A stretch of DNA of 64,000 nt, taken from positions 1,736,001 through 1,800,000 of the forward strand of contig NZ_CP048433.1 of NCBI RefSeq assembly GCF_010509075.1. Reading direction: 5' to 3'. Made by a program: the position numbers and the translations under genes. Origin of the DNA: Collinsella aerofaciens ATCC 25986 (GTDB taxonomy: Bacteria > Actinomycetota > Coriobacteriia > Coriobacteriales > Coriobacteriaceae). Shown here in pieces: positions 1-64,000 of the stretch; position 1 is the stretch's first letter, and every line of letters starts with the position of its first letter. The notes beneath the pieces were generated by a model. It saw nothing but the letters and a program-made list of their open reading frames with translations, was not told the origin of the DNA and did no database searches.

Positions 1-1
1 C

Positions 2-448
2 ACCCAGGTCGTCTTTGAGGCCGGCAACACCACCTACGTGTCGCGCCGCATCGAGGGCGTGTACCCCAACTACAAGCAGCTCATCCCCGATTCGTGCGTG
101 ACGAGCGTCAAGATCGACGTCGCCGCCTTTAACGCCGCCCTCAAGCGCGTGGCCGTTATCGCGAGCGCCAACCCCGCCGTCAAGTTCGAGATCGATGTCG
201 AGAACGGGCAGATGGGCCTGTCCTCCATTTCCAATGACCAGGACCTTGCGCAGGAGACGATCGATGTCGAGGCCGAGGGCGAGTCGGGCACCATCGCCTT
301 CAACTACCACTACATCTTCGGGTGCCTCAATGCCCTGTCCAAGGAGAAGGAGATCACGCTGGAGCTCAAGAGCTACTCGCAGGCGGGCATCTTCAAGTCC
401 TACGACAAGATCAACTACCTGTACCTGGTCATGCCGGTCCGCATCTAG
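2..448 (+). CDS. dnaN: DNA polymerase III sliding clamp, C-terminal part (truncated by window start)
   Basis: This is the end of the beta clamp, the ring that tethers the replicative polymerase to DNA. The frame is open from base 2 and reads through about 148 residues to a TAG at 446. It contains the domain III signature EGVYPNYKQLIPDS and ends in VMPVRI, matching the usual MPMR-type C-terminus of DnaN. The start codon and domains I and II lie upstream of the window. It is followed 10 bases later by recF in the same direction, the standard order near oriC. The identification is firm; only the 5' boundary is missing. Confidence 0.95.
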   Translation, partial: TQVVFEAGNTTYVSRRIEGVYPNYKQLIPDSCVTSVKIDVAAFNAALKRVAVIASANPAVKFEIDVENGQMGLSSISNDQDLAQETIDVEAEGESGTIAFNYHYIFGCLNALSKEKEITLELKSYSQAGIFKSYDKINYLYLVMPVRI

Positions 449-458
449 CAACTGCCCT

Positions 459-1565
459 ATGACCATGTTCGCCCGCGATCTTTCCGTCGCGCACTACCGC
501 AGCTTCGATAGCTATCGCCTTGCCCTGGACGAGGGCGTGACGATACTTGCGGGACCCAACGCGGCGGGAAAGACCAATCTCATAGAGGCGCTGCAGCTGC
601 TGACGAGCGGCGCCTCGTTTAGGCATCCGACCGCAGCCGAGCTCGTCCATGACGGCGTGGGCTCGTGCAAGGTCGAGCTGAGGCTCGAGGGCGACGGCCG
701 CGTGCTTGATATGGGATTGAGCGCGGAGGACGGTAAACGCTCGTTTAGCCGCAACGGCAAGAGATGCTCTGCCGCCGGTGTGCGCGGGGTTCTGCCGAGC
801 GTGCTGTTTTGCCCCGACCATCTGGACATGGTTAAGCGAGGCGCCAGTGTGCGCCGCGCCGCCCTCGACGACTTTGGCATGCAACTGAGCGCACGCTATG
901 CCGATCTTGCGAGCACCTATGGTCGCTGCGTGACCCAGCGTAACGCCTTGCTCAAGGAGGCCTGGTGCTGCCGCGAGATGCTCGGCGCGTGGAACGATTC
1001 GATTGCCCGCGCGGGCGCGGCTCTGCTCGTGCACCGGTTGGCCCTGCTCGACCGGCTGGCGGGCCATGTGCGTACTGCCTACGGGCAAGTGGCGTCCGGT
1101 GAAGCCGCCAACGTGTCCTATGCGTCCACGCTGGGGGATTTGCCCCAGGTCGATGATCGCGAAGAGCTGAAGGGCTGGGCGTACGAGCGCATGCTGGCTG
1201 CCCTTGATGAGCACGCCGACGAGGAAATTCGCCGCGGCGTGACGTTGGTGGGACCGCATCGCGACGAGATTGAGTTTGCTGTGGCGGGTCGCTCCGCCCG
1301 TTCATTTGCCAGCCAAGGTCAGCAGCGAACGTTGGTTCTGGCCTGGAAGGTGGCGGAGGTGGCCGTGGCTCGCGATGTCCTGGGCACCGCCCCACTGCTG
1401 CTTTTGGACGACGTGATGAGCGAACTCGACGGCGAACGCCGCGGTGCTTTCCTGCGGCTGATCGGCGATGATATCCAGACGGTCATAACCACGACCAACC
1501 TGGGGTACTTTACCGATGACCTGCTTGATCGAGCCAAGGTGGTGAGCATGGGTGAGACGTGCTAA
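459..1565 (+). CDS. recF: DNA replication and repair protein RecF
   Basis: RecF is an SMC-like ATPase that helps load RecA at single-strand gaps. The 368-residue product has a Walker A motif GPNAAGKTN at residues 32-40, an ABC-type signature SQGQQRTLVLAWK and a Walker B LLLLDDVMSELD near the C-terminus, in the family's usual order and length. The open frame extends upstream inside dnaN, but ATG 459 gives the correct family start (MTMFARDLSVAHYRSF). A second ATG at 465 is possible. The 3' end overlaps the next gene by 14 bases, so the two are probably translationally coupled. Confidence 0.95.
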   Translation: MTMFARDLSVAHYRSFDSYRLALDEGVTILAGPNAAGKTNLIEALQLLTSGASFRHPTAAELVHDGVGSCKVELRLEGDGRVLDMGLSAEDGKRSFSRNGKRCSAAGVRGVLPSVLFCPDHLDMVKRGASVRRAALDDFGMQLSARYADLASTYGRCVTQRNALLKEAWCCREMLGAWNDSIARAGAALLVHRLALLDRLAGHVRTAYGQVASGEAANVSYASTLGDLPQVDDREELKGWAYERMLAALDEHADEEIRRGVTLVGPHRDEIEFAVAGRSARSFASQGQQRTLVLAWKVAEVAVARDVLGTAPLLLLDDVMSELDGERRGAFLRLIGDDIQTVITTTNLGYFTDDLLDRAKVVSMGETC

Positions 1566-2115
1566 TTACGAGCGCGAGAGCGAAACGGTCGCCTTCAGTG
1601 GCTTTTTGAACGCAGAGCGCCAGCGCATCCTGGCGGCTGCGACCCCTGAGCGCCGTGCGCAGATGGAGGCCGCCGAGGAGTCGCGCGCGGTCTATCGCGC
1701 GTGGAACGCGGTGTGCTCGGGCACGCGCGAGGGGCGGCATGTGACGGGCCTGCGCTACCTGCCCGAGTCCAATGAGCTGCTGGTATATCTCGACTCGCCC
1801 TCGTGGACGCAGGAAATGACGTTGTTGCGCGAGATCATCCGCGCGCGCATGGAGCGCGCCGGTGCGCATGTGGATGGCCTGGTGTTCAAAACCACCGCGC
1901 CCGGTCACACGCCGCCCGCCGCCAAGGAGCGCCTTCGCCCAGCGGCGACCGAGCGCCCGCCGGCCCCACACGCCGACCTCAGCGATGCCGAGCGCACCGA
2001 GATTGAGCGCCAAGTGGCGCCCATCGAAGACCAAAAACTGCGCGAGGCCCTCGAGAACGCCATGAGAGCCAGTGCCGAGTGGGCCAAGGGCGTGCAAGGC
2101 AAAAAAGAGCCTTAA
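1552..2115 (+). CDS. DUF721 (DciA-like) domain protein
   Basis: A 187-residue protein starting at GTG 1552 inside the end of recF. The DUF721 signature is visible in the middle (LRYLPESNELLVYLDSPSWTQE followed by LLREIIRARM). Genes of this family commonly sit between recF and gyrB in actinobacteria, and DciA-type members load the replicative helicase; that role is inferred from family and position. The C-terminal third is rich in Pro, Ala and Arg and looks disordered. A terminator follows, so dnaN-recF-DUF721 probably forms one transcript ending here. Confidence 0.8.
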   Translation: MRRANYERESETVAFSGFLNAERQRILAAATPERRAQMEAAEESRAVYRAWNAVCSGTREGRHVTGLRYLPESNELLVYLDSPSWTQEMTLLREIIRARMERAGAHVDGLVFKTTAPGHTPPAAKERLRPAATERPPAPHADLSDAERTEIERQVAPIEDQKLREALENAMRASAEWAKGVQGKKEP

Positions 2116-2142
2116 ATCGCATCTGGTGGCCTTGTAGAGCCA

Positions 2143-2172
2143 AATACCCTCGTTCCCGAGGGTATTTTTTTA
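2143..2172 (+). terminator. Rho-independent terminator after the recF operon
   Basis: A 9-bp stem (ATACCCTCG at 2144-2152 with CGAGGGTAT at 2157-2165) and a 4-base loop run into seven T residues. It separates the dnaN-recF unit from gyrB. Confidence 0.9.
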
Positions 2173-2178
2173 CGATAA

Positions 2179-4251
<2,073 letters not shown>

Positions 4252-4262
4252 GAGGAGGTAAC

Positions 4263-7004
4263 GTGGCAGACGATATCAACAACAATGAGGGTATGGACGA
4301 GGCCGGCGATGCCGGTATGCCCGACGATCTGAAGCGCCTGCTTGCCCGTGCTGAGCAGGGCGAGGACGGCGACCCGGACGCCTATAACCCCGATGCCGAT
4401 GATGACGAGGAAGAGGACGACGACGGCGAGCTCGAGGAGAGCTTTGGCGAAGTCGACCGTGGCGCCTCGGCCGGCGAGGATATCAACGGCGGCCAGCTCC
4501 AGATTTCGGAGTTCGGTCGCGAGATGAAGCAGTCGTTTATCGAGTATTCGATGTCGGTCATCACGGCGCGCGCCCTGCCGGACGTGCGCGACGGCTTAAA
4601 GCCGGTGCACCGCCGCATCCTGTACGCGATGAACGAGAGCGGCATCTACCCCAACCGCCCGCACAAGAAGTCGGCGTGGACGGTCGGCGAAGTTATCGGT
4701 AAGTACCACCCGCACGGTGACTCTGCGGTCTACGAGGCCATGGTCCGCTTGGCGCAGTGGTTCTCCATGCGCACGCCGCTCATCGACGGTCACGGCAACT
4801 TCGGCAATATCGACGGCGACGGCGCGGCGGCCATGCGTTACACCGAGAGCCGCCTGGCAAAGCCCGCCATGGAACTGTTGCGTGACTTGCAGAAGGATAC
4901 CGTCGACTGGCAGCCCAACTACGACGAATCGCTCGCCGAGCCCGTGGCACTGCCTGCACGTTTCCCCAACCTGCTGGTCAACGGCAGCCAGGGCATCGCC
5001 GTCGGCATGGCCACCAACATCGCCCCGCATAACCTCGCCGAGGCGATCGAGGCCACCTGCTACCTGATCGACAACCCCGACGCCACCGTCGACGAGCTCA
5101 TGCAGATCATGCCCGGTCCGGACTTCCCCACCGGCGCCATCATCATGGGCAGCGCCGGCATTAAGCAGAGCTACGAGACCGGCCGCGGCTCCATTACCGT
5201 GCGTGCCAAGGCGCACGTGGAGTCCACCAAGACCGGTCGCAGCCGCCTGGTCTTTACCGAGATTCCCTATATGGTCAACAAAGGCACCCTGCAGGAGAAG
5301 ATCGCCCAGCTCGTCAACGACAAGCGCATCGAGGGCATCTCGGATATGCGCGATGAGTCCAACCAGAAGGGTATCCGTCTGGTCATCGAGCTCAAGAAGG
5401 GCGTCATTCCGCAGGTCGTGCTCAACAACCTGTATAAGTACACCTCGCTGCAGACGACCTTTGGCGCCAACAACCTGGCACTCGTCAACGGCGTTCCCAA
5501 ATGCCTGAGCCTGCGCGAGATGCTGCAGCACTACATCGACCACCAGGTCGACGTAGTCACCCGCCGCACCCGCTTCGACCTTAAGAAGGCCCAGGCCCGC
5601 GCGCATATCCTTGAGGGCTACTTGATGGCTCTCGACCATATCGACGAGGTCATTAGCATCATCCGCTCCTCGCAGACCGACTCCGAGGCCAGCAGTCGCT
5701 TGATCGAGCGCTTTGGCTTTACGCCCGAGCAGACCACGGCCATCCTCGAGATGAAGTTGCGCCGCCTGACCGGCCTGGAGCGCGACAAGATTCAGGAAGA
5801 GTTGGACGGCCTGCGCCGCGCCATCGCCTACTACGAGGACCTGCTGGCGCATGAGGAGAAGATCCTGGGCGTCATCAAGGAAGAGATGCGCGAGATCTCC
5901 AAGAAGTTCGGCGATAAGCGCCGCACCGAGATCAGCCAGGTCGAGAAGGACCTGGATGTCGAGGACCTCATCGCCGACGAGGATATGGTCGTGACCATCA
6001 CCCACACCGGCTACGTTAAGCGTATCCCGGTTGCCGCCTACCGCGCCCAAAAGCGCGGCGGCAAGGGCGTGTCGGGCGTCAACCTCAAAGAGGACGATGT
6101 CATCGATGAGATGTTCATCGCGTCCACGCACGAGTACGTGCTGTTCTTCTCGAGCAAGGGCAAGGTCTATCGCCTGAAGGTGCACGAGCTGCCGGTAGGT
6201 ACGCGCCAGGCACGCGGTACCGCGATCGTCAACCTGCTGCCCTTCGAGGAGGGCGAGAAGATCGCGAGCGTCATCAGCTGCCGCGAGTTCCCGGCCAACG
6301 AGTACCTGATGTTTGCCACCAAGAGCGGTATGGTCAAGAAGACCGTGATGAGCGCATATGACCGCAGCCGTCGCGACGGCCTAATCGCTATCAACCTGCG
6401 CGACGACGACGCGCTGTTGAACGTGCGCCGCGTGCGCGAGGGCGACAAGATTATCCTGGCCACCACCGCGGGCAAGGCGATCATGTTCTCCGAGGAGCAG
6501 GTGCGCGCCACCGGCCGCGATACCAGCGGCGTTCGCGGTATCGGTATGAAGGACGGCGTGAGCGTTCTGGGCATGGAAGTCACTAACGGCAACGGTGATC
6601 TGTTCGTCATCACCGAGCGCGGCTACGGCAAGCGCACGCCGGTTGCGGACTACCCGGAGCAGAATCGCGGCGGCCAGGGCGTCTACACCATCCAAATGAC
6701 CGAGCGTAAGGGTAACCTCGCGGCCATGAAGACGGTGGGCCCGCAGCACGAGCTGTTCATCGTGACGGAGGGCGCGACGGTCATTCGCGTCAAGACCGAC
6801 GAAATCAGCCAGACTGGCCGCGCCACCCAGGGCGTCAAGATGATGACCGTCGACGACAACGACCGCATCTGCGCTGTCGCCCGTATGACGGCAGCCAAGG
6901 AAAAACCCGAAGGCGAGGGCGCCGAGGCCGCAGCCGACACCGAAGAGACCCCAGTCGACCTAGGCGACGGCAACGACATGCCAGAGGATCTCCTTGACGA
7001 GTAA
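4263..7004 (+). CDS. gyrA: DNA gyrase subunit A with acidic N-terminal extension
   Basis: Breakage-reunion subunit of gyrase, 913 residues from GTG 4263. The catalytic tyrosine is Tyr193 in AAMRYTESR. The quinolone-determining stretch [14 protein letters not shown] has Ser154 (E. coli Ser83 equivalent) and Glu158 (Asp87 equivalent), the usual susceptible-type residues. The C-terminal beta-pinwheel carries a GyrA box QKRGGKG. Compared with E. coli the catalytic core starts about 71 residues late: the first 75 residues are extremely Asp/Glu-rich, with a run [16 protein letters not shown]. The C-terminal tail is acidic too. The ending is followed by a strong terminator. Confidence 0.97.
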
Positions 7005-7044
7005 GTAGTCCTCTCCGGTCAAAAACATCAGACCCCATATATCG

Positions 7045-7078
7045 GCGGTCGGCGCACCTGCGCGCCGACCGCTTTTTT
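7045..7078 (+). terminator. Rho-independent terminator after gyrA
   Basis: An 11-bp G+C-rich stem (GCGGTCGGCGC at 7045-7055 with GCGCCGACCGC at 7062-7072) is followed by six T residues, 40 bases after the gyrA stop. Confidence 0.92.
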
Positions 7079-7096
7079 GAAAACCTAGGGACCCGC

Positions 7097-7234
7097 GTTC
7101 GCCCCGGCCGCCCGGCGGCATATGAAGTCGATCGCGAGTTCCGCACGAGCCGGAGAGCACTTAATGTGCTCTCCGTGCGAGTCAGGACTGTCCGAGCAGG
7201 CGACTTCATATGCCGCCGGGCGGCCGGGGCGAAC
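7097..7234. repeat. Long intergenic hairpin A (34-bp perfect arms)
   Basis: Arms at 7097-7130 and 7201-7234 are perfect 34-base reverse complements around a 70-base loop. The loop holds its own hairpin, GGAGAGCAC/GTGCTCTCC at 7152-7160 and 7166-7174. Part of the loop (CGAG..CCGCACGAGCCGGAG, 7134-7155) resembles the conserved loop of hairpins at 29986, 35448 and 54238, but less closely than those resemble one another. It lies between the gyrA terminator and the tRNA promoter, so it is not needed as a terminator. Confidence 0.85.
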
Positions 7235-7261
7235 CCCTCCCAAAGATTTTCAAAAAAGTTG

Positions 7262-7291
7262 TTGACGCGCGCGTAACGACTCGTCTAATAT
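7262..7291 (+). promoter_or_regulatory. Sigma-70 promoter for the tRNA-Ile gene
   Basis: TTGACG at 7262-7267 and TAATAT at 7286-7291 are separated by 18 bases, with the tRNA beginning 15 bases after the -10 box. This is the best-formed promoter in the first 10 kb. Confidence 0.8.
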
Positions 7292-7305
7292 ATCCCTTGC
7301 GCGAT

Positions 7306-7382
7306 GGACCTGTAGCTCAGTTGGTTAGAGCGTCCGGCTGATAACCGGGAGGTCACAAGTTCGAATCTTGTCAGGTCCACCA
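7306..7382 (+). tRNA. tRNA-Ile (anticodon GAT), copy 1
   Basis: A 77-base cloverleaf with acceptor pairing GGACCTG/CAGGTCC, D-loop AGCTCAGTTGGTTAGAGC, anticodon loop CTGATAA, T-loop TTCGAAT and an encoded CCA. It is identical to the copy at 7530. A long hairpin follows at once, so it may be transcribed separately from the next two tRNAs. Confidence 0.96.
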
Positions 7383-7393
7383 CTTTCTTTCGC

Positions 7394-7438
7394 AATAAAC
7401 ACCCCAGCGAGAGCCGAGTCGCCGCTGGGGTGTTTATT
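7394..7438. terminator. Hairpin between tRNA-Ile 1 and tRNA-Ala
   Basis: A 16-bp perfect stem, AATAAACACCCCAGCG at 7394-7409 with its complement at 7423-7438, ends in a short A/T stretch. It probably terminates or processes the first tRNA transcript. Confidence 0.65.
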
Positions 7439-7449
7439 ACTGTCTCCGT

Positions 7450-7525
7450 GGGGGTTTAGCTCAGCTGGGAGAGCGCGGGCTTTGCAAGCCTGAGGTCAGG
7501 GGTTCGATCCCCCTAACCTCCACCA
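7450..7525 (+). tRNA. tRNA-Ala (anticodon TGC)
   Basis: A 76-base cloverleaf: acceptor GGGGGTT/AACCTCC with one G-T pair, anticodon loop TTTGCAA, T-loop TTCGATC, CCA encoded at 7523-7525. Only four bases separate it from the second tRNA-Ile, so the pair is co-transcribed. Confidence 0.96.
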
Positions 7526-7529
7526 TGAT

Positions 7530-7606
7530 GGACCTGTAGCTCAGTTGGTTAGAGCGTCCGGCTGATAACCGGGAGGTCACAAGTTCGAATCTTGTCAGGT
7601 CCACCA
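7530..7606 (+). tRNA. tRNA-Ile (anticodon GAT), copy 2
   Basis: Base-for-base the same 77-base gene as the copy at 7306, including the encoded CCA. A terminator hairpin follows at 7620. Ile and Ala tRNAs usually sit in the 16S-23S spacer, but no rRNA flanks this set. Confidence 0.96.
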
Positions 7607-7619
7607 TCAAAACTGTGAA

Positions 7620-7650
7620 GAGCCCTGGGGCGTTGCCTCGGGGCTTTTTT
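7620..7650 (+). terminator. Terminator of the tRNA cluster
   Basis: An imperfect stem, AGCCCTGGGGC pairing with GCCTCGGGGCT, runs into six T residues just after tRNA-Ile copy 2. Confidence 0.85.
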
Positions 7651-7764
7651 CTTGTCTGCGATAAATCTCATTTTGGTTTTGTGTGCTGTGCGAAAGATTG
7701 GGTAGTATAGCTATTCAATGCGGCGGGCTGCCGCGTGTTAACCGCTACGTACCGGAGGTGTTCC

Positions 7765-8265
7765 ATGGTTCGTGTCGACATAGAGACCATCGTCATGGCC
7801 GCCGGTCCCGTGCCATCGCTTATTGTGCTTCGTGAGCGCAGCAGCAAATCGGACTCGCCCGCGCCGCTGCGTTCCCTTTCCATTCAGACTGGTTCGTTTG
7901 AAGCTGCTGCCATTAGCCGTGGCATCGATAGCGGCCGCGCCGAGCGCCCGATTACCCATGACCTGTTGCTCGATACTGTTGGCGCCCTGGGCGCCAAACT
8001 CGAGCGCATCGAGATCGTTCGCGCCGAGCCGCCGGTGTTCTACGCGACAATCGTCGTACTGGCCGATGGCGAGGAGCGCAAGATCGACGCCCGCCCCAGC
8101 GATGCCATTGCCCTTGCCGTGCGCAGCAATGCTCCCATGTTTGTGGAGGATGACATCATGAATCGCCTGGGCACTGTTTCTACCCGCGCCGAGGAAGTCG
8201 ACGACGAGCAGGAGTTCGAGAAGTTCGACGAGTTCGTCCATACGCTCTCCCCCGATGATTTCTAA
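7765..8265 (+). CDS. Bifunctional nuclease (BFN/DUF151) domain protein
   Basis: A 166-residue protein from ATG 7765, which follows GGAGG by 8 bases. The DUF151 core is recognisable in FYATIVVLADGEERKIDARPSDAIALAVRSNAPMFVEDDIM, where ARPSDAIALA is the family hallmark. Family members have reported DNase/RNase activity in plants, but the bacterial role is unclear. The C-terminus is acidic (EEVDDEQEFEKFDEF). The next gene begins immediately after its stop, suggesting an operon of two or three small genes. Confidence 0.85.
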   Translation: MVRVDIETIVMAAGPVPSLIVLRERSSKSDSPAPLRSLSIQTGSFEAAAISRGIDSGRAERPITHDLLLDTVGALGAKLERIEIVRAEPPVFYATIVVLADGEERKIDARPSDAIALAVRSNAPMFVEDDIMNRLGTVSTRAEEVDDEQEFEKFDEFVHTLSPDDF

Positions 8266-8655
8266 ATGCGGGGCGTTCAGGTTGTGGAGCGTTCGCTGAT
8301 GGCCGGCGGCATGTCGGCCGAGGCAGCGGCTATCGCGCGCGAGGCCCAGATGCGCTCTGAGGCTTCTGAGGCGGCGCGCATTGCCTATGTGACGCAGGCC
8401 CGCACGCTTCGCGAACGCCGCGGCTCGTTTATCAAGATGGTTGTCATCTCCGCCCTTGTCGCGGCAATCTGTTCGCGCCTTCGTGGTACAGTTGGTGCGC
8501 TTGGGTTTTCGATCTCTACGGGCCTGGTGATCTGGGGTGTGGTCGACGCGGTAATGCTGACCAGTCAGATCAAGGTGCTCGACAAGCGCGCGATGGATAT
8601 GATGCGCGCCCGCGACGCTGCCGCCAAGATCGCCGCCGAGGCACAGGAACTGTAA
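8266..8655 (+). CDS. Small membrane protein of unknown function
   Basis: A 129-residue protein that I do not recognise. ATG 8266 abuts the preceding stop; ATG 8299 has a better-spaced GGAG upstream and may be the true start. Two hydrophobic segments (about residues 57-72 and 80-100) form a probable membrane hairpin, flanked by Ala/Arg/Glu-rich helices at both ends that could form coiled coils. It is tightly linked to the BFN-domain gene, which is the only functional hint. Confidence 0.6.
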   Translation: MRGVQVVERSLMAGGMSAEAAAIAREAQMRSEASEAARIAYVTQARTLRERRGSFIKMVVISALVAAICSRLRGTVGALGFSISTGLVIWGVVDAVMLTSQIKVLDKRAMDMMRARDAAAKIAAEAQEL

Positions 8656-8685
8656 CGACGCCGGACTCGATGGGAAGGTCTAAAG

Positions 8686-9135
8686 ATGGCACAGGATATG
8701 CAGGACGCCGGTAACGTCTCCGCCGAGCTCGACGCCATGGTGTGTGACCTGATTGGTGCGTTCTTGGACGACCTTGCCGCCGGCGAGAATCCGGGCGTAG
8801 TTGTGGCGATTGAGGACGCTGCTTCCAACCGATATCTGGCGGCGCTCGACGAGGACGGCGAAGAGGCGTGCCTCGAGGCGGCCACCAACTTTATCTCCGA
8901 ACACAAGATGGGTCTTAAGGACGAGGGCCTGGGCCGTATCGCCCGATATGCCATCGGCTACACCGGCTGCGTCGAGGTTGACGGCGGCTATCACGATGCT
9001 CTGCTCGTGAGCTTCTTCGAAACCACGCTCGAGAGCGGTTTTTCGGCATATGTGCTGTATGAGGGCATGGGCGCCGGCGATGGTTTTATGTGGAGCGACC
9101 CTGAACCTGCAGGTGAGGAAACCCCTCTCATCTAA
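8686..9135 (+). CDS. Conserved-looking acidic protein of unknown function
   Basis: A 149-residue soluble acidic protein with no signal peptide or membrane segment. I recognise no family. It starts at ATG 8686, 30 bases after the previous gene, with a GGAAGG ribosome-binding site. Its codon use matches the neighbours, so it is likely a real gene. Confidence 0.6.
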   Translation: MAQDMQDAGNVSAELDAMVCDLIGAFLDDLAAGENPGVVVAIEDAASNRYLAALDEDGEEACLEAATNFISEHKMGLKDEGLGRIARYAIGYTGCVEVDGGYHDALLVSFFETTLESGFSAYVLYEGMGAGDGFMWSDPEPAGEETPLI

Positions 9136-9252
9136 AATCGCTAAAATAAACGAGTTTTCGGTAAAAGGCTCAATATTCCCGCCGAGCGTTGCATTGCTGG
9201 GTGGGTCGCATACGCGTGCCGGTTGTATATAGATAGAAGATAGGGGAACTAC

Positions 9253-11091
<1,839 letters not shown>

Positions 11092-11118
11092 GCGCTGGGC
11101 TTTATAGCGTCTAACGAG

Positions 11119-11153
11119 AAAGGGTGTCGACCGCGATGGTCGGCGCCCTTTTT
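11119..11153 (+). terminator. Terminator after typA
   Basis: AAAGGGTGTCGACC pairs with GGTCGGCGCCCTTT across a 5-base loop, ending in a T run. Confidence 0.88.
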
Positions 11154-11178
11154 GGTGCAGGGGGCAGGTTCGTTTGCG

Positions 11179-11211
11179 CCGCCACAAAGGTGCTTGGCAT
11201 CTTTGTGGCGG
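11179..11211. repeat. Short palindromic element (CCGCCACAAAG arms)
   Basis: Perfect 11-bp arms, CCGCCACAAAG at 11179-11189 and CTTTGTGGCGG at 11201-11211, enclose GTGCTTGGCAT. It resembles the element at 50768 (arms ACCACAAAGG) and lies 8 bases from the stop of the minus-strand gene, which it could help terminate. Confidence 0.65.
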
Positions 11212-11218
11212 TTAGCTG

Positions 11219-12364
11219 CTAAGCGGTGGGGAGTCCCGGCGTGTTAGTCGGCTGCTGCGGCTTGAGGCGGGCGTTGCGCCAGATGATCTGGATGATGTAG
11301 CCGAGCATAAAGACAAAGGCCACGCCGCTGATGAAGCCGCCTACGAGGGGAAGCCCTGTGAGGGCGCCTGCGGCGATGCCACCCACGGCTGCCATGGCGT
11401 AGCGGTTTTGGCTGTGTCTGACCATGCGGGCGATCGCGCACCCCGCAAAGGCGTTCGACACCAATGCGATGCCGATAACGCCGCACATGAGGGCTCCGGC
11501 AAGCGATAGACCAGCGATGGAGATAATCAGCAGTAGGACGGCGGGGACGATAGCAATCGTGCCCAGAAGACCGCTCACCCACAGGGGCGTGGGGCGCTGG
11601 TGGAGCATGCCGGCGGCGCTGGCGGTCGCGCGCGGAAAGACGAGCTCGAGTAGCAGGGCGACAAAGCAGGTGGAAAGCGCCGCGGCGACGGTGCCGCCGA
11701 TGACATCGTTAACGGTGGAAGTATCCTCGTTTTCGGTGCGGTCGATCTTGAGCGCGCCGACCTCGGCTCCCGCGGCGCGCTCGGGGTCCTCGGAGACATG
11801 CGCGTTCACGGTGCCGGTGATGTGGGCGTTCTTGCCCAGGATGAGCTTGTCGGCCCAAACCTCGACATCGCCATCGACGGTACCATCGATGGTCACCGTA
11901 TCGCCCGCAAGCGCTGCCGACTTGGTAGAGCCGCGCAGGGCAACCGTCTCGCCTATCGCATAGAAACAGTTGGCGGTGCTGTCGGCGTTGAGAACAACGT
12001 GCTGGCCAGCGACGGTTATGCTGCCATCAACCGTGGTTTGGGCGATATCAATTGTGCGCGCCGCAAGACGAACGGCGCCGCCTACCGTGCAGTCGCGAAT
12101 TGAGAGGGTATCGCCCGCGGCGATGATATCGCGGCCGATGGACGCATCGTCCAAGTTGAGGGCCTGACCTGTCCAGTACAGGTCACCCTCGACGCCAGAC
12201 GGATCGACGTCATTGTCGGTCGCAAGTATGTTTCCTGCGGTGTCCGTGCCGGCAAATGACGCCGTGGGAAGAGCGATGAGCGCGAGCGCGATGAGTGTGA
12301 ATGCCATAAGCAGGCAGCGACGCATCTTGTGTGACGGCGCCGCCGCGGTTTGATTGAAAGCCAT
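11219..12364 (-). CDS. Exported membrane protein with bactofilin-like repeat region
   Basis: A 381-residue protein from ATG 12364, preceded by AAAGGA on the minus strand. Residues about 15-38 are a signal peptide (LLMAFTLIALALIALPTASFA). Residues 40-190 form a polymer-forming repeat region (repeated motifs such as GDTLSIRDCTVGGAV and GDTVTIDGTVDGDVEV) like the beta-helix of bactofilins. The C-terminal half has about four membrane segments. An extracytoplasmic beta-helix on a membrane anchor is the visible architecture; the function is unknown. Bactofilins proper lack a signal peptide, so this is a related fold rather than a true bactofilin. Confidence 0.7.
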   Translation of the reverse strand: MAFNQTAAAPSHKMRRCLLMAFTLIALALIALPTASFAGTDTAGNILATDNDVDPSGVEGDLYWTGQALNLDDASIGRDIIAAGDTLSIRDCTVGGAVRLAARTIDIAQTTVDGSITVAGQHVVLNADSTANCFYAIGETVALRGSTKSAALAGDTVTIDGTVDGDVEVWADKLILGKNAHITGTVNAHVSEDPERAAGAEVGALKIDRTENEDTSTVNDVIGGTVAAALSTCFVALLLELVFPRATASAAGMLHQRPTPLWVSGLLGTIAIVPAVLLLIISIAGLSLAGALMCGVIGIALVSNAFAGCAIARMVRHSQNRYAMAAVGGIAAGALTGLPLVGGFISGVAFVFMLGYIIQIIWRNARLKPQQPTNTPGLPTA

Positions 12365-12471
12365 GGTTGATCCTTTTGTTAGGTGTTCGGCATATACCTA
12401 ACAGGGTACCCAACGTGCGGGCGCTCTAAAAGAACCTCTCGGTTGCATTTCGAAGGATGAGCCCGCGCTAC

Positions 12472-13161
12472 CTACTTTTTGCGATGCAAAAAGCGCGCGA
12501 TGTCTTCTTCGGTGGGGCTTTTGATGTCAAAGCGCAGCGAGAGCCAGCGCAGACCCATGGTCACGACAACGCATACGATCAGCGCGGCGACATTGCTCAT
12601 GATGCCGCTCATAACGAGACACACGTAGCTTGTCGATCCGGCGATGGCAGCGATGGCATAAAAGTTAGTACGTTGGAAAATGCCCGGAACCACGCCCATA
12701 AAGCCGTCGCGCAACATGCCGCCGCCCACCGCGGTAAAAAAGCCCATCATGATGCACACCGCCGGTGCAAAGCCGTAGACCAGCGCCTTGTCCGCTCCGG
12801 TGGCGGCATAGATGCCGACCGAGATGATGTCGAGCAGGGGAATGAGTTTTTCGGGTTTGTCGACGATTGCCGGGAAAATGTAGATGATGGCTGCCGTGGC
12901 GATGGAAAGCGGCAGTGCCATCGGCTGGTTGAGGATGTAGACGTTGCCCACCTGCAGCGTCATATCGCGCAAGAGACCGCCGCCCAGACCGCAGACCACC
13001 GCGAGCGCGACCGCGCCCACCAGGTCGAGCTTGTGCTCGCGCGCAACCAGTACACCCGAGATCGATGCAGCGACAACAGCGAACATCTCGAGCCAAAACG
13101 GAATAGCGACCATGGCATCCGATGCATGTGAGGTAATGGTCATGGCGGCGACGACGGGCAA
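12472..13161 (-). CDS. TRIC/UPF0126-family membrane protein (YadS/YicG type)
   Basis: A membrane protein of about 229 residues with seven predicted helices in two repeats. Each repeat carries the family's glycine-rich signature: VVCGLGGGLLRDM and FFTAVGGGMLRDG. Characterised relatives are monovalent cation channels, and some are annotated as glycine transporters; the substrate here cannot be told. A TTG start at 13161 is chosen because AAAGGA lies 7 bases upstream; ATG 13143 is the alternative but has no ribosome-binding site. The frame stays open further upstream, but that part has no family resemblance. Confidence 0.82.
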   Translation of the reverse strand: MPVVAAMTITSHASDAMVAIPFWLEMFAVVAASISGVLVAREHKLDLVGAVALAVVCGLGGGLLRDMTLQVGNVYILNQPMALPLSIATAAIIYIFPAIVDKPEKLIPLLDIISVGIYAATGADKALVYGFAPAVCIMMGFFTAVGGGMLRDGFMGVVPGIFQRTNFYAIAAIAGSTSYVCLVMSGIMSNVAALIVCVVVTMGLRWLSLRFDIKSPTEEDIARFLHRKK

Positions 13162-13292
13162 GATGGGGTCCTTTGGGTTACGGATTTTGACAATGCCCGT
13201 ACATAGTACATGTTCGGCGCCGATTGCGACCCTATTGCTCGGCAAACGGTCGGGACTGGGTGGGGGCATGGCGTTGCTGGAATGCCAGGGGT

Positions 13293-13373
13293 CCAGAACA
13301 TGTACGTCACCCTCCAAAAACGACATTTTCCGACATCTTTGGAGGCTGACGTACATGTTTGGATTGAGCTCAC
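13293..13373. repeat. Left inverted repeat of the DUF559-like unit (internally palindromic)
   Basis: Bases 13293-13362 form a palindrome with arms AACATGTACGTCA (13297-13309) and TGACGTACATGTT, whose central part pairs less well. The copy extends to ATTGAGCTCAC at 13363-13373. In reverse complement it matches 14484-14563 with four substitutions and one indel over about 80 bases. Confidence 0.88.
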
Positions 13374-13465
13374 AGCATGAGTGAGTTGATTTACTCACAT
13401 CCGGTATATTTCCCCACTTCAACGGACATAAGAGTTGGATACCGGCTCAGAGCGAGAGGCCCTCA

Positions 13466-14473
13466 ATGGATACCCCTGTTCTCATTTCGCATAAAACCGC
13501 ATGGCTTGTCCATCATGCACCCCAGAATTTGGTTCAGTCTCTTGCGCGGCACGACTACCAGATAGGCGCACAAGGCATCTCCACCCAGCAACGTGTTGCG
13601 CGCATACGACAGGCCCTTACCGACTGCGGCATTCCGTCCGATATGCTTAAGACTATCGATATCGCGGTTGTATTCGAATTTGAGCGAATTCGTACCAAAG
13701 GCGTCGTTTGCCACATTCTTGGACAAAATCTTCCCTACGAGCATATTAACGAGTTGACGCCCGGAATCTTCATCACCGACGAAGCCTTCGCCTTCGTGCT
13801 CGCTGCCGAGTGGATGGATAGGATCGAATATCTCGAATATGGCTATGAAGTTTGCGGCGATTATCGCATGAGGCTCAATCCCGCCGACCCTTATACCGAG
13901 CAACCAGCCACCACCTCCAAGGATGAAATAACCGAACTGCTCGATCGGCACCCCGGCAAACCCGGTGCCACACGTGCACGGCTCGCGCTCAGGCACATCT
14001 ACGATCGCTCGGCCTCGCCTATGGAGACCGCTTCGGCAATCGCCCTCTCGCTCCCAACAAGCGAAGGCGGCGTTGGCATCCGAGGTGTCGAACTCAACAA
14101 ACCGTTCGAGATCCCTCAACGTCTCTGGCATTGCGCCAAAGCTCGAACGCTCAAAATCGATGCGCTCGTGACCTATAAGCGCAGGGCGCTCGGTATCGAA
14201 TATAAGGGCGGTTTTCACGATGAGCTCGAGCGCAAGGGAGCAGATGCGGAGCGAGAGGCCGTTCTCTCCCAAATGGGATATCGAATCGTTACGCTCACTT
14301 CGGCTCAGTTCGGCAGCCAGCTCGCCTTTCACCGCGCCATGAACAACATTCGCGAAGCACTCGGCATGCCTCGCTGTACCGACACCGGGTACCAGAGAAA
14401 ACAAAACGAACTACGCAAGGCACTTATCCGCAACTGGAAAAGCATACGAGACGAGGAGGCACCTTCCGAATAG
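13466..14473 (+). CDS. DUF559/Vsr-like PD-(D/E)XK protein between inverted repeats
   Basis: A 335-residue protein from ATG 13466, with AGAGGCCC upstream. The C-terminal 100 residues have the layout of a Vsr/DUF559 endonuclease fold: LKIDALVTYKRRALGIEYKGG supplies the Asp and the E-x-K pair, followed by AEREAVLSQMGYRIVTLTSAQ. The N-terminal part includes ITDEAFAFVLAAEWMDRIEYLEYGYEVCGDY, a pattern I associate with a family of AbiEi/DUF559-like proteins in actinobacteria. The gene is the sole occupant of the space between two 80-bp inverted repeats. It could be a defence nuclease, a regulator or part of a mobile unit; the sequence does not decide. Confidence 0.75.
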   Translation: MDTPVLISHKTAWLVHHAPQNLVQSLARHDYQIGAQGISTQQRVARIRQALTDCGIPSDMLKTIDIAVVFEFERIRTKGVVCHILGQNLPYEHINELTPGIFITDEAFAFVLAAEWMDRIEYLEYGYEVCGDYRMRLNPADPYTEQPATTSKDEITELLDRHPGKPGATRARLALRHIYDRSASPMETASAIALSLPTSEGGVGIRGVELNKPFEIPQRLWHCAKARTLKIDALVTYKRRALGIEYKGGFHDELERKGADAEREAVLSQMGYRIVTLTSAQFGSQLAFHRAMNNIREALGMPRCTDTGYQRKQNELRKALIRNWKSIRDEEAPSE

Positions 14474-14483
14474 CGCCGCTCCC

Positions 14484-14563
14484 GTGAGCTCAATCCAAAC
14501 GTGTACGTCAGCCTCCAAAGATGTCGAAAAATGTCGTTTTTTGAGGCTGACGTACATGTTTGG
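14484..14563. repeat. Right inverted repeat of the DUF559-like unit (internally palindromic)
   Basis: It begins GTGAGCTCAATCC and contains a palindrome at 14495-14563 with arms around GTACGTCAGCCTC/GAGGCTGACGTAC. It is the inverted near-copy of 13293-13373. The gene stop lies 10 bases before it. Confidence 0.88.
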
Positions 14564-14593
14564 GGAAGCGTGGGATCGAGACGTATTTCGATA

Positions 14594-14622
14594 ACAAAAA
14601 AGCTCCCATTCTCGGGAGCTTT
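14594..14622 (-). terminator. Terminator of tRNA-Ser(CGA)
   Basis: On the minus strand AAAGCTCCC/GGGAGCTTT (14599-14622) runs into a T stretch read at 14594-14598. Confidence 0.88.
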
Positions 14623-14633
14623 CTCAATCTAAA

Positions 14634-14724
14634 TGGCGGAGGAGGAGGGATTCGAACCCTCGTGACCTTATACAGGCCAAACGGTTTTCGAGACCGCCGC
14701 ATTCAACCACTCTGCCACCCCTCC
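14634..14724 (-). tRNA. tRNA-Ser (anticodon CGA)
   Basis: A 91-base class II tRNA on the minus strand: acceptor GGAGGGG pairs with CTCCTCC, the anticodon loop reads TCTCGAAAA, there is a long variable arm, the T-loop is TTCGAAT and CCA is encoded. It reads UCG codons. Confidence 0.95.
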
Positions 14725-14733
14725 GCGTGGGGT

Positions 14734-14764
14734 AAAAACAAAGCAGGCTCGAAGGCCTGCTTTG
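14734..14764 (-). terminator. Terminator of tRNA-Ser(GGA)
   Basis: Minus strand: CAAAGCAGGC pairs with GCCTGCTTTG, followed by a T run. It lies between the two tRNA-Ser genes and suggests each is its own unit. Confidence 0.85.
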
Positions 14765-14772
14765 GAATTAAC

Positions 14773-14863
14773 TGGCGGAGAGTCAGGGATTTGAACCCTG
14801 GAGACGCTTTTGACGCCTACACGATTTCCAATCGTGCTCCTTCGGCCACTCGGACAACTCTCC
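14773..14863 (-). tRNA. tRNA-Ser (anticodon GGA)
   Basis: A 91-base class II tRNA on the minus strand: acceptor GGAGAGT/ACTCTCC, anticodon loop ATTGGAAAT, long variable arm, T-loop TTCAAAT and encoded CCA. It reads UCC/UCU codons. Confidence 0.95.
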
Positions 14864-14879
14864 GTTAAATGCGAAAGTC

Positions 14880-14908
14880 AGTATACACGAGGAATCGCAA
14901 AGTGCAAA
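14880..14908 (-). promoter_or_regulatory. Promoter for tRNA-Ser(GGA)
   Basis: On the minus strand a TTTGCA box (14903-14908) and TATACT (14880-14885) are 17 bases apart, ending 17 bases before the tRNA. Confidence 0.7.
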
Positions 14909-15267
14909 CAGAAAAGTTGGCATTTTTTAAAACGCTTGGCCGCGCCTGGCGTTGCAGTGGGGTTTGAGATGCCAAAAAACGGCTTCCGACCGGCGTGGTT
15001 GATCAACTCAATTGTTCAAAAGGGGTATTCATAAGCGACTTGGCAATGAATTTAAAAATCTTTGGGTGGTACTGTGGACCACTGGTATGCATTTTGCGAC
15101 CACAGCCTTGTGCCCGTTGACCTGCGGCTTGGCTCAGCTTGTCCCCGCGGCATCGTATCTTGTCCACAAATCCGTCAAGCTCTTGGTCGGCATTTGGTTG
15201 GAATGCGCATGAAACGTCGTGCGAGTATGGACATATGTGGAGGTCATGAGGTTGTAGCTGCATATTC
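14909..15267. other. Gene-free stretch upstream of rpsF
   Basis: About 360 bases between the tRNA-Ser promoter and the rpsF promoter. I see no convincing open frame with a ribosome-binding site. A weak 6-bp inverted repeat CTGTGG/CCACAG is present near 15071-15104. Nothing else stands out. Confidence 0.5.
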
Positions 15268-15296
15268 TTGCGGCATGGGAGGTTGAAAGATATTAT
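15268..15296 (+). promoter_or_regulatory. Promoter of the rpsF-ssb-rpsR-rplI operon
   Basis: TTGCGG at 15268-15273 and TATTAT at 15291-15296 with a 17-base spacer. Transcription would begin near 15303, giving a leader of about 65 bases. An S6:S18-binding leader is known upstream of rpsF in many bacteria; I cannot confirm its motif here. Confidence 0.7.
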
Positions 15297-15367
15297 TACC
15301 AAGTCTTTTCCTGCTTCAGGCGCACCTTCACGACCTGAAGCCACATTTGCCCAGAGGAGGTGACAAT

Positions 15368-15661
15368 ATGAAGGCTTATGAACTGCTGTTCTTTGTTGAC
15401 CCGTCGCTCGACCCCGAGACTCGTCTCGCTGTTATGAAGCGTATCGATACCACGATCGCTGAGGGCGCTGGCAAGGTCGACTCCGTTGACGAGTGGGGCA
15501 AGCGCAAGCTCGCCTACGAGATCAACGACCTCACCGATGGTGACTACACCCTCATCAACTTCCACGCAGATCCTACCCAGATCGCCGAGCTTGATCGCGT
15601 CCTGCGCATCACCGACGCTGTGGTCCGCCACATGATCGTCCGTCGCGACGACCAGGAGTAA
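15368..15661 (+). CDS. rpsF: 30S ribosomal protein S6
   Basis: 97 residues beginning MKAYELLFFVDPSLDPETR, the standard S6 N-terminus, and ending with AVVRHMIVRRDDQE. ATG 15368 follows GAGGAGGTGA; the open frame extends upstream without a better start. S6 pairs with S18 in the platform of the 30S subunit. It leads the conserved rpsF-ssb-rpsR-rplI cluster. Confidence 0.97.
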   Translation: MKAYELLFFVDPSLDPETRLAVMKRIDTTIAEGAGKVDSVDEWGKRKLAYEINDLTDGDYTLINFHADPTQIAELDRVLRITDAVVRHMIVRRDDQE

Positions 15662-15709
15662 GACTGTCGTTTTGGATTGGGCTTGTGCCCCAAGAGGAAG
15701 TAGTGAGTT

Positions 15710-16162
15710 ATGAGCATCAATCGAGTGAACATCACCGGTAACCTCACCCGCGATCCCGAGCTGCGCGCCACCGCCGGCGGAACCCAGGTTCTGTCCTTTG
15801 GCGTCGCCGTCAACGATCGTCGCCGTAACGCGCAGACTGGCGAGTGGGAGGACTATCCCAACTTTGTCGACTGCACCATGTTCGGCACCCGCGCCGAGGC
15901 CGTGAGCCGTTTCCTGGCAAAGGGAAACAAGGTCGCGATCGAGGGCAAGCTGCGCTACAGCTCTTGGGAGCGCGACGGCCAGCGCCGGAGCAAGCTTGAG
16001 GTCATCGTCGATGAGATCGAGTTTATGAGCTCCCGTGGTGGCCAGGGTGGCTACGATCAGGGCGGTTACGCCCCCGCAGCTCCCGCGCCCGCAGCACGTC
16101 CTGCCGCACCGGTGGCTACGCCGCCCGCGGTCGACGTCTACGATGAGGACATCCCGTTCTAA
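15710..16162 (+). CDS. ssb: Single-stranded DNA-binding protein
   Basis: A 150-residue SSB with an N-terminal OB fold (INRVNITGNLTRDPELR, FVDCTMFGTRAEAVSRFLAK, KVAIEGKLRYSSWE), a Gly/Ala/Pro-rich linker and the acidic tail DEDIPF that recruits replication and repair partners. It lies between rpsF and rpsR as in most bacteria. Confidence 0.97.
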   Translation: MSINRVNITGNLTRDPELRATAGGTQVLSFGVAVNDRRRNAQTGEWEDYPNFVDCTMFGTRAEAVSRFLAKGNKVAIEGKLRYSSWERDGQRRSKLEVIVDEIEFMSSRGGQGGYDQGGYAPAAPAPAARPAAPVATPPAVDVYDEDIPF

Positions 16163-16234
16163 GGGTTGTTCACCTATTTTTGAGTGAGAGGCGGCTTCGG
16201 TTCGCCGAAGTTGCCAAATGAAAGGTATTTTGAC

Positions 16235-16501
16235 ATGGCTAATGATTTTTCTGCACGTCAGCCGCGTCGTAAGTACTGCCAGTTCTGCAAGGAGAACACT
16301 GAGTTCATCGACTATAAGGACACTCAGCTTCTCCGTAAGTACATGACCGACCGTGGCAAGATCAAGCCCCGTCGCGTCACTGGCGCTTGCACGCAGCATC
16401 AGCATGACATCGCCAACGCCATCAAGCGCGCCCGCGAGATGGCTCTCCTGCCGTACACCGTCCCCGTGGTTTCCTCTCGTGGCAACCGCGACCGCGGCTA
16501 A
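16235..16501 (+). CDS. rpsR: 30S ribosomal protein S18
   Basis: 88 residues from ATG 16235, which follows GAAAGG; an upstream in-frame extension to 16184 lacks family similarity. Core motif [17 protein letters not shown] is followed by [20 protein letters not shown]. It keeps the Cys residues of the zinc-binding (C+) S18 form: CQFC and the later Cys-His pair. Confidence 0.96.
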
Positions 16502-16516
16502 GAAGGGAGACGCATC

Positions 16517-17032
16517 ATGAAGGTTATTCTTCTCGATGAGATCAAGGGCAAGGGCGGCGAGGGTGACGTCGTAGAGGTCGCTCAGGGTTACGCTGAGAAC
16601 TTCCTGTTCCCCAAGAAGCTCGCTGTTGCCGCCACCAAGGGCAACCTCAAGCAGCTTGACGAGCGTCGCAACAACATCGCCAAGCGCGAGGCCGTCCGTC
16701 TGGCTACCGCCAACGAGACCAAGGCTGCCTTCGAGGGCAAGACGGTCACCGTTGACGTCAAGGTCGGCGACGAGGGCATCCTCTTTGGCTCCGTTACCGC
16801 CGCTATGATCGCTGACGCCATCAAGGCTCAGCTCGGTATGGACATCGACCGCAAGCGCGTCGAGCTCGGTAAGCCCATCAAGGTTGCCGGTGCCCACACC
16901 GTTGCCATCTCGCTGTACCGCGAGATCAAGGCCGAGGTTGTCGTTCTCGTCGGCGTTACCGCCGAGGAGCTCGCTGCCGAGGCTGAGGTCGAGGAGGCCG
17001 CCGAGGTCGAGACTGAGGCTGCTGCCGAGTAG
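16517..17032 (+). CDS. rplI: 50S ribosomal protein L9
   Basis: A 171-residue L9 starting MKVILLDEIKGKGGEGDVVEV, with the N-terminal RNA-binding domain, long connecting helix and C-terminal domain (VTVDVKVGDEGILFGSVTA). An Ala/Glu-rich tail of about 22 residues extends beyond the usual length. It is the last gene of the ribosomal-protein operon. Confidence 0.96.
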   Translation: MKVILLDEIKGKGGEGDVVEVAQGYAENFLFPKKLAVAATKGNLKQLDERRNNIAKREAVRLATANETKAAFEGKTVTVDVKVGDEGILFGSVTAAMIADAIKAQLGMDIDRKRVELGKPIKVAGAHTVAISLYREIKAEVVVLVGVTAEELAAEAEVEEAAEVETEAAAE

Positions 17033-17064
17033 CATTTGCTGCAACGCAACAATCTTGTTCTAAG

Positions 17065-17105
17065 AAGGGCGCTCTGGGAAACCAGGGCGCCCTTTTGTTT
17101 TTTTG
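17065..17105 (+). terminator. Terminator after rplI
   Basis: AAGGGCGCTCTGG pairs with CCAGGGCGCCCTT around a GAAA loop and leads into TTGTTTTTTT. Confidence 0.9.
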
Positions 17106-17257
17106 CGCTGAGTGAGTGTCATGGTGAACGTTGCGTCGAAGTCCTATATACAGGACCGTTCATCCGTTTGGTTCGGTGATGATTGGCGGCGCGCGGCGCG
17201 TTTTGGGACCGTAGCTGATACTATGGATGCTCGCAAGCGATATGAATAAGGATGCTC

Positions 17258-18649
17258 ATGGCATATGACGATAGGGAGACCGGGCTGACGGTCGAGGACC
17301 GCGGCTCAAAGTTGGGTCTTCCCCAAAACCAAGATGCAGAGGCCAATGTGCTGGCCGCTATGCTGCTATCGCCCGAGGTGGTCGAAGAAGCCCAGGTCGA
17401 GCTGCAGCCCGATGACTTCTACCGGCCCATTCATAAGACCATCTATACCGCGATGGTCGATATGTACAACAGCCGCATTCCCATCGACTCCATCTCGCTG
17501 ATCGATTACCTGCGAAGCATCAACAAGCTCGATGCCGTGGGCGGCGAAGCGTACATTTTGGAGTTGATGGGTCAGACCCTGTCGCTCGTCAACTGGCAGC
17601 ATCATGCCGCCATCGTTCGCCGCGATTCGATGCTGCGTGAGCTGATCGGCGCCACCAACGAGATCAACGCGCTGGCATATAATGCCCCCACCGACACCAA
17701 AGAGGTTGTCGAGCTGGCCGAGAGCAAGCTGCTCAAGGTTACGGCGCGCGAGGTCAAGTCGAGTTACAAGACGTTGACCGAGTTTATGGTCGAGGCCTAT
17801 AACGAGGCCGAGGAAGTGTGCCAGGCCGGTGGCCAGGCTGCGGGCGTGCCCACGGGCTTCCCGTCGCTCGACCGCATGCTCATGGGCTTCCGCGAGGGTC
17901 AGCTCATCATTATCGGCGCCCGTCCTGCTGTAGGTAAGACGTCGTTCGCTCTGAACCTGGCACTTAACGCTGCCGCTGCTGGTTATACCGTCGGCTTCTT
18001 CTCGCTGGAGATGTCGGGCAAGGAAATTGCCCAGCGTCTGATTTGCGCCTACGCCATGATCTCGATCAGTGACTTCCGCATGGGCCGTATTAGCCCCGAA
18101 CAGTGGGCCAATATCAACGAGGCCACGCAGACCTTGTCCAAGCTCGATATTCTGATTGACGATACGCCCGGCACCACAGTGACCGAGATTCGCGCCAAGA
18201 GCCGCCGTATGCTCCATAACAAGGAGAAGGCAATCATCATCCTGGACTACCTGCAGCTGGTGAGTCCTCCGCCGGGACGCCGCTCCGAGAGCCGTACCGT
18301 CGAGGTTTCGGAGATGTCGCGTGGTCTGAAGATCATGGCCAAGGAGCTCAAGATCCCGCTCATCGCGCTGTCGCAGCTCTCGCGTCAGGTCGAATCCCGT
18401 ACCGGCAAGCGCCCGCAGCTTTCCGACCTTCGTGAATCGGGCTCCATCGAGCAGGACGCCGATATCGTCATGTTCTTGGACCGCTCCGCCGACGAGGCCG
18501 AAGCCTCGCGCGACGATCGACCCGACGAGGGCGTTACGCGTATCGTCGTGGCCAAGAACCGTTCGGGCCCGATCGGCGACGTCGACCTGATGTTCCTGCC
18601 GGCATCCACCAAGTTCTATGAGCTTGATGGGGCACATGCCGAGGAGTAG
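17258..18649 (+). CDS. dnaB: Replicative DNA helicase DnaB
   Basis: Hexameric 5'-3' helicase at the replication fork. About 463 residues, with the N-terminal primase-interacting domain (LPQNQDAEANVLAAMLLSP) and a RecA-like motor with Walker A ARPAVGKTSFALN, Walker B AIIILDYLQLV, and the LSRQVESR and DLRESGSIEQDAD motifs. ATG 17258 is chosen because AAGGA ends 7 bases before it; ATG 17252 is too close. No intein is present. It follows the rplI operon as in many Gram-positive genomes. Confidence 0.95.
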   Translation: MAYDDRETGLTVEDRGSKLGLPQNQDAEANVLAAMLLSPEVVEEAQVELQPDDFYRPIHKTIYTAMVDMYNSRIPIDSISLIDYLRSINKLDAVGGEAYILELMGQTLSLVNWQHHAAIVRRDSMLRELIGATNEINALAYNAPTDTKEVVELAESKLLKVTAREVKSSYKTLTEFMVEAYNEAEEVCQAGGQAAGVPTGFPSLDRMLMGFREGQLIIIGARPAVGKTSFALNLALNAAAAGYTVGFFSLEMSGKEIAQRLICAYAMISISDFRMGRISPEQWANINEATQTLSKLDILIDDTPGTTVTEIRAKSRRMLHNKEKAIIILDYLQLVSPPPGRRSESRTVEVSEMSRGLKIMAKELKIPLIALSQLSRQVESRTGKRPQLSDLRESGSIEQDADIVMFLDRSADEAEASRDDRPDEGVTRIVVAKNRSGPIGDVDLMFLPASTKFYELDGAHAEE

Positions 18650-18733
18650 GACAGGCGCCCGTTGCACGGGTATACTGGGAATGTTTTGTGCTTCTGCGTG
18701 CCGGCATGGCGCGTAGACAGTCCATGAATGTGA

Positions 18734-20029
<1,296 letters not shown>

Positions 20030-20051
20030 TCGGGACTATTTGGTTATTGCG

Positions 20052-20096
20052 ATATACCCCTTTGCAGCCCGGGTGGGCGGCCGAGGGGTATATTTG
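20052..20096 (+). terminator. Hairpin after purA
   Basis: ATATACCCCT at 20052-20061 pairs with AGGGGTATAT at 20084-20093, followed by TTTG. The loop is 22 bases, with C/G-rich internal pairing. Confidence 0.7.
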
Positions 20097-20147
20097 CTTG
20101 CAAGGGGCTCGCGCGGAGCGGGCCATTCATCCATAGAGGAGGCACCC

Positions 20148-21452
20148 TTGAAGGCGGACACTCAAACCATCGACATCCTGTTGTTGGGCAGCGGCGGCCG
20201 TGAGCATGCTTTGGCAGCCAAGCTCGCAGCATCACCGCGCGCCGGCAAGCTCTACATCGCGCCGGGCAACGGCGGCACCGCGAGCTGCGGCGAGAACGTT
20301 GTTCTCGACGACTGCGATCCTGCGGCCGTGGCGGCGTTTGCGCAGAGCCACGGATGCGGACTCGTGGTAATTGGCCCCGAGGCTCCGCTCGTGGCGGGCG
20401 TGGCCGACGCCGTGCGCGCGGCGGGTATTCCCTGCTTTGGCCCGGGTGCCGAGGGCGCCCAGATGGAGGGCTCCAAGCTGTTCTCCAAGCAGCTCATGGA
20501 GCGTGCGGGCATTCCGACGGCAGCCTACGGCTCGTTTACCGACGAGGCTTCGGCTCTCGCCTACGTACGCGAGCAAGGCGCCCCGCTGGTCGTCAAGGCC
20601 GACGGCCTTGCCGCAGGCAAGGGCGTTATCGTGGCGACCGAACTTGAGCAGGCCGAGGAGGCCGTGCGCGAGTGCTTTGGCGGCACCTTTGGCGATGCCG
20701 GCAACACCGTGGTTATCGAGGAGATGCTCGTTGGTCCCGAGTGCTCGCTGCTGGCCTTTACCGACGGCAAGACCGTGCGCCCCATGGCCACCTCGCAGGA
20801 CCACAAGCGCGCGCTTGAGGGCGACCTTGGTCCCAACACCGGCGGCATGGGCGTCTACAGCCCGGTGCCCATCGTGACTGACGAGGAGCACGCCACCATG
20901 GTGAAGGTCATGGAGCAGACCGTGGCCGAGCTCGCTGCCGAGGGTATCGACTACCGCGGCTGCCTGTACGGCGGCTTTATGCTCACGCCTGCCGGCCCCA
21001 AGGTGCTGGAGTTCAATGCCCGCTTTGGCGACCCCGAGACGCAGGTCGTGCTGCCGCGCCTTAAGAACGACCTGGTCGAGGTCATGCTCGCCTGCGCCAA
21101 CTGCGAGCTCGATCAGATTGAGCTCGACTGGCGCGGCGAGTGGGCCGTGGCCGTTGTCCTGACGAGCGCGGGCTATCCCGGCAGCTACGAGAAGGGCAAG
21201 GTCATCACCGGTATCGCCGATGCCGAGGCCATGGAGAACGTGACCGTGTACCACGCGGGCACTGCCGTGGTGGACGGCCAGCTCGTGACCAATGGTGGCC
21301 GCGTGCTTGCCGTGACCGCTCTGGGCGACACGTTCGAGAACGCTCGCAACCTTGCCTACGAGGCCTGCGAGAAGATTGATTTTGAGGGCAAGACCCTGCG
21401 TCACGACATCGGCCTGCGCGCGCTGCGCGGCCGCGACGCCTGGGATGCCTAA
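20148..21452 (+). CDS. purD: Phosphoribosylamine-glycine ligase (GAR synthetase)
   Basis: Second step of purine synthesis. A 434-residue ATP-grasp enzyme: N-terminal [16 protein letters not shown], the ATP-binding region [15 protein letters not shown], and the Glu/Asn metal site [23 protein letters not shown]. The start is TTG 20148, with AGAGGAGG 6 bases upstream; the frame continues upstream to 19980 but that part overlaps purA. The NUDIX gene follows closely. Confidence 0.93.
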
Positions 21453-21473
21453 AATCCGAGAGGAATGAGACGG

Positions 21474-22169
21474 ATGGACGAGAAGAACGAAGAGCTCGTG
21501 GACGCGCAGATCGTCGAAGAGGACAGCCGCATGTATGGGCACGCCGAGGGCGAGCCTGGTGGCGAGGTCGCTGACGAGCCGGCGCTGGTGCTGGGCGACG
21601 ACGACCCGCACGATACCGAGCTGCACGAGAAGATTCTTTCGGAGGAGTGCGCCTGGAAGGGCAAGATCCTCGACGTCCACCGTCTTGAGGTTGAGCTGCC
21701 CAACGGTCACCGCAGCGCCCGCGATATCGTTCGCCATCCGGGTGCGGCGGCCGTTGTAGCACTGACCGAGAGCGGCAAGATCATAGTGGTGCGTCAGTAC
21801 CGCACCGCCATCGACCGCGTGACGGTCGAGATTCCCGCCGGCAAGCTCGATCCAGGCGAGGACCCGCTCGATTGCGCCAAGCGCGAACTGCATGAGGAGA
21901 CGGGCTTTAGGGCTGGTCGTATTCGCTTTTTGACGTCGATTGTCACGTCCTGCGGTTTTTGCGATGAGATCATCCACATCTACTTGGCTACCAAGCTCGA
22001 GTTTGATGCGCCCAACCCCGATGATGACGAGTTTGTCAACGTGGACCTGGTGCCGCTGCACGAGCTGATCGACGCCGTGCTCGACGGCAAGATCGAAGAC
22101 GCCAAGACCGTCGTAGGCGCCTTGGCCTGTGACAGCATCGCACACAGGCTGGGCGGAACTGAGCTTTAA
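21474..22169 (+). CDS. NUDIX hydrolase, ADP-ribose pyrophosphatase type
   Basis: About 231 residues. The Nudix box is complete: GKLDPGEDPLDCAKRELHEE followed by TGF, fitting Gx5Ex7REUxEExGU. The order KILDVHRLEVELPNG, IVRHPGAAAVVAL and RQYRTAIDRVTVEIPAG matches ADP-ribose pyrophosphatases (NudF type). The N-terminal 50 residues are acidic and not part of the domain. ATG 21474 has AGAGGA at the right distance; ATG 21465 is too close. It is 21 bases after purD. Confidence 0.88.
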   Translation: MDEKNEELVDAQIVEEDSRMYGHAEGEPGGEVADEPALVLGDDDPHDTELHEKILSEECAWKGKILDVHRLEVELPNGHRSARDIVRHPGAAAVVALTESGKIIVVRQYRTAIDRVTVEIPAGKLDPGEDPLDCAKRELHEETGFRAGRIRFLTSIVTSCGFCDEIIHIYLATKLEFDAPNPDDDEFVNVDLVPLHELIDAVLDGKIEDAKTVVGALACDSIAHRLGGTEL

Positions 22170-22179
22170 AAGCGAGGGC

Positions 22180-22219
22180 GACCCTGGGGCAAACGCTACT
22201 GATTATTTGCCCCAGGGTC
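22180..22219. terminator. Hairpin between the NUDIX gene and the ABC exporter
   Basis: Perfect 14-bp arms, GACCCTGGGGCAAA at 22180-22193 and TTTGCCCCAGGGTC at 22206-22219. Only a weak T-rich stretch follows. Confidence 0.75.
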
Positions 22220-22249
22220 TTACGTTATTGTTTTATCTCCGAGGACTGC

Positions 22250-24022
22250 ATGTTTAAGAGGTTTCTTTCGTATTACGAGCCCCAGATGGGGCTTTTTGTT
22301 ACTGATACTGTTTGTGCTCTGGTGCTTGCCGCCATTGACCTGGCGTTCCCCATTATCCTGCGCAATTTGACCGGTGGGCTGTTTACTCAGGGTCAGGCTG
22401 CCATTATGCAGGCGCTCGGCATGATCGCGGTGGGCTTGGTGCTGATGTATGCCGCCCGCTGCGCCTGCCGTTATTTTGTGAGCTATTGGGGTCACGTGAT
22501 GGGCGCGCGTATGGAGTCCAAAATGCGCGAGGACCTGTTCGACCAGTATGAGCGCTTTAGCTTTGCGTACTTCGACCGCAACAGCTCGGGCGACATGATG
22601 AGCCGCGTGGTCAACGACCTGTTCGATATCTGCGAGGCGGCGCACCACGTGCCCGAGTGGATCATCATCTGCGGCATCGAGATCATCGGCTCGTTTGTGA
22701 TCCTCTTTACCATCGCCCCGGTGCTGGCGCTTGCCATGGCCGTGGTGACGGCGGCGTTTGCGGTCATCATGTTTTGGCAGAACATGCGCATGCGCGAGGT
22801 CTTTAGCGACAACCGCAAGAAGATCAGCGGCATTAATGCACAGCTGCAGGATTCTCTGGCGGGCATGCGCGTGGTCAAGAGCTTTGCCAACGAGGAGACC
22901 GAGCGTGCCAAGTTCCGTGCCTCTAACGACCGCTACCTTTTGTCCAAGGAGAACATGTATCACGCCATGGGCGTCTATACCGCGACGTATGGCCTGCTCT
23001 CGGGTGTGCTCTATGTGATCGTGGTGCTGCTGGGCGGCTGGCTGGTCGCCAAGGGACAGCTGCAGGCGGTCGATATGGCGACCTTTGCACTCTATATTTC
23101 GCTGTTCTGCACGCCGCTTGAGACGCTCGTCAATTCGGCCGAAACGTATCAGAAGGCTATCGCCGGCTTTAAACGTATGGACGAGGTGCTCTCGACCGCG
23201 CCGGATATCCAGGACAAGCCGGGCGCTACGGATCTGCAGGTGACTGCTGGCGCCGTGGAGTATCACGACGTGTGCTTTAACTACGAGGATGTCGAGCTGG
23301 GCGAGGGCTATGCCGACGAGCGTCCCGTTATCGACCATATGGACCTGTCCATCAAGCCCGGGCAGACCATCGCTTTGGTTGGCCCTTCGGGCGGCGGCAA
23401 GTCCACGACCTGTTCGCTGCTGCCGCGCTTTTATGACGTGGCTACCGGATCCATTAGCATCGACGGTCAGGACGTGCGCGATGTGACGCAGCAGAGCCTG
23501 CGCCGCGCCATCGGCCTGGTGCAGCAGGATGTCTATCTGTTTGACGGCACGATTGGCGAGAACATCGCCTACGGCAAGCCGGGCGCTACGGCAGAAGAGA
23601 TCGCCGAGGCCGCCCGTCGCGCCAACATCGATGCCTTTATCGAGTCGCTTCCGCAGGGCTACGACACCGTGGTGGGCGAGCGCGGCAGCCGTCTTTCGGG
23701 CGGACAGAAGCAGCGCGTTGCCATCGCGCGCGTGTTTCTCAAGAACCCCAAGATCCTGATTTTGGACGAGGCGACGAGTGCTTTGGATAACGAGAGCGAG
23801 GAGGCGGTGCAGGAGTCACTCGAAGAGCTGGCACGCGGCCGCACCACGATTATCATCGCCCACCGTCTTTCGACCATTAAGCATGCCGATGAGATTGCGA
23901 CCGTTGAGCATGGTCGCGTTGTGGAGCGTGGCACGCACGAGGAGCTTCTCGCCCGTGGCGGCACCTATGCCCGTTACTATCGAATGCAGTTCGAAGGTGC
24001 GCGTGCGCACGAGCTCGACTGA
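22250..24022 (+). CDS. ABC exporter half-transporter (permease-ATPase fusion)
   Basis: A 590-residue MsbA/LmrA-type half-transporter, expected to act as a homodimer. Six membrane helices occupy roughly residues 15-310. The C-terminal ATPase has Walker A GPSGGGKSTT, Q-loop VQQDVYLFDGTIGEN, signature RLSGGQKQRVAIAR, Walker B ILILDEATSALD and H-loop IAHRLSTI. No partner gene or substrate-binding protein is present, so the substrate (lipid, drug or peptide) is unknown. ATG 22250 follows CGAGGA. Confidence 0.92.
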   Translation: MFKRFLSYYEPQMGLFVTDTVCALVLAAIDLAFPIILRNLTGGLFTQGQAAIMQALGMIAVGLVLMYAARCACRYFVSYWGHVMGARMESKMREDLFDQYERFSFAYFDRNSSGDMMSRVVNDLFDICEAAHHVPEWIIICGIEIIGSFVILFTIAPVLALAMAVVTAAFAVIMFWQNMRMREVFSDNRKKISGINAQLQDSLAGMRVVKSFANEETERAKFRASNDRYLLSKENMYHAMGVYTATYGLLSGVLYVIVVLLGGWLVAKGQLQAVDMATFALYISLFCTPLETLVNSAETYQKAIAGFKRMDEVLSTAPDIQDKPGATDLQVTAGAVEYHDVCFNYEDVELGEGYADERPVIDHMDLSIKPGQTIALVGPSGGGKSTTCSLLPRFYDVATGSISIDGQDVRDVTQQSLRRAIGLVQQDVYLFDGTIGENIAYGKPGATAEEIAEAARRANIDAFIESLPQGYDTVVGERGSRLSGGQKQRVAIARVFLKNPKILILDEATSALDNESEEAVQESLEELARGRTTIIIAHRLSTIKHADEIATVEHGRVVERGTHEELLARGGTYARYYRMQFEGARAHELD

Positions 24023-24041
24023 TTGATATGACAGGAAGTTT

Positions 24042-25007
24042 ATGGCTGACAAGAACCCTTTGACTCCGGAAGAAGTGACGGAGTTATTCTCCGAAATCGA
24101 TGCATCCGGCGTCTTGGATCCCACGCTCGCCAAAAAGCGTACCGAGCGCATGCGTGAGAAGGAGGCTGCGGCCAAGCGCGGTGACAAAGCGGCGCTAGCG
24201 CAGCTGCGCAGCGAGGACCGCGCGAGCCAGGCAAAACATATCGACCCGCTGTCCGAGGACGATCCTTCGGGCTCGCAGGTGAGCCATACCATTACGAAGA
24301 CCGCGATGGCCGTGGTCATCGGTATTTTGGTGCTGATCGTGGGCATGCAGATTGGCTACGGCGTGATGCGTCGTCTGAACACCGCCAACCTGTCCGAGAG
24401 CGTTTCGGTCGATACCGTTTCGACGGCGCTGAAGGGCGGCCTTGAGTGGGGCAACGGCTTTACGCAGTTCCCGCTCGACTTTACCGTCGATGAAGCCGAT
24501 GAGCGTACGGGCACGGTCGAGGTGACGGTGTTGGACACATCGTCTGCCAACGAGCTCGAGCTGCTGTCCAACGGGCAGATCCAGGCCGCGGCGCTTGCGA
24601 CCAACGCGCTGCTCAACGATAAGATCGACCGCGTGGTGTATAACGTTCACGCCTATATCGACGAGGATAGCAACATTCAGCACGATTCCTTCTTTGGCAT
24701 GTTCCCCGCGCGGGGCCACCAGAGCGCCATTTTGACGTTCGTGTGGACCAAGAGCTCATCCAACGCCACGAGTATCGACTGGAAGATGCGCATCGTGAGT
24801 ATGGATGACACCATCGCCGAGCGCATTCAGAAGCAGGTGAACTCGGTGTCGTCGTTGATTGAGGATCCGGTGGTGAGCCAGACCAAGATTGACGAGGAAA
24901 AGGCCGAGCGTGACCTGGAGCATCGTCTGCATGGCCGCGAGATTTTCCGCGGCGGCAAGCCCGATCGCACACCGTCCGAACTGCTGGAACAGGACAAGAA
25001 AAAGTAA
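24042..25007 (+). CDS. Single-pass membrane protein of unknown function
   Basis: A 321-residue protein that I do not recognise. Residues 1-85 are charged and cytoplasmic-looking (KKRTERMREKEAAAKRG). One membrane segment spans about 87-108 (AVVIGILVLIVGMQIGYGVM). The remaining 210 residues appear extracytoplasmic, ending in a charged tail. It lies 19 bases after the exporter and may be co-transcribed. There is no lipobox or cell-wall sorting signal. Confidence 0.7.
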   Translation: MADKNPLTPEEVTELFSEIDASGVLDPTLAKKRTERMREKEAAAKRGDKAALAQLRSEDRASQAKHIDPLSEDDPSGSQVSHTITKTAMAVVIGILVLIVGMQIGYGVMRRLNTANLSESVSVDTVSTALKGGLEWGNGFTQFPLDFTVDEADERTGTVEVTVLDTSSANELELLSNGQIQAAALATNALLNDKIDRVVYNVHAYIDEDSNIQHDSFFGMFPARGHQSAILTFVWTKSSSNATSIDWKMRIVSMDDTIAERIQKQVNSVSSLIEDPVVSQTKIDEEKAERDLEHRLHGREIFRGGKPDRTPSELLEQDKKK

Positions 25008-25013
25008 GACGCC

Positions 25014-25055
25014 ATCATCCCGCGTGAGCCATAAGCCCCGCGGGATGATTTTTTA
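25014..25055 (+). terminator. Terminator before carAB
   Basis: ATCATCCCGCG at 25014-25024 pairs with CGCGGGATGAT at 25039-25049, followed by a run of six T residues. Confidence 0.9.
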
Positions 25056-25150
25056 ATCCCCGTCCCAGAGAAATCATTATGCATAGAAAGTCATAATTAT
25101 CATTTCGTAAACATTTCGATGAAATTAACGCCATGAGGCATGCTTGCGGT

Positions 25151-25212
25151 TACAATACCGCGAGGCCTAACTACACACCTTTAAGCCGGTCCTGTGAGAC
25201 CGGGAAGGAGAA
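25151..25212 (+). promoter_or_regulatory. carA leader with PyrR-type RNA hairpin over the ribosome-binding site
   Basis: A TACAAT -10 box at 25151-25156 (no clear -35) precedes a hairpin with stem CCGGTC (25186-25191), loop CTGTGA and stem GACCGG (25198-25203), then GGAAGGAG and the carA ATG. The order TTTAA..GTCC.G.GAG.C....AAGG is the known PyrR binding-loop pattern, known in Bacillus and mycobacteria. Because the 3' part includes the AAGGAG, PyrR-UMP binding would block translation. No pyrR gene lies in this window. Confidence 0.75.
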
Positions 25213-25214
25213 TT

Positions 25215-26654
25215 ATGGCGAACAACCATACCGCGGGCGCTGCCGCCCGCACCTTCGCGCCCAGCGAGCTTTGCCAGCGTATGCTGGCCAAAACCAGCAA
25301 GGGCACCTGCGGTCCCTGCATCCTGTATCTTGAGGATGGGACCATTTTTTATGGACGTGCATGCGGCGCCGAGGGCACCGCGACCGGCGAAGTCTGCTTC
25401 AACACCTCACTCGAGGGCTACTTTGAGGTCATGACCGACCCGAGTTATGCCGGCCAAATCGTAACCATGACCTATCCGCAGATCGGCAACTACGGTATCG
25501 ACGAGACCGACGTCCAGTCGGCCTTCCCCGGCGACGCCGTGCGCCCTGCGAGCGCTCCGGCTATGCGCGGCATGATCGTTCGCGACATGTGCACCACGCC
25601 TTCTAACTGGCGCTCGGCCGTCAGCGTGCCGGAGTATCTGCGCGCCCACGGCATCGTCGCTATCGAGGGCGTCGACACCCGCGCTCTGGTGCGCCATCTG
25701 CGCGACAATGGTTCCAAGATGGGCATTATCTCGACCGAGATCTTCGACGTCGACGAGCTTGCCGAGCGTCTGGCCGCAGCGCCCACGCTGGTAGGCGAGA
25801 ACCTGGTCAAGACCGTAAGTTGCCCCGCGCCTCATGAGTTTGTGGCTGCCGACCTGCCTGCCACGCATGACTTTGCGCTTTCGGCTGCCGCTCCTGCCCG
25901 TCACAAAGTGGTCGCCTACGACTGCGGTGTGAAGCGCGGCATTCTGGAGGGGCTGGTCCGCGCCGGCTGCGACCTTACCGTCGTGCCGTGGGACACGCCC
26001 GCGAGTGAGGTGCTCGACATGAATCCCGACGGCGTCTTTTTGTCCAATGGCCCCGGCGACCCCGACGCCGTGGTGGAGACCTACGAGCAGGTGCAGCAGC
26101 TGATCGGCAAGGTGCCGGTCTTTGGTATTTGTCTTGGTCACCAGATGATCAGCCTGGCCTGCGGCGCCCAGATGGAAAAGCTTAAGTTCGGTCACCGCGG
26201 TGGCAACCAGCCGGTTATGAACCTGGTAAGCCGCCGTGTGGAGATCACCGCGCAAAACCATGGCTTTGGCCTGCTGTTCCCCAGCTTGGGCAAGCTTGTC
26301 CCCGAGCTTTCCGGCGGCGAGACCGAGCATGCGGCCGATGGAGATCTGCGCGTCTGGGTGCGCCGCGGAATCGCGCCGGTCGTGATGAACGAGCGCTTTG
26401 GCCGCATTCGCCTAACACATGTGAACCTCAACGACGGCACCGCCGAGGGCATCCAGCTGCTCGACGCCCCGTGCTTCTCGGTCCAGTATCACCCCGAGGC
26501 CTCGCCTGGCCCCACCGATGCCCACTATCTCTTTACCGCCTTTACGCGACTCATGGACGGCGAGGAGAACTACCTGGACATCGACACCGCGAAGGACCGC
26601 CTGGCTGGCTGGAACTTTGCCGAGACCGCCGCGACCGAGACCGAGGAGAACTAA
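25215..26654 (+). CDS. carA: Carbamoyl-phosphate synthase small subunit
   Basis: Glutaminase subunit supplying ammonia to CarB. The nucleophile Cys lies in [10 protein letters not shown] and the His/Glu in [13 protein letters not shown]; the N-terminal dimer domain has [21 protein letters not shown]. At about 479 residues it is some 100 longer than E. coli CarA: about 35 extra at the N-terminus and an insertion of about 35 between QNHGFGL and [12 protein letters not shown], rich in charged residues. ATG 25215 follows AAGGAG in the PyrR-type leader. carB starts one base after its stop. Confidence 0.95.
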
Positions 26655-26655
26655 C

Positions 26656-29600
26656 ATGCCGAAACGTACTGACATCAAGCGTATCCTCGTTATTGGTTCG
26701 GGCCCCATCGTTATTGGCCAGGCCTGCGAGTTCGACTACTCCGGCGCCCAGGCCTGCAAGGTGCTCAAGGAGGATGGCTTTGAGGTCATCCTGGTCAATT
26801 CCAACCCGGCGACCATCATGACCGACCCGGGCTTGGCCGACCGCACCTATGTTGAGCCTATCACCGCCGAGTTTATCGAGCGCGTGATCAAGAAAGAGCG
26901 TCCGGACGCGCTGCTGCCCACGCTGGGCGGCCAGACCGGTCTGAACGCCGCCGTCGAGCTGGCGAAAGACGGCACGCTCGACAAGTACGGCGTCGAGATG
27001 ATCGGCTGCGACCTGGCCGCCATCGAGCGCGGCGAGGACCGCAAGCTCTTTAACGAGGCCATGGCCGAGATTGGCCTGGAGGTCGCGCGCTCGGGCTATG
27101 CCTACAGCGTGGCCGACGCCGAGGCTATCGCCGAGCGCGTGGGCTATCCCTGCGTACTGCGCCCGAGCTTTACCCTCGGCGGCGCCGGCGGCGGCATCGC
27201 GCATGCTCACGAGGAGCTCGTCTCCATCGTGAGCCAGGGCCTGGAGCTCTCGCCTGCCCACGAGGTGCTGGTCGAGGAGTCCATCGAGGGTTGGAAAGAG
27301 TACGAGATGGAGGTCATGCGTGACCACGCCGGCAACGGCATCATCGTGTGCTCCATCGAGAACCTCGACCCCATGGGCGTGCATACCGGCGACTCCATCA
27401 CCGTGGCGCCGGCGCAGACGCTCTCCGACCTGGAGTATCAGCGCATGCGTGTCGCGTCGCTCGCCATCTTGGAGAAGATTGGCGTCGAGACCGGCGGCTC
27501 CAACGTGCAGTTTGCCGTGAACCCCCAGACCGGTCGCTTGATCGTCATCGAGATGAACCCGCGCGTGAGCCGTTCGTCCGCGCTGGCCTCCAAGGCCACG
27601 GGTTTCCCCATCGCTAAGGCCGCCGCGCGCCTGGCTGTGGGCTACACGCTCGACGAGATCGTCAACGACATTACCAAGGCAACGCCTGCCTGCTTTGAGC
27701 CCACGATTGACTACTGCGTTGTCAAGGTGCCGCGCTTTGCCTTCGAGAAGTTCAAGGGTACCGACCCCACGCTCACCACGCGCATGAAGGCAGTGGGCGA
27801 GATTATGGCGATTGGCCGCACCTTTGAGGAGGCCTTCGGCAAAGCCATGCGCTCGCTGGAGGACGGTCACCAGGGTATCTGCGCCGGTGGCAAGGAGGGT
27901 GCCGATAAGCTGAGCGACGACGAGCTCGCTCAAGCCGTGGCCACGCCGACCGAGCACCGCATCTTCTTTGTGGTCGAGGCCCTGCGCCGTGGCTGGGACA
28001 TCGCTCGCATCCATGCCACCTGCGGCATCGACCCGTGGTACCTCAACCGCATCAACGACATGGTGCAGGTCCAGGAGAGCATCCGCGGCCTGCGTGTGGA
28101 GGATATCGACGCCGACGCGATGCGCCTGCTCAAGCAGTACGGCACGAGCGACGCCGAGATCGCCGCGCTGACCGGCTCGGACGAGCGCTTTGTGCGCGCC
28201 TATCGCAAGGGTCTGGGCGTGGTTCCCAGCATGAAGACGGTCGATACCTGCGCTGCGGAGTTCTCGAGCGCCACGGAGTACCACTACAAGACGTACGAGA
28301 ACATCTACCGCACGAGTCCGGATGCCAAGAAGTGCGTGGCTCCCGACGAGACCACGCCGGCGGACAAGCCCAAGGCGATGATCCTGGGCGCCGGCCCCAA
28401 CCGTATTGGCCAGGGCATCGAGTTCGATTACTGCTGCGTGCATGCGAGCTATGCGCTGGCGGCCCGCGGCTTTGAGACCATCATGGTCAACTGCAATCCC
28501 GAGACCGTCTCGACCGACTACGACACGTCCGACCGCCTGTACTTTGAGCCGCTCACCTACGAGGACGTTATGGACGTTATCGACGTTGAGCGCCCCGATG
28601 GCGTCGTGGTGACGCTTGGCGGCCAGACCCCGCTTAAGCTGGCGCGCATGCTCGAGGAGAGCGGCGTGAACATCATGGGCACCAAGCCCGATGCCATCGA
28701 CTTTGCCGAGGACCGCGAGCGCTTTGCCGCCCTGCTCGACAAGCTGGGCATCATGTACCCGCCGGCGGGTCAGGCCACCTCGTTTGAGGAGGCCGAGGCC
28801 GTTGCCGCACACATTGGCTACCCGCTGCTGGTACGTCCGAGCTACGTGCTGGGCGGCCGCGGCATGATGATCGCCTACGATGCCGAGCACCTGCGCGATT
28901 ACATGGCCGAGGCCGCGCGCATTAGCCCCGACTACCCGGTGTACCTGGACCGCTTCCTGGAGGGTGCGATCGAGTCCGATGTCGACGCCCTGTGCGATGG
29001 CGAAGAGGTCTACATTGGCGGCATTCTGGAGCATATCGAGGAGGCCGGTATTCACTCTGGCGACTCCGCGACCTGCATCCCGCCGTTCAGCTTTAGCGAG
29101 AGCCTGCAGGCAAAGCTTCGCGAGACCACGCGCCGCATCGCGATGGCGCTGGGCGTACGCGGCCTGGTCAATGTGCAGTATGCCATCAAGGGCGAGACCG
29201 TCTACGTGATCGAGGCAAACCCGCGCGCGAGCCGCACCGTGCCGTTTATCTCCAAGGCCACCGGCGTGCCGCTGGCCAAGTGCGCGGCGCGTATCATGGC
29301 AGGCGATTCCATCGCGAGCCTGGGCCTGCCGAGCGACGAGCGCCAGCTGGACTGGTTCTGCATGAAGGAAGCCGTTATGCCCTGGGGTCGTTTCCCCGGT
29401 GCCGACGTTATCCTGGGGCCCGAGATGAAGTCGACGGGCGAGGTCATGGGTATCGCCAAGAGCTATCCCGAGGCATACGCCAAGACGCAGCTGGCGATTG
29501 ACTACAAGCTGCCCGACCCGAGCGCCGGCAAGGTGTTCATCAGCGTGTGCGACCGCGACAAGCGTCATATCCTTTCGGTCGCTCGCATCCTGCGCTACCT

Positions 29601-29970
29601 GGGCTTTGATATCTGCTCCACCGAGGGTACGGCGCGCGTTCTGCGTGGAGGCAACGTGACGTGCGAGGTCGTGGAGAAGATCAGCGGCCCGCACGACGGC
29701 GAGCGTCCCAATATCGGCGACCTGATCGCCGATGGCAAGATTGCGGTAATCATCAACACACCGTACGGCCCGGGTTCGCGTGGCGACGGCTATCTGTTGC
29801 GTACCGAGGCGGTGCGCCGCGGCGTGACCTGCGTGACCGCGATGTCTGCCGCCAACACGTACGTGAGTGCTATCGAGGCCGTGCGCGAGGACCAGCAGGG
29901 CCACGGCAGTGCCAACGACATGGGCATGGACGTCATCGCCCTGCAGGACCTGCCGCAGCACACGGTTTAG
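26656..29970 (+). CDS. carB: Carbamoyl-phosphate synthase large subunit
   Basis: Makes carbamoyl phosphate from bicarbonate, ammonia and two ATP for pyrimidine and arginine synthesis. 1104 residues with two homologous ATP-grasp halves: [20 protein letters not shown] at the start of the first and [18 protein letters not shown] at the start of the second, plus the C-terminal MGS-like regulatory domain ([20 protein letters not shown]). ATG 26656 is chosen over the open upstream frame because it is the family start and couples to the carA stop. Confidence 0.96.
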
Positions 29971-29985
29971 GTCGAGCTGCCCGGC

Positions 29986-30070
29986 CGGGGCGGGAGGGGC
30001 CGAGATTTCCCCCTTTCGCTCCGGCTGCAAGCAGAGTCGCTCAGGAGGAAACTCGGCCCCTCTCGCCCCG
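29986..30070. repeat. Long intergenic hairpin D (conserved loop on minus strand)
   Basis: Arms at 29986-30010 and 30047-30070 pair over about 24 bp with one wobble and one bulged A. Read on the minus strand the 36-base loop contains GCGACTCTGCTTGCAGCCGG followed by AGCGA, close to the loop of hairpin B at 35448. It begins 15 bases after carB and has no T run, so a terminator role is doubtful. Confidence 0.82.
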
Positions 30071-30156
30071 ACGCACTGTGTCTAGACGGACTGCACCTCC
30101 TGTTTTTAGAGATAAATACCATTTAGCGGTGATATTCAACCGTTCAAGATATTATG

Positions 30157-30194
30157 TAATGGCATATTACGTCATATGACGTAATATGCCATTA
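30157..30194. promoter_or_regulatory. 38-bp perfect palindrome upstream of the PTS operon, candidate operator
   Basis: Bases 30157-30175 are the exact reverse complement of 30176-30194, with no spacer; the centre reads GTCATATGAC. It is A+T-rich, unlike the G+C-rich hairpins nearby, and ends 45 bases before the EIIB start, where a repressor would act. The GntR/UTRA regulator at 32348 is the natural candidate binder; this is inference. Confidence 0.6.
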
Positions 30195-30239
30195 GCAGTC
30201 AAGGATGATTGTCTGTGTTCAAGTCGAGAAAGGGGCAAA

Positions 30240-30716
30240 ATGATTAAACTGTGTCGCGTCGATAGCCGGTTAGTGCATGGGCAGACCGTGTTCTCTTGGT
30301 ATCCAACGCTTGAAGCAAACGCTATTCTTGTGGTTTCAGATGAGTACGCCGCAAGCAAAGAGCGAATTCAAGCGCTGCGAATTGCAAAACCCGCTGATGC
30401 CAAATTGGTTGTCAAAAGTGTAGAAGATTCCATCGTGGCCCTTAACGGAAGCGCGGTGGATAAATACGAGCTAATTGTTGTTGCGGGAAATGTACATGAC
30501 GCCTGTGAAGTTGCGCGTGCGTGTCCAAAAATAACGTCTGTGAATTTAGGCGGCGCTCGACCGTTGGGGGACAGCGTAAAGGAGCTTGGCCCTGCTGTGC
30601 GCCTTTCCCAATCCGATATTAATGAAATTAAGAAAGCCATGGCTGATGGAATCGAGTTCGAGGTAAGGCAGGTTGCTAGCGAGAAAAAACGCATCGTAAC
30701 AAGTTTTGATTTGTAG
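30240..30716 (+). CDS. PTS system mannose/sorbose-family EIIB component
   Basis: A 158-residue EIIB that carries phosphate from EIIA to the sugar. The phosphorylated histidine is His13 in MIKLCRVDSRLVHGQ, the standard motif of the mannose family. ATG 30240 follows AAAGGGG; an upstream open extension has no similarity. IIC and IID follow in the same direction, but no EIIA gene is nearby. Base composition is visibly lower in G+C than the purine genes, suggesting later acquisition. Confidence 0.92.
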   Translation: MIKLCRVDSRLVHGQTVFSWYPTLEANAILVVSDEYAASKERIQALRIAKPADAKLVVKSVEDSIVALNGSAVDKYELIVVAGNVHDACEVARACPKITSVNLGGARPLGDSVKELGPAVRLSQSDINEIKKAMADGIEFEVRQVASEKKRIVTSFDL

Positions 30717-30730
30717 GAAGAGGGAGAAAT

Positions 30731-31507
30731 ATGCTGCTTCAGGCTTTTCTGGTTGGTCTTGCCGCTGCGATAGGTCAATCGGATTATTTACTCGGTACTG
30801 CGATGGTCGAGCGGCCGATTGTCCTCGGAGCGATCGTCGGTATTTTTTTGGGTGATATTCCGACTGGCGTTATTGTTGGTTTCCAGCTCGAACTCGCGTT
30901 CATGGGGGTCTGGCAGGTTGGTGCTGCCGTGCCGCCCAACGTAATTGTTGGTTCAGTTTTGGGAACAGCCTTTGCGATTACTATGGGTGCGGGTCCCGAG
31001 ACCGCTCTGACTATTGCTATGCCCACTGCGGTGCTTGCCGGCATGTTTGACAGCCTTATGTATAGCGTTGTTACGCCTCCTATGGCTGTCTGGGCTGATC
31101 GTGGTGCCGAAAAAGACGACCCCAAAACGATTGCAGCCGCTATGTGGACCAATGGAATTCTCTACATCATTGCGCTTGGCTTGATTTGCGGCGTGGCTTT
31201 TTACGTTGGAAATGATGCTGTTCAGGCACTGATTGACGCCATTCCTGATTGGCTTACGAATGGGCTTACGATCGCAACGGGTATTCTGCCCGCGCTTGGA
31301 TTTGCGCAGCTTATGTCAATCCTGTCCACCAAGGAGCTGAGCTTCCTATTCTTTGGAGGCTTCTTGCTGAGTGCCTATCTAAACATTCCGACGATCGGTA
31401 TCGTGGCGTTTTCGCTGATCCTGATTGGGATTCTCAATATGGCTCACATTTTTATGCCTGCCAGTGCGGCGGTCGCTAAGGAGGTTGACGATGACAACGA
31501 ATTCTAA
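30731..31507 (+). CDS. PTS system mannose/sorbose-family EIIC component
   Basis: A 258-residue polytopic membrane protein, one half of the sugar channel. Typical features are the N-terminal GLAAAIGQSDYLLGT and the Gly/Pro-rich loop IVGFQLELAFMGVWQVGAAVPPN. About six to eight membrane segments are visible. ATG 30731 follows AGAGGGAGA. Its end overlaps the IID start by 17 bases. Confidence 0.92.
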   Translation: MLLQAFLVGLAAAIGQSDYLLGTAMVERPIVLGAIVGIFLGDIPTGVIVGFQLELAFMGVWQVGAAVPPNVIVGSVLGTAFAITMGAGPETALTIAMPTAVLAGMFDSLMYSVVTPPMAVWADRGAEKDDPKTIAAAMWTNGILYIIALGLICGVAFYVGNDAVQALIDAIPDWLTNGLTIATGILPALGFAQLMSILSTKELSFLFFGGFLLSAYLNIPTIGIVAFSLILIGILNMAHIFMPASAAVAKEVDDDNEF

Positions 31508-32351
31508 TGATGTTCTTGAGCTCTCGCCGGAGTCAAATAAATCGACCGATAAGAGAATAACCAAGAAAGACTTAAAGGCGTTATTTTGGCGCAGCTTTCC
31601 ACTCAACATCATGTGGAGCTTTGACCGACAAATGAACGTTGGTTTCTGCTACGACATGATTCCGGTAATCAAGCGGTTATACGATAAGCCTGAAGACCGG
31701 ATCGAGGCATATAAGCGTCATCTTGAGTTCTACAATATTCAAGTTACGTTTAATCCTCTGGTCGCCGGCATTGTGGCCTCCATGGAGGAGGAAAACGCCA
31801 ACAATCAGGACTTTGACACCGCCTCAATTAACGCCATGAAAGCATCGCTTATGGCTCCGCTTTCCGGTATTGGAGATTCACTGATTGCCAGTACGCTTCG
31901 CATGATTGCGACGGGCGTTGTGACAGGACTTTGCCTTTCGGGCAGTCTGCTCGGCCCAATCCTGTTCCTGCTTCTTTATAATGTCCCAACGATCCTGATC
32001 CGCTGGTTTGGGCTTCAGTATGGTTATTCGCTTGGCAGTGGCATGATTTCGAAGCTGAACGATTCTGATGTAATGCACAAAGTTACGTCCGGCCTGGCGA
32101 TTGTGGGACTAATGGTAGTTGGTGGAATGGTGGCGACCACCGTTGCAGTTACCACTCCGCTCGCTCTTAACTTCGGCGACACCGCGTTTAAGTTGCAGGA
32201 AACGCTCGATGGGATATTCCCGGCTCTTTTGCCGCTCTGCGCGTTCGGGATCATGTGTCTTTGCAATAAGAAACAGGTCAAAATTATTTGGCAGATTGTG
32301 GGCATTCTCGCTGCGGGTATTGTGCTCGGCGTCCTGGGGATTTTGGGCTAG
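31491..32351 (+). CDS. PTS system mannose/sorbose-family EIID component
   Basis: A 286-residue EIID, the second membrane subunit. Family marks are LFWRSFPLNIMWSFDRQMNVGF, MEEENAN and the GIGDSLI segment. ATG 31491 (MTTNSNDVLELS) lies inside the IIC gene with AGGAGG just upstream, implying translational coupling. The stop overlaps the convergent GntR gene by four bases. The substrate cannot be read from sequence; the set could be for mannose, fructose, sorbose or an amino sugar. Confidence 0.92.
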   Translation: MTTNSNDVLELSPESNKSTDKRITKKDLKALFWRSFPLNIMWSFDRQMNVGFCYDMIPVIKRLYDKPEDRIEAYKRHLEFYNIQVTFNPLVAGIVASMEEENANNQDFDTASINAMKASLMAPLSGIGDSLIASTLRMIATGVVTGLCLSGSLLGPILFLLLYNVPTILIRWFGLQYGYSLGSGMISKLNDSDVMHKVTSGLAIVGLMVVGGMVATTVAVTTPLALNFGDTAFKLQETLDGIFPALLPLCAFGIMCLCNKKQVKIIWQIVGILAAGIVLGVLGILG

Positions 32352-33103
32352 AGAAGGCGTCCATCTTTTGAGATGCTGAACTCGAAGGACGATGCGTCTG
32401 CTCGCCAAACGGTTTTCGAATAGTGGAGCGGCATTTCATTGCAGGCATATGTGACGTGCTCGACAACGCTCACGGGGGCTCCAACGATATAACCGAGAAG
32501 GTTTGCTTCTTGGAGCCCCGCTATTCCTGCGGTGATTTTGAGTTTCTCAATACCGGTTGCGATGCTGTAATGGTTGGCGATCAGGTCGAAAAGACTGGCA
32601 TTGTCTGTGAGAAGCTCCAGTAGTCCGGGTAGAGTGCCCTGCGTTGCATAAATGGTGTCGATGGCGCAGGGGGCATTTTCGATATAAACCAAGCGCGCAA
32701 CTCGTTGCACTACGGTTCCGTTGTCAATTTTGAGCTCCCGTGCAATGTGGGCATCAGCCTTGATCAAGCCTGTTTCCAAGATGGACTTGGTTGTTTTATC
32801 GCCGTATTGGGGGTCGGAGCTCAAATTGAAAATGGTGCTTGTTCCTCGTTTCAGGGTGAGCTTCGATGGGTTTACGAATGTCCCCTTGCCTCGCAGGCGG
32901 TAGAGCAAGTTTTGGTCAATGAGATTCTGTACGGCGCGTCTTACGGTGATCCTGCTTACTTTGTATTGCTTGCAAAGCTCGGTTTCGGTGGGAATCTGAC
33001 TGCCGCCGGGGAGTTCGCCAGAAACTATTTTCTTGAGGATATCGTTTTCAACGGTCTGATAGAGAAGCTCTGGCTGAGTGAGCTCGTCTTTTGCTGCAGG
33101 CAT
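32348..33103 (-). CDS. GntR-family regulator with UTRA domain
   Basis: A 251-residue HutC/FarR-type regulator. The N-terminal winged helix is typical: ILKKIVSGELPGGSQIPTE, TELCKQYKVSRITVRRAV and LYRLRGKGTFV. The C-terminal UTRA ligand domain normally binds a sugar phosphate or related molecule. ATG 33103 follows AAGGGG on the minus strand. It faces the PTS genes tail to tail and is divergent from the esterase, so it probably controls one or both. Confidence 0.9.
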   Translation of the reverse strand: MPAAKDELTQPELLYQTVENDILKKIVSGELPGGSQIPTETELCKQYKVSRITVRRAVQNLIDQNLLYRLRGKGTFVNPSKLTLKRGTSTIFNLSSDPQYGDKTTKSILETGLIKADAHIARELKIDNGTVVQRVARLVYIENAPCAIDTIYATQGTLPGLLELLTDNASLFDLIANHYSIATGIEKLKITAGIAGLQEANLLGYIVGAPVSVVEHVTYACNEMPLHYSKTVWRADASSFEFSISKDGRLL

Positions 33104-33227
33104 GGTGGACCCCTTGGTCTTCAGTTTCTTTAGTACATAGATATACGACAACTGAGGACATCATAAGCCGTTATCTCAAAAGTTATGGAAATATCGATTT
33201 GGCGTTATCGCCGAGAGGGGATTTAAG

Positions 33228-34295
33228 ATGGGCAGACAATACGACGAGGCGTTGATTGGCGCCATCTCCGGTCGCTCGTTTATAACCGAGAAGAGGGGAC
33301 TCGAGGTTCAAATTCGTCCGGTTCCTGATGATGAAAGAGAGCATGTGCTTGACCCGCGAATTCTCGAGGTATCCCGCAAGAAGATGCGGAATGTTAGCAT
33401 GTCTCCGAGCTGGACGAGCCTTATTGGAATGCGTCATCGCCCGGATAAGCCGACATACCGCCTACTCGATGGTGAGGTTCAGCGCGATGAGGTCCTCATG
33501 GAGGCAGCCGATCGCTATATAGATTTATTCGTCTGGACGCCACCAAATCATAAGGAGGCAAGTCCAGCGCTAGTTTACCTGCATGGCGGCGCGTTTATGG
33601 CGGGGAATGTTCTGCAATTTGAACATCAGCTCGAGTTCATCGCCGAAAAGTCTGGTGCAGTGGTGGTTTATCCGGAATACCGCTTGGCGCCGGAGACGGC
33701 ATTTCCCGGGCAGATCGAGGATTGCGTTCTTGCTCTTGATTATGTGCGTGAGCATGCCGGGGATCTCGGAATCGATCCTCATAAAATAATGGTCGCCGGC
33801 GACTCTGCGGGAGGAAGCCTTACTAATGCGTGTGTTCAGCTCAGGGGTGCTGGAGCTGTAGCCCATGCCTTCGAAATCTATCCTGAAGTCGACCTTGCGG
33901 GCGAACAGGGCGAGGGATATGAGGATTTTCCTGCGATAGCCGATCAAGAGGACGTTGCGCGTTTTCGCATCGACCATCTTCGCGATTCGGACGGCCCGAT
34001 GGTCGAACTTTGTGCACACGGAAAAATGTCTCCTCATGACCCGTTGATTTCTGCGCTAATGCTTGAGGACTGCACTGATTTCCCCCCGGTGACTATCGTG
34101 ACATCCGAATACGATCCGCTTCGTATCCCCGATGAAAAATGGGCTACAAAATTACGGTCTTCAGGAATCGATGTCGAGGTCATCGAATATGCCGGATGTG
34201 ACCATGGTTTCTTCGATCATTTTGGCGTGTACCCGCAATCGGAAGACGTGTGTTTGTTGATGGCTGAGAAGCTTAAAGAAATGGCTGTACAATAA
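33228..34295 (+). CDS. Alpha/beta hydrolase, hormone-sensitive-lipase-type esterase
   Basis: A 355-residue cytoplasmic esterase of the HSL (family IV) type. The oxyanion motif HGGAF is at about residue 119, the nucleophile is Ser193 in AGDSAGGS, the acid is the Asp of TSEYDPLRIPDE and the His is in GCDHGFFDHF. No signal peptide is seen. A deacetylase or carboxylesterase acting on the substrate of the neighbouring PTS is plausible but inferred from context only. Confidence 0.85.
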   Translation: MGRQYDEALIGAISGRSFITEKRGLEVQIRPVPDDEREHVLDPRILEVSRKKMRNVSMSPSWTSLIGMRHRPDKPTYRLLDGEVQRDEVLMEAADRYIDLFVWTPPNHKEASPALVYLHGGAFMAGNVLQFEHQLEFIAEKSGAVVVYPEYRLAPETAFPGQIEDCVLALDYVREHAGDLGIDPHKIMVAGDSAGGSLTNACVQLRGAGAVAHAFEIYPEVDLAGEQGEGYEDFPAIADQEDVARFRIDHLRDSDGPMVELCAHGKMSPHDPLISALMLEDCTDFPPVTIVTSEYDPLRIPDEKWATKLRSSGIDVEVIEYAGCDHGFFDHFGVYPQSEDVCLLMAEKLKEMAVQ

Positions 34296-34371
34296 CGTCT
34301 CTCGGCGATAAGGGACTGAAGTCGCCTGTGTTTCTGCATTCGTGGTTCTCAGTCTGATTAAAAATGAGGCT

Positions 34372-34412
34372 TGCTCCTTGCCCGAGTGGGTGGGGAGCAG
34401 TTTGTTTTTTGT
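34372..34412 (+). terminator. Terminator after the esterase gene
   Basis: TGCTCC at 34372-34377 pairs with GGAGCA at 34394-34399 around a 16-base loop, then TTTGTTTTTT. The rest of the 330-base gap to the antitoxin gene holds no supported gene. Confidence 0.7.
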
Positions 34413-34588
34413 AGCGATACGAGGTGAGTGCCGCGCACTTTAGATCGCCATTTTGCTTCGCTGTATACCACTTGACGTAATAAAAGAGGCAAGGGCGGTG
34501 CGAGGGCCAACAGTCATTCTAAGCTCGGATTCGTATCCTAAAAGGTTGTTTCGGTTGCGTGGTACAATATAGCAAAAAAGAATGATAA

Positions 34589-34616
34589 AATGAATTCGAA
34601 AAAGAATTCATTTTTA
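34589..34616. promoter_or_regulatory. Candidate operator of the toxin-antitoxin operon
   Basis: The inverted repeat AAATGAATTC / GAATTCATTT around GAAAAA lies between a TACAAT box (34563-34568) and the antitoxin start. Toxin-antitoxin pairs usually repress themselves through such a site. Confidence 0.6.
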
Positions 34617-34626
34617 GGAGGTATGT

Positions 34627-34947
34627 ATGCCTGCTTTGCAGATGCTCGACAACCTTGTTCCAATTAGCGATTTCAGCCACGGTAAGGGCTCGGCTGCATT
34701 TTCGAAGGTTGGGGACGACAATCCAGTTGTGGTTCTCAAACACAACAAGCCAGCGTTTGTGATTGTGACACCCGATGAATATAGGGAAGCGAAGCAAGCG
34801 GAGGAGGACCTCGCCTTGTTAACGTTGGCACTTAAGAGAGTGGCTGTGGCACGTGACGATGCGCTTGTTTCCCTGTCTGATGTTATGGAAGAGCTGGGTG
34901 TGAGCCAGGACGAACTCGATCAGATGGATGAGGTCGAGTTTGAATGA
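34627..34947 (+). CDS. Antitoxin, Phd/YefM-like
   Basis: A 106-residue protein; ATG 34627 follows TAGGAGG. The N-terminal half has the Phd/YefM look (MLDNLVPISDFSHGKGSAAF, then NPVVVLKHNKPAFVIVTPDEY), expected to dimerise and bind DNA. The acidic C-terminal half (SQDELDQMDEVEFE) would wrap the toxin. It overlaps the toxin gene by four bases (ATGA), the classic arrangement. Confidence 0.85.
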   Translation: MPALQMLDNLVPISDFSHGKGSAAFSKVGDDNPVVVLKHNKPAFVIVTPDEYREAKQAEEDLALLTLALKRVAVARDDALVSLSDVMEELGVSQDELDQMDEVEFE

Positions 34948-35294
34948 GTGGGTACGAAGTCGCTTTCTACCCGGATGCTCTCAAGGATATTAAGCGTCTG
35001 GACGGCTCCCAACGAAAGATCGTCCTTAAGGCTATAGAAAAAATCAGAACGAACCCATTGCCGCAGAACGAAGGTGGATTCGGCAAGCCTCTTGGAAACA
35101 AGGCAGGTACGGATTTGACTGGCTTTATGAAAATCAAGCTCAGGGGAAGTGGCATTCGAATCGTGTACCGCCTCATCAGAATTAAAGAAAAGATGGCCAT
35201 CGTAGTGGTAGGCGCTCGCGAAGACATGGAAGTCTACCGAACTGCTCAGAGACGAGAACTCGATTTCGAGAAATGGGCGGAAGAGAATATCTAG
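34944..35294 (+). CDS. Toxin, RelE/ParE superfamily
   Basis: A 116-residue basic protein with the RelE/ParE fold pattern: YEVAFYPDALKDIKRLDGSQ, KPLGNKAGTDLTGFMKIKL, then SGIRIVYRLI and VVVGAREDMEVYRTAQRR. Whether it is a ribosome-dependent RNase (RelE) or a gyrase poison (ParE) cannot be decided; the arginines and C-terminal residues fit RelE slightly better. A strong terminator follows. Confidence 0.85.
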   Translation: MSGYEVAFYPDALKDIKRLDGSQRKIVLKAIEKIRTNPLPQNEGGFGKPLGNKAGTDLTGFMKIKLRGSGIRIVYRLIRIKEKMAIVVVGAREDMEVYRTAQRRELDFEKWAEENI

Positions 35295-35328
35295 CTTTAA
35301 CGATGAACGACGAGTGAGCGTTGGTGGG

Positions 35329-35360
35329 GCCCTGACGAATTAGATTCGTCAGGGTTTTTC
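35329..35360 (+). terminator. Terminator of the toxin-antitoxin operon
   Basis: CCCTGACGAA pairs with TTCGTCAGGG around TTAGA, followed by TTTTT. Confidence 0.92.
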
Positions 35361-35447
35361 GCTGAACCAATTGCCTTCAGTCTCCGTTGACCTTTCCTTC
35401 CAATTCATCAGCCAACGTACGTCATGGCAATTCCCGGTAGGTCGCAG

Positions 35448-35535
35448 GGCGCTTCGCGGGCGGGCCAGGCTTTATCTGAACGACTTTGCGAAGCAACCGG
35501 AGTGAAGATAAAGCCTGGCCCGCCCGCGAAGCGCC
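35448..35535. repeat. Long intergenic hairpin B (30-bp perfect arms, conserved loop)
   Basis: Arms at 35448-35477 and 35506-35535 are perfect 30-base reverse complements. The 28-base loop contains CGACTTTGCGAAGCAACCGG followed by AGTGA, shared with hairpin C at 54238 and, on the other strand, hairpin D at 29986. The stem sequence is unrelated to theirs. A complete terminator already lies 90 bases upstream. Confidence 0.9.
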
Positions 35536-35630
35536 ACAAAGACCGCAGGGACGGGAGCAGCTATACTACTCTCAGTAGTTAAGGGTCGCGGATCCGCCGC
35601 GTCGCCGTTCTCAACAGGAGGTCTTTGTTT

Positions 35631-36095
35631 ATGGCAGATCAAAAGCCGGTTGTCGGGATCATCATGGGTTCCAAGTCCGACCTGGGCGTTATGGAAGGTT
35701 GCACCGCCGAGCTCGAGGCGCTGGGCGTGCCCTATGAGCTTGTCATTGCGAGCGCACACCGCACACCGGCGAAGGTCCACGAGTGGGCTTCGACTGCCGC
35801 CGATCGCGGTATCAAAGTGATTATCGCCGCCGCCGGCAAGGCCGCTCACCTGGGTGGTGTCGTGGCTGCCTTTACGCCGCTGCCGGTCATCGGCGTGCCT
35901 ATGAAGACGAGTGACCTGGGCGGCATGGATTCGCTGCTGTCGATGGTGCAGATGCCTTCGGGCGTGCCCGTGGCCTGCGTTGCCATCAACGGCGCCAAGA
36001 ACGCCGCCATCTACGCCACGCAGATTCTGGGCGCTTGCGACCCCGAGTACCGCAAGGTTATCGAGAAGATGAAGCAGGAGATGGCCGACGCCTAG
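35631..36095 (+). CDS. purE: N5-carboxyaminoimidazole ribonucleotide mutase
   Basis: A 154-residue PurE: MGSKSDLGVMEGC at the N-terminus and the active-site ASAHRTPAKV. The length and motif fit class I PurE, which needs PurK; purK is not in the window. ATG 35631 is preferred over ATG 35625 because CAGGAGG is better spaced. A TATACT box at 35562 is the likely -10. The sortase gene follows 35 bases later. Confidence 0.94.
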   Translation: MADQKPVVGIIMGSKSDLGVMEGCTAELEALGVPYELVIASAHRTPAKVHEWASTAADRGIKVIIAAAGKAAHLGGVVAAFTPLPVIGVPMKTSDLGGMDSLLSMVQMPSGVPVACVAINGAKNAAIYATQILGACDPEYRKVIEKMKQEMADA

Positions 36096-36130
36096 GCGTT
36101 CCGCCGTTTCACCGCAGTATAAGGAGAGCC

Positions 36131-37129
36131 ATGTCCGACTATCAGGGAAAACGATTCAAGGCTTCTCAGATTCCCGATCCGTCGAAGCCGGGTGCTGCCC
36201 ATGCGGCACAGCAGGGTCGGACATCCTCTCCTCAGCAGCCGCGCGCGCCGCGTTCCGTAACGCCGGCGACGCATCGTCGACAGGACGCGCCGGCCGCATA
36301 TCGACCTTCATCTTATAGCAACGCTAAGAAGCCGCCCCGGTCTTCATCGCATGCCGCGCCGTCGGATTACACCGAGCCGCCGCGCAAAAAGCGCCGCTCC
36401 ATTATTCCCATTCTGCTCATCATCGTGGGCATCGGTCTGATTGTCGCCGCTGCCGCTATCTTTATTAATGCTCAGATTGGCTATAAGCAGGCGAGCGATT
36501 CGTATCAGAAAATCGAGAAGCAATATATAAGCGATAAGGACGCCAGCGGCGTGCCGATTATCGACTTTGATGCACTTGCTCAGACAAACCCCGAGATTGT
36601 GGGTTGGATTTATGTGCCGGGAACCAACATCAACTATCCCGTGGTGCAGACCAACAACAACTCCAAATACCTCAACACGCTGTTCGACGGTACGGCCAAT
36701 GCATCTGGGGCCATTTTCCTGGATAGCGATGACACCGCGCCGGGAATGGTTGACCAGCAGACCACGATCTACGGCCACCATATGAACGATGGGTCAATGT
36801 TCAACGTGATTTCGGATACGACTGACCAGGCAACGTTCGATAGCATTGAATATGTGTACTACATCACACGGGATGCTACGTATAAGCTGCGTCCGCTGGC
36901 GACCAAGGTCGTTGAGGATACGTACTCCAAGGCGCGCACATCCAATTTTGAGGGCGACGACGGGCTCAAGAACTACCTGTCCGAGATGCTCGACGGTGCC
37001 TCTGCCGTGGCGAGCGATGCCACCGATCGCGCCGCCTCGGCAACCAAGGTCGTAACGCTTGTGACCTGTCGTTCGTTATCGCTGAGCAACACACGTGCCG
37101 TCATGGTGCTCACGCCGGTCGAGGAATAG
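36131..37129 (+). CDS. Class B sortase
   Basis: A 332-residue cysteine transpeptidase that attaches surface proteins. Residues 1-90 are Pro/Ser/Arg-rich and disordered, residues about 91-113 form a signal anchor, and the catalytic domain follows. The active His is in YGHHMNDGSMF, the Cys in VVTLVTC and the Arg in SLSNTRAVM. These match class B sortases. No LPxTG-type substrate gene lies next to it. ATG 36131 follows AAGGAG. Confidence 0.88.
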   Translation: MSDYQGKRFKASQIPDPSKPGAAHAAQQGRTSSPQQPRAPRSVTPATHRRQDAPAAYRPSSYSNAKKPPRSSSHAAPSDYTEPPRKKRRSIIPILLIIVGIGLIVAAAAIFINAQIGYKQASDSYQKIEKQYISDKDASGVPIIDFDALAQTNPEIVGWIYVPGTNINYPVVQTNNNSKYLNTLFDGTANASGAIFLDSDDTAPGMVDQQTTIYGHHMNDGSMFNVISDTTDQATFDSIEYVYYITRDATYKLRPLATKVVEDTYSKARTSNFEGDDGLKNYLSEMLDGASAVASDATDRAASATKVVTLVTCRSLSLSNTRAVMVLTPVEE

Positions 37130-37132
37130 ATA

Positions 37133-37582
37133 ATGGGCTACTCAATGACGGTGAAAGGGGAAATGATGCTCGAGAATGGCAAAACGATGCCTTCGGTTGA
37201 TGCTTGGCTGCGCGAGGCCAAGGCCGATTCGTCGGCACCTGCGTGCGGTATGTATCTGACACATAACGGTGTGGTGCGTGCGACGCCCAAGGCCGAGGCG
37301 CGCGGTGTCGAGACCGATGGCGTGGCGCCGGGCCACAAGGTGGGAGGCATGGTGTTCGGCTACGACGCCAGCAAGGTGCAGGCTGCTATCGAGGCCACGA
37401 GCGCGATGCCGGGTATCGGCTATGTGCGCGTGTGGCTGGCAAGCGGCGAGCTCGCCGTGGGTGACGACATCATGCTCGTGCTCATCGGCGGGGACATTCG
37501 CCCGCATGTGGTCGATGCGCTGCAGGCACTCGTTGGCACCATCAAGAACGAATGCGTGAGTGAGGTCGAGCGCGAGGCGTAG
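37133..37582 (+). CDS. MoaE-like protein with degenerate active site
   Basis: A protein of up to 149 residues that resembles the molybdopterin synthase large subunit MoaE in its order of strands and helices (YVRVWLASGELAVGDDIMLV, then VDALQALVGTIKNE). However, the family's His-Arg pair and the second Lys of the LK..(x)5-6..WK end are not kept: the end reads IKNECVSEVEREA. No other moa gene is present. Starts at 37133, 37163 or 37166 are all possible; AAAGGGG lies just before the last two. Confidence 0.6.
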   Translation: MGYSMTVKGEMMLENGKTMPSVDAWLREAKADSSAPACGMYLTHNGVVRATPKAEARGVETDGVAPGHKVGGMVFGYDASKVQAAIEATSAMPGIGYVRVWLASGELAVGDDIMLVLIGGDIRPHVVDALQALVGTIKNECVSEVEREA

Positions 37583-37614
37583 AGGCTTGCGTCGATAGAA
37601 GGCTCGTTTATAAA

Positions 37615-37655
37615 AACGCCCGCCGGTACGTGTGATACCGGCGGGCGTTTTGCGT
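37615..37655. terminator. Bidirectional terminator between convergent genes
   Basis: A perfect 14-bp stem, AACGCCCGCCGGTA at 37615-37628 with its complement at 37636-37649. T runs read out on both strands, serving the MoaE-like gene and the minus-strand membrane gene. Confidence 0.88.
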
Positions 37656-37672
37656 TTTGGGCGCGGTGGACG

Positions 37673-38902
37673 CTACACGCGCGTCGCATCCTTGGGGCTC
37701 ATGGTCATGCTCTGGAAGCGATTCTCCATAAAGTCATTATCGAAGTACTTGCCGTAGAACTGCGCAACGGGAATATCCGGTTCCGTGCCGTTGACGCGCT
37801 GATACCAATAATCGAGCGACTGCAGCGTCATAACGCCATCGACCAGCATAATGATGGTAAAGATGACGGTGGCCGAGTAGCGGCTCTTCCAGGGAATCAT
37901 GTTGATGAGCTTGAGCAGCCTCGGCAGCAGCAGCTTGATCCAGATAAGGCCACCCAGGCCCCACAGGCAGGCGAAGCCCGTGCAGGTACGTCCACCGGTA
38001 AGGACGGCGAGCGGATCGGGCATGCCAAAGAGCTTCATATGCGAGTAGCTCCACGAGACCACGCCAAACGAGGTCTGCATAAACCAGCCCACGAACACCT
38101 CAAAGCTTGCGCCGAGCAGCGCGCTCACCAAAAAGATAATGATGGGGTTCTTTTTGTAGAAGCGGTTGAGCACCATGGTCATGAGCACGGCGCCAAATCC
38201 GTAGATGGGGCTGAAGGGGCCAAACAGCATGCCGGCGCGGTTCTGGTAGACGCCCGGGTCGTCGACCGTCATGTGCCAGATGTCCTCGGCGATCAGGCCG
38301 AGTATGCAGCAGACAAAGAATACCCAGAACAGGTTGAAGTAGTTGAGCTTGATGTAGCCTTCGCCGGTTTCATCGCGCCCGAGCATGCCCTCGGCGGCGG
38401 CGTCGCGATCGAGCATTTCCTGCAGGCGGCGTTGCAGCTCGCGCTCCTGGCGCAGCGTGGGGTCGACGGTGGTCGAAAGCGCGACGAGGATGCCGAGCTG
38501 GATGGCGGGGCGCAGCAAGAAAGGCCCGATGCCCTGGAGCATCACGTCAACCAAAAGCTCGACGACGGTCAATGCGATAAGGATATAGGACAGACGGGCG
38601 GCATTGCGGCGCTGGTTCTTGATGAGGTCAAGGCCAAAGATGATCAAGATGACGGCACTGGCAGCTGAGAGCATGATGCCGGCGACAATCAGTCCGACCG
38701 CGACGAGCGTGTTGTCGCCGAGCTTGGCGGCGGCGTTGCCGTTGATGAGCGCGGTGATGACCTGCCACATAAAGGCGCCGACCGACGGGAGCGTGCCCAC
38801 GCCGGACAGGATGCACAGGACGGCGTATACCTTAATGATGAGGGGGATCTTCTTGACCTCCGTGGCGCTGGGGACGCTGGGGTCGAGTTCGTTTCGATCC
38901 AT
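37673..38902 (-). CDS. Polytopic membrane protein, CmpB-type putative ABC transporter family
   Basis: A 409-residue membrane protein from ATG 38902, preceded by GAAAGG. The C-terminal half matches the CmpB-type putative ABC permease pattern (FFVCCILGLIAEDIWHM, MLFGPFSPIYGFGAVLMTM, GASFEVFVGWFMQ). The N-terminal half has about four more membrane segments. No ATPase gene is adjacent. Its function is unknown and the transporter label rests on family naming. Confidence 0.72.
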   Translation of the reverse strand: MDRNELDPSVPSATEVKKIPLIIKVYAVLCILSGVGTLPSVGAFMWQVITALINGNAAAKLGDNTLVAVGLIVAGIMLSAASAVILIIFGLDLIKNQRRNAARLSYILIALTVVELLVDVMLQGIGPFLLRPAIQLGILVALSTTVDPTLRQERELQRRLQEMLDRDAAAEGMLGRDETGEGYIKLNYFNLFWVFFVCCILGLIAEDIWHMTVDDPGVYQNRAGMLFGPFSPIYGFGAVLMTMVLNRFYKKNPIIIFLVSALLGASFEVFVGWFMQTSFGVVSWSYSHMKLFGMPDPLAVLTGGRTCTGFACLWGLGGLIWIKLLLPRLLKLINMIPWKSRYSATVIFTIIMLVDGVMTLQSLDYWYQRVNGTEPDIPVAQFYGKYFDNDFMENRFQSMTMSPKDATRV

Positions 38903-39196
38903 ACATAACCTTTCTCGTTTTGCTGTAGGTACAAGGATACGCCGCCGACCTGCCAAAAGACAGGACGAACGACCCAATTGCAACAATGCAAGCCCCAACG
39001 GCGGGCGAGACGCGTCGCAACGGAAGTATGCGGGATCGTCGGCCCCGAGGCGGTTGCCCAATAAAATGTTTGGCTGCAAAACGGATTATAAGCTCGGTGG
39101 GCTTTTAAAAAGCGCTGTTCATGCGCGGGAGTGCTTGTCTTGCCGTGCGTATAATAGGGCAGGTAACGCCAAATAACGAGGCTCTGAGGGGATGCC

Positions 39197-40867
39197 ATGT
39201 CTCAAGAAACCATCCGCGCGGCCGAGCGTGCCGCGGGACAGGTGAAGACCATGTCGACGTATGATCCGGACTCCGACCAGCTGCATGAGGAATGCGGCAT
39301 TTTTGGTGTGTGGGCACCCGATCGCGATGTGGCTCGACTGACGTACTTTGGTCTGCGCGCGCTGCAGCATCGCGGCCAGGAATCGGCGGGAATCGCCGTG
39401 GGTGATGGCGGCACGGTTATGGTCCGCAAGGATCTGGGCCTGCTCGACCGCGTGTTCTCCAACGCCGACCTGTCGACACTCTCCGGCCAGCTGGCCGTGG
39501 GCCACGTGCGCTATGGCACTGCCGGTGCCAAGAGCTGGGAAGCCTCGCAGCCGCATCTTTCTACCATCAACAGCGTCATTATCGCGCTCGCGCACAACGG
39601 TACCCTCGTCAACACCGACGAGCTGCGCCGCCAGCTGATCGAGCTGGGCGTGCCGTTCCTTTCCAATTCGGATTCCGAGGTCGCGACTAAGCTTATCGGC
39701 TACTTTACTCAGCGTACAGGCCATCTGCGCGAGGGCATTCGCAAGACCATGGAGCTCGTGCGCGGCGGCTACGCCATGACGCTCATCAACGAGCAGGCGC
39801 TCTACGCATTCCGCGATCCGCACGGCATTCGCCCGCTCGTGCTGGGCAAGCTGGTGGACGAGGGCCTGGACCAGGCCGATGCCGCATCCGTTTCGCAGCT
39901 GCCGTCGCAGGACGGCGCCGCGACGGTCGACTCCGCCGTCCGTGTCACGCGCGCCGGCGGCTGGGTCGTTGCTTCCGAGACCTGCGCACTCGACATCGTG
40001 GGTGCCGAGTACGTCCGTGACGTTCGTCCCGGCGAGATTTTGCGCATCAGCGCCGAGGGTCTGGTATCCGAGCAGGGCGTGCCTGCAGCCGAAGAGCCCG
40101 CAAACTGCATCTTTGAGCAGGTCTACTTTGCCCGCCCCGACTCCATCATGAACGGCAAGAGCGTCTATGCCTGCCGTTACGACATGGGTCGTCAGCTGGC
40201 ACACGAGGAGCCCGTCGAGGCCGATCTGGTCATCGGCGTGCCCGACTCCGGCCTGCCGCCCGCGGAGGGGTATTCGCACGAGAGCGGTATTCCCTTTGGC
40301 GAGGGCCTTATCAAGAACCGCTACGTGGGCCGTACGTTTATCGAGCCCACGCAGGAGCTGCGCGCCATGGGCGTGCGTATGAAACTCAACCCGCTGCGCG
40401 ACAACATCGAGGGCAAGCGCCTGGTCGTCATCGACGACTCCATCGTGCGCGGCACCACCATGGTGCAGCTCGTCAAGATGCTACGCAACGCTGGCGCCAA
40501 GGAGATTCATATCCGCATCAACTCGCCCGAGGTCATCTGGCCGTGCTTCTACGGCATCGATACCGACGTGCAGTCGCAGCTTATCAGCGCCAACAAGACG
40601 GTCGATGAGATTTGTGAGTATATCGGCGCCGATTCGCTGGCCTTCCTTTCGGTCGAGGGCCTGCTTAAGGTCATGCCCAAGGGCGGTTACTGCGATGCGT
40701 GCTTTACCGGCCGCTACCCCGTGGCGATTCCCGAGAGTTTTGGCCGCGACAAGTTCATGGAGGGCTTTAAGCCCCGCAACCTGGACAAGCCGCTGCACTT
40801 TGACGACGACGCCGTGGTCGAGAAATACGACGACCGCAGCTGGGAAGAGGAACACGGCGAGGCCTAA
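39197..40867 (+). CDS. purF: Amidophosphoribosyltransferase
   Basis: First committed step of purine synthesis. 556 residues with the N-terminal nucleophile at Cys33 in HEECGIFGVW, implying a propeptide of 32 residues to be cut off, as in Bacillus-type PurF. The C-terminal half has the PRPP site VVIDDSIVRGTT. Cysteines in NCIFEQ, WPCFYGID and YCDACFTG fit the iron-sulfur form. There is an insertion of about 30 residues after GIRPLVLGKLV. ATG 39197 follows GAGGGG; a TATAAT box is at 39150. The stop codon doubles as the edge of a repeat element. Confidence 0.95.
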   Translation: MSQETIRAAERAAGQVKTMSTYDPDSDQLHEECGIFGVWAPDRDVARLTYFGLRALQHRGQESAGIAVGDGGTVMVRKDLGLLDRVFSNADLSTLSGQLAVGHVRYGTAGAKSWEASQPHLSTINSVIIALAHNGTLVNTDELRRQLIELGVPFLSNSDSEVATKLIGYFTQRTGHLREGIRKTMELVRGGYAMTLINEQALYAFRDPHGIRPLVLGKLVDEGLDQADAASVSQLPSQDGAATVDSAVRVTRAGGWVVASETCALDIVGAEYVRDVRPGEILRISAEGLVSEQGVPAAEEPANCIFEQVYFARPDSIMNGKSVYACRYDMGRQLAHEEPVEADLVIGVPDSGLPPAEGYSHESGIPFGEGLIKNRYVGRTFIEPTQELRAMGVRMKLNPLRDNIEGKRLVVIDDSIVRGTTMVQLVKMLRNAGAKEIHIRINSPEVIWPCFYGIDTDVQSQLISANKTVDEICEYIGADSLAFLSVEGLLKVMPKGGYCDACFTGRYPVAIPESFGRDKFMEGFKPRNLDKPLHFDDDAVVEKYDDRSWEEEHGEA

Positions 40868-40907
40868 AACCTGTCATGTAGGGACAGGTTTATTTTGGCA
40901 GGTTTTA
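40865..40907. repeat. GGGACAGG repeat element starting at the purF stop codon
   Basis: Arms TAAAACCTGTCA (40865-40876, including the purF TAA) and TGGCAGGTTTTA (40896-40907) surround TGTAGGGACAGGTTTATTT. The same 43 bases with two changes follow the pth stop codon (minus strand, 53451-53493). Confidence 0.85.
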
Positions 40908-41023
40908 TCTGCTGTTTTGTTGATACTACGGCGCGCGCCGCTGCGGTGTGCGCCGATATGAACGCAACTATGAGCACCGTTTGGCGCCCGGGCGGCGGAC
41001 GGTAGTGGGAGAGGAAGGCTCAG

Positions 41024-42127
41024 ATGAGCGACAGCAAGCATGTGACGTATGAGGATGCCGGCGTCGATACCGCCGAGGGCGGCCGCGCCGTCGACGCTAT
41101 TAAGCAGATGGTTAAGGACACCAACCGTCCCGAGGTCATCGGCGGCATCGGTGGCTTTGGTGGCCTGTTCTCGGCTGCCGCGCTTAAGGATATGGAAGAC
41201 CCGATTCTGATTAGCGGTACCGACGGCGTGGGCACCAAGCTCGTGCTCGCCCAGATCATGGACCGTCACGAGACGGTGGGCCAGGACTTGGTCGCTATGT
41301 GCGTCAACGACATTCTGGCTTCGGGCGCCGAGCCGCTGTTCTTCCTGGACTACGTTGCCATCGGCCACATCGAGGCCGAGCACATGGCAAAGATCATCAA
41401 GGGTGTGGCCGACGGCTGTAAGCTCGCGGGCTGCGCGCTCGTGGGCGGCGAGATGGCCGAGCACCCCGGCGTCATGGCTCCTGCCGACTACGACCTTGCC
41501 GGATTTACCGTGGGCGTCGTCGACCGTCCCAAGATGCTCGACCCCGCGAACGTCCGCCCCGGCGACGTGATCCTGGGCCTGCCTTCCACCGGCGTGCACT
41601 CCAACGGCTACTCGCTCGTGCGTAAGGTCATTGGCGTCGACGGTATTAAGCCGGGCACGCCCGAGGCCGCCGCTAAGGCCGAGGAGCTGAGCCGTCCGCT
41701 CGAGGAACTCGGCGGCGCATCGCTGGCAGACGCCCTGTTGACCCCCACGCGCATCTATGTCAAGCCGATTCTGGAGCTGCTGCGCGGTGGCGCTCCGGTG
41801 CACGCCATCGCCCACATCACCGGCGGCGGCATCACCGAGAACCTCAACCGCGCGCTTGCCGACGACGTTGACGCCGTGGTCACCCGTAACGGCGCCGAGA
41901 TGGGTTGGGACGTTCCGCCCGTCATCACCTACGTCTCGCGCCAGGCCGAGCTCGCGCCCAACGAGGCATGCAAGACCTTCAACATGGGCGTTGGCCTGTG
42001 CCTGATCGTCGCCCCCGAGGACGAGGCTGCCGTGACCGAGGCCCTGGTCGCGCTGGGCGAGAAGCCGTTCCGCGTGGGCGAGTGCGTCGAGGGCTCCGGT
42101 AAGGTCGTGTACTCCGATGAGCGCTAA
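41024..42127 (+). CDS. purM: Phosphoribosylformylglycinamidine cyclo-ligase (AIR synthetase)
   Basis: A 367-residue PurM. It starts VTYEDAGVDTAEGGRAVDAI, has the glycine-rich GGIGGFGGLFSAA and the metal/ATP motif ISGTDGVGTKLVLA, then FLDYVAIGHIE. ATG 41024 follows GAGAGGAAGG. purN overlaps the 3' end by 11 bases. This gene cluster therefore holds steps 1, 3 and 5 of the pathway. Confidence 0.96.
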   Translation: MSDSKHVTYEDAGVDTAEGGRAVDAIKQMVKDTNRPEVIGGIGGFGGLFSAAALKDMEDPILISGTDGVGTKLVLAQIMDRHETVGQDLVAMCVNDILASGAEPLFFLDYVAIGHIEAEHMAKIIKGVADGCKLAGCALVGGEMAEHPGVMAPADYDLAGFTVGVVDRPKMLDPANVRPGDVILGLPSTGVHSNGYSLVRKVIGVDGIKPGTPEAAAKAEELSRPLEELGGASLADALLTPTRIYVKPILELLRGGAPVHAIAHITGGGITENLNRALADDVDAVVTRNGAEMGWDVPPVITYVSRQAELAPNEACKTFNMGVGLCLIVAPEDEAAVTEALVALGEKPFRVGECVEGSGKVVYSDER

Positions 42128-42818
42128 CGAGCAGATGGCTGCTGCCGCGAGCCTGGGCTTTGTGCCCTACACCCGTCCGACCGGCACCGATACGGCCGAG
42201 CCGCTCAAGATCGGTGTGCTCATCAGCGGTTCGGGTACCAACCTGCAGGCGCTGATCGATCTGATCGCCGCCGGCAAGCTCAACGCTTCGATTGAGCTTG
42301 TGGTGTCGAGCCGTCCTTCGGCTAAGGGTTTGCAGCGCGCTGAGCGCGCGGGCATCCAGACGCTCACGCTGTCCAAGGATGTCTACGCCGACCCCATCGC
42401 CGCTGACGAGATCATCGCGCACGAGCTTCTCGAGCGCGGCTGCGAGTATGTGGTCATGGCCGGCTACATGCGCATGGTGCACACGCCTCTGCTGGCGGCG
42501 TTTCCCAACCGCGTGGTCAATCTGCATCCGGCGCTGCTGCCGAGCTTTACCGGTGCGCATGCGATTGACGATGCCTTTGCGCGCGGCGTCAAGGTGACCG
42601 GCGTGACCGTGCACTTTGCCAACGAGATTTACGACAACGGCCCCATCATCGCCCAGCGCGCGCTGGCTGTCGAGGAGGGCTGGGATGTCGACACGCTCGA
42701 GGAGCACATCCATGCGATTGAGCATGTGCTGTATCCCGAGGTCGTGCAAATGCTCGCCGACGGCCGCGTCCACGTGTTGGAGAGCGGCAAGGTCGCAATT
42801 GACGCGCCTCGCGGCTAG
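42117..42818 (+). CDS. purN: Phosphoribosylglycinamide formyltransferase
   Basis: A 233-residue 10-formyl-THF-dependent GAR transformylase. Motifs are IGVLISGSGTNLQALIDLI, the catalytic NLHPALLPSFTGAHA and GVTVHFANEIYDNGPII. An N-terminal extension of about 30 residues precedes the domain, so a later start cannot be excluded, although ATG 42117 is the only one that couples to purM. Confidence 0.93.
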   Translation: MSANEQMAAAASLGFVPYTRPTGTDTAEPLKIGVLISGSGTNLQALIDLIAAGKLNASIELVVSSRPSAKGLQRAERAGIQTLTLSKDVYADPIAADEIIAHELLERGCEYVVMAGYMRMVHTPLLAAFPNRVVNLHPALLPSFTGAHAIDDAFARGVKVTGVTVHFANEIYDNGPIIAQRALAVEEGWDVDTLEEHIHAIEHVLYPEVVQMLADGRVHVLESGKVAIDAPRG

Positions 42819-42850
42819 CAGCGCACAGTACAATTTAGCCGAGTAGTCAG

Positions 42851-42895
42851 GGTGGTCATTGGCGCCAAGGCGCGCGTGGCCACCTTTTGTTTTGG
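42851..42895 (+). terminator. Terminator of the purF-purM-purN region
   Basis: GGTGGTCA pairs with TGGCCACC (one mismatch) over a G+C-rich loop that can pair further, then TTTTGTTTT. Confidence 0.8.
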
Positions 42896-42970
42896 GTAGT
42901 CATCGGGAACGGGCTTTAACGACTGGTCATTCAAGAACGTCGCAGGTGACTAGATGAGAGAGGTGAGCGC

Positions 42971-43435
42971 ATGGCGGATAACGAAGCGCTGTTTACGTCT
43001 GAGCTGGTGTTTTTTGATTGGGAGTGTGCGACGCCGGATGAGGTGTTCGCGCGGCTCGAGGGCGAGCTTGCACCACGTGGCTACATTGCATCCGGTTGGC
43101 TCGACGCCGTTCGCACGCGCGAGGATGCCTATCCCACGGGTCTTGCCATGCCGGCGGCAAACATTGCCATTCCGCATACCGATCCGGGGTTTGTGGCCAA
43201 GCCCTATATCGCGGTGGTGAAGCCCGCCGCGCCCGTGACATTTAACGCTATGGCTGGCATGGGCGCTCCGGTGCCGGCGCAGATCGTCATCAATCTGGGC
43301 ATCGCAGAGCCGGGCGGTCAGGTCGAGGCCCTGCAGGCGCTCATGAACATCTTTATGGACGCCGATGCCGCAGCCGACGTGCTCGGCCAAACCACGCCGC
43401 AGGGCATGGTCGACGCCATCCGTCGCCACTTTTAA
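42971..43435 (+). CDS. Lone PTS EIIA component, fructose/galactitol (GatA) type
   Basis: A 154-residue type-2 EIIA. The phosphorylated histidine lies in NIAIPHTDPGFV; GYIASGWLDAVRTREDAYPTG precedes it, as in GatA-like proteins. No EIIB or EIIC is adjacent. It cannot simply complete the mannose-family PTS at 30240, because that family uses an unrelated EIIA fold. It may serve a PTS elsewhere or be regulatory. ATG 42971 follows AGAGAGGTGAG. Confidence 0.85.
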   Translation: MADNEALFTSELVFFDWECATPDEVFARLEGELAPRGYIASGWLDAVRTREDAYPTGLAMPAANIAIPHTDPGFVAKPYIAVVKPAAPVTFNAMAGMGAPVPAQIVINLGIAEPGGQVEALQALMNIFMDADAAADVLGQTTPQGMVDAIRRHF

Positions 43436-43436
43436 G

Positions 43437-43555
43437 GCCGGCACTTGGGGACTGTCCCTAACTGCCGGCAGAAAAGGAACATCCCTAACTGCCAACTGCC
43501 AGACTTGTCCCCTTTGCACCAAAATGGTGCAGATTAACCTGTCCCCCATGCACCA
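43437..43555. repeat. Tandem GGGACA-type palindromic elements
   Basis: Two palindromes lie within 120 bases. GCCGGCA (43437-43443) and TGCCGGC (43463-43469) bracket a GGGGACTGTCCC centre. TGGTGCA (43525-43531) and TGCACCA (43549-43555) bracket GATTAACCTGTCCCCCA. Between them are partial copies (AACATCCCTAACTGCC and TTGTCCCCTTTGCACCA). Confidence 0.75.
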
Positions 43556-43622
43556 GGTGTGCCGCGAGGGCTGCGTTGTGACACAATGGCGTTTGTTCGA
43601 TTCGTGATGCGAAAGGCCAAAC

Positions 43623-44846
43623 ATGGCAAATAAGAAAAAGAACCCCGAGGTCGCGCCGACGTCCGAGCAACGGTCCCGCGCCGCCTCCAGCTCTCGCAAG
43701 AAGCAGCGCAAGACCTATGTGTCCAAGACCGTCAAGATTGTCCTGGTGGTCATCGGCGTGCTGGCGATGCTGCTCTCCGTTTCGGCCATGGCGTGCTCCG
43801 GCCTGATGTCGCAGACCGAAAGCGCCAGCTCAGGCTATAAGCTCACTGGTGGCGTGGCTGCCACTATCAACGGCACCAACCTCACCGAGGACACCGTGAC
43901 CAAGCAGATTATGAGCATGCGCACGTCCTACGGCTACACCAAGGACAAGGACTGGGCACAGTACCTGGTTGACAATGACCTCACGCCCAAGAAGTACCGC
44001 AAGCAGCTCATCGACTCCTACGCGCAGCAGATTCTGCTTCAGCAGGCGCAGAAGGAAAACGGCGTGACCGTCTCGGACGAGGAGGTCGAGAAGGCTTGGA
44101 AGGACGCCTGCAAGAGTGCCGGCGGCGCCAAAGCCTTTAAGAAGACGCTTAAGACCTATGGCTACACCGAGGACACCTACAAGGACTCGCTCAAGGAGAG
44201 CCTGGCGCAGCAGAAGCTCAAGGATGCCGTGGCACCCACCAGCAAGCCCAAGGACAGCGAGATTGTCGATTACATCAACGAGAACCTGTCCAACTACAAT
44301 GACGCCCGTCGCTCGTCGAATATTCTGATCAAGGTCGATTCTGACGCTTCCGACGAGGACAAGGCCGCCGCCAAGGCCAAGGCGCAGGAGTGCCTGGACA
44401 AGATTAACTCCGGCGAGCTGAGCTTTGAGGACGCCGTGGAGCAGTACTCCGATGACACCGGCTCCAAGGACAAGAAGGGCGATGTTGGCTGGGACAAGCT
44501 CACTACCTTCGTCGACAGCTACCAGGCGGCGCTCGAGGGGCTCAACAAGGGCGATGTGAGCGACGTCGTCGAGTCGACCTATGGTTATCACATCATCAAG
44601 TGCACCGACTACTTCCATGTCGATAATCAGGTCGATGACATTAAGCAGGTGCCCAAGGACATCAAGAAGTACGTCTCCAACGTGGTGAAGACGCAGGCGG
44701 CAAGCACCGCGTACAGCGAGTGGCTGGAGCAGTACAAGAAGGACGCCGACATCACCGTTAACCCCATGCCCAAGGACGTGCCGTACAACGTCAGCCTGAA
44801 GGGCGTCACCAAGAGTTCGACCGACGATTCGTCGAAGACTGAGTAA
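43623..44846 (+). CDS. PrsA/SurA-like peptidyl-prolyl isomerase (foldase)
   Basis: A 407-residue extracytoplasmic foldase. Residues 1-35 are basic, about 36-58 are a membrane anchor or signal segment ending in SVSAMACSG, a weak lipobox-like site. A SurA-type N-terminal domain follows, then a parvulin PPIase domain (RSSNILIKV, SGELSFEDAVEQYSDD, KKGDVGWD, STYGYHIIKC). It probably assists folding of exported proteins. ATG 43623 follows AAAGG. Confidence 0.85.
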   Translation: MANKKKNPEVAPTSEQRSRAASSSRKKQRKTYVSKTVKIVLVVIGVLAMLLSVSAMACSGLMSQTESASSGYKLTGGVAATINGTNLTEDTVTKQIMSMRTSYGYTKDKDWAQYLVDNDLTPKKYRKQLIDSYAQQILLQQAQKENGVTVSDEEVEKAWKDACKSAGGAKAFKKTLKTYGYTEDTYKDSLKESLAQQKLKDAVAPTSKPKDSEIVDYINENLSNYNDARRSSNILIKVDSDASDEDKAAAKAKAQECLDKINSGELSFEDAVEQYSDDTGSKDKKGDVGWDKLTTFVDSYQAALEGLNKGDVSDVVESTYGYHIIKCTDYFHVDNQVDDIKQVPKDIKKYVSNVVKTQAASTAYSEWLEQYKKDADITVNPMPKDVPYNVSLKGVTKSSTDDSSKTE

Positions 44847-44900
44847 TCATGGGGCGGTGCCCGCGTGAGTGCCGCCCACGCTATTGAGGAGGATTTGCAG

Positions 44901-45344
44901 ATGACCAACGAAGAGCTGCAGAAGGAAATGATCGCGGCCATGAAGGCCAAGGACAAGGTTCGCCTGTCTATCATTCGCCAGGTTAAGGCCGAGGTGAAGA
45001 ACATCGAGGTCAACGAGCGCCGCGATGTGACCGAGGAAGACGTCAACAGCATGATCAAGCGTCTGATTAAGCAGACGAGCGAGACGCTGGAGATGTCCAT
45101 CAAGGCCGGTACCGACCAGGAGCGTACCGACAACCTGACCGAGCAGGTCAAGATTCTGGAGAGTCTGCTGCCCGCGCAGGTTTCGGGCGAGGAGCTCGAG
45201 GCCTTGATCGAGCAGGTTATCGCCGAGCTGGGTGCCACGTCTAAGAAGCAGATGGGCCAGGTCATGGGCGCTCTGGGCAAGGCCACCGGCGGCAACTTCG
45301 ACAAGCCGGCCGCGGCAAAGATCGTCGGTGCAAAATTGGCGTAA
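44901..45344 (+). CDS. GatB/YqeY domain protein
   Basis: A 147-residue YqeY. Family marks are KDKVRLSIIRQVKAEVKN, LPAQVSGEELEALIEQVI and MGQVMGALGKATGG. It resembles the tRNA-binding tail of GatB, but its function as a free protein is not known. ATG 44901 follows GAGGAGG. A strong terminator follows the stop. Confidence 0.88.
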   Translation: MTNEELQKEMIAAMKAKDKVRLSIIRQVKAEVKNIEVNERRDVTEEDVNSMIKRLIKQTSETLEMSIKAGTDQERTDNLTEQVKILESLLPAQVSGEELEALIEQVIAELGATSKKQMGQVMGALGKATGGNFDKPAAAKIVGAKLA

Positions 45345-45372
45345 GCGCCGGCCGACACATAGCCGATGCTGA

Positions 45373-45405
45373 GGGGCGTGACCATTGCGGTCGCGCCCCT
45401 TTTTT
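45373..45405 (+). terminator. Terminator after the YqeY gene
   Basis: GGGGCGTGACC pairs with GGTCGCGCCCC around a 5-base loop, followed by six T residues. Confidence 0.93.
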
Positions 45406-45413
45406 GGCTGGGT

Positions 45414-45461
45414 ACTCATTGGGGACAGGCTTAAATGAGTGCCAATGAGCGGGTACTCATT
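45414..45461. repeat. Palindromic element interrupted by the IS, left part
   Basis: The left 27-base arm at 45414-45440 (ACTCATT-GGGGACAGGCTTA-AATGAGT) is intact. The right arm starts at ACTCATT (45455-45461) and is broken by the insertion; its rest continues at 46929-46948 on the far side. Confidence 0.85.
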
Positions 45462-45522
45462 TGAACTGCATCCCATTTCTTGGACTTTGAAATTAAGGTT
45501 CGAGAAAAGGGAGGCATCGGAA

Positions 45523-46032
45523 ATGCCCCGCAGGAAGAAGGCAAGATACGGTCGCGAGATGAGGGCACGCGCCGCCGACCTGTTCGAGGCCGGCCTCGGC
45601 TTCGAACTCGCGGCCAAGAAGCTCGACGTTCCCGCCCCGGCGGTGAGAAAATGGCTCTACGCGTACCGGGCAACCGGGAGGAAGGGGCTGATCGGGATGG
45701 GCGAGAGCCGCAGGACCTACGACATGGAGACCAAGCTCGCCGTCGCGAGGGCCGTCGTGGACGAGGGGATGCCGCGGTCGGAGGCGATGGCCCGCTTCGG
45801 CATCGCCGCCGCCACATCGCTCGACCGCTGGTGCAGGCTGTACCGCGAGGGCGGGCCGGAGGCGCTCGAGCCGGGACGCCGCGGCAGGCCGGAGGGCCCC
45901 GGGGGGCGGACGCGCGAGCGGGAGCTCGAGGAGCGCGTGCGCAAACTCGAGGCCCAGGTGGCGTATCTAAAAAAATCGATAGCCCTGAAAGCGGAGAAGA
46001 GCTCTCAAACTGGGAGAAAGCCCAGGTCGTAG
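45523..46032 (+). CDS. IS3-family OrfA (DNA-binding part of transposase)
   Basis: A 169-residue basic protein with two helix-turn-helix regions (GLGFELAAKKLDVPAPAVRK and GMPRSEAMARFGIAAATS) and a Glu/Arg-rich leucine-zipper-like end (RELEERVRKLEAQVAYLKK). ATG 45523 lies inside the element; the longer upstream frame begins outside the IS and is not used. Two HTH units suggest the IS150 subgroup. The frame ends 23 codons after the slip site. Confidence 0.88.
   Translation: MPRRKKARYGREMRARAADLFEAGLGFELAAKKLDVPAPAVRKWLYAYRATGRKGLIGMGESRRTYDMETKLAVARAVVDEGMPRSEAMARFGIAAATSLDRWCRLYREGGPEALEPGRRGRPEGPGGRTRERELEERVRKLEAQVAYLKKSIALKAEKSSQTGRKPRS
45969..45975 (+). other. Programmed -1 frameshift heptamer of the IS
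   Basis: Seven A residues, read CTA AAA AAA TCG in the orfA frame. A -1 slip joins orfA codon 151 to the orfB frame (ATC GAT AGC). A_AAA_AAA is a standard slippery heptamer for IS3 elements. Confidence 0.75.
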
Positions 46033-46880
46033 CCTCCCTTTCAGGGCACCACCGCCTATGCGACCTGCTCGCGGCCGCGCGGCTCGCGCCGTCGAGCTAC
46101 CACTATGCCGTAGCGCACCCGCCGAGAGCGACCCGGCCAGAGCTCCGGGAGGCCGTGCGCGAGATCTTCTCGAGGACGGCGAACGGGTGCGGCCACCGCC
46201 AGATAGCGATGTGCCTGAGGGCCGAGCTGGGCGCGAGGATAGCGGACAAGACGGTCCTCAAGATGATGCGGGAGCTCGGCATCCGCTGCGGCATCCGCCG
46301 GGAGACCGACTACCATCGCTACAACTCCTACCGCGGCCCGGTCGGCGAGAGATTCGACAACCTGATAGCGCGTGACTTTCGCGCGGGCGCCCCGTGGGAG
46401 AAGCTCGGGACCGACGTCACGGAATTCAGGCAGCCCTGGGGCAAGGCGTACTTCGCCCCGGTCTACGACTTCTGCACGAAGGAGATCGTCTCCTGGTCGG
46501 TGTCGACGAGCCCGGACATGGCCCAGCAGGAGGAGGTGCTCAGGCGCCTGTTCGCGAGAATGCCGGCCGGGGCCTCGCCGATCGTCCACAGCGACATGGG
46601 CTGGCAGTACCAGCACCCTAGGTGGACCGGCGAGCTCAGGAGGCACGGCGCCAGGCAGAGCATGTCGAGAAAGGGCAACTGCCTAGACAACGGGGCGACG
46701 GAGCAGGTGTTCGGGCATCTCAAGGACGAGTTCTTCAGGGGCGTCGAGTGGGCCGACTTCGAGTCCTTCAAGAGGGACCTCGACGCCTACGTCGTGCATT
46801 GGAACACGAGGCGTCGCCAGGTGGCGCTCGGCGGCCTCACCCCGGTGGAGTTTCGGAAACGGCTATTGAAAGCGTCCTAG
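45975..46880 (+). CDS. IS3-family OrfB, DDE transposase (expressed by -1 frameshift)
   Basis: 301 residues counted from the frameshift point; a free OrfB could start later. The integrase core (rve) has D in KLGTDVTEFRQPWG, D in IVHSDMGWQYQH and E in NGATEQVFGHLKDEF, the DD35E triad. The N-terminal region holds an HTH_21-like segment (SRTANGCGHRQIAMCLR). The C-terminal WNTRRRQVALGGLTPVEFR is typical of the family. No internal stop is seen. Confidence 0.9.
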   Translation: MDSPESGEELSNWEKAQVVASLSGHHRLCDLLAAARLAPSSYHYAVAHPPRATRPELREAVREIFSRTANGCGHRQIAMCLRAELGARIADKTVLKMMRELGIRCGIRRETDYHRYNSYRGPVGERFDNLIARDFRAGAPWEKLGTDVTEFRQPWGKAYFAPVYDFCTKEIVSWSVSTSPDMAQQEEVLRRLFARMPAGASPIVHSDMGWQYQHPRWTGELRRHGARQSMSRKGNCLDNGATEQVFGHLKDEFFRGVEWADFESFKRDLDAYVVHWNTRRRQVALGGLTPVEFRKRLLKAS

Positions 46881-47053
46881 TGTTCGCTTCTAATAAAAGA
46901 AGGCCAAGATTCGGGACGCAGTTCAATTTAAGCCTGTCCCCAATGAGTGGGTGGAAGGTTGCGGGTTCTTTACGGGGATGTAGCGTGGGCTGCGGAAACG
47001 TGGTTCTTTCCGTACAATAGTGCAACTCGTATAAACGCAGGGAAGGGACATTC

Positions 47054-47785
47054 ATGGCAGACATGATCGAGATCAAGCATCTCAACAAGTACTTTGGCGA
47101 CCTGCATGTGCTCAAAGATATCAATCTCACCGTCAAGCGCGGCGAGAAGCTCGTAATGATCGGGCCTTCCGGTTCGGGTAAGTCGACGCTCATCCGTTGC
47201 GTCGATTATCTGGAGGAGCCCACGTCGGGCGAGGTCGTCATCGACGGTACGTCGCTCACCAAAAAGAATCACCTGGAGATGGCTCGCAAGTATAGCTCCA
47301 TGGTGTTTCAGCAGTTCAACTTGTATCCCAACATGACGGTGCTCGGCAACCTGACGCTTGCGCCCATCAAGCTGCAAAAGAAGAGCAAGGAGGAGGCGAC
47401 CGAGATCGCCATCGCCGCGCTCAAACGCGTCGGCATGGCGCATAAGGCAGGCGAGTATCCGCAGAACCTCTCGGGCGGTCAGCAGCAGCGCATCGCCATC
47501 GCCCGTGCCCTGTGCACCAAACAGCCCATCATCCTGTTTGACGAGCCGACCTCGGCGCTCGACCCCGAGATGGTCCAGGAGGTTCTGGACGTTATGATTG
47601 AGCTCGCGCAGGAGGACATCACCATGATCTGCGTGACGCACGAGATGGGCTTTGCGCGCCAGGTGGCCGACCGCGTCATCTTTATGGAGGACGGCCGCAT
47701 TCTGGAGGAGGGCACGCCCGAGCACTTCTTCGACAACCCCGAGAACCCGCGCTGCCGCGAGTTCCTGTCCAAGATTTTGCACTAG
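47054..47785 (+). CDS. Polar amino-acid ABC transporter, ATP-binding protein (GlnQ type)
   Basis: 243 residues with Walker [16 protein letters not shown]-loop [16 protein letters not shown], signature [16 protein letters not shown], Walker [18 protein letters not shown] and H-loop VTHEMGFAR, the usual GlnQ/ArtP spellings. It leads an operon with a binding protein and two permeases. A TACAAT box near 47012 may be the -10. ATG 47054 follows AGGGA. Confidence 0.94.
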
Positions 47786-47793
47786 GCGCGGTG

Positions 47794-48669
47794 ATGGACA
47801 TGACGGATATGACGAGGGCGGCCGTGTCGCGCCGTCGCTTTTTGCAGCTGGCTGGCGCCGGCATGCTTGCGCTGACGGGGACCGCGCTTACCGGTTGCGG
47901 CAACTCCACCAGCGGCGAGGGCTCCGACAAGGGGTCCAAGCTTGCGGCCATCAAGTCGCGTGGCCATCTGAATGCCGGCGTTAAGAAGGACGTTCCCGGC
48001 TATGGCTATTACGACACCGCCAAGGGCCGCTTTGAGGGCATGGAAGTCGATTTGTGCTACCAGATCGCCGCTGCCGTCTTTGGCGTGAGCTACAAGGAGG
48101 CCCGCGCCCAGGAGCTTGTCGAGTTTACCGACGTAACGCCCAAGACGCGCGGCCCGCTGATCGATAACGGCCAACTTGACGTGGTCGCGGCGACCTACAC
48201 CATCACCGACGAGCGTAAGAAGAGCTGGGATTTCTCGACGCCGTACCGCACCGACTACGTGGGACTCATGGTCAAGAAGCGTTCGGGCTTTACCTCGATT
48301 GAGGATTTGGATGGCAAGGTCATTGGCGTGAGCCAGGGCGCCACCACGCAGAGCCTGATCGAGCAGATGATCAAGGACAACGGCTTTAGCTGCAAGCCCG
48401 AGTTTAGGGCCTTTAGCGGCTACCCCATCATCAAGAGTTCGCTCGACGCCGGCAATATCGACGTCTTTGCCATGGACCGCTCCACGCTGGCCGGTTACAT
48501 GAACGAGACCGTTGAGCTGTTGCAGCCCGAGGTCAAGTTTGGCGAGCAGGGCTACGGCGTGGCGACCAAGAAGGGCTGCGACCTTTCCGCCGTGGTCGAT
48601 CAGGTGATTTGCGATCGCCTGGCCGATGGCTGGCTCGACCAAGAGGTTAAGACCTGGGGTCTTGTATAG
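47794..48669 (+). CDS. Amino-acid ABC transporter substrate-binding lipoprotein, Tat-type signal
   Basis: About 291 residues. The N-terminus has SRRRFLQLAG, a twin-arginine motif, then a hydrophobic stretch and the lipobox ALTGC. The mature part is a family 3 solute-binding protein: LAAIKSRGHLNAGVKKDVPGYG, FEGMEVDLCYQIAAAVFG, VVAATYTITDERKKSWDFS. Glutamate/glutamine or aspartate are likely ligands by family. GTG 47791, ATG 47794 and later starts are possible, since no clear ribosome-binding site is present; coupling to the upstream gene is likely. Confidence 0.9.
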   Translation: MDMTDMTRAAVSRRRFLQLAGAGMLALTGTALTGCGNSTSGEGSDKGSKLAAIKSRGHLNAGVKKDVPGYGYYDTAKGRFEGMEVDLCYQIAAAVFGVSYKEARAQELVEFTDVTPKTRGPLIDNGQLDVVAATYTITDERKKSWDFSTPYRTDYVGLMVKKRSGFTSIEDLDGKVIGVSQGATTQSLIEQMIKDNGFSCKPEFRAFSGYPIIKSSLDAGNIDVFAMDRSTLAGYMNETVELLQPEVKFGEQGYGVATKKGCDLSAVVDQVICDRLADGWLDQEVKTWGLV

Positions 48670-48694
48670 GCGCATCGTCCAAGGAAGGAATCAA

Positions 48695-49441
48695 ATGCTC
48701 GAAGGATTATTTGACGCCGACCGTTGGTCGACGACATTTCAAAACATGGGGCCCTTCTGGGAGGGCTTTGGCGTGACGCTGCAGGTGGTCGTTGCCGGTC
48801 TGCTGCTGTCGCTGGTGCTGGGCACGCTGCTGGGCGTGTTCTCTACCACTCGTTCGCGCGTGCTGCGCGCCATAAGCCGCGTATACGTGGAGTTTTACCA
48901 GAACACCCCGTTGCCCGTGCAGGTGCTCTTTATGTACATGGCCGGTCCGCAGTTTTTGCAGGCCATGACTGGTGCCGATCAGCCGGTGCGCATCGCGCCG
49001 TTCGTGCTGGGCTTCTTGGGCGTGGGTCTGTATCACGCGGCCTACATCTCGGAGGTCATCCGCACTGGTATCGAGGCGGTTCCGCGCGGTCAGATGGAGG
49101 CGGCCCAGAGCCAGGGCTTCACCCGTGCGCAGGCGTACTGGTACATCGTGCTGCCCCAGACGTTCAAGATCATTCTGCCGCCGCTGTGTAACCAGGCGCT
49201 CAACCTGGTCAAGAACACGTCGGTGCTGGCGCTTGTGGCCGGCGGCGACCTTATGTACCGTTCCGACAACTTTGTGAGTCTGTACGGTTACCTGCAGGGA
49301 TACATCGTCTGCTGCCTTATGTACTTCATCATCTGCTTTCCGCTCGCCATGCTGGTGCAGTGGCTCGAGCGCCGCTCCAAGGAGCGTCCGCGCGGCGTGA
49401 GCCTGGCCGAGCTGGGGCTCGACAACGTAGAGGAGGCCTAG
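48695..49441 (+). CDS. Amino-acid ABC transporter permease (first)
   Basis: A 248-residue HisM/GlnP-type permease. It has about five membrane helices and the ATPase-contacting EAA loop VPRGQMEAAQSQGFTRAQAY. ATG 48695 follows AAGGAAGG; the longer upstream frame overlaps the binding-protein gene and is not used. The second permease starts 3 bases after its stop. Confidence 0.92.
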   Translation: MLEGLFDADRWSTTFQNMGPFWEGFGVTLQVVVAGLLLSLVLGTLLGVFSTTRSRVLRAISRVYVEFYQNTPLPVQVLFMYMAGPQFLQAMTGADQPVRIAPFVLGFLGVGLYHAAYISEVIRTGIEAVPRGQMEAAQSQGFTRAQAYWYIVLPQTFKIILPPLCNQALNLVKNTSVLALVAGGDLMYRSDNFVSLYGYLQGYIVCCLMYFIICFPLAMLVQWLERRSKERPRGVSLAELGLDNVEEA

Positions 49442-49444
49442 CGC

Positions 49445-50083
49445 ATGGAAATCTTCAACGCGACCAACCTGCTCTACATTTGGGGCGGCTTTGTTAAGAC
49501 AATCGAGATCTCGGCGCTGTCGATCTTTTTCTCGCTCATCTTTGGCACGGTGCTGGCGCTCGTTAAGAGCTATGCGCCCCGCCCGTTCCGTATTTTGGTG
49601 AGCGCCTATATCGAGCTGTTCCGTTGCACGCCGAACCTGCTGTGGATTCTGTTTATCTACTTTACGGTGCAGGGTTTGGACATTGTGATTTCGACCATCG
49701 CCTTCACGCTGTTTACCAGCGCTGTTATGGCCGAGATTGTGCGCGGCGGCCTCAACTCGATTCCGCGCGGCCAGTTTGAGGCAGCGCAGAGCCAGGGCTT
49801 TGGCTTCTTTGCCACCATGCGCTACATCATTCTGCCGCAGACGTTTAAGACGATCATTCCGGCGCTGTTTAGCCAGTGCACGACTGTCATTAAGGACAGC
49901 TCGTATCTTTCGGGCATTAACGTGGCCGAGCTCATGTACACGGCAAATGTCGTGATGGCTCACGCGATCGACCTGTCGCAGGTTCTTATGCTCTACGGCC
50001 TGGTGTTTGCGATGTACTTTGTGCTCAACTTTGGTATCTCGCTGCTGGTTCGCGCATATCAGAGGCGAATGGTGGCAGCGTAG
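49445..50083 (+). CDS. Amino-acid ABC transporter permease (second)
   Basis: A 212-residue permease of the same family, with EAA loop IPRGQFEAAQSQGFGFFATM and KDSSYLSGINVAELMY near the C-terminus. With the preceding gene it makes a heterodimeric channel. A palindrome of the GGGACAG type starts two bases after its stop. Confidence 0.92.
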   Translation: MEIFNATNLLYIWGGFVKTIEISALSIFFSLIFGTVLALVKSYAPRPFRILVSAYIELFRCTPNLLWILFIYFTVQGLDIVISTIAFTLFTSAVMAEIVRGGLNSIPRGQFEAAQSQGFGFFATMRYIILPQTFKTIIPALFSQCTTVIKDSSYLSGINVAELMYTANVVMAHAIDLSQVLMLYGLVFAMYFVLNFGISLLVRAYQRRMVAA

Positions 50084-50084
50084 A

Positions 50085-50115
50085 ATGTGGCAAAGGGACA
50101 GCCCCTTTGTCACAT
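50085..50115. repeat. GGGACAG-type palindrome after the permease gene
   Basis: ATGTGGCAAAGGG (50085-50097) and CCCTTTGTCACAT (50103-50115) pair with one mismatch around ACAGC. It lies between the permease stop and the next ribosome-binding site. Confidence 0.75.
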
Positions 50116-50131
50116 AGAGAAAGGAATCGCG

Positions 50132-50755
50132 ATGAGCGATCTGGAGAACAAGAAGAATCCTGTGGTCATTACCATCGCGCGCGACTTTGGCGCCGAGGGC
50201 CACGAGATTGGTCGTATCCTCGCCGATGAGCTGGGGATTCCGCTGTACGATAACGATCTGCTGGTGCGTGCTTCGCTGCGCGCGGGCGAGTCGCTCGACA
50301 AGATGGCCGCCTACGACGAGCGCCTGGCCGTGGAGAACATGGCGTTTCTGCCCGACCGCTACGATGCGCGTTCGTACTCGGACAAGTTGTTCCAAAAGAT
50401 GAGCCAGGTGATTTTGGATCTGGGTGAGACCGAGAGCTGCATTATCGAAGGCCGTCTGTCCGATTATCTGCTGCGCAACAACCCCAACCACATCGCCGTG
50501 CTGGTGACTGCGCCCTTTGAGGACCGCGTCGAGATCGTGCGCAAGAAGCGCGGCCTTAACAAAAAGAAGGGCGCCAAGCTGGTCAAGCAGCAGCAGAAGG
50601 CGCGCGAGGCGTTCTATAAGCGCTACAGCGCCGGAAAGTGGAAGATGACGAGTGGCAAGGACATCGTCGTCAACCGCGCCAAGCTGGGCCGCGAGGGTTG
50701 TAAAGACGTTATCGCCGCTGCCTACCGCTACAAGGTGGCACAGCTCGAAGGCTAA
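50132..50755 (+). CDS. Cytidylate-kinase-like protein
   Basis: A 207-residue protein of the cytidylate-kinase-like family (PF13189 pattern): PVVITIARDFGAEGHEIGRI replaces the usual P-loop, followed by LGIPLYDNDLLVRAS and IIEGRLSDYLLR. The canonical GxxxxGK[ST] is absent. The basic region KKRGLNKKKGAKLVKQQQ corresponds to the lid. Its substrate is unknown. It follows the amino-acid transporter operon with only a palindrome between. ATG 50132 follows AAAGGA. Confidence 0.8.
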   Translation: MSDLENKKNPVVITIARDFGAEGHEIGRILADELGIPLYDNDLLVRASLRAGESLDKMAAYDERLAVENMAFLPDRYDARSYSDKLFQKMSQVILDLGETESCIIEGRLSDYLLRNNPNHIAVLVTAPFEDRVEIVRKKRGLNKKKGAKLVKQQQKAREAFYKRYSAGKWKMTSGKDIVVNRAKLGREGCKDVIAAAYRYKVAQLEG

Positions 50756-50767
50756 CCGACCAAAACC

Positions 50768-50796
50768 ACCACAAAGGTGCCTGTCCCCTTTGTGGT
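50768..50796. repeat. CCTGTCC-type palindrome (ACCACAAAGG arms)
   Basis: ACCACAAAGG (50768-50777) and CCTTTGTGGT (50787-50796) flank TGCCTGTCC, 12 bases after the kinase-like gene. The arms resemble those of the element at 11179. Confidence 0.75.
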
Positions 50797-50813
50797 AGTC
50801 GGCCGGCATAGAA

Positions 50814-50849
50814 AAAGTCCCCGCCGGGCGTGTGCTCGACGGGGACTTT
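50814..50849. terminator. Bidirectional terminator between convergent genes
   Basis: AAAGTCCCCG (50814-50823) pairs with CGGGGACTTT (50840-50849). It lies between the kinase-like gene and the minus-strand nfnB. Confidence 0.85.
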
Positions 50850-50877
50850 GCCGTTTGGTAGCTAGCGCTGCGGATGA

Positions 50878-52287
50878 TTACTCGCCCAGTAGGCTCTTGG
50901 TGATGGAAGCGGCGGCCTTCTTGCCGGCGCCCATCGCCAGAATGACCGTAGCGGCACCGGTGACGATGTCGCCGCCGGCCCAGATACGGGGATCGGTGGT
51001 CTGGCCGGTCTCCTCGTCGGCAACAATGTAGCCCCACTTGTTGAGCTCCATCTTGCCGCCGATCTTCTTTGCGAAGGGGTTGGCGTTGGTGCCGATAGCC
51101 GAGATTGCGACGTCGCAGGGGATCTCCTCGATGGCGCCCTCGATGGGCACCGGGCGACGACGGCCGGACTCGTCAGGCTCGCCGAGCTCCATCTTCTGGA
51201 CCTTGACGGCGCACACGGAGCCGTCCTCGCCAGCGACAAACTCGAGCGGGGAGACGAGCGGCAGAACCTCGACGCCCTCGGCCTTGGCATGGTGCAGCTC
51301 GGCGCGACGGCAGGGCATCTCGTCCTCGGTACGGCGGTAGGCGATGATGGCGTGCTCGGCGCCCAGACGCTTGGCGGTGCGGACGGCGTCCATAGCCACG
51401 TTGCCGCCACCAAAGACGACGACGTTCTTGCCGTGCTTGGTGGGGGTGTCGTACTCGGGGAACTTGTTGGCCTTCATCAGGTTCACGCGGGTGAGGTACT
51501 CGTTCGCGAAGAAGACGTTGGGCAGGTTCTCGCCGGGGACGTTGAGGAACTTGGGCAGGCCAGCGCCGGTCGCCACGTAGATGGCGTCGAAGCCCTGCTC
51601 GAACAGCTCCTCGGCCGTGGCCATGTTGCCCACGACGGAGTTGTACTCAAACTTGACGCCCATGTCCTCCAGGCCGTCAATCTCGCGCTTGACGACCGCC
51701 TTGGGCAGACGGAACTCGGGGATGCCGTAGACCAGCACGCCGCCGCCGGTGAAGAAGGCCTCAAAGACGGTAACGTCAAAGCCGTTGCGGGCGAGCTCGC
51801 CAGCGCAGGTGATGCCGGACGGGCCGGAGCCGACGACGGCGACCTTCTTGCCGTTCTTGGGAGCCATCTTGGGCGTGGAGGCGAGCTCGGGGCGGTCACC
51901 CAGGAAGCGCTCGAGCTGGCCGATGGCCACGGGCTCGGACTTCTTACCACGGATGCACTTGCCCTCGCACTGGTTCTCCTGCGGGCAGACGCGGCCGCAG
52001 ATGGCGGGAAGCATGGAGTCCTCGCGGATGGTATCGAGGGCGCCGCCGAAGTCCTTCTCGCGGATCTGCTCGATAAAGCGGGGGATGTTGATGTTGACGG
52101 GGCAGCCCTCAACACAGAACGGCTTCTTGCAGTTGAGGCAGCGCTCGGCCTCGGCCAGCGCCATCTCCTCGGTGAAGCCCTTGTCGACGGGGCGGAAGTC
52201 GCAGGCGCGCTCGGCAGCCGGCTCCTCGTTATCGGGGGTGCGGGGCGACTTCATATCGGCAACGAAACGACCGTTAACTAGTGGCAT
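50878..52287 (-). CDS. nfnB: NfnB/NfnL, large subunit of ferredoxin-dependent transhydrogenase (GltD-like)
   Basis: A 469-residue flavoprotein of the GltD family. Two cysteine clusters near the N-terminus (CLNCKKPFCVEGCP and CGRVCPQENQCEGKC) bind [4Fe-4S] centres. FAD site is VAVVGSGPSGITCAGELAR, NADPH site is VVVFGGGNVAMDAVRTAKRL. Alone it could be taken for glutamate synthase small chain, but its direct coupling to the NfnA-type gene (10-base overlap) points to NfnAB, which bifurcates electrons between NADPH, NADH and ferredoxin. Confidence 0.88.
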   Translation of the reverse strand: MPLVNGRFVADMKSPRTPDNEEPAAERACDFRPVDKGFTEEMALAEAERCLNCKKPFCVEGCPVNINIPRFIEQIREKDFGGALDTIREDSMLPAICGRVCPQENQCEGKCIRGKKSEPVAIGQLERFLGDRPELASTPKMAPKNGKKVAVVGSGPSGITCAGELARNGFDVTVFEAFFTGGGVLVYGIPEFRLPKAVVKREIDGLEDMGVKFEYNSVVGNMATAEELFEQGFDAIYVATGAGLPKFLNVPGENLPNVFFANEYLTRVNLMKANKFPEYDTPTKHGKNVVVFGGGNVAMDAVRTAKRLGAEHAIIAYRRTEDEMPCRRAELHHAKAEGVEVLPLVSPLEFVAGEDGSVCAVKVQKMELGEPDESGRRRPVPIEGAIEEIPCDVAISAIGTNANPFAKKIGGKMELNKWGYIVADEETGQTTDPRIWAGGDIVTGAATVILAMGAGKKAAASITKSLLGE

Positions 52288-53117
52288 GCGCAGCTCTTTT
52301 CCTCATAGGCCTTGAGGGACTCGCCCTCTTCGGAACGGTAAGCGGCCTGGCGGGCACGAAGGTCATCCCAGTCGACCAGGGTGGCATCGAAGTCGGGGCC
52401 GTCGACGCAAGCGAACTTGGTCACGCCGCCCACCTCGACGCGGCAGCAGCCGCACATGCCGGTGCCGTCAACCATGATGGGGTTGAGGGACGCGGTGATG
52501 GGGGTGTCGTACTTCTGGGCGGTGAGGGTCGAGAACTTCATCATCGGAACGGGGCCGACGCAGAAGACCTGGCTCACGGCCTTGTCCTGCAGCAGGCGCT
52601 CCAGCGGAGCGGTAACAACGCCCTGCTCGCCGTAGGAGCCGTCGTCGGTGGTGATGTGGATGTGGTCTTCGTCGAGGAGCTCGCGGAACTGGTCCTCCAT
52701 GAGCAGGAGGTCCTTGGTGCGGGCGCCCATGATGGCGTGAACTTCGTGACCGGTCTCGACCAGGTGCTTGGCGACCGGGAAGGCAATTGCCAGGCCGACG
52801 CCGCCGCCAATGACGGCGCAGGGGCCCTCGGCCATCTCGGTGGGAACGCCCAGCGGGCCCACGACGTCGCGCAGCGACTCGCCGGCCTCGTAGGTGGACA
52901 GCATCTCGGTGGTCTTGCCGATCACCATGAAGATGAACTCGACCCAGCCCTCGTCACCGTTCCAGCCGGCCAGGGTAAACGGGACACGCTCGCCCGTCTC
53001 GTTGGCGCGGACCATGAGGAACTGTCCAGCGTGCGCATGCTTGGCGATTGCGGGCGCCTCGATGCGGAACTTGAACACCTTCTCCGAGAACTGCGTCTTC
53101 TCCAGGATCTTATACAT
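52278..53117 (-). CDS. nfnA: NfnA/NfnS, small subunit of ferredoxin-dependent transhydrogenase
   Basis: A 279-residue FAD/NAD-binding protein of the dihydroorotate dehydrogenase electron-transfer (PyrK/SudB) type. FAD motif is RVPFTLAGWN, the NAD region includes AVIGGGVGLAIAFPVAKHL, and MCGCCRVEVGG with a later Cys (FACVDGP) holds a [2Fe-2S] cluster. First gene of the minus-strand operon; ATG 53117. PyrK and SudB are alternatives, but the partner gene favours Nfn. Confidence 0.87.
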   Translation of the reverse strand: MYKILEKTQFSEKVFKFRIEAPAIAKHAHAGQFLMVRANETGERVPFTLAGWNGDEGWVEFIFMVIGKTTEMLSTYEAGESLRDVVGPLGVPTEMAEGPCAVIGGGVGLAIAFPVAKHLVETGHEVHAIMGARTKDLLLMEDQFRELLDEDHIHITTDDGSYGEQGVVTAPLERLLQDKAVSQVFCVGPVPMMKFSTLTAQKYDTPITASLNPIMVDGTGMCGCCRVEVGGVTKFACVDGPDFDATLVDWDDLRARQAAYRSEEGESLKAYEEKSCACH

Positions 53118-53222
53118 AGAACCCCTCTCTTGTTAGGGCCGCCGAACCGTGCCTCCACGGAAATGGACGGTAGCCCGAATAAAACCGTACGCGCACAGGC
53201 GTTGTGCAGACATACGGTGCAA

Positions 53223-53228
53223 ATTATA
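53223..53228 (-). promoter_or_regulatory. -10 box of the nfnAB promoter
   Basis: A perfect TATAAT on the minus strand, about 106 bases before the nfnA start. No good -35 is visible at 17 bases. Confidence 0.55.
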
Positions 53229-53294
53229 CCCTCATGGACATGTCACTTACGTGTGTCTTCGGCGGTTGGGAGCAGGGTTTATCCACTTTGGCCT

Positions 53295-53331
53295 ACCAAA
53301 TAGGGGCAGGTTTATTTTGGTCAGTTTTATC
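53295..53331. repeat. Divergent GGGACAGG repeat element
   Basis: TAGGGGCAGGTTTATTTTGG matches the core of the elements at 40879 and (inverted) 53458-53477 with one change. Its own arms are ACCAAA (53295-53300) and TTTGGT (53316-53321). It faces the 53451 copy in inverted orientation about 120 bases away. Confidence 0.75.
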
Positions 53332-53344
53332 GGGTAAAACGGCA

Positions 53345-53384
53345 AAGGGGGCCGGCCTCGGGTTGTGATGGGGCCGGCCCCCTT
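53345..53384. terminator. G+C-rich hairpin between the inverted repeat elements
   Basis: A perfect 13-bp stem, AAGGGGGCCGGCC (53345-53357) with GGCCGGCCCCCTT (53372-53384). On the minus strand it precedes TTTGCCGTTTT, so it could terminate pth transcription. The flanking intergenic space (53118-53490) holds no supported gene. Confidence 0.6.
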
Positions 53385-53450
53385 GGGGTGCTATGTGCGT
53401 ATGGCGGCGCGCGGTTTATTGCGATGCCGCAACTGGGGCGTTTCCGCAGG

Positions 53451-53493
53451 TAAAACCTGCCAAAATAAACCTGTCCCTAAATGATAGGTTTTA
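53451..53493. repeat. GGGACAGG repeat element starting at the pth stop codon
   Basis: On the minus strand it begins with the pth TAA and matches the element at 40865 in 41 of 43 bases. Arms are TAAAACCTATCA and TGGCAGGTTTTA around TTTAGGGACAGGTTTATTT. Confidence 0.88.
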
Positions 53494-54120
53494 GTGCTTG
53501 CCGTTGGCGGAGGCGGCGCCGTTGACATGGTCGCGGGCGTAGACCACGCCGTGCACGATCGCCAGGCCGGCGGCGTCGGCCGCGCGGGCGCAGGTGTCCT
53601 GGAAATCCTCGGCCTCGCGGGCGCGCAGCTGCTTAAGCACGTAGTCGGCGACGGCCATCTTACCGGGAGGGTTGCCGATGCCGGTGCGGATGCGGCTGAA
53701 GTCGCGGCTGCCCATCTTGTCGATGATGGAGCGCAGGCCGTTGTGACCGGCATGGCCTCCGCCCACCTTGACGCGCACGTCACCGGCGGGAATGTCGAGC
53801 TCGTCGTGGATCACGAGCAGTTCCTCGGCCTTGATCTTGTACTCGCGGCAGAGCTTGGAGATGGGGCCGCCCGAGGTATTCATGTACGACTGCGGCTTGA
53901 CCAGCACAATCTGACGCTTGCCGCCCTCTTCCTCGGGGTCGTTGATGTTGATGAGCGCGACCTCGGCGCCGGCCTGGTTTTTCCAGTACGTGACGCCGGC
54001 CTGACGGGCCAGCTCGTCGATTGCCTTAAAACCGGCGTTGTGGCGGGTCTCGGCATATTCCTCGCCCGGGTTGCCAAGCCCGGCAACCATGCGAATCTTA
54101 AGCGGCTGTGCAGCTGCCAT
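53491..54120 (-). CDS. pth: Peptidyl-tRNA hydrolase
   Basis: A 209-residue Pth that frees tRNA from stalled peptides. Motifs are MVAGLGNPGEEYAETRHNAG with the catalytic His, QSYMNTSGGPI and VIHDELDIPAGDVRVKVGGG with the catalytic Asp. ATG 54120 follows AAAGGAAG; the upstream extension to 54159 is not needed. Its stop lies inside a GGGACAGG repeat. The order prs-pth is conserved in many Gram-positive bacteria. Confidence 0.95.
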   Translation of the reverse strand: MAAAQPLKIRMVAGLGNPGEEYAETRHNAGFKAIDELARQAGVTYWKNQAGAEVALININDPEEEGGKRQIVLVKPQSYMNTSGGPISKLCREYKIKAEELLVIHDELDIPAGDVRVKVGGGHAGHNGLRSIIDKMGSRDFSRIRTGIGNPPGKMAVADYVLKQLRAREAEDFQDTCARAADAAGLAIVHGVVYARDHVNGAASANGKH

Positions 54121-54237
54121 ATGCTTCCTTTCGTTACACAAAAGTTTAATCAACGACAAAGGCTACCACGCCCGCCGAAGGCGAGGCTTTGCTTCAGCGA
54201 AATCCCACCAGACAAAAGCGCGGCCGCGGCAGAGCGA

Positions 54238-54315
54238 GCCGTCGGAACAGAAGAAACCCCCGCGCGACCTTTGCGAAGCAAGGGGGAGCGCGGGGGTTTC
54301 TTCTGTTCCGACGGC
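54238..54315. repeat. Long intergenic hairpin C (28-bp perfect arms, conserved loop)
   Basis: Arms at 54238-54265 and 54288-54315 are perfect 28-base reverse complements. The 22-base loop reads GACCTTTGCGAAGCAAGGGG plus GA, and with the closing CGC bases gives CGACC..TGCGAAGCAA..GGAGCG, as in hairpin B at 35448. It sits between prs and pth, both minus-strand. The stem sequence is unlike that of B or D. Confidence 0.9.
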
Positions 54316-54343
54316 GATGCGCCGGGTTGCAAGGACGATGCGA

Positions 54344-55330
54344 CTACAGCGCGAAGTCGCCGCCGACGAGCGTGGAGACGGGCTCCTCGTGGTAAACGGC
54401 GGAGATGGCCTGAGCGAACTCCTCGGCGACCGAGATGGTCTTGATCTTGCCGCCGACCTCGACGGGGATGGCGTCGGTGACGACGCACTCGACGATCGGG
54501 GCGTCGTTCAGGCGCTCGATGGCCGGACCGGAGAAGATGCCGTGGGTGGCGCAGACGTAGATGTCACCAGCGCCCATAGCCTTGAGCTCCTTGACGTTGG
54601 CGCACAGGGTGCCAGCGGTGTCGATCATGTCGTCGTTGATGACGCAGGTCTTGCCCTTGATGTCACCGATGATGCCCATGACCTCGGCGGCGTTGTGGCG
54701 CGGACGGCCCTTGTGGGCGATGGCCAGGTCGCAGCCGAGCATGTCGGACAGCTTCTTGGCGGCCTTGGCACGACCCACGTCGGGGGAGACGACAACCAGG
54801 TTGTCGGTGTCGAAGTGCATGTCGTTGTAGTACTGGCCAAACAGCGGCAGTGCGGACAGGTGGTTGACCGGGATATCAAAGAAGCCCTGGATCTGACCCT
54901 GGTGCAGGTCGAGGGTGATGATGCGGTCGACACCGGCGCGCTCGAGCAGGTTGGCGACGAGGCGGGCGGTGATGGGCTCGCGCGGGCCGGCCTTGCGGTC
55001 CTGGCGGGCATAGCCGTAGTGGGTGATAACGGCGGTGATGGAGCGGGCGGATGCGCGCTTGGCAGCGTCAGTGGCGATGAGCAGCTCCATGAGCATGTCG
55101 TTGACGTTGCCGCCGGCCACGGACTGAATCAGGAAGACGTCGGCGCCGCGGACGGTCTCGTCGTAGCGGGCGTAAATCTCACCGTTGGCGAACTGCTTTA
55201 GCGTAAGGCCCGAAAGCTCGACCCCAAGGTACTCAGCGATCTTCTGAGCGAGGGGACGGTTGGAGGAACCGGAATACACGCGGATGGACTTGCGCATATT
55301 CTCCGACTTCTCGGGATCATTAATCGGCAT
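54344..55330 (-). CDS. prs: Ribose-phosphate pyrophosphokinase (PRPP synthetase)
   Basis: A 328-residue PRPP synthetase feeding purine, pyrimidine, His and NAD synthesis. Class I features include SGSSNRPLAQKIAEYLGVEL, the ATP loop YARQDRKAGPREPITARLVA, DLHQGQIQGFF, and the PRPP-binding VINDDMIDTAGTL. ATG 55330 follows AGGAGAAGG. The first about 12 residues form a short extension. Confidence 0.96.
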   Translation of the reverse strand: MPINDPEKSENMRKSIRVYSGSSNRPLAQKIAEYLGVELSGLTLKQFANGEIYARYDETVRGADVFLIQSVAGGNVNDMLMELLIATDAAKRASARSITAVITHYGYARQDRKAGPREPITARLVANLLERAGVDRIITLDLHQGQIQGFFDIPVNHLSALPLFGQYYNDMHFDTDNLVVVSPDVGRAKAAKKLSDMLGCDLAIAHKGRPRHNAAEVMGIIGDIKGKTCVINDDMIDTAGTLCANVKELKAMGAGDIYVCATHGIFSGPAIERLNDAPIVECVVTDAIPVEVGGKIKTISVAEEFAQAISAVYHEEPVSTLVGGDFAL

Positions 55331-55474
55331 TACCCTTCTCCTTTATACATCGAATGCCATATAGATGCCTTTTTGCATTGTAACCGTGCGGCGGGGTTAA
55401 TCGGGTCTTGATAACGTCTTTACCGTCAACGGACACGAACCGACCACTCATCCGGTCGCGCAGGTCACGATAGA

Positions 55475-55508
55475 AAAAGGAGCCGTCCCCGTGGGAACAG
55501 CCCCTTTT
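55475..55508 (-). terminator. Terminator of glmU
   Basis: On the minus strand AAAAGGGGCTGTTCCC pairs with GGGACGGCTCCTTTTT with a few mismatches and ends in T residues, just after the glmU stop. Confidence 0.75.
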
Positions 55509-55523
55509 GTGCTTGGTAAAACG

Positions 55524-56936
55524 TTATGCCTCGTCGTCCTCGTGCAGACGGCGGCGATAATCGGCGGCCCAGCCCTCAATATTTACCTGACGGGCGCGGC
55601 CCAGACCGAGTGCGTCGGCCGGGACCGGCTCGGTGATGACGGAGCCGGCGGCCACGAGTGCACCGTCGCCAATCTGGGCGGGCGCGACCATCATGGTGTC
55701 GGAACCGATAAAGGCATCCTTGCCGATGACGGTCTTGTGCTTGTGGACGCCGTCGTAGTTGCAGGTGATGGAGCCCGCGCCCACGTTGACGCCGGAGCCC
55801 ATGGTGGTGTCGCCGATGTAGGACAGGTGGGGCACCTTGGAGCCCTCGCCGATCGTGGACTTCTTGATTTCCACGTGCGTACCGGCCTTGGAGCCGTCGA
55901 GCATGTGGGTGCCCGGGCGCAGGTAGGCGCGCGGGCCGCAGTCGACGCCGTTCTCGATGACGGCCTCGATGGCGATGGTCTCATCGATGATGCAGCCGCT
56001 GCCGACGGTGGTGTCGGTGAGGCGGCTGTTGGGGCCGAGCTGGCACTCCTCGCCCACGGTGACGTGGCCGATCAGATGCGTCTGCGGCCACACGACGGTG
56101 TCGCGGCCGATGGTAGCGTCGGGACCGATCCAGGCCTGCGTGGGGTCGATGAAGGTAACGCCCTCGGCCATCCAGTGCTCGTTGATGCGGTCGCGCGCGA
56201 TGGCGGTGAGCTGCGCGAGCTGGATGCGGCTGTTGACGCCCAGGCCGTCGCGGTAGTCGTCACAGTGGAAGATGGAGACCGCCTGGCCGTGACCCTTGAG
56301 AATCTCGAGCATGTCGGGCAGATAGTACTCGGACTGCGCGTTGTCGTTGCCGATCTCGTTAATGTGGGCGGCGAGCTGCGCGCCGTCAAAGGCGTAGCAG
56401 CCGGCGTTGCACTCCAGCAGCGTGGCGGCCTGCTCGGGCGTGCAGTCTTTCTGCTCGATGATGCGCTCGATCTGGCCGTCGGCGCCCAGCTTGATGCGGC
56501 CGTAGCCGAAGGGGTCGGGCGGGGTCATGGTCATGACGGTGCAGGCGAGCTCGCCGGTGGCGACGGTTTGCGCGAACTTGGCAACGGTGTCGGCGGTGAT
56601 GAGGGGCAAGTCGCCGTTGAGCACGACGACGGGGCCTTGCGTGATGCCGCAGGCCTCGAGCGCGACTTTCACGGCGTGGCCGGTGCCCAGGCGCTCGGTC
56701 TGCTCAACGCACTCGACCTTGGTGGCGCTGTTGGCGTAGGTGCCGTCGATAAGGGCGCGCATCTCGTCGGCGTGGCTGCCGATGACGACCACGACGCGGC
56801 TGCAGCCGGCCTTGATGGTGGCGTCGACGATCCACTGGACCATGGGCTTGCCCAGGATCTTGTGCGAAACCTTGCAGTGGTTCGACTTCATGCGGGTGCC
56901 CTCGCCGGCAGCGAGGATAATTGCGGTTGCGTCCAT
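55524..56936 (-). CDS. glmU: Bifunctional UDP-GlcNAc pyrophosphorylase / glucosamine-1-phosphate acetyltransferase
   Basis: A 470-residue GlmU that makes UDP-GlcNAc for peptidoglycan. The N-terminal uridyltransferase has AIILAAGEGTRMKS, LGTGHAVKVAL and VVVLNGDLPLI. The C-terminal left-handed beta-helix has hexapeptide repeats (YIGDTTMGSGVNVGAG, CNYDGVHKHKTVIGKDAFIG). ATG 56936 follows CAGGAGA; the longer upstream frame is not needed. glmU-prs-pth is a known Gram-positive gene order. Confidence 0.96.
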   Translation of the reverse strand: MDATAIILAAGEGTRMKSNHCKVSHKILGKPMVQWIVDATIKAGCSRVVVVIGSHADEMRALIDGTYANSATKVECVEQTERLGTGHAVKVALEACGITQGPVVVLNGDLPLITADTVAKFAQTVATGELACTVMTMTPPDPFGYGRIKLGADGQIERIIEQKDCTPEQAATLLECNAGCYAFDGAQLAAHINEIGNDNAQSEYYLPDMLEILKGHGQAVSIFHCDDYRDGLGVNSRIQLAQLTAIARDRINEHWMAEGVTFIDPTQAWIGPDATIGRDTVVWPQTHLIGHVTVGEECQLGPNSRLTDTTVGSGCIIDETIAIEAVIENGVDCGPRAYLRPGTHMLDGSKAGTHVEIKKSTIGEGSKVPHLSYIGDTTMGSGVNVGAGSITCNYDGVHKHKTVIGKDAFIGSDTMMVAPAQIGDGALVAAGSVITEPVPADALGLGRARQVNIEGWAADYRRRLHEDDEA

Positions 56937-57129
56937 GTGATCTCCTGTTACGTTATAGAGACGTGTGTTTGGAAACGATACACGGCGCAATATGATACCG
57001 CAGGCATATGTTGAGCGCGTAGCGATTGGCTCATGGCGGCCGATGTCGGTGCCGCCGGCGTGGCGTTTGCGCTGCTTGCGTGCGGCGTTGGCGGTGCTGC
57101 GGAGCTGTCGTTTGAGCGAGGGGACGGGG

Positions 57130-58023
57130 GTGCCCGTGGACAACATACAAGAGGAGTTTGGCGGCGAGCCCGTCGCGGCATTCTCGATGTCGCATCCGGC
57201 TGTGCCGGCCCTCTACATGGTGCTGACGCTGGGGCTCACCATGTTCTCGATGCAGCCGGTGCTGATTGCGCTGTCACTTGCGGGCGGGCTGGCGTATGGA
57301 TTTGCGACGCGCGGGGCTGCCCGCACGCTGGGCGCACTCCGCTGGCAGCTGCCGGTGATTTTGATTATCGCGCTGGTCAATCCGCTGTTTAGCGCCTCGG
57401 GCTCGACGGAGCTGTTCCGTATTGGCATGCGCGCGGTGTATCTGGAAAGCATGGTATACGGCCTGTGCATGGGCGGGCTGTTTGTGGCGAGCGTGCTGTG
57501 GTTTGAGGCCGCGGCGTCGATGCTCGAATACGACAAGGTGCTCGCGCTGCTGGGCAATGCCGCACCGGTGATTGCGCTCATGATCTCGATGTGCATGAGG
57601 CTTATCCCGCAGTTTTTACGCCGCGGTCGTACGGTGCTGGCGGTGCAGGATGCGATTGATGTGCCGGGCCGCGCGCCCACCGATCCCGTGCGATCGCGCC
57701 TGCGGGCGTCGAGCGTGTTGATGGGCTGGGGCATGGAAGATTCGCTGGAGCGCGCGGACGCCATGCGTTCCCGTGGGTGGGGCGCCGCGACGCGTCGAAC
57801 GACGTATGCGCGGTATCGGCTGGGGCGCGGCGATGTTGCCGCGCTGGTTGGACTTGCGCTGTTTGGCATGGCCACGACGGCAGTGGCGTGGACTGCGACG
57901 ATGCAGTATTCGTTTTACCCGCAACTATCGGTGCCGGCGCCGTGGCTGGGCTATGTCGTGTACGCTGCCTGGATGATGCTGCCTTGCGCGTCGCACGCGA
58001 TTGATGAGAAGAGGTTTGGCTGA
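57130..58023 (+). CDS. ecfT: ECF transporter transmembrane component EcfT
   Basis: About 297 residues with five to six membrane segments. The coupling motif AMRSRGWG (Ala-x-Arg-x-Arg-Gly type) that binds the ATPases is visible after SLERAD. GTG 57130, preceded by GAGGGGACGGGG, is preferred; GTG 57136 is also possible, and the upstream frame overlaps the glmU promoter region. The ATPase gene starts on its stop codon (TGATG). Confidence 0.85.
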   Translation: MPVDNIQEEFGGEPVAAFSMSHPAVPALYMVLTLGLTMFSMQPVLIALSLAGGLAYGFATRGAARTLGALRWQLPVILIIALVNPLFSASGSTELFRIGMRAVYLESMVYGLCMGGLFVASVLWFEAAASMLEYDKVLALLGNAAPVIALMISMCMRLIPQFLRRGRTVLAVQDAIDVPGRAPTDPVRSRLRASSVLMGWGMEDSLERADAMRSRGWGAATRRTTYARYRLGRGDVAALVGLALFGMATTAVAWTATMQYSFYPQLSVPAPWLGYVVYAAWMMLPCASHAIDEKRFG

Positions 58024-59666
58024 TGGCTCGGTTGGATAGGAGCTCGGCGGCGGGTGTGGCATATGGCTCGGCCGCGCCGGCGATTGAGGTGCGAGGCCTT
58101 AGTTTTGCCTATCCCGGGGCCGAGGCACCGGTGCTCGAGGGGCTTGATTGGCGTGTTTCCCAAGGTGCGTTTGCACTGCTTGTTGGCGGTACCGGTTCGG
58201 GCAAGTCGACGCTGCTGTCGCTGCTCAAGCCCGAGATCGCGCCGGCGGGTACGCGCTCCGGCGAGCTGCGCGTGCTGGGCGAGCCCGTCGCCGACATGGA
58301 TGTGCGGGCATCGGCGGAGCGCGTGGGCTATGTGTTCCAGGATCCCGAGAACCAGATCGTGTGCGAAACCGTGTGGCACGAGATGGCGTTTGGCCTGGAA
58401 AACTTGGGGCTAGCACGTGATGAGATGCGCCGTCGCGTAGCTGAGACCAGCTATTTCTTTGGGCTGGAAGATTGGCTTCACCGCGATACTGACACGCTTT
58501 CGGGTGGTCGCAAACAGTTGCTGTCGTTGGCGGCCGTTCTGGCGTTGCGCCCGCGCGTGCTGCTGCTCGACGAGCCCACGTCTCAGCTTGATCCGGTTGC
58601 GGAGAAGAATTTCCTGCACGCGCTGTTTCGTGTGAATCGCGAGCTGGGCTGCACGGTTGTTGTGGCGACGCATCAGCCGCGGCCGATGCTCGAGTATGCG
58701 ACGTGTACGTACCGGATTGAGGGCGGTCGCGTGCGCGAGGTGGCGGATATGTCTTCTTTGGGACGCCGAGAATCGCTGTTTTCCGATGACATGTTGGGGT
58801 GGGGTGCCATCCGATGTGCAAAAAACGGAGTATTCAGCAGGCGTGAGGACAATTTGGGTTCTCTGGAGCCGCCCGGGGACGTATCGAGCGCGAAAAAAAG
58901 TTCGGAATTGGACAAATCGTCCGAATTTGTGGCGCAAACGTCGCTCGAGAACGGCTCGGAAGCCTTCTCGCGCACGGATGGAAGCAGAATACTCCAAAAA
59001 ATGCACGGCGGGTCGGCTACCACCCTGTCGGAAGGCTGGTTTCGCTACGATCGAGCGTCCGGCTGGGTGTTGCGTGGGCTCGATGCGTCGTTTTCGGCCG
59101 GTGCGGTGCATGCGGTTGTTGGCGGTAACGGCTGCGGCAAGTCGACGATGCTCTCGGTGCTGGCGAAGACCGCCAAGCTGCAGCGCGGCCGCATGGTGCG
59201 CGGAGCGGCCTCGGCGGCGCTGCTGCCTCAGAATCCCAAAGCATTGCTGGTTGCCGAGACGGTTCGCGATGAGCTGATGGAATGGGCCTCGACCTGCGGA
59301 TATGACGAGAACTTGGCGCGGGAGCGTGCGGCGAGCTTGGGGTTGTCGGGTCTGGATGGACGCCATCCGTACGATCTTTCGGGCGGGCAGCGTCAACTGC
59401 TTGCATTGGCAAAACTGCTGCTAATCGGCCCCGAACTGCTATTGCTCGATGAGCCCACCAAGGGTCTAGACCTGTTCAGCCGCCGCATCATCGCCCGCGC
59501 CCTGCGTGACCATGCGAAGGCTGGCGGCACCGTCATCATGGCTACGCACGATTTGGACTTTGCCGAGCAGGTAGCCGACGACGTCGTCATGATGTTTGAC
59601 GGCGAGATTGCCTGCATGGAGCCGCCGGCCGACTTCTTTGCCGATAACGTGTTTTATAGGGCGTGA
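58023..59666 (+). CDS. Fused double ECF ATPase (EcfA-EcfA')
   Basis: A 547-residue protein with two ABC ATPase domains in one chain. First domain: Walker A GGTGSGKST, signature LSGGRKQLLSLAA, Walker B VLLLDEPTSQLD. Second domain: Walker A GGNGCGKST, signature LSGGQRQLLALAKLL, Walker B LLLLDEPTKGLD. They are joined by a hydrophilic linker of about 60 residues, A+T-richer in DNA than its surroundings. It powers the ECF module with the adjacent T and S genes. Confidence 0.92.
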   Translation: MARLDRSSAAGVAYGSAAPAIEVRGLSFAYPGAEAPVLEGLDWRVSQGAFALLVGGTGSGKSTLLSLLKPEIAPAGTRSGELRVLGEPVADMDVRASAERVGYVFQDPENQIVCETVWHEMAFGLENLGLARDEMRRRVAETSYFFGLEDWLHRDTDTLSGGRKQLLSLAAVLALRPRVLLLDEPTSQLDPVAEKNFLHALFRVNRELGCTVVVATHQPRPMLEYATCTYRIEGGRVREVADMSSLGRRESLFSDDMLGWGAIRCAKNGVFSRREDNLGSLEPPGDVSSAKKSSELDKSSEFVAQTSLENGSEAFSRTDGSRILQKMHGGSATTLSEGWFRYDRASGWVLRGLDASFSAGAVHAVVGGNGCGKSTMLSVLAKTAKLQRGRMVRGAASAALLPQNPKALLVAETVRDELMEWASTCGYDENLARERAASLGLSGLDGRHPYDLSGGQRQLLALAKLLLIGPELLLLDEPTKGLDLFSRRIIARALRDHAKAGGTVIMATHDLDFAEQVADDVVMMFDGEIACMEPPADFFADNVFYRA

Positions 59667-59670
59667 TGGG

Positions 59671-60384
59671 ATGACGGATTATCGCGTCGCGCGCTTGCTT
59701 GCAAAACTGGAGGTCCCGCTGTTGTTGGCGGTGCCGGCGGTGATGGCTGCCGCGTTGCTGTCGGGTGTTGAGCAGGCAGCATTGGCCATGCTGGTTGTGG
59801 TGGCGCTGGTGCTCGCGCTGTTCTTTGCGGGTTACGAGGCATCTCGTCCGGGTTTGCGCCAGATTATGCCCACGCTGGTTCTGGCAGCATTGGCCGCGGC
59901 GGGGCGCATCTTGTTTGGCCCCATTCCCGACTTTAAACCCGTGAGTGCCATCGCCATTATCGCGGGGGCGACGCTTGGTCGCCGCAATGGTTTTATGGTC
60001 GGTGCGTTGGCGGCGCTGACCAGCAATTTCTTTTTTGGGCAGGGCATGTGGACGCCGTGGCAGATGTATGCCTGGGGGCTCGTGGGATACGTTGGCGGTG
60101 CGCTGGCGCATGCCGGCGCTTTTGATCGCGCCGATGGCACCGTGCGTATGCCGGCGCTGCTGACCTACGGCTTTGCTTCGGGTTTGCTGTACGGCGTTGT
60201 GATCAACGCCTACGACATTATCGGTTTTGTTCAACCGCTCACGTGGGCGGGTGCCATGGCACGTCTTGCCACGGCAGTGCCGTTCGATATCACACACGGC
60301 CTCGCGACCTGCGTGTTCTTGGCTGCCTTGTACAAGCCTTGGTGCCGTCGCATTAACCGTGTCGTCGTGAAATACGGGCTGTAA
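59671..60384 (+). CDS. ECF transporter substrate-specificity component (S component)
   Basis: A 237-residue membrane protein with about six helices. The segment LFGPIPDFKPVSAIAIIAGA, then GFMVGALAALTSNFFFGQGMWTPWQMYAWG, is a pattern of ECF S components; the N-terminal half has extra hydrophobic segments. Similar proteins have been proposed to carry cobalamin precursors or queuosine-type vitamins, but substrate is not determinable here. ATG 59671 is 4 bases after the ATPase stop. Confidence 0.82.
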   Translation: MTDYRVARLLAKLEVPLLLAVPAVMAAALLSGVEQAALAMLVVVALVLALFFAGYEASRPGLRQIMPTLVLAALAAAGRILFGPIPDFKPVSAIAIIAGATLGRRNGFMVGALAALTSNFFFGQGMWTPWQMYAWGLVGYVGGALAHAGAFDRADGTVRMPALLTYGFASGLLYGVVINAYDIIGFVQPLTWAGAMARLATAVPFDITHGLATCVFLAALYKPWCRRINRVVVKYGL

Positions 60385-60409
60385 GGCATTTCGCGTTCCC
60401 TCACGAACT

Positions 60410-60472
60410 TGCGGTGGAATGGTTCTCGTTTTTGGCTATTTGCTGCCCAAACAGGAACTATTCCACCGCACC
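60410..60472. repeat. Inverted repeat between convergent genes (TGCGGTGGAAT arms)
   Basis: Arms TGCGGTGGAATGGTTC and GAACTATTCCACCGCA pair over 16 bp with one G-T-type mismatch around a loop of about 30 bases. The adjoining bases to 60525 contain GGGGAGAGG and CCTCTGTCCCC, a loose further member of the GGGACA family. Confidence 0.7.
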
Positions 60473-60534
60473 TTATAGGGGGAGAGGGGTCACATGATCT
60501 GTTTTCCTCTGTCCCCTAGAGGAATTACTTGGGG

Positions 60535-61353
60535 CTAGAGCTCTAGCGTGAGGGTGACGGGGCAGTGGTCGCTGCCAAAGATGTCGCCGCGGATGCCGGT
60601 GTCGCGAACGTTGGCGGCGATCGAATCGCTTACCAGAAAGTAATCGATGCGCCAGCCGGCGTTGTTCTTGCGGGCATTAAAGCGATAGCTCCACCAGCTG
60701 TAGACGCCCTCGACGTCGGGGTTTGCCGCGCGCCAGGTATCGGTAAAGCCGGCGTTGAGCAGCTCGGTAAACTTGCCGCGTTCCTCGTCCGAAAAGCCTG
60801 CGTTGCCGCGGTTGGACTTGGGGTTCTTAAGGTCGATCTCCTCATGCGCCACGTTAAAGTCGCCGCAGGTTACGACGGGTTTGCCGGTCTCGCGCTCGAG
60901 CGCGTTCAAAAAGCCGCGGTAGGCATCGTCCCAGGCCATACGCACGTCGATGCGCGCGAGCTCATTTTGTGCGTTGGGCGTGTAGACATCCACAAACCAG
61001 AATTTGTCGAACTCGAGCGCGCAGACGCGGCCCTCGGTTGCGGCTTGGGCGACGAGCACGGCCGCCTCGCCTCCGCCGGCGTAGGGCAGCAGCGCATCGG
61101 CGCGCAGTACGCGCAGCGGCTCCTGGCGGCTAAAGACCGCGGTGCCCGAATAGCCTTTACGCTCGGCGTAGCTCCAGGTTTGGTGATAGCCGGGCAGGTC
61201 AATATCGACCTGGCCCTCCTGCAGCTTGGTCTCTTGCAGTGCCAGGATATCGACGTCGAGTTCTTGCGCGATCTGGATAAAGCTCGGGTCCTTTTTGAGC
61301 ACGGCGCGCAGGCCGTTGACGTTCCACGAGGCGAAAGTGTAAGTCTGAGGCAT
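60535..61353 (-). CDS. Exodeoxyribonuclease III (AP endonuclease)
   Basis: A 272-residue ExoIII/ExoA repair nuclease. Catalytic motifs in order are FASWNVNGLRA, LALQETKLQ, CGDFNVAHEEIDL, RIDYFLVS and GSDHCPVTLTLEL. It cuts at abasic sites in base-excision repair. ATG 61353 follows GAAAGGACACC. It stands alone. Confidence 0.95.
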   Translation of the reverse strand: MPQTYTFASWNVNGLRAVLKKDPSFIQIAQELDVDILALQETKLQEGQVDIDLPGYHQTWSYAERKGYSGTAVFSRQEPLRVLRADALLPYAGGGEAAVLVAQAATEGRVCALEFDKFWFVDVYTPNAQNELARIDVRMAWDDAYRGFLNALERETGKPVVTCGDFNVAHEEIDLKNPKSNRGNAGFSDEERGKFTELLNAGFTDTWRAANPDVEGVYSWWSYRFNARKNNAGWRIDYFLVSDSIAANVRDTGIRGDIFGSDHCPVTLTLEL

Positions 61354-61488
61354 GGTGTCCTTTCGACGGGGTTGGCAGGCTTAAGATTAGCGCAACAGGG
61401 GCGGGGTGGGATCCGCGCATACTGACTTAAAGGCCGCATGCTGGGACGTCGCTCAACGCTGCCCGACTAACAAGGACGGAGGACTCAT

Positions 61489-62241
61489 ATGACGCAGGCA
61501 ATATCGGACCCCAGGCAGGCCTCCGCCGCGCTGGCGGATCTGTTTGACACCCACAAGCGCGTGGTCTTCTTTGGCGGCGCTGGTGTTTCCACGGCAAGTG
61601 GCATCCCCGATTTCCGCAGCGTGGACGGCCTGTATCACCAGCAGTTTGCCTATCCGCCCGAGACCATGCTGTCGCATAGCTTTTACGAGGCGCATCCGGC
61701 CGAGTTCTTCGACTTCTACCGCACCAAGATGATCGCGCTTGGCGCCAAGCCCAATCGCTGCCACACCAAGCTGGCCGAGCTGGAGCGCGCCGGCAAGCTC
61801 GACGCCGTGGTGACGCAAAATATCGACGGTCTGCACCAGGCGGCCGGCTCGCAGCGCGTGTTCGAGCTGCACGGATCGGTCCATCGCAACATTTGCCAGT
61901 CGTGCGGCGCGGTCTATAGCGCCGAGTGGATTTGCTCGCGCGAGCACGAGGACGCCGCGAGCGTGCCTGTGTGTCCTGCGTGCGGCGGGCGCATCAAGCC
62001 CGATGTGGTGCTCTACGAGGAGCCGCTCGATGAGCATGTGCTGACCGGTGCCGTTGCCGCCATCGCCGCGGCTGATGCCCTCATTGTGGGTGGGACCTCG
62101 CTCGTGGTGTATCCGGCGGCGGGCCTTACGCGTTACTTTACCGGCGATACGCTGGCCATATGCAACCTTGCTCCCACCGATCAGGATGCAAATGCCGACC
62201 TGCTGATTTCTTGCGACATCGCGGCCGCGTTTGCGTTCTAG
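61489..62241 (+). CDS. cobB: NAD-dependent protein deacetylase, sirtuin
   Basis: A 250-residue sirtuin. NAD-binding motifs are FFGGAGVSTASGIPDFRSVDG and TQNIDGLHQAAGS, the catalytic His is in ELHGSV, and Zn is held by CQSC and CPAC. GGTSLVVYPAAGL closes the Rossmann fold. Substrates are likely acetyl-lysine proteins such as acetyl-CoA synthetase, by family. ATG 61489 follows GGACGGAGG. Confidence 0.94.
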   Translation: MTQAISDPRQASAALADLFDTHKRVVFFGGAGVSTASGIPDFRSVDGLYHQQFAYPPETMLSHSFYEAHPAEFFDFYRTKMIALGAKPNRCHTKLAELERAGKLDAVVTQNIDGLHQAAGSQRVFELHGSVHRNICQSCGAVYSAEWICSREHEDAASVPVCPACGGRIKPDVVLYEEPLDEHVLTGAVAAIAAADALIVGGTSLVVYPAAGLTRYFTGDTLAICNLAPTDQDANADLLISCDIAAAFAF

Positions 62242-62336
62242 CCCGCGCGCGCGGATACAATAGAAAGACTGAGTGCAAAGCGACCCCGCCGCCAGCTCCC
62301 CAGGCTCGGCGGCGTGGGCATTTTAGGAGGATGTTC

Positions 62337-64000
62337 ATGGCGAACGACAGCAAGACATGGCGGTGCGGAAAGTACGAGCTCAGCTTTGACCGTCCGCGCA
62401 TCATGGGCGTCCTCAACGTGACGCCCGATTCGTTTAGCGATGGCGGGGAGCACTTCGACCCCGATGCCGCCATCGAGTACGGCCTGGCGATGCTCGACGC
62501 CGGCGCCGACATCATCGACGTGGGCGGCGAGTCCACGCGCCCCGGCTTTACCCCGGTCAACCCCGACGAGGAGGCTCGCCGCGTGCTGCCCGTGGTGCGC
62601 GCGCTGGCCAAGGAGGGCGCCATCGTCTCGATCGACACGCGTCATGTGGCGGTTGCCAAGGCGGCCGTGCGCTGCGGCGCCTCGATCGTCAACGACGTGA
62701 CCGGCTTCACCGATCCCAAGATGGTCGAGTTCGTTAAGACGAGCACTTGCGGCGTCATCGTGATGCATGCCGGCGAGGTCGCCGCGCCCGTCCGCACGCA
62801 CGCAACGGTGCAGCTCGATACCTCGGCAGCGGCGTTTGTTGCCGAGAAGGCGCGCGAGGCGGCTGCCGAGGCCGCGCGTGAGGCCGAGAAGCCGGCTCGC
62901 CGCCGTCGCGGCAAGTTGCTGGGCGAGCCTAAGCCGGAGGCCAAGCTTCCGGGCGGCGTGGTGCAGCCCTCGTTGCCGTTTGGCGAACCGGAGCCCACGT
63001 CCGAGCCTGCAAGCGAGCAGGAGACGCCGGCCGCCGAGCAGGCTGCTGCCGCCGAGACCGTCGCGCCCGCGCCCGAGGCCGCGCCCGCAGCCACCGAGGC
63101 CGCATCGGAGTCCAATGACCGCCTGGCCGCCATGATGCGCCGCAGTGCCCGCCGTGAGGAGGCCTATGTGCCCACCTCGCAGCTCCGCCGCTTTACCCTG
63201 CCCGATTCGGCGCCCATCATGCGCCGCGTCATGGGCTTTCTGTCCGACCAGGCCCGCACGCTCATCCATGCCGGCGTGTCGCGCGACCGCATCTGCATCG
63301 ATCCTGGCCCGGGCTTTGGTAAGTCGGCTAACGAGGACATCGTCATCCAGCGCGAGACTGCCAAGATGGCGTCACTGGGCTATCCGCTCGTGTGCGCCGT
63401 GTCGCGCAAGCGCTTTGTGGGCGCCGTCTCGGGCGTGACCGAGGCCGCCGAGCGCGATGCCGCTACGTTTGGCGTGTGCCTGGGCGCCATCCAGGCCGGT
63501 GCCAACATCGTGCGCGTGCACGACGCCGCGGGTTTTGCGCAGTTCCTGAACGGCTACTGGGCGGTTGCCAAGCCGCAGCCGCGCCGCGCGTTTGTGGCCG
63601 TGGGCTCCAACCTGGGGCATCGCTGCGACAACATCCGCGCCGCACGCGAGATGATCGCCGAGATTCCACTCACCTGCGTGTCCAACTCCTCCAAGATTTA
63701 CGAGAGCGAGCCGGCCTACGAGACGCGCCAGGACGCGTTTGCCAACGCCGTCATCGAGATCAAGACCGAGCTGGCGCCGCTGGTGCTGCTCGATGAGCTC
63801 ATGAAGATCGAGGCCGAGCTGGGGCGCGACCGCTCCAAAAAGGCCAAGGCCAACGGTCCGCGCACCATCGACCTGGACCTGCTGTGGATGGACGGCGAGA
63901 CCCACGGCGGCAAAAAGCTGCGCCTGCCGCATCCTCTCATTGGCGAGCGCGACTTTGTGCTGGTGCCGCTCGAGGACCTGATGCACGACCCGGCGCGGTT
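62337..64000 (+). CDS. Fused dihydropteroate synthase - HPPK, 3' end beyond the window
   Basis: The frame from ATG 62337 (AGGAGG 6 bases upstream) stays open to the window end, 554 codons. Residues 1-155 and 280-410 are dihydropteroate synthase (FolP): MGVLNVTPDSFSDGG, GGESTRPGFTPVN, IDPGPGFGKS, VSRKRFVG. Between the two parts lies an Ala/Glu/Pro-rich segment of about 120 residues where most FolP proteins have about 25. From about 417 it is HPPK (FolK): FVAVGSNLGHRCDNIRAA, ANGPRTIDLDLL. Together they catalyse two adjacent folate steps. The FolK end is cut off. Confidence 0.9.
   Translation, partial: MANDSKTWRCGKYELSFDRPRIMGVLNVTPDSFSDGGEHFDPDAAIEYGLAMLDAGADIIDVGGESTRPGFTPVNPDEEARRVLPVVRALAKEGAIVSIDTRHVAVAKAAVRCGASIVNDVTGFTDPKMVEFVKTSTCGVIVMHAGEVAAPVRTHATVQLDTSAAAFVAEKAREAAAEAAREAEKPARRRRGKLLGEPKPEAKLPGGVVQPSLPFGEPEPTSEPASEQETPAAEQAAAAETVAPAPEAAPAATEAASESNDRLAAMMRRSARREEAYVPTSQLRRFTLPDSAPIMRRVMGFLSDQARTLIHAGVSRDRICIDPGPGFGKSANEDIVIQRETAKMASLGYPLVCAVSRKRFVGAVSGVTEAAERDAATFGVCLGAIQAGANIVRVHDAAGFAQFLNGYWAVAKPQPRRAFVAVGSNLGHRCDNIRAAREMIAEIPLTCVSNSSKIYESEPAYETRQDAFANAVIEIKTELAPLVLLDELMKIEAELGRDRSKKAKANGPRTIDLDLLWMDGETHGGKKLRLPHPLIGERDFVLVPLEDLMHDPAR

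Follow-up and report, generated by a model that had tools for sequence, protein, structure and literature searches.

What kind of element joins long, freely differing hairpin arms to a shared tip, and is it read as RNA or as DNA? The question is raised by a stretch of 64,000 nucleotides of Collinsella aerofaciens ATCC 25986 (contig NZ_CP048433.1, positions 1,736,001 to 1,800,000; here called the window), in which a first-pass annotation made from the letters alone had pointed to three hairpins, B, C and D, with unrelated stems and a common loop.

Three long hairpins in the window

The hairpins proved real, both by their long arms and by RNA folding z-scores between −5.6 and −13. When the window was scanned for long ungapped inverted repeats, the longest perfect arms were those of B (two arms of 30 bp with a 28-nt tip between them) and C (28 bp, enclosing 22 nt); D appeared with 22-bp arms containing mismatches and has an apex of 41 nt, most of which pairs further. 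The z-scores on the plus and minus strands were −11.0 and −11.1 for B, −13.0 and −11.5 for C and −5.6 and −6.6 for D, and in every case none of 200 shuffled sequences folded as well. The shared loop words are as first quoted, with D read on the minus strand, and within the window the long form CGAC..TGC..GCA..GGAG matches only at B, C and D. The tip of C is the most divergent and carries Watson-Crick pairs in place of the outer G·A step. The compensated pair noticed in the inner loop was found again, being C-G in eight and U-A in six of 14 distinct rows. Positions are collected in Table 1.

Table 1. Hairpins, their tips and feet, and neighbouring genes in the window
Feature	Position	Strand	Remark
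Hairpin B, carB-purE region, upstream of purE	35448..35535	+	motif on + strand; perfect 30-bp arms
Tip of B, GAACGAC..GGAGTGA, inner hairpin TTGC-GAA-GCAA	35478..35505	+	
Left foot of B, GTAGGTCGCAG	35437..35447	+	kept across strains, arm varies
Right foot of B, GACCGCAGGGACGGG	35541..35555	+	kept across strains
Hairpin D, starting 16 nt past the stop of carB	29986..30070	-	motif antisense to carB
Tip of D, GAGCGAC..GGAGCGA, inner hairpin CTGC-TT-GCAG	30016..30042	-	
Hairpin C, in the gap separating prs from pth, two minus-strand genes	54238..54315	+	motif antisense to prs
Tip of C	54266..54287	+	
carB (carbamoyl-phosphate synthase large chain)	26518..29970	+	ORF coordinates, start provisional
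purE (AIR carboxylase)	35625..36095	+	likely start ATG at 35631
prs (ribose-phosphate pyrophosphokinase)	54344..55330	-	
pth (peptidyl-tRNA hydrolase)	53491..54159	-	
Variable gene block between D and B	30186..35294		sorbose-type PTS IIB and IIC, GntR/UTRA regulator, other ORFs

The gene block between D and B is replaced or missing in other strains. The interval is a variable cargo site (compared in L096, L097, L098, L100, L101 and L152) that elsewhere holds about 0.25 kb or, in some strains, PTS genes, and in others a 2136-aa protein with glycosyl hydrolase 31 and F5/8-type domains. Upstream of B, positions 34627–35294 contain a pair of small ORFs that we take to resemble a RelBE-type toxin-antitoxin; the second of them had no Pfam match. 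Two further hairpins of the window (13297–13359 and 14495–14563) have loops that are mutual reverse complements (AACGACATTTTCCGACATC and its inverse) and lie about 1.2 kb apart, as if bracketing an insertion.

Core, stems and distribution of the family

We aligned 16 clear members (alignment A2) and derived a covariance model, R1, from them. Over all 18 drawn pairs A2 is 94.4% paired, and 13 of the 18 pairs change on both sides, with 55 two-sided, 2 one-sided and 14 unpaired cells. Its invariant columns read GARCGAC..GGAGYGA, which suggests two G·A/A·G steps separated by a covarying R-Y and a C-G pair; the non-Watson-Crick positions of this core read G·A and A·G on the motif strand, and a small hairpin of variable sequence closes it. 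The clearest case is a set of nine elements (alignment A3) associated with S10, PNPase, PTA and PYC in G114 and G382, two genomes of another genus of the same family, probably Enorma, with tips after rpsJ, pnp, pta and pyc. In A3 the outer and the apical helix both vary, whereas GCGATTCCGCAGC and GCGAGGACCAGCGA, which lie between them, do not change: 98.9% of 261 cells are paired (46 two-sided, no one-sided and 3 unpaired changes; none of 500 shuffles as high), and compensatory changes occur at 17 of 29 pairs. The two alignments together contain 101 two-sided Watson-Crick, 2 one-sided and 17 unpaired changed cells. Covariation exceeds shuffles and slid controls in both A2 (13/18) and A3 (17/29), a result that does not separate RNA from DNA. 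Stem mismatches on the motif strand comprise 36 G-T and 50 A-C in 63 related, non-independent stems, so that clear wobble tolerance is not apparent on either RNA strand.

Contrary to what had been stated at first, the stems are not wholly unrelated. Over 17 elements a consensus is recognisable in the inner 12 nt, those adjoining the tip (identity 0.527 against 0.329 after shuffling, reached by none of 500 shuffles), but not in the next 12 nt (0.346 against 0.342, 156/500). In ten elements of the metagenome-assembled genome (MAG) RUG13402 (G301, Coriobacteriaceae) both the inner stretch (0.381 against 0.270) and the outer one (0.470 against 0.340) exceed the shuffled values; therefore the outer stems of this MAG are also somewhat alike. 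The architecture is a freely varying outer stem, a common inner 12 bp and a G·A-rich core.

A strict loop pattern matched in 34 of 43 genomes of the genus, a count that includes chance coding matches and in which a control pattern also scored in some genomes. R1 gave 53 matches at E ≤ 1.2e-11 in 22 of the 43, and any match at E 0.1 in 25. By their flanks all 53 lie either in the carB-purE region (D- or B-type) or at S2, a site 3′ of a DUF47/PhoU-like gene and beside a nitroreductase. The first-pass annotation had looked to dozens of hits with variable stems as support for a family; within the genus the strong matches come from two intergenic regions and not from dozens of independent sites. 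C, at prs, is a weaker, further place of the family: the filter that left 53 matches missed it, and a search of its own genome caught it (E 9.8e-6); the other weaker matches there lie after a P-type ATPase gene, after a rubrerythrin gene and after the next ORF. In a search of 309 kb B scored 71.1 bits (E 2.6e-17); D reached 62.0 bits and C 34.8 bits (E 1.2e-6), B and D being part of the training set and C lying outside it. Across the class, R1 matched at E 0.01 in 5 of 124 genera (296 genomes); two of these five, in G068 and G239, were weak, had no long-hairpin fold and are probably chance. A loose pattern only gave noise in the own genome (76 forward and 75 reverse matches against 64 and 47 for the control; in a second count 7/19 against 5/11). 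Bare core words were not enriched beside purE in 65 loci of other genera, and with a stem score ≥ 10 they gave three matches (control mean 0.75, maximum 4), two of which are known MAG copies.

Related tips were found further afield. On 29 sources R1 gave 20 matches, of which three are those of the window and the rest account for 17 of 21 elements with other tip types; L323, L332, L194 and the second element in L384 escaped it, and nine purE loci of other species gave no match. A second model, R2, built from A3 only and hence solely from another genus, found the S2 element (E 3e-4), D (22.3 bits, E 0.035), the rubrerythrin tip (0.014), L331 (6e-5) and L146 (6e-7), with tips of a third genus among its matches; B, C, L003, L323 and L332 were missed. 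Other Collinsella tips follow the ATPase and rubrerythrin genes, and tips of types T4 and T5 occur in 17 of the 43 genomes, two matches probably being due to chance. RUG13402 contains 15 tips (in L317 and L323–L337) within three mismatches of one 23-nt word, ten of them exact (control: 0); their stems differ, and some form tandem arrays of half-hairpins. In these arrays the last copy alone retains both arms. The same MAG has a second hairpin family with the shared flanks GAGCGCC..GGCGCACCAT.TTC..CACG, which adjoins several copies of the 23-nt tip. Another tip family, AAGTTCGCGAAGCCCACTT, is present in up to three copies per genome (L356, L344, L355, L350), in what we take to be an AEC-type transporter region; its mid-stems vary between strains with pairing kept, AACTT..AGTT against AAGTT..ACTT being a compensated pair.

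The existence of a family of structured elements is well supported, and so is the proposed conserved tip on a freely varying, compensated stem. Both G114 and G382 have the element at the ends of rpsJ, pnp and pyc, the stem differing between them in the latter two, and the end of pta bears it in G036 and G382. Since the same gene ends are occupied in related species, the elements look vertically inherited rather than mobile. With regard to carriage by phages, three exact tip patterns had no match in viral contigs.

Variation and probable copying of the arms

Twelve distinct sequences of the B site differ by 22% in the left arm, 26% in the right arm, 6% in the tip and 8% and 3% in the flanks. 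The strain variants gathered under the label REARRANGEMENTS (L245, L244, L249, L253, L081, L023, L069, L008) are of several kinds. L245 has the tip of B inverted between unchanged arms. L244 combines the flanks of the B site with another stem and tip (T4), and L249 and L253 are without a hairpin there; in L081 the left flank is copied to the right side in inverted form. L023 and L069 are hybrids that join the left side of B to the outer flank found beside D, and L008 contains a tandem pair of S2 hairpins. At the D site the same outer stem bears a T1 or a T4 tip, and one strain has a deletion. As the assemblies are drafts, single strain cases may be assembly errors.

The first-pass annotation had also considered a process that copies a flank into an inverted repeat. 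Copying between the arms is likely, because the changes are two-sided and hardly ever pass through a G·U state, and because the tip of L245 is inverted; for the making of a new inverted repeat from a flank, on the other hand, no pair of filled and empty sites with clean borders was found. These two-sided changes and the inverted tip suggest that the arms are kept matched by template switching: during replication one arm would be copied into the other, largely keeping the perfect match, and inverted tips, half-copies and hybrids may have arisen in the same way. This would agree with PMC8794818 and PMC8604942, where template switching is predicted to yield double-sided stem changes and spacer inversion. 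The elements resemble RNA hairpins made in this manner in both respects and differ from them in that the process accounts for the arms, not for the conserved core or the position.

Insertion of a mobile tip into ready-made palindromes was also considered, because at the D site one and the same outer stem encloses either T1 or T4. We rejected it: the mid-stem varies at other sites, and no clean empty site was found.

Gene ends, termination and the molecule that may be read

Position was surveyed for 33 elements (34 rows, of which one is a repeat), with no more than two taken from any place. For 27 of them a Pfam-supported gene on the opposite strand ends 44–145 nt from the centre of the tip; from the Pfam matches we take these genes to include groEL, pnp, rpsJ, pta, gyrA, gyrB, glnA, htpG, carB and prs. 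The impression from the window that orientation relative to genes varies therefore does not hold in general: most motifs, C and D among them, are antisense to the gene whose end they adjoin, and B, which is in sense with both of its neighbours, is an exception. The others are L390 and L378 (in sense, upstream of proS and of an aminotransferase, respectively), L382 and the second L140 element (each beside an ORF without a Pfam match, the former at the ortholog of the S10 place) and L326, the first of a tandem pair. Among 20 ORFs on the sense side, used as a control, two had Pfam matches. In L386 a biotin ligase gene in sense ends 54 nt from the tip, nearer than the opposite-strand gene, and in L381 an acetate kinase gene in sense ends 201 nt from it. 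In L384 (1485–1799) two divergent family elements lie between leuA and the next ORF. The further element of L384 has the sense orientation and precedes by about 35 nt an ORF that starts MPRPMTVAEK and is presumably LeuC-like. This pair and that of D and B between carB and purE therefore point to a common divergent pair arrangement.

A cis-regulatory RNA, such as a riboswitch or attenuator for nucleotide genes, is suggested by the window, where the copies adjoin carB, purE and prs. Elsewhere, however, copies follow unrelated housekeeping genes (groEL, pnp, rpsJ, gyrA, gyrB, pta, rubrerythrin), most are 3′ and antisense, and in L245 B is inverted relative to purE with identical arms. We rejected a nucleotide-gene riboswitch on the unrelated genes that other copies follow, and hold the cis-regulatory reading in general to be very improbable.

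In Collinsella and some other Coriobacteriaceae the elements thus stand mostly in the terminator slot past a stop codon. As the first-pass annotation noted, plain termination at a T run does not describe them: none of B, C and D is followed by one. A T-run terminator-like site lies within 200 nt of 8 of 29 elements, and equally of 8 of 29 in the reverse-strand control. At the 3′ end of prs, 30 loci comprise 7 with a C-type and 4 with a type-2 hairpin (11 with a family hairpin in all), 11 that lack a long hairpin and have a strong T-run terminator 29–35 nt past the stop, and 8 mixed, more distant loci, one of which (L212) has another long hairpin and no T run. A T-run site is also found at all four type-2 loci, about 127 nt past the stop; with the equal reverse-strand control, this indicates that the hairpin need not be the terminator. 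Separate T-rich hairpins follow further downstream at carB in some strains and, as a strong one, at rubrerythrin.

The hairpins could still be ordinary strong terminators, in which selection or template switching keeps the stems perfect, while common descent and exchange between sites by recombination would be the only reason for the shared tips. The terminator slot itself would fit this, as would a short GCGTTT tail directly after the hairpin in seven of the nine G114/G382 elements and the presence, where T1 would otherwise stand, of hairpins with a different tip (T4 in L244, L247 and L251). The missing T run at B, C and D speaks against it, however, as do the small change of the B-site tips relative to their arms and the core of the nine A3 elements, invariant between two varying helices; we consider this reading distinctly unlikely. 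Like intrinsic terminators, the elements are GC-rich hairpins a few tens of nucleotides past a stop codon (just after it in 27 of 33), and strains have either a family hairpin or a T-run terminator at prs. Unlike them, they have a very long perfect stem and a conserved tip, and the direct T run is absent.

The element may instead act as DNA: the template strand of the neighbouring gene, on which the motif lies, would form a single-stranded hairpin or a cruciform and be seen by a nuclease, recombinase or transposase, in the manner of attC sites or REP elements. Such a role would suit the Watson-Crick pairing with hardly any G·U intermediates (2 one-sided against 101 two-sided cells), the wobble without strand bias, the restriction of the G·A-rich core to the motif strand, the polarity relative to genes in 27 of 33 elements, and the inverted tip, tandem and hybrid copies. 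Related species have the element at matching gene ends (rpsJ, pnp and pyc in G114/G382, pta in G036/G382), and three tip patterns are absent from viral contigs; both points speak against it, and we regard it as rather unlikely. Integron attC sites stand 3′ of genes, take their structured form on the strand opposite the gene and have stems of free sequence. The elements share these three properties, but they accompany housekeeping genes at fixed places, and no cassette array was seen.

REPs, which bear GTAG or CGTC tags and are associated with RAYT, are described as palindromes of 20–40 bp that usually occur in more than 100 copies per genome. As described in PMC3733652 they resemble our elements as intergenic palindromes with complementary stem changes and loop sequences shared between families. 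Also, in 17 of 22 elements the word G[CT]A[AG] is present, at no fixed position, in the 30 nt that precede the inner stem on its 5′ side (about one third expected by estimate), which recalls the REP tag GTAG/GYAG described there and may favour DNA. In contrast to REPs, the hairpins measure about 75–125 nt, outside the REP size range, a single tip type reaches at most 15 copies per genome (0–6 per tip pattern in other genomes), a G·A-rich core lies between two helices, and the same gene ends are occupied across species.

With regard to known RNAs, the Collinsella-1 motif (RF01700) is described in PMC2864571 as a candidate structured RNA of the same bacterial group. At the Rfam gathering threshold, with RF01700 assumed to be in the set, the window yielded only five tRNAs and left the hairpins unmatched, and L002, L003 and L005 gave no match; down to E 1–5 the stretches searched had far-sub-threshold matches on hairpins, nearly all to animal microRNA precursors. 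In the open-access literature, which was the scope of our search, we found neither a description of the elements nor a map of transcript ends for Coriobacteriaceae.

The explanation we tentatively favour, with somewhat less than even confidence, is a structured 3′-end element in the terminator slot, with a recognised core and arms matched largely by template switching. Judging from conservation, a factor would read the apical core, and the position suggests a role at the 3′ end; the long stem may serve as roadblock, terminator or end-protector, in which pairing would matter and sequence would not. Because of the terminator slot we lean slightly towards RNA rather than DNA as the molecule read. 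A bolder version, which we hold as a doubtful possibility, is a folded DNA or RNA element, specific to one strand, by which the ends of highly expressed genes of Coriobacteriaceae would be marked and which would form a new class instead of a variant terminator: its core, a G·A-rich internal loop between two helices of unconstrained sequence, would be read by a dedicated factor, its tips would be species-specific dialects, and its template-switched arms would keep their pairing without selection on sequence.

Should a factor read the core, the Coriobacteriaceae, common gut anaerobes, would possess a new means by which transcripts or DNA are ended, protected or marked at housekeeping genes. The hairpins are furthermore a natural experiment for template switching, since place, flanks and tip stay the same while the arms are newly paired between close strains and a tip inversion was caught once. 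It thereby becomes possible to test directly how perfect pairing is maintained in long stems, an old question.
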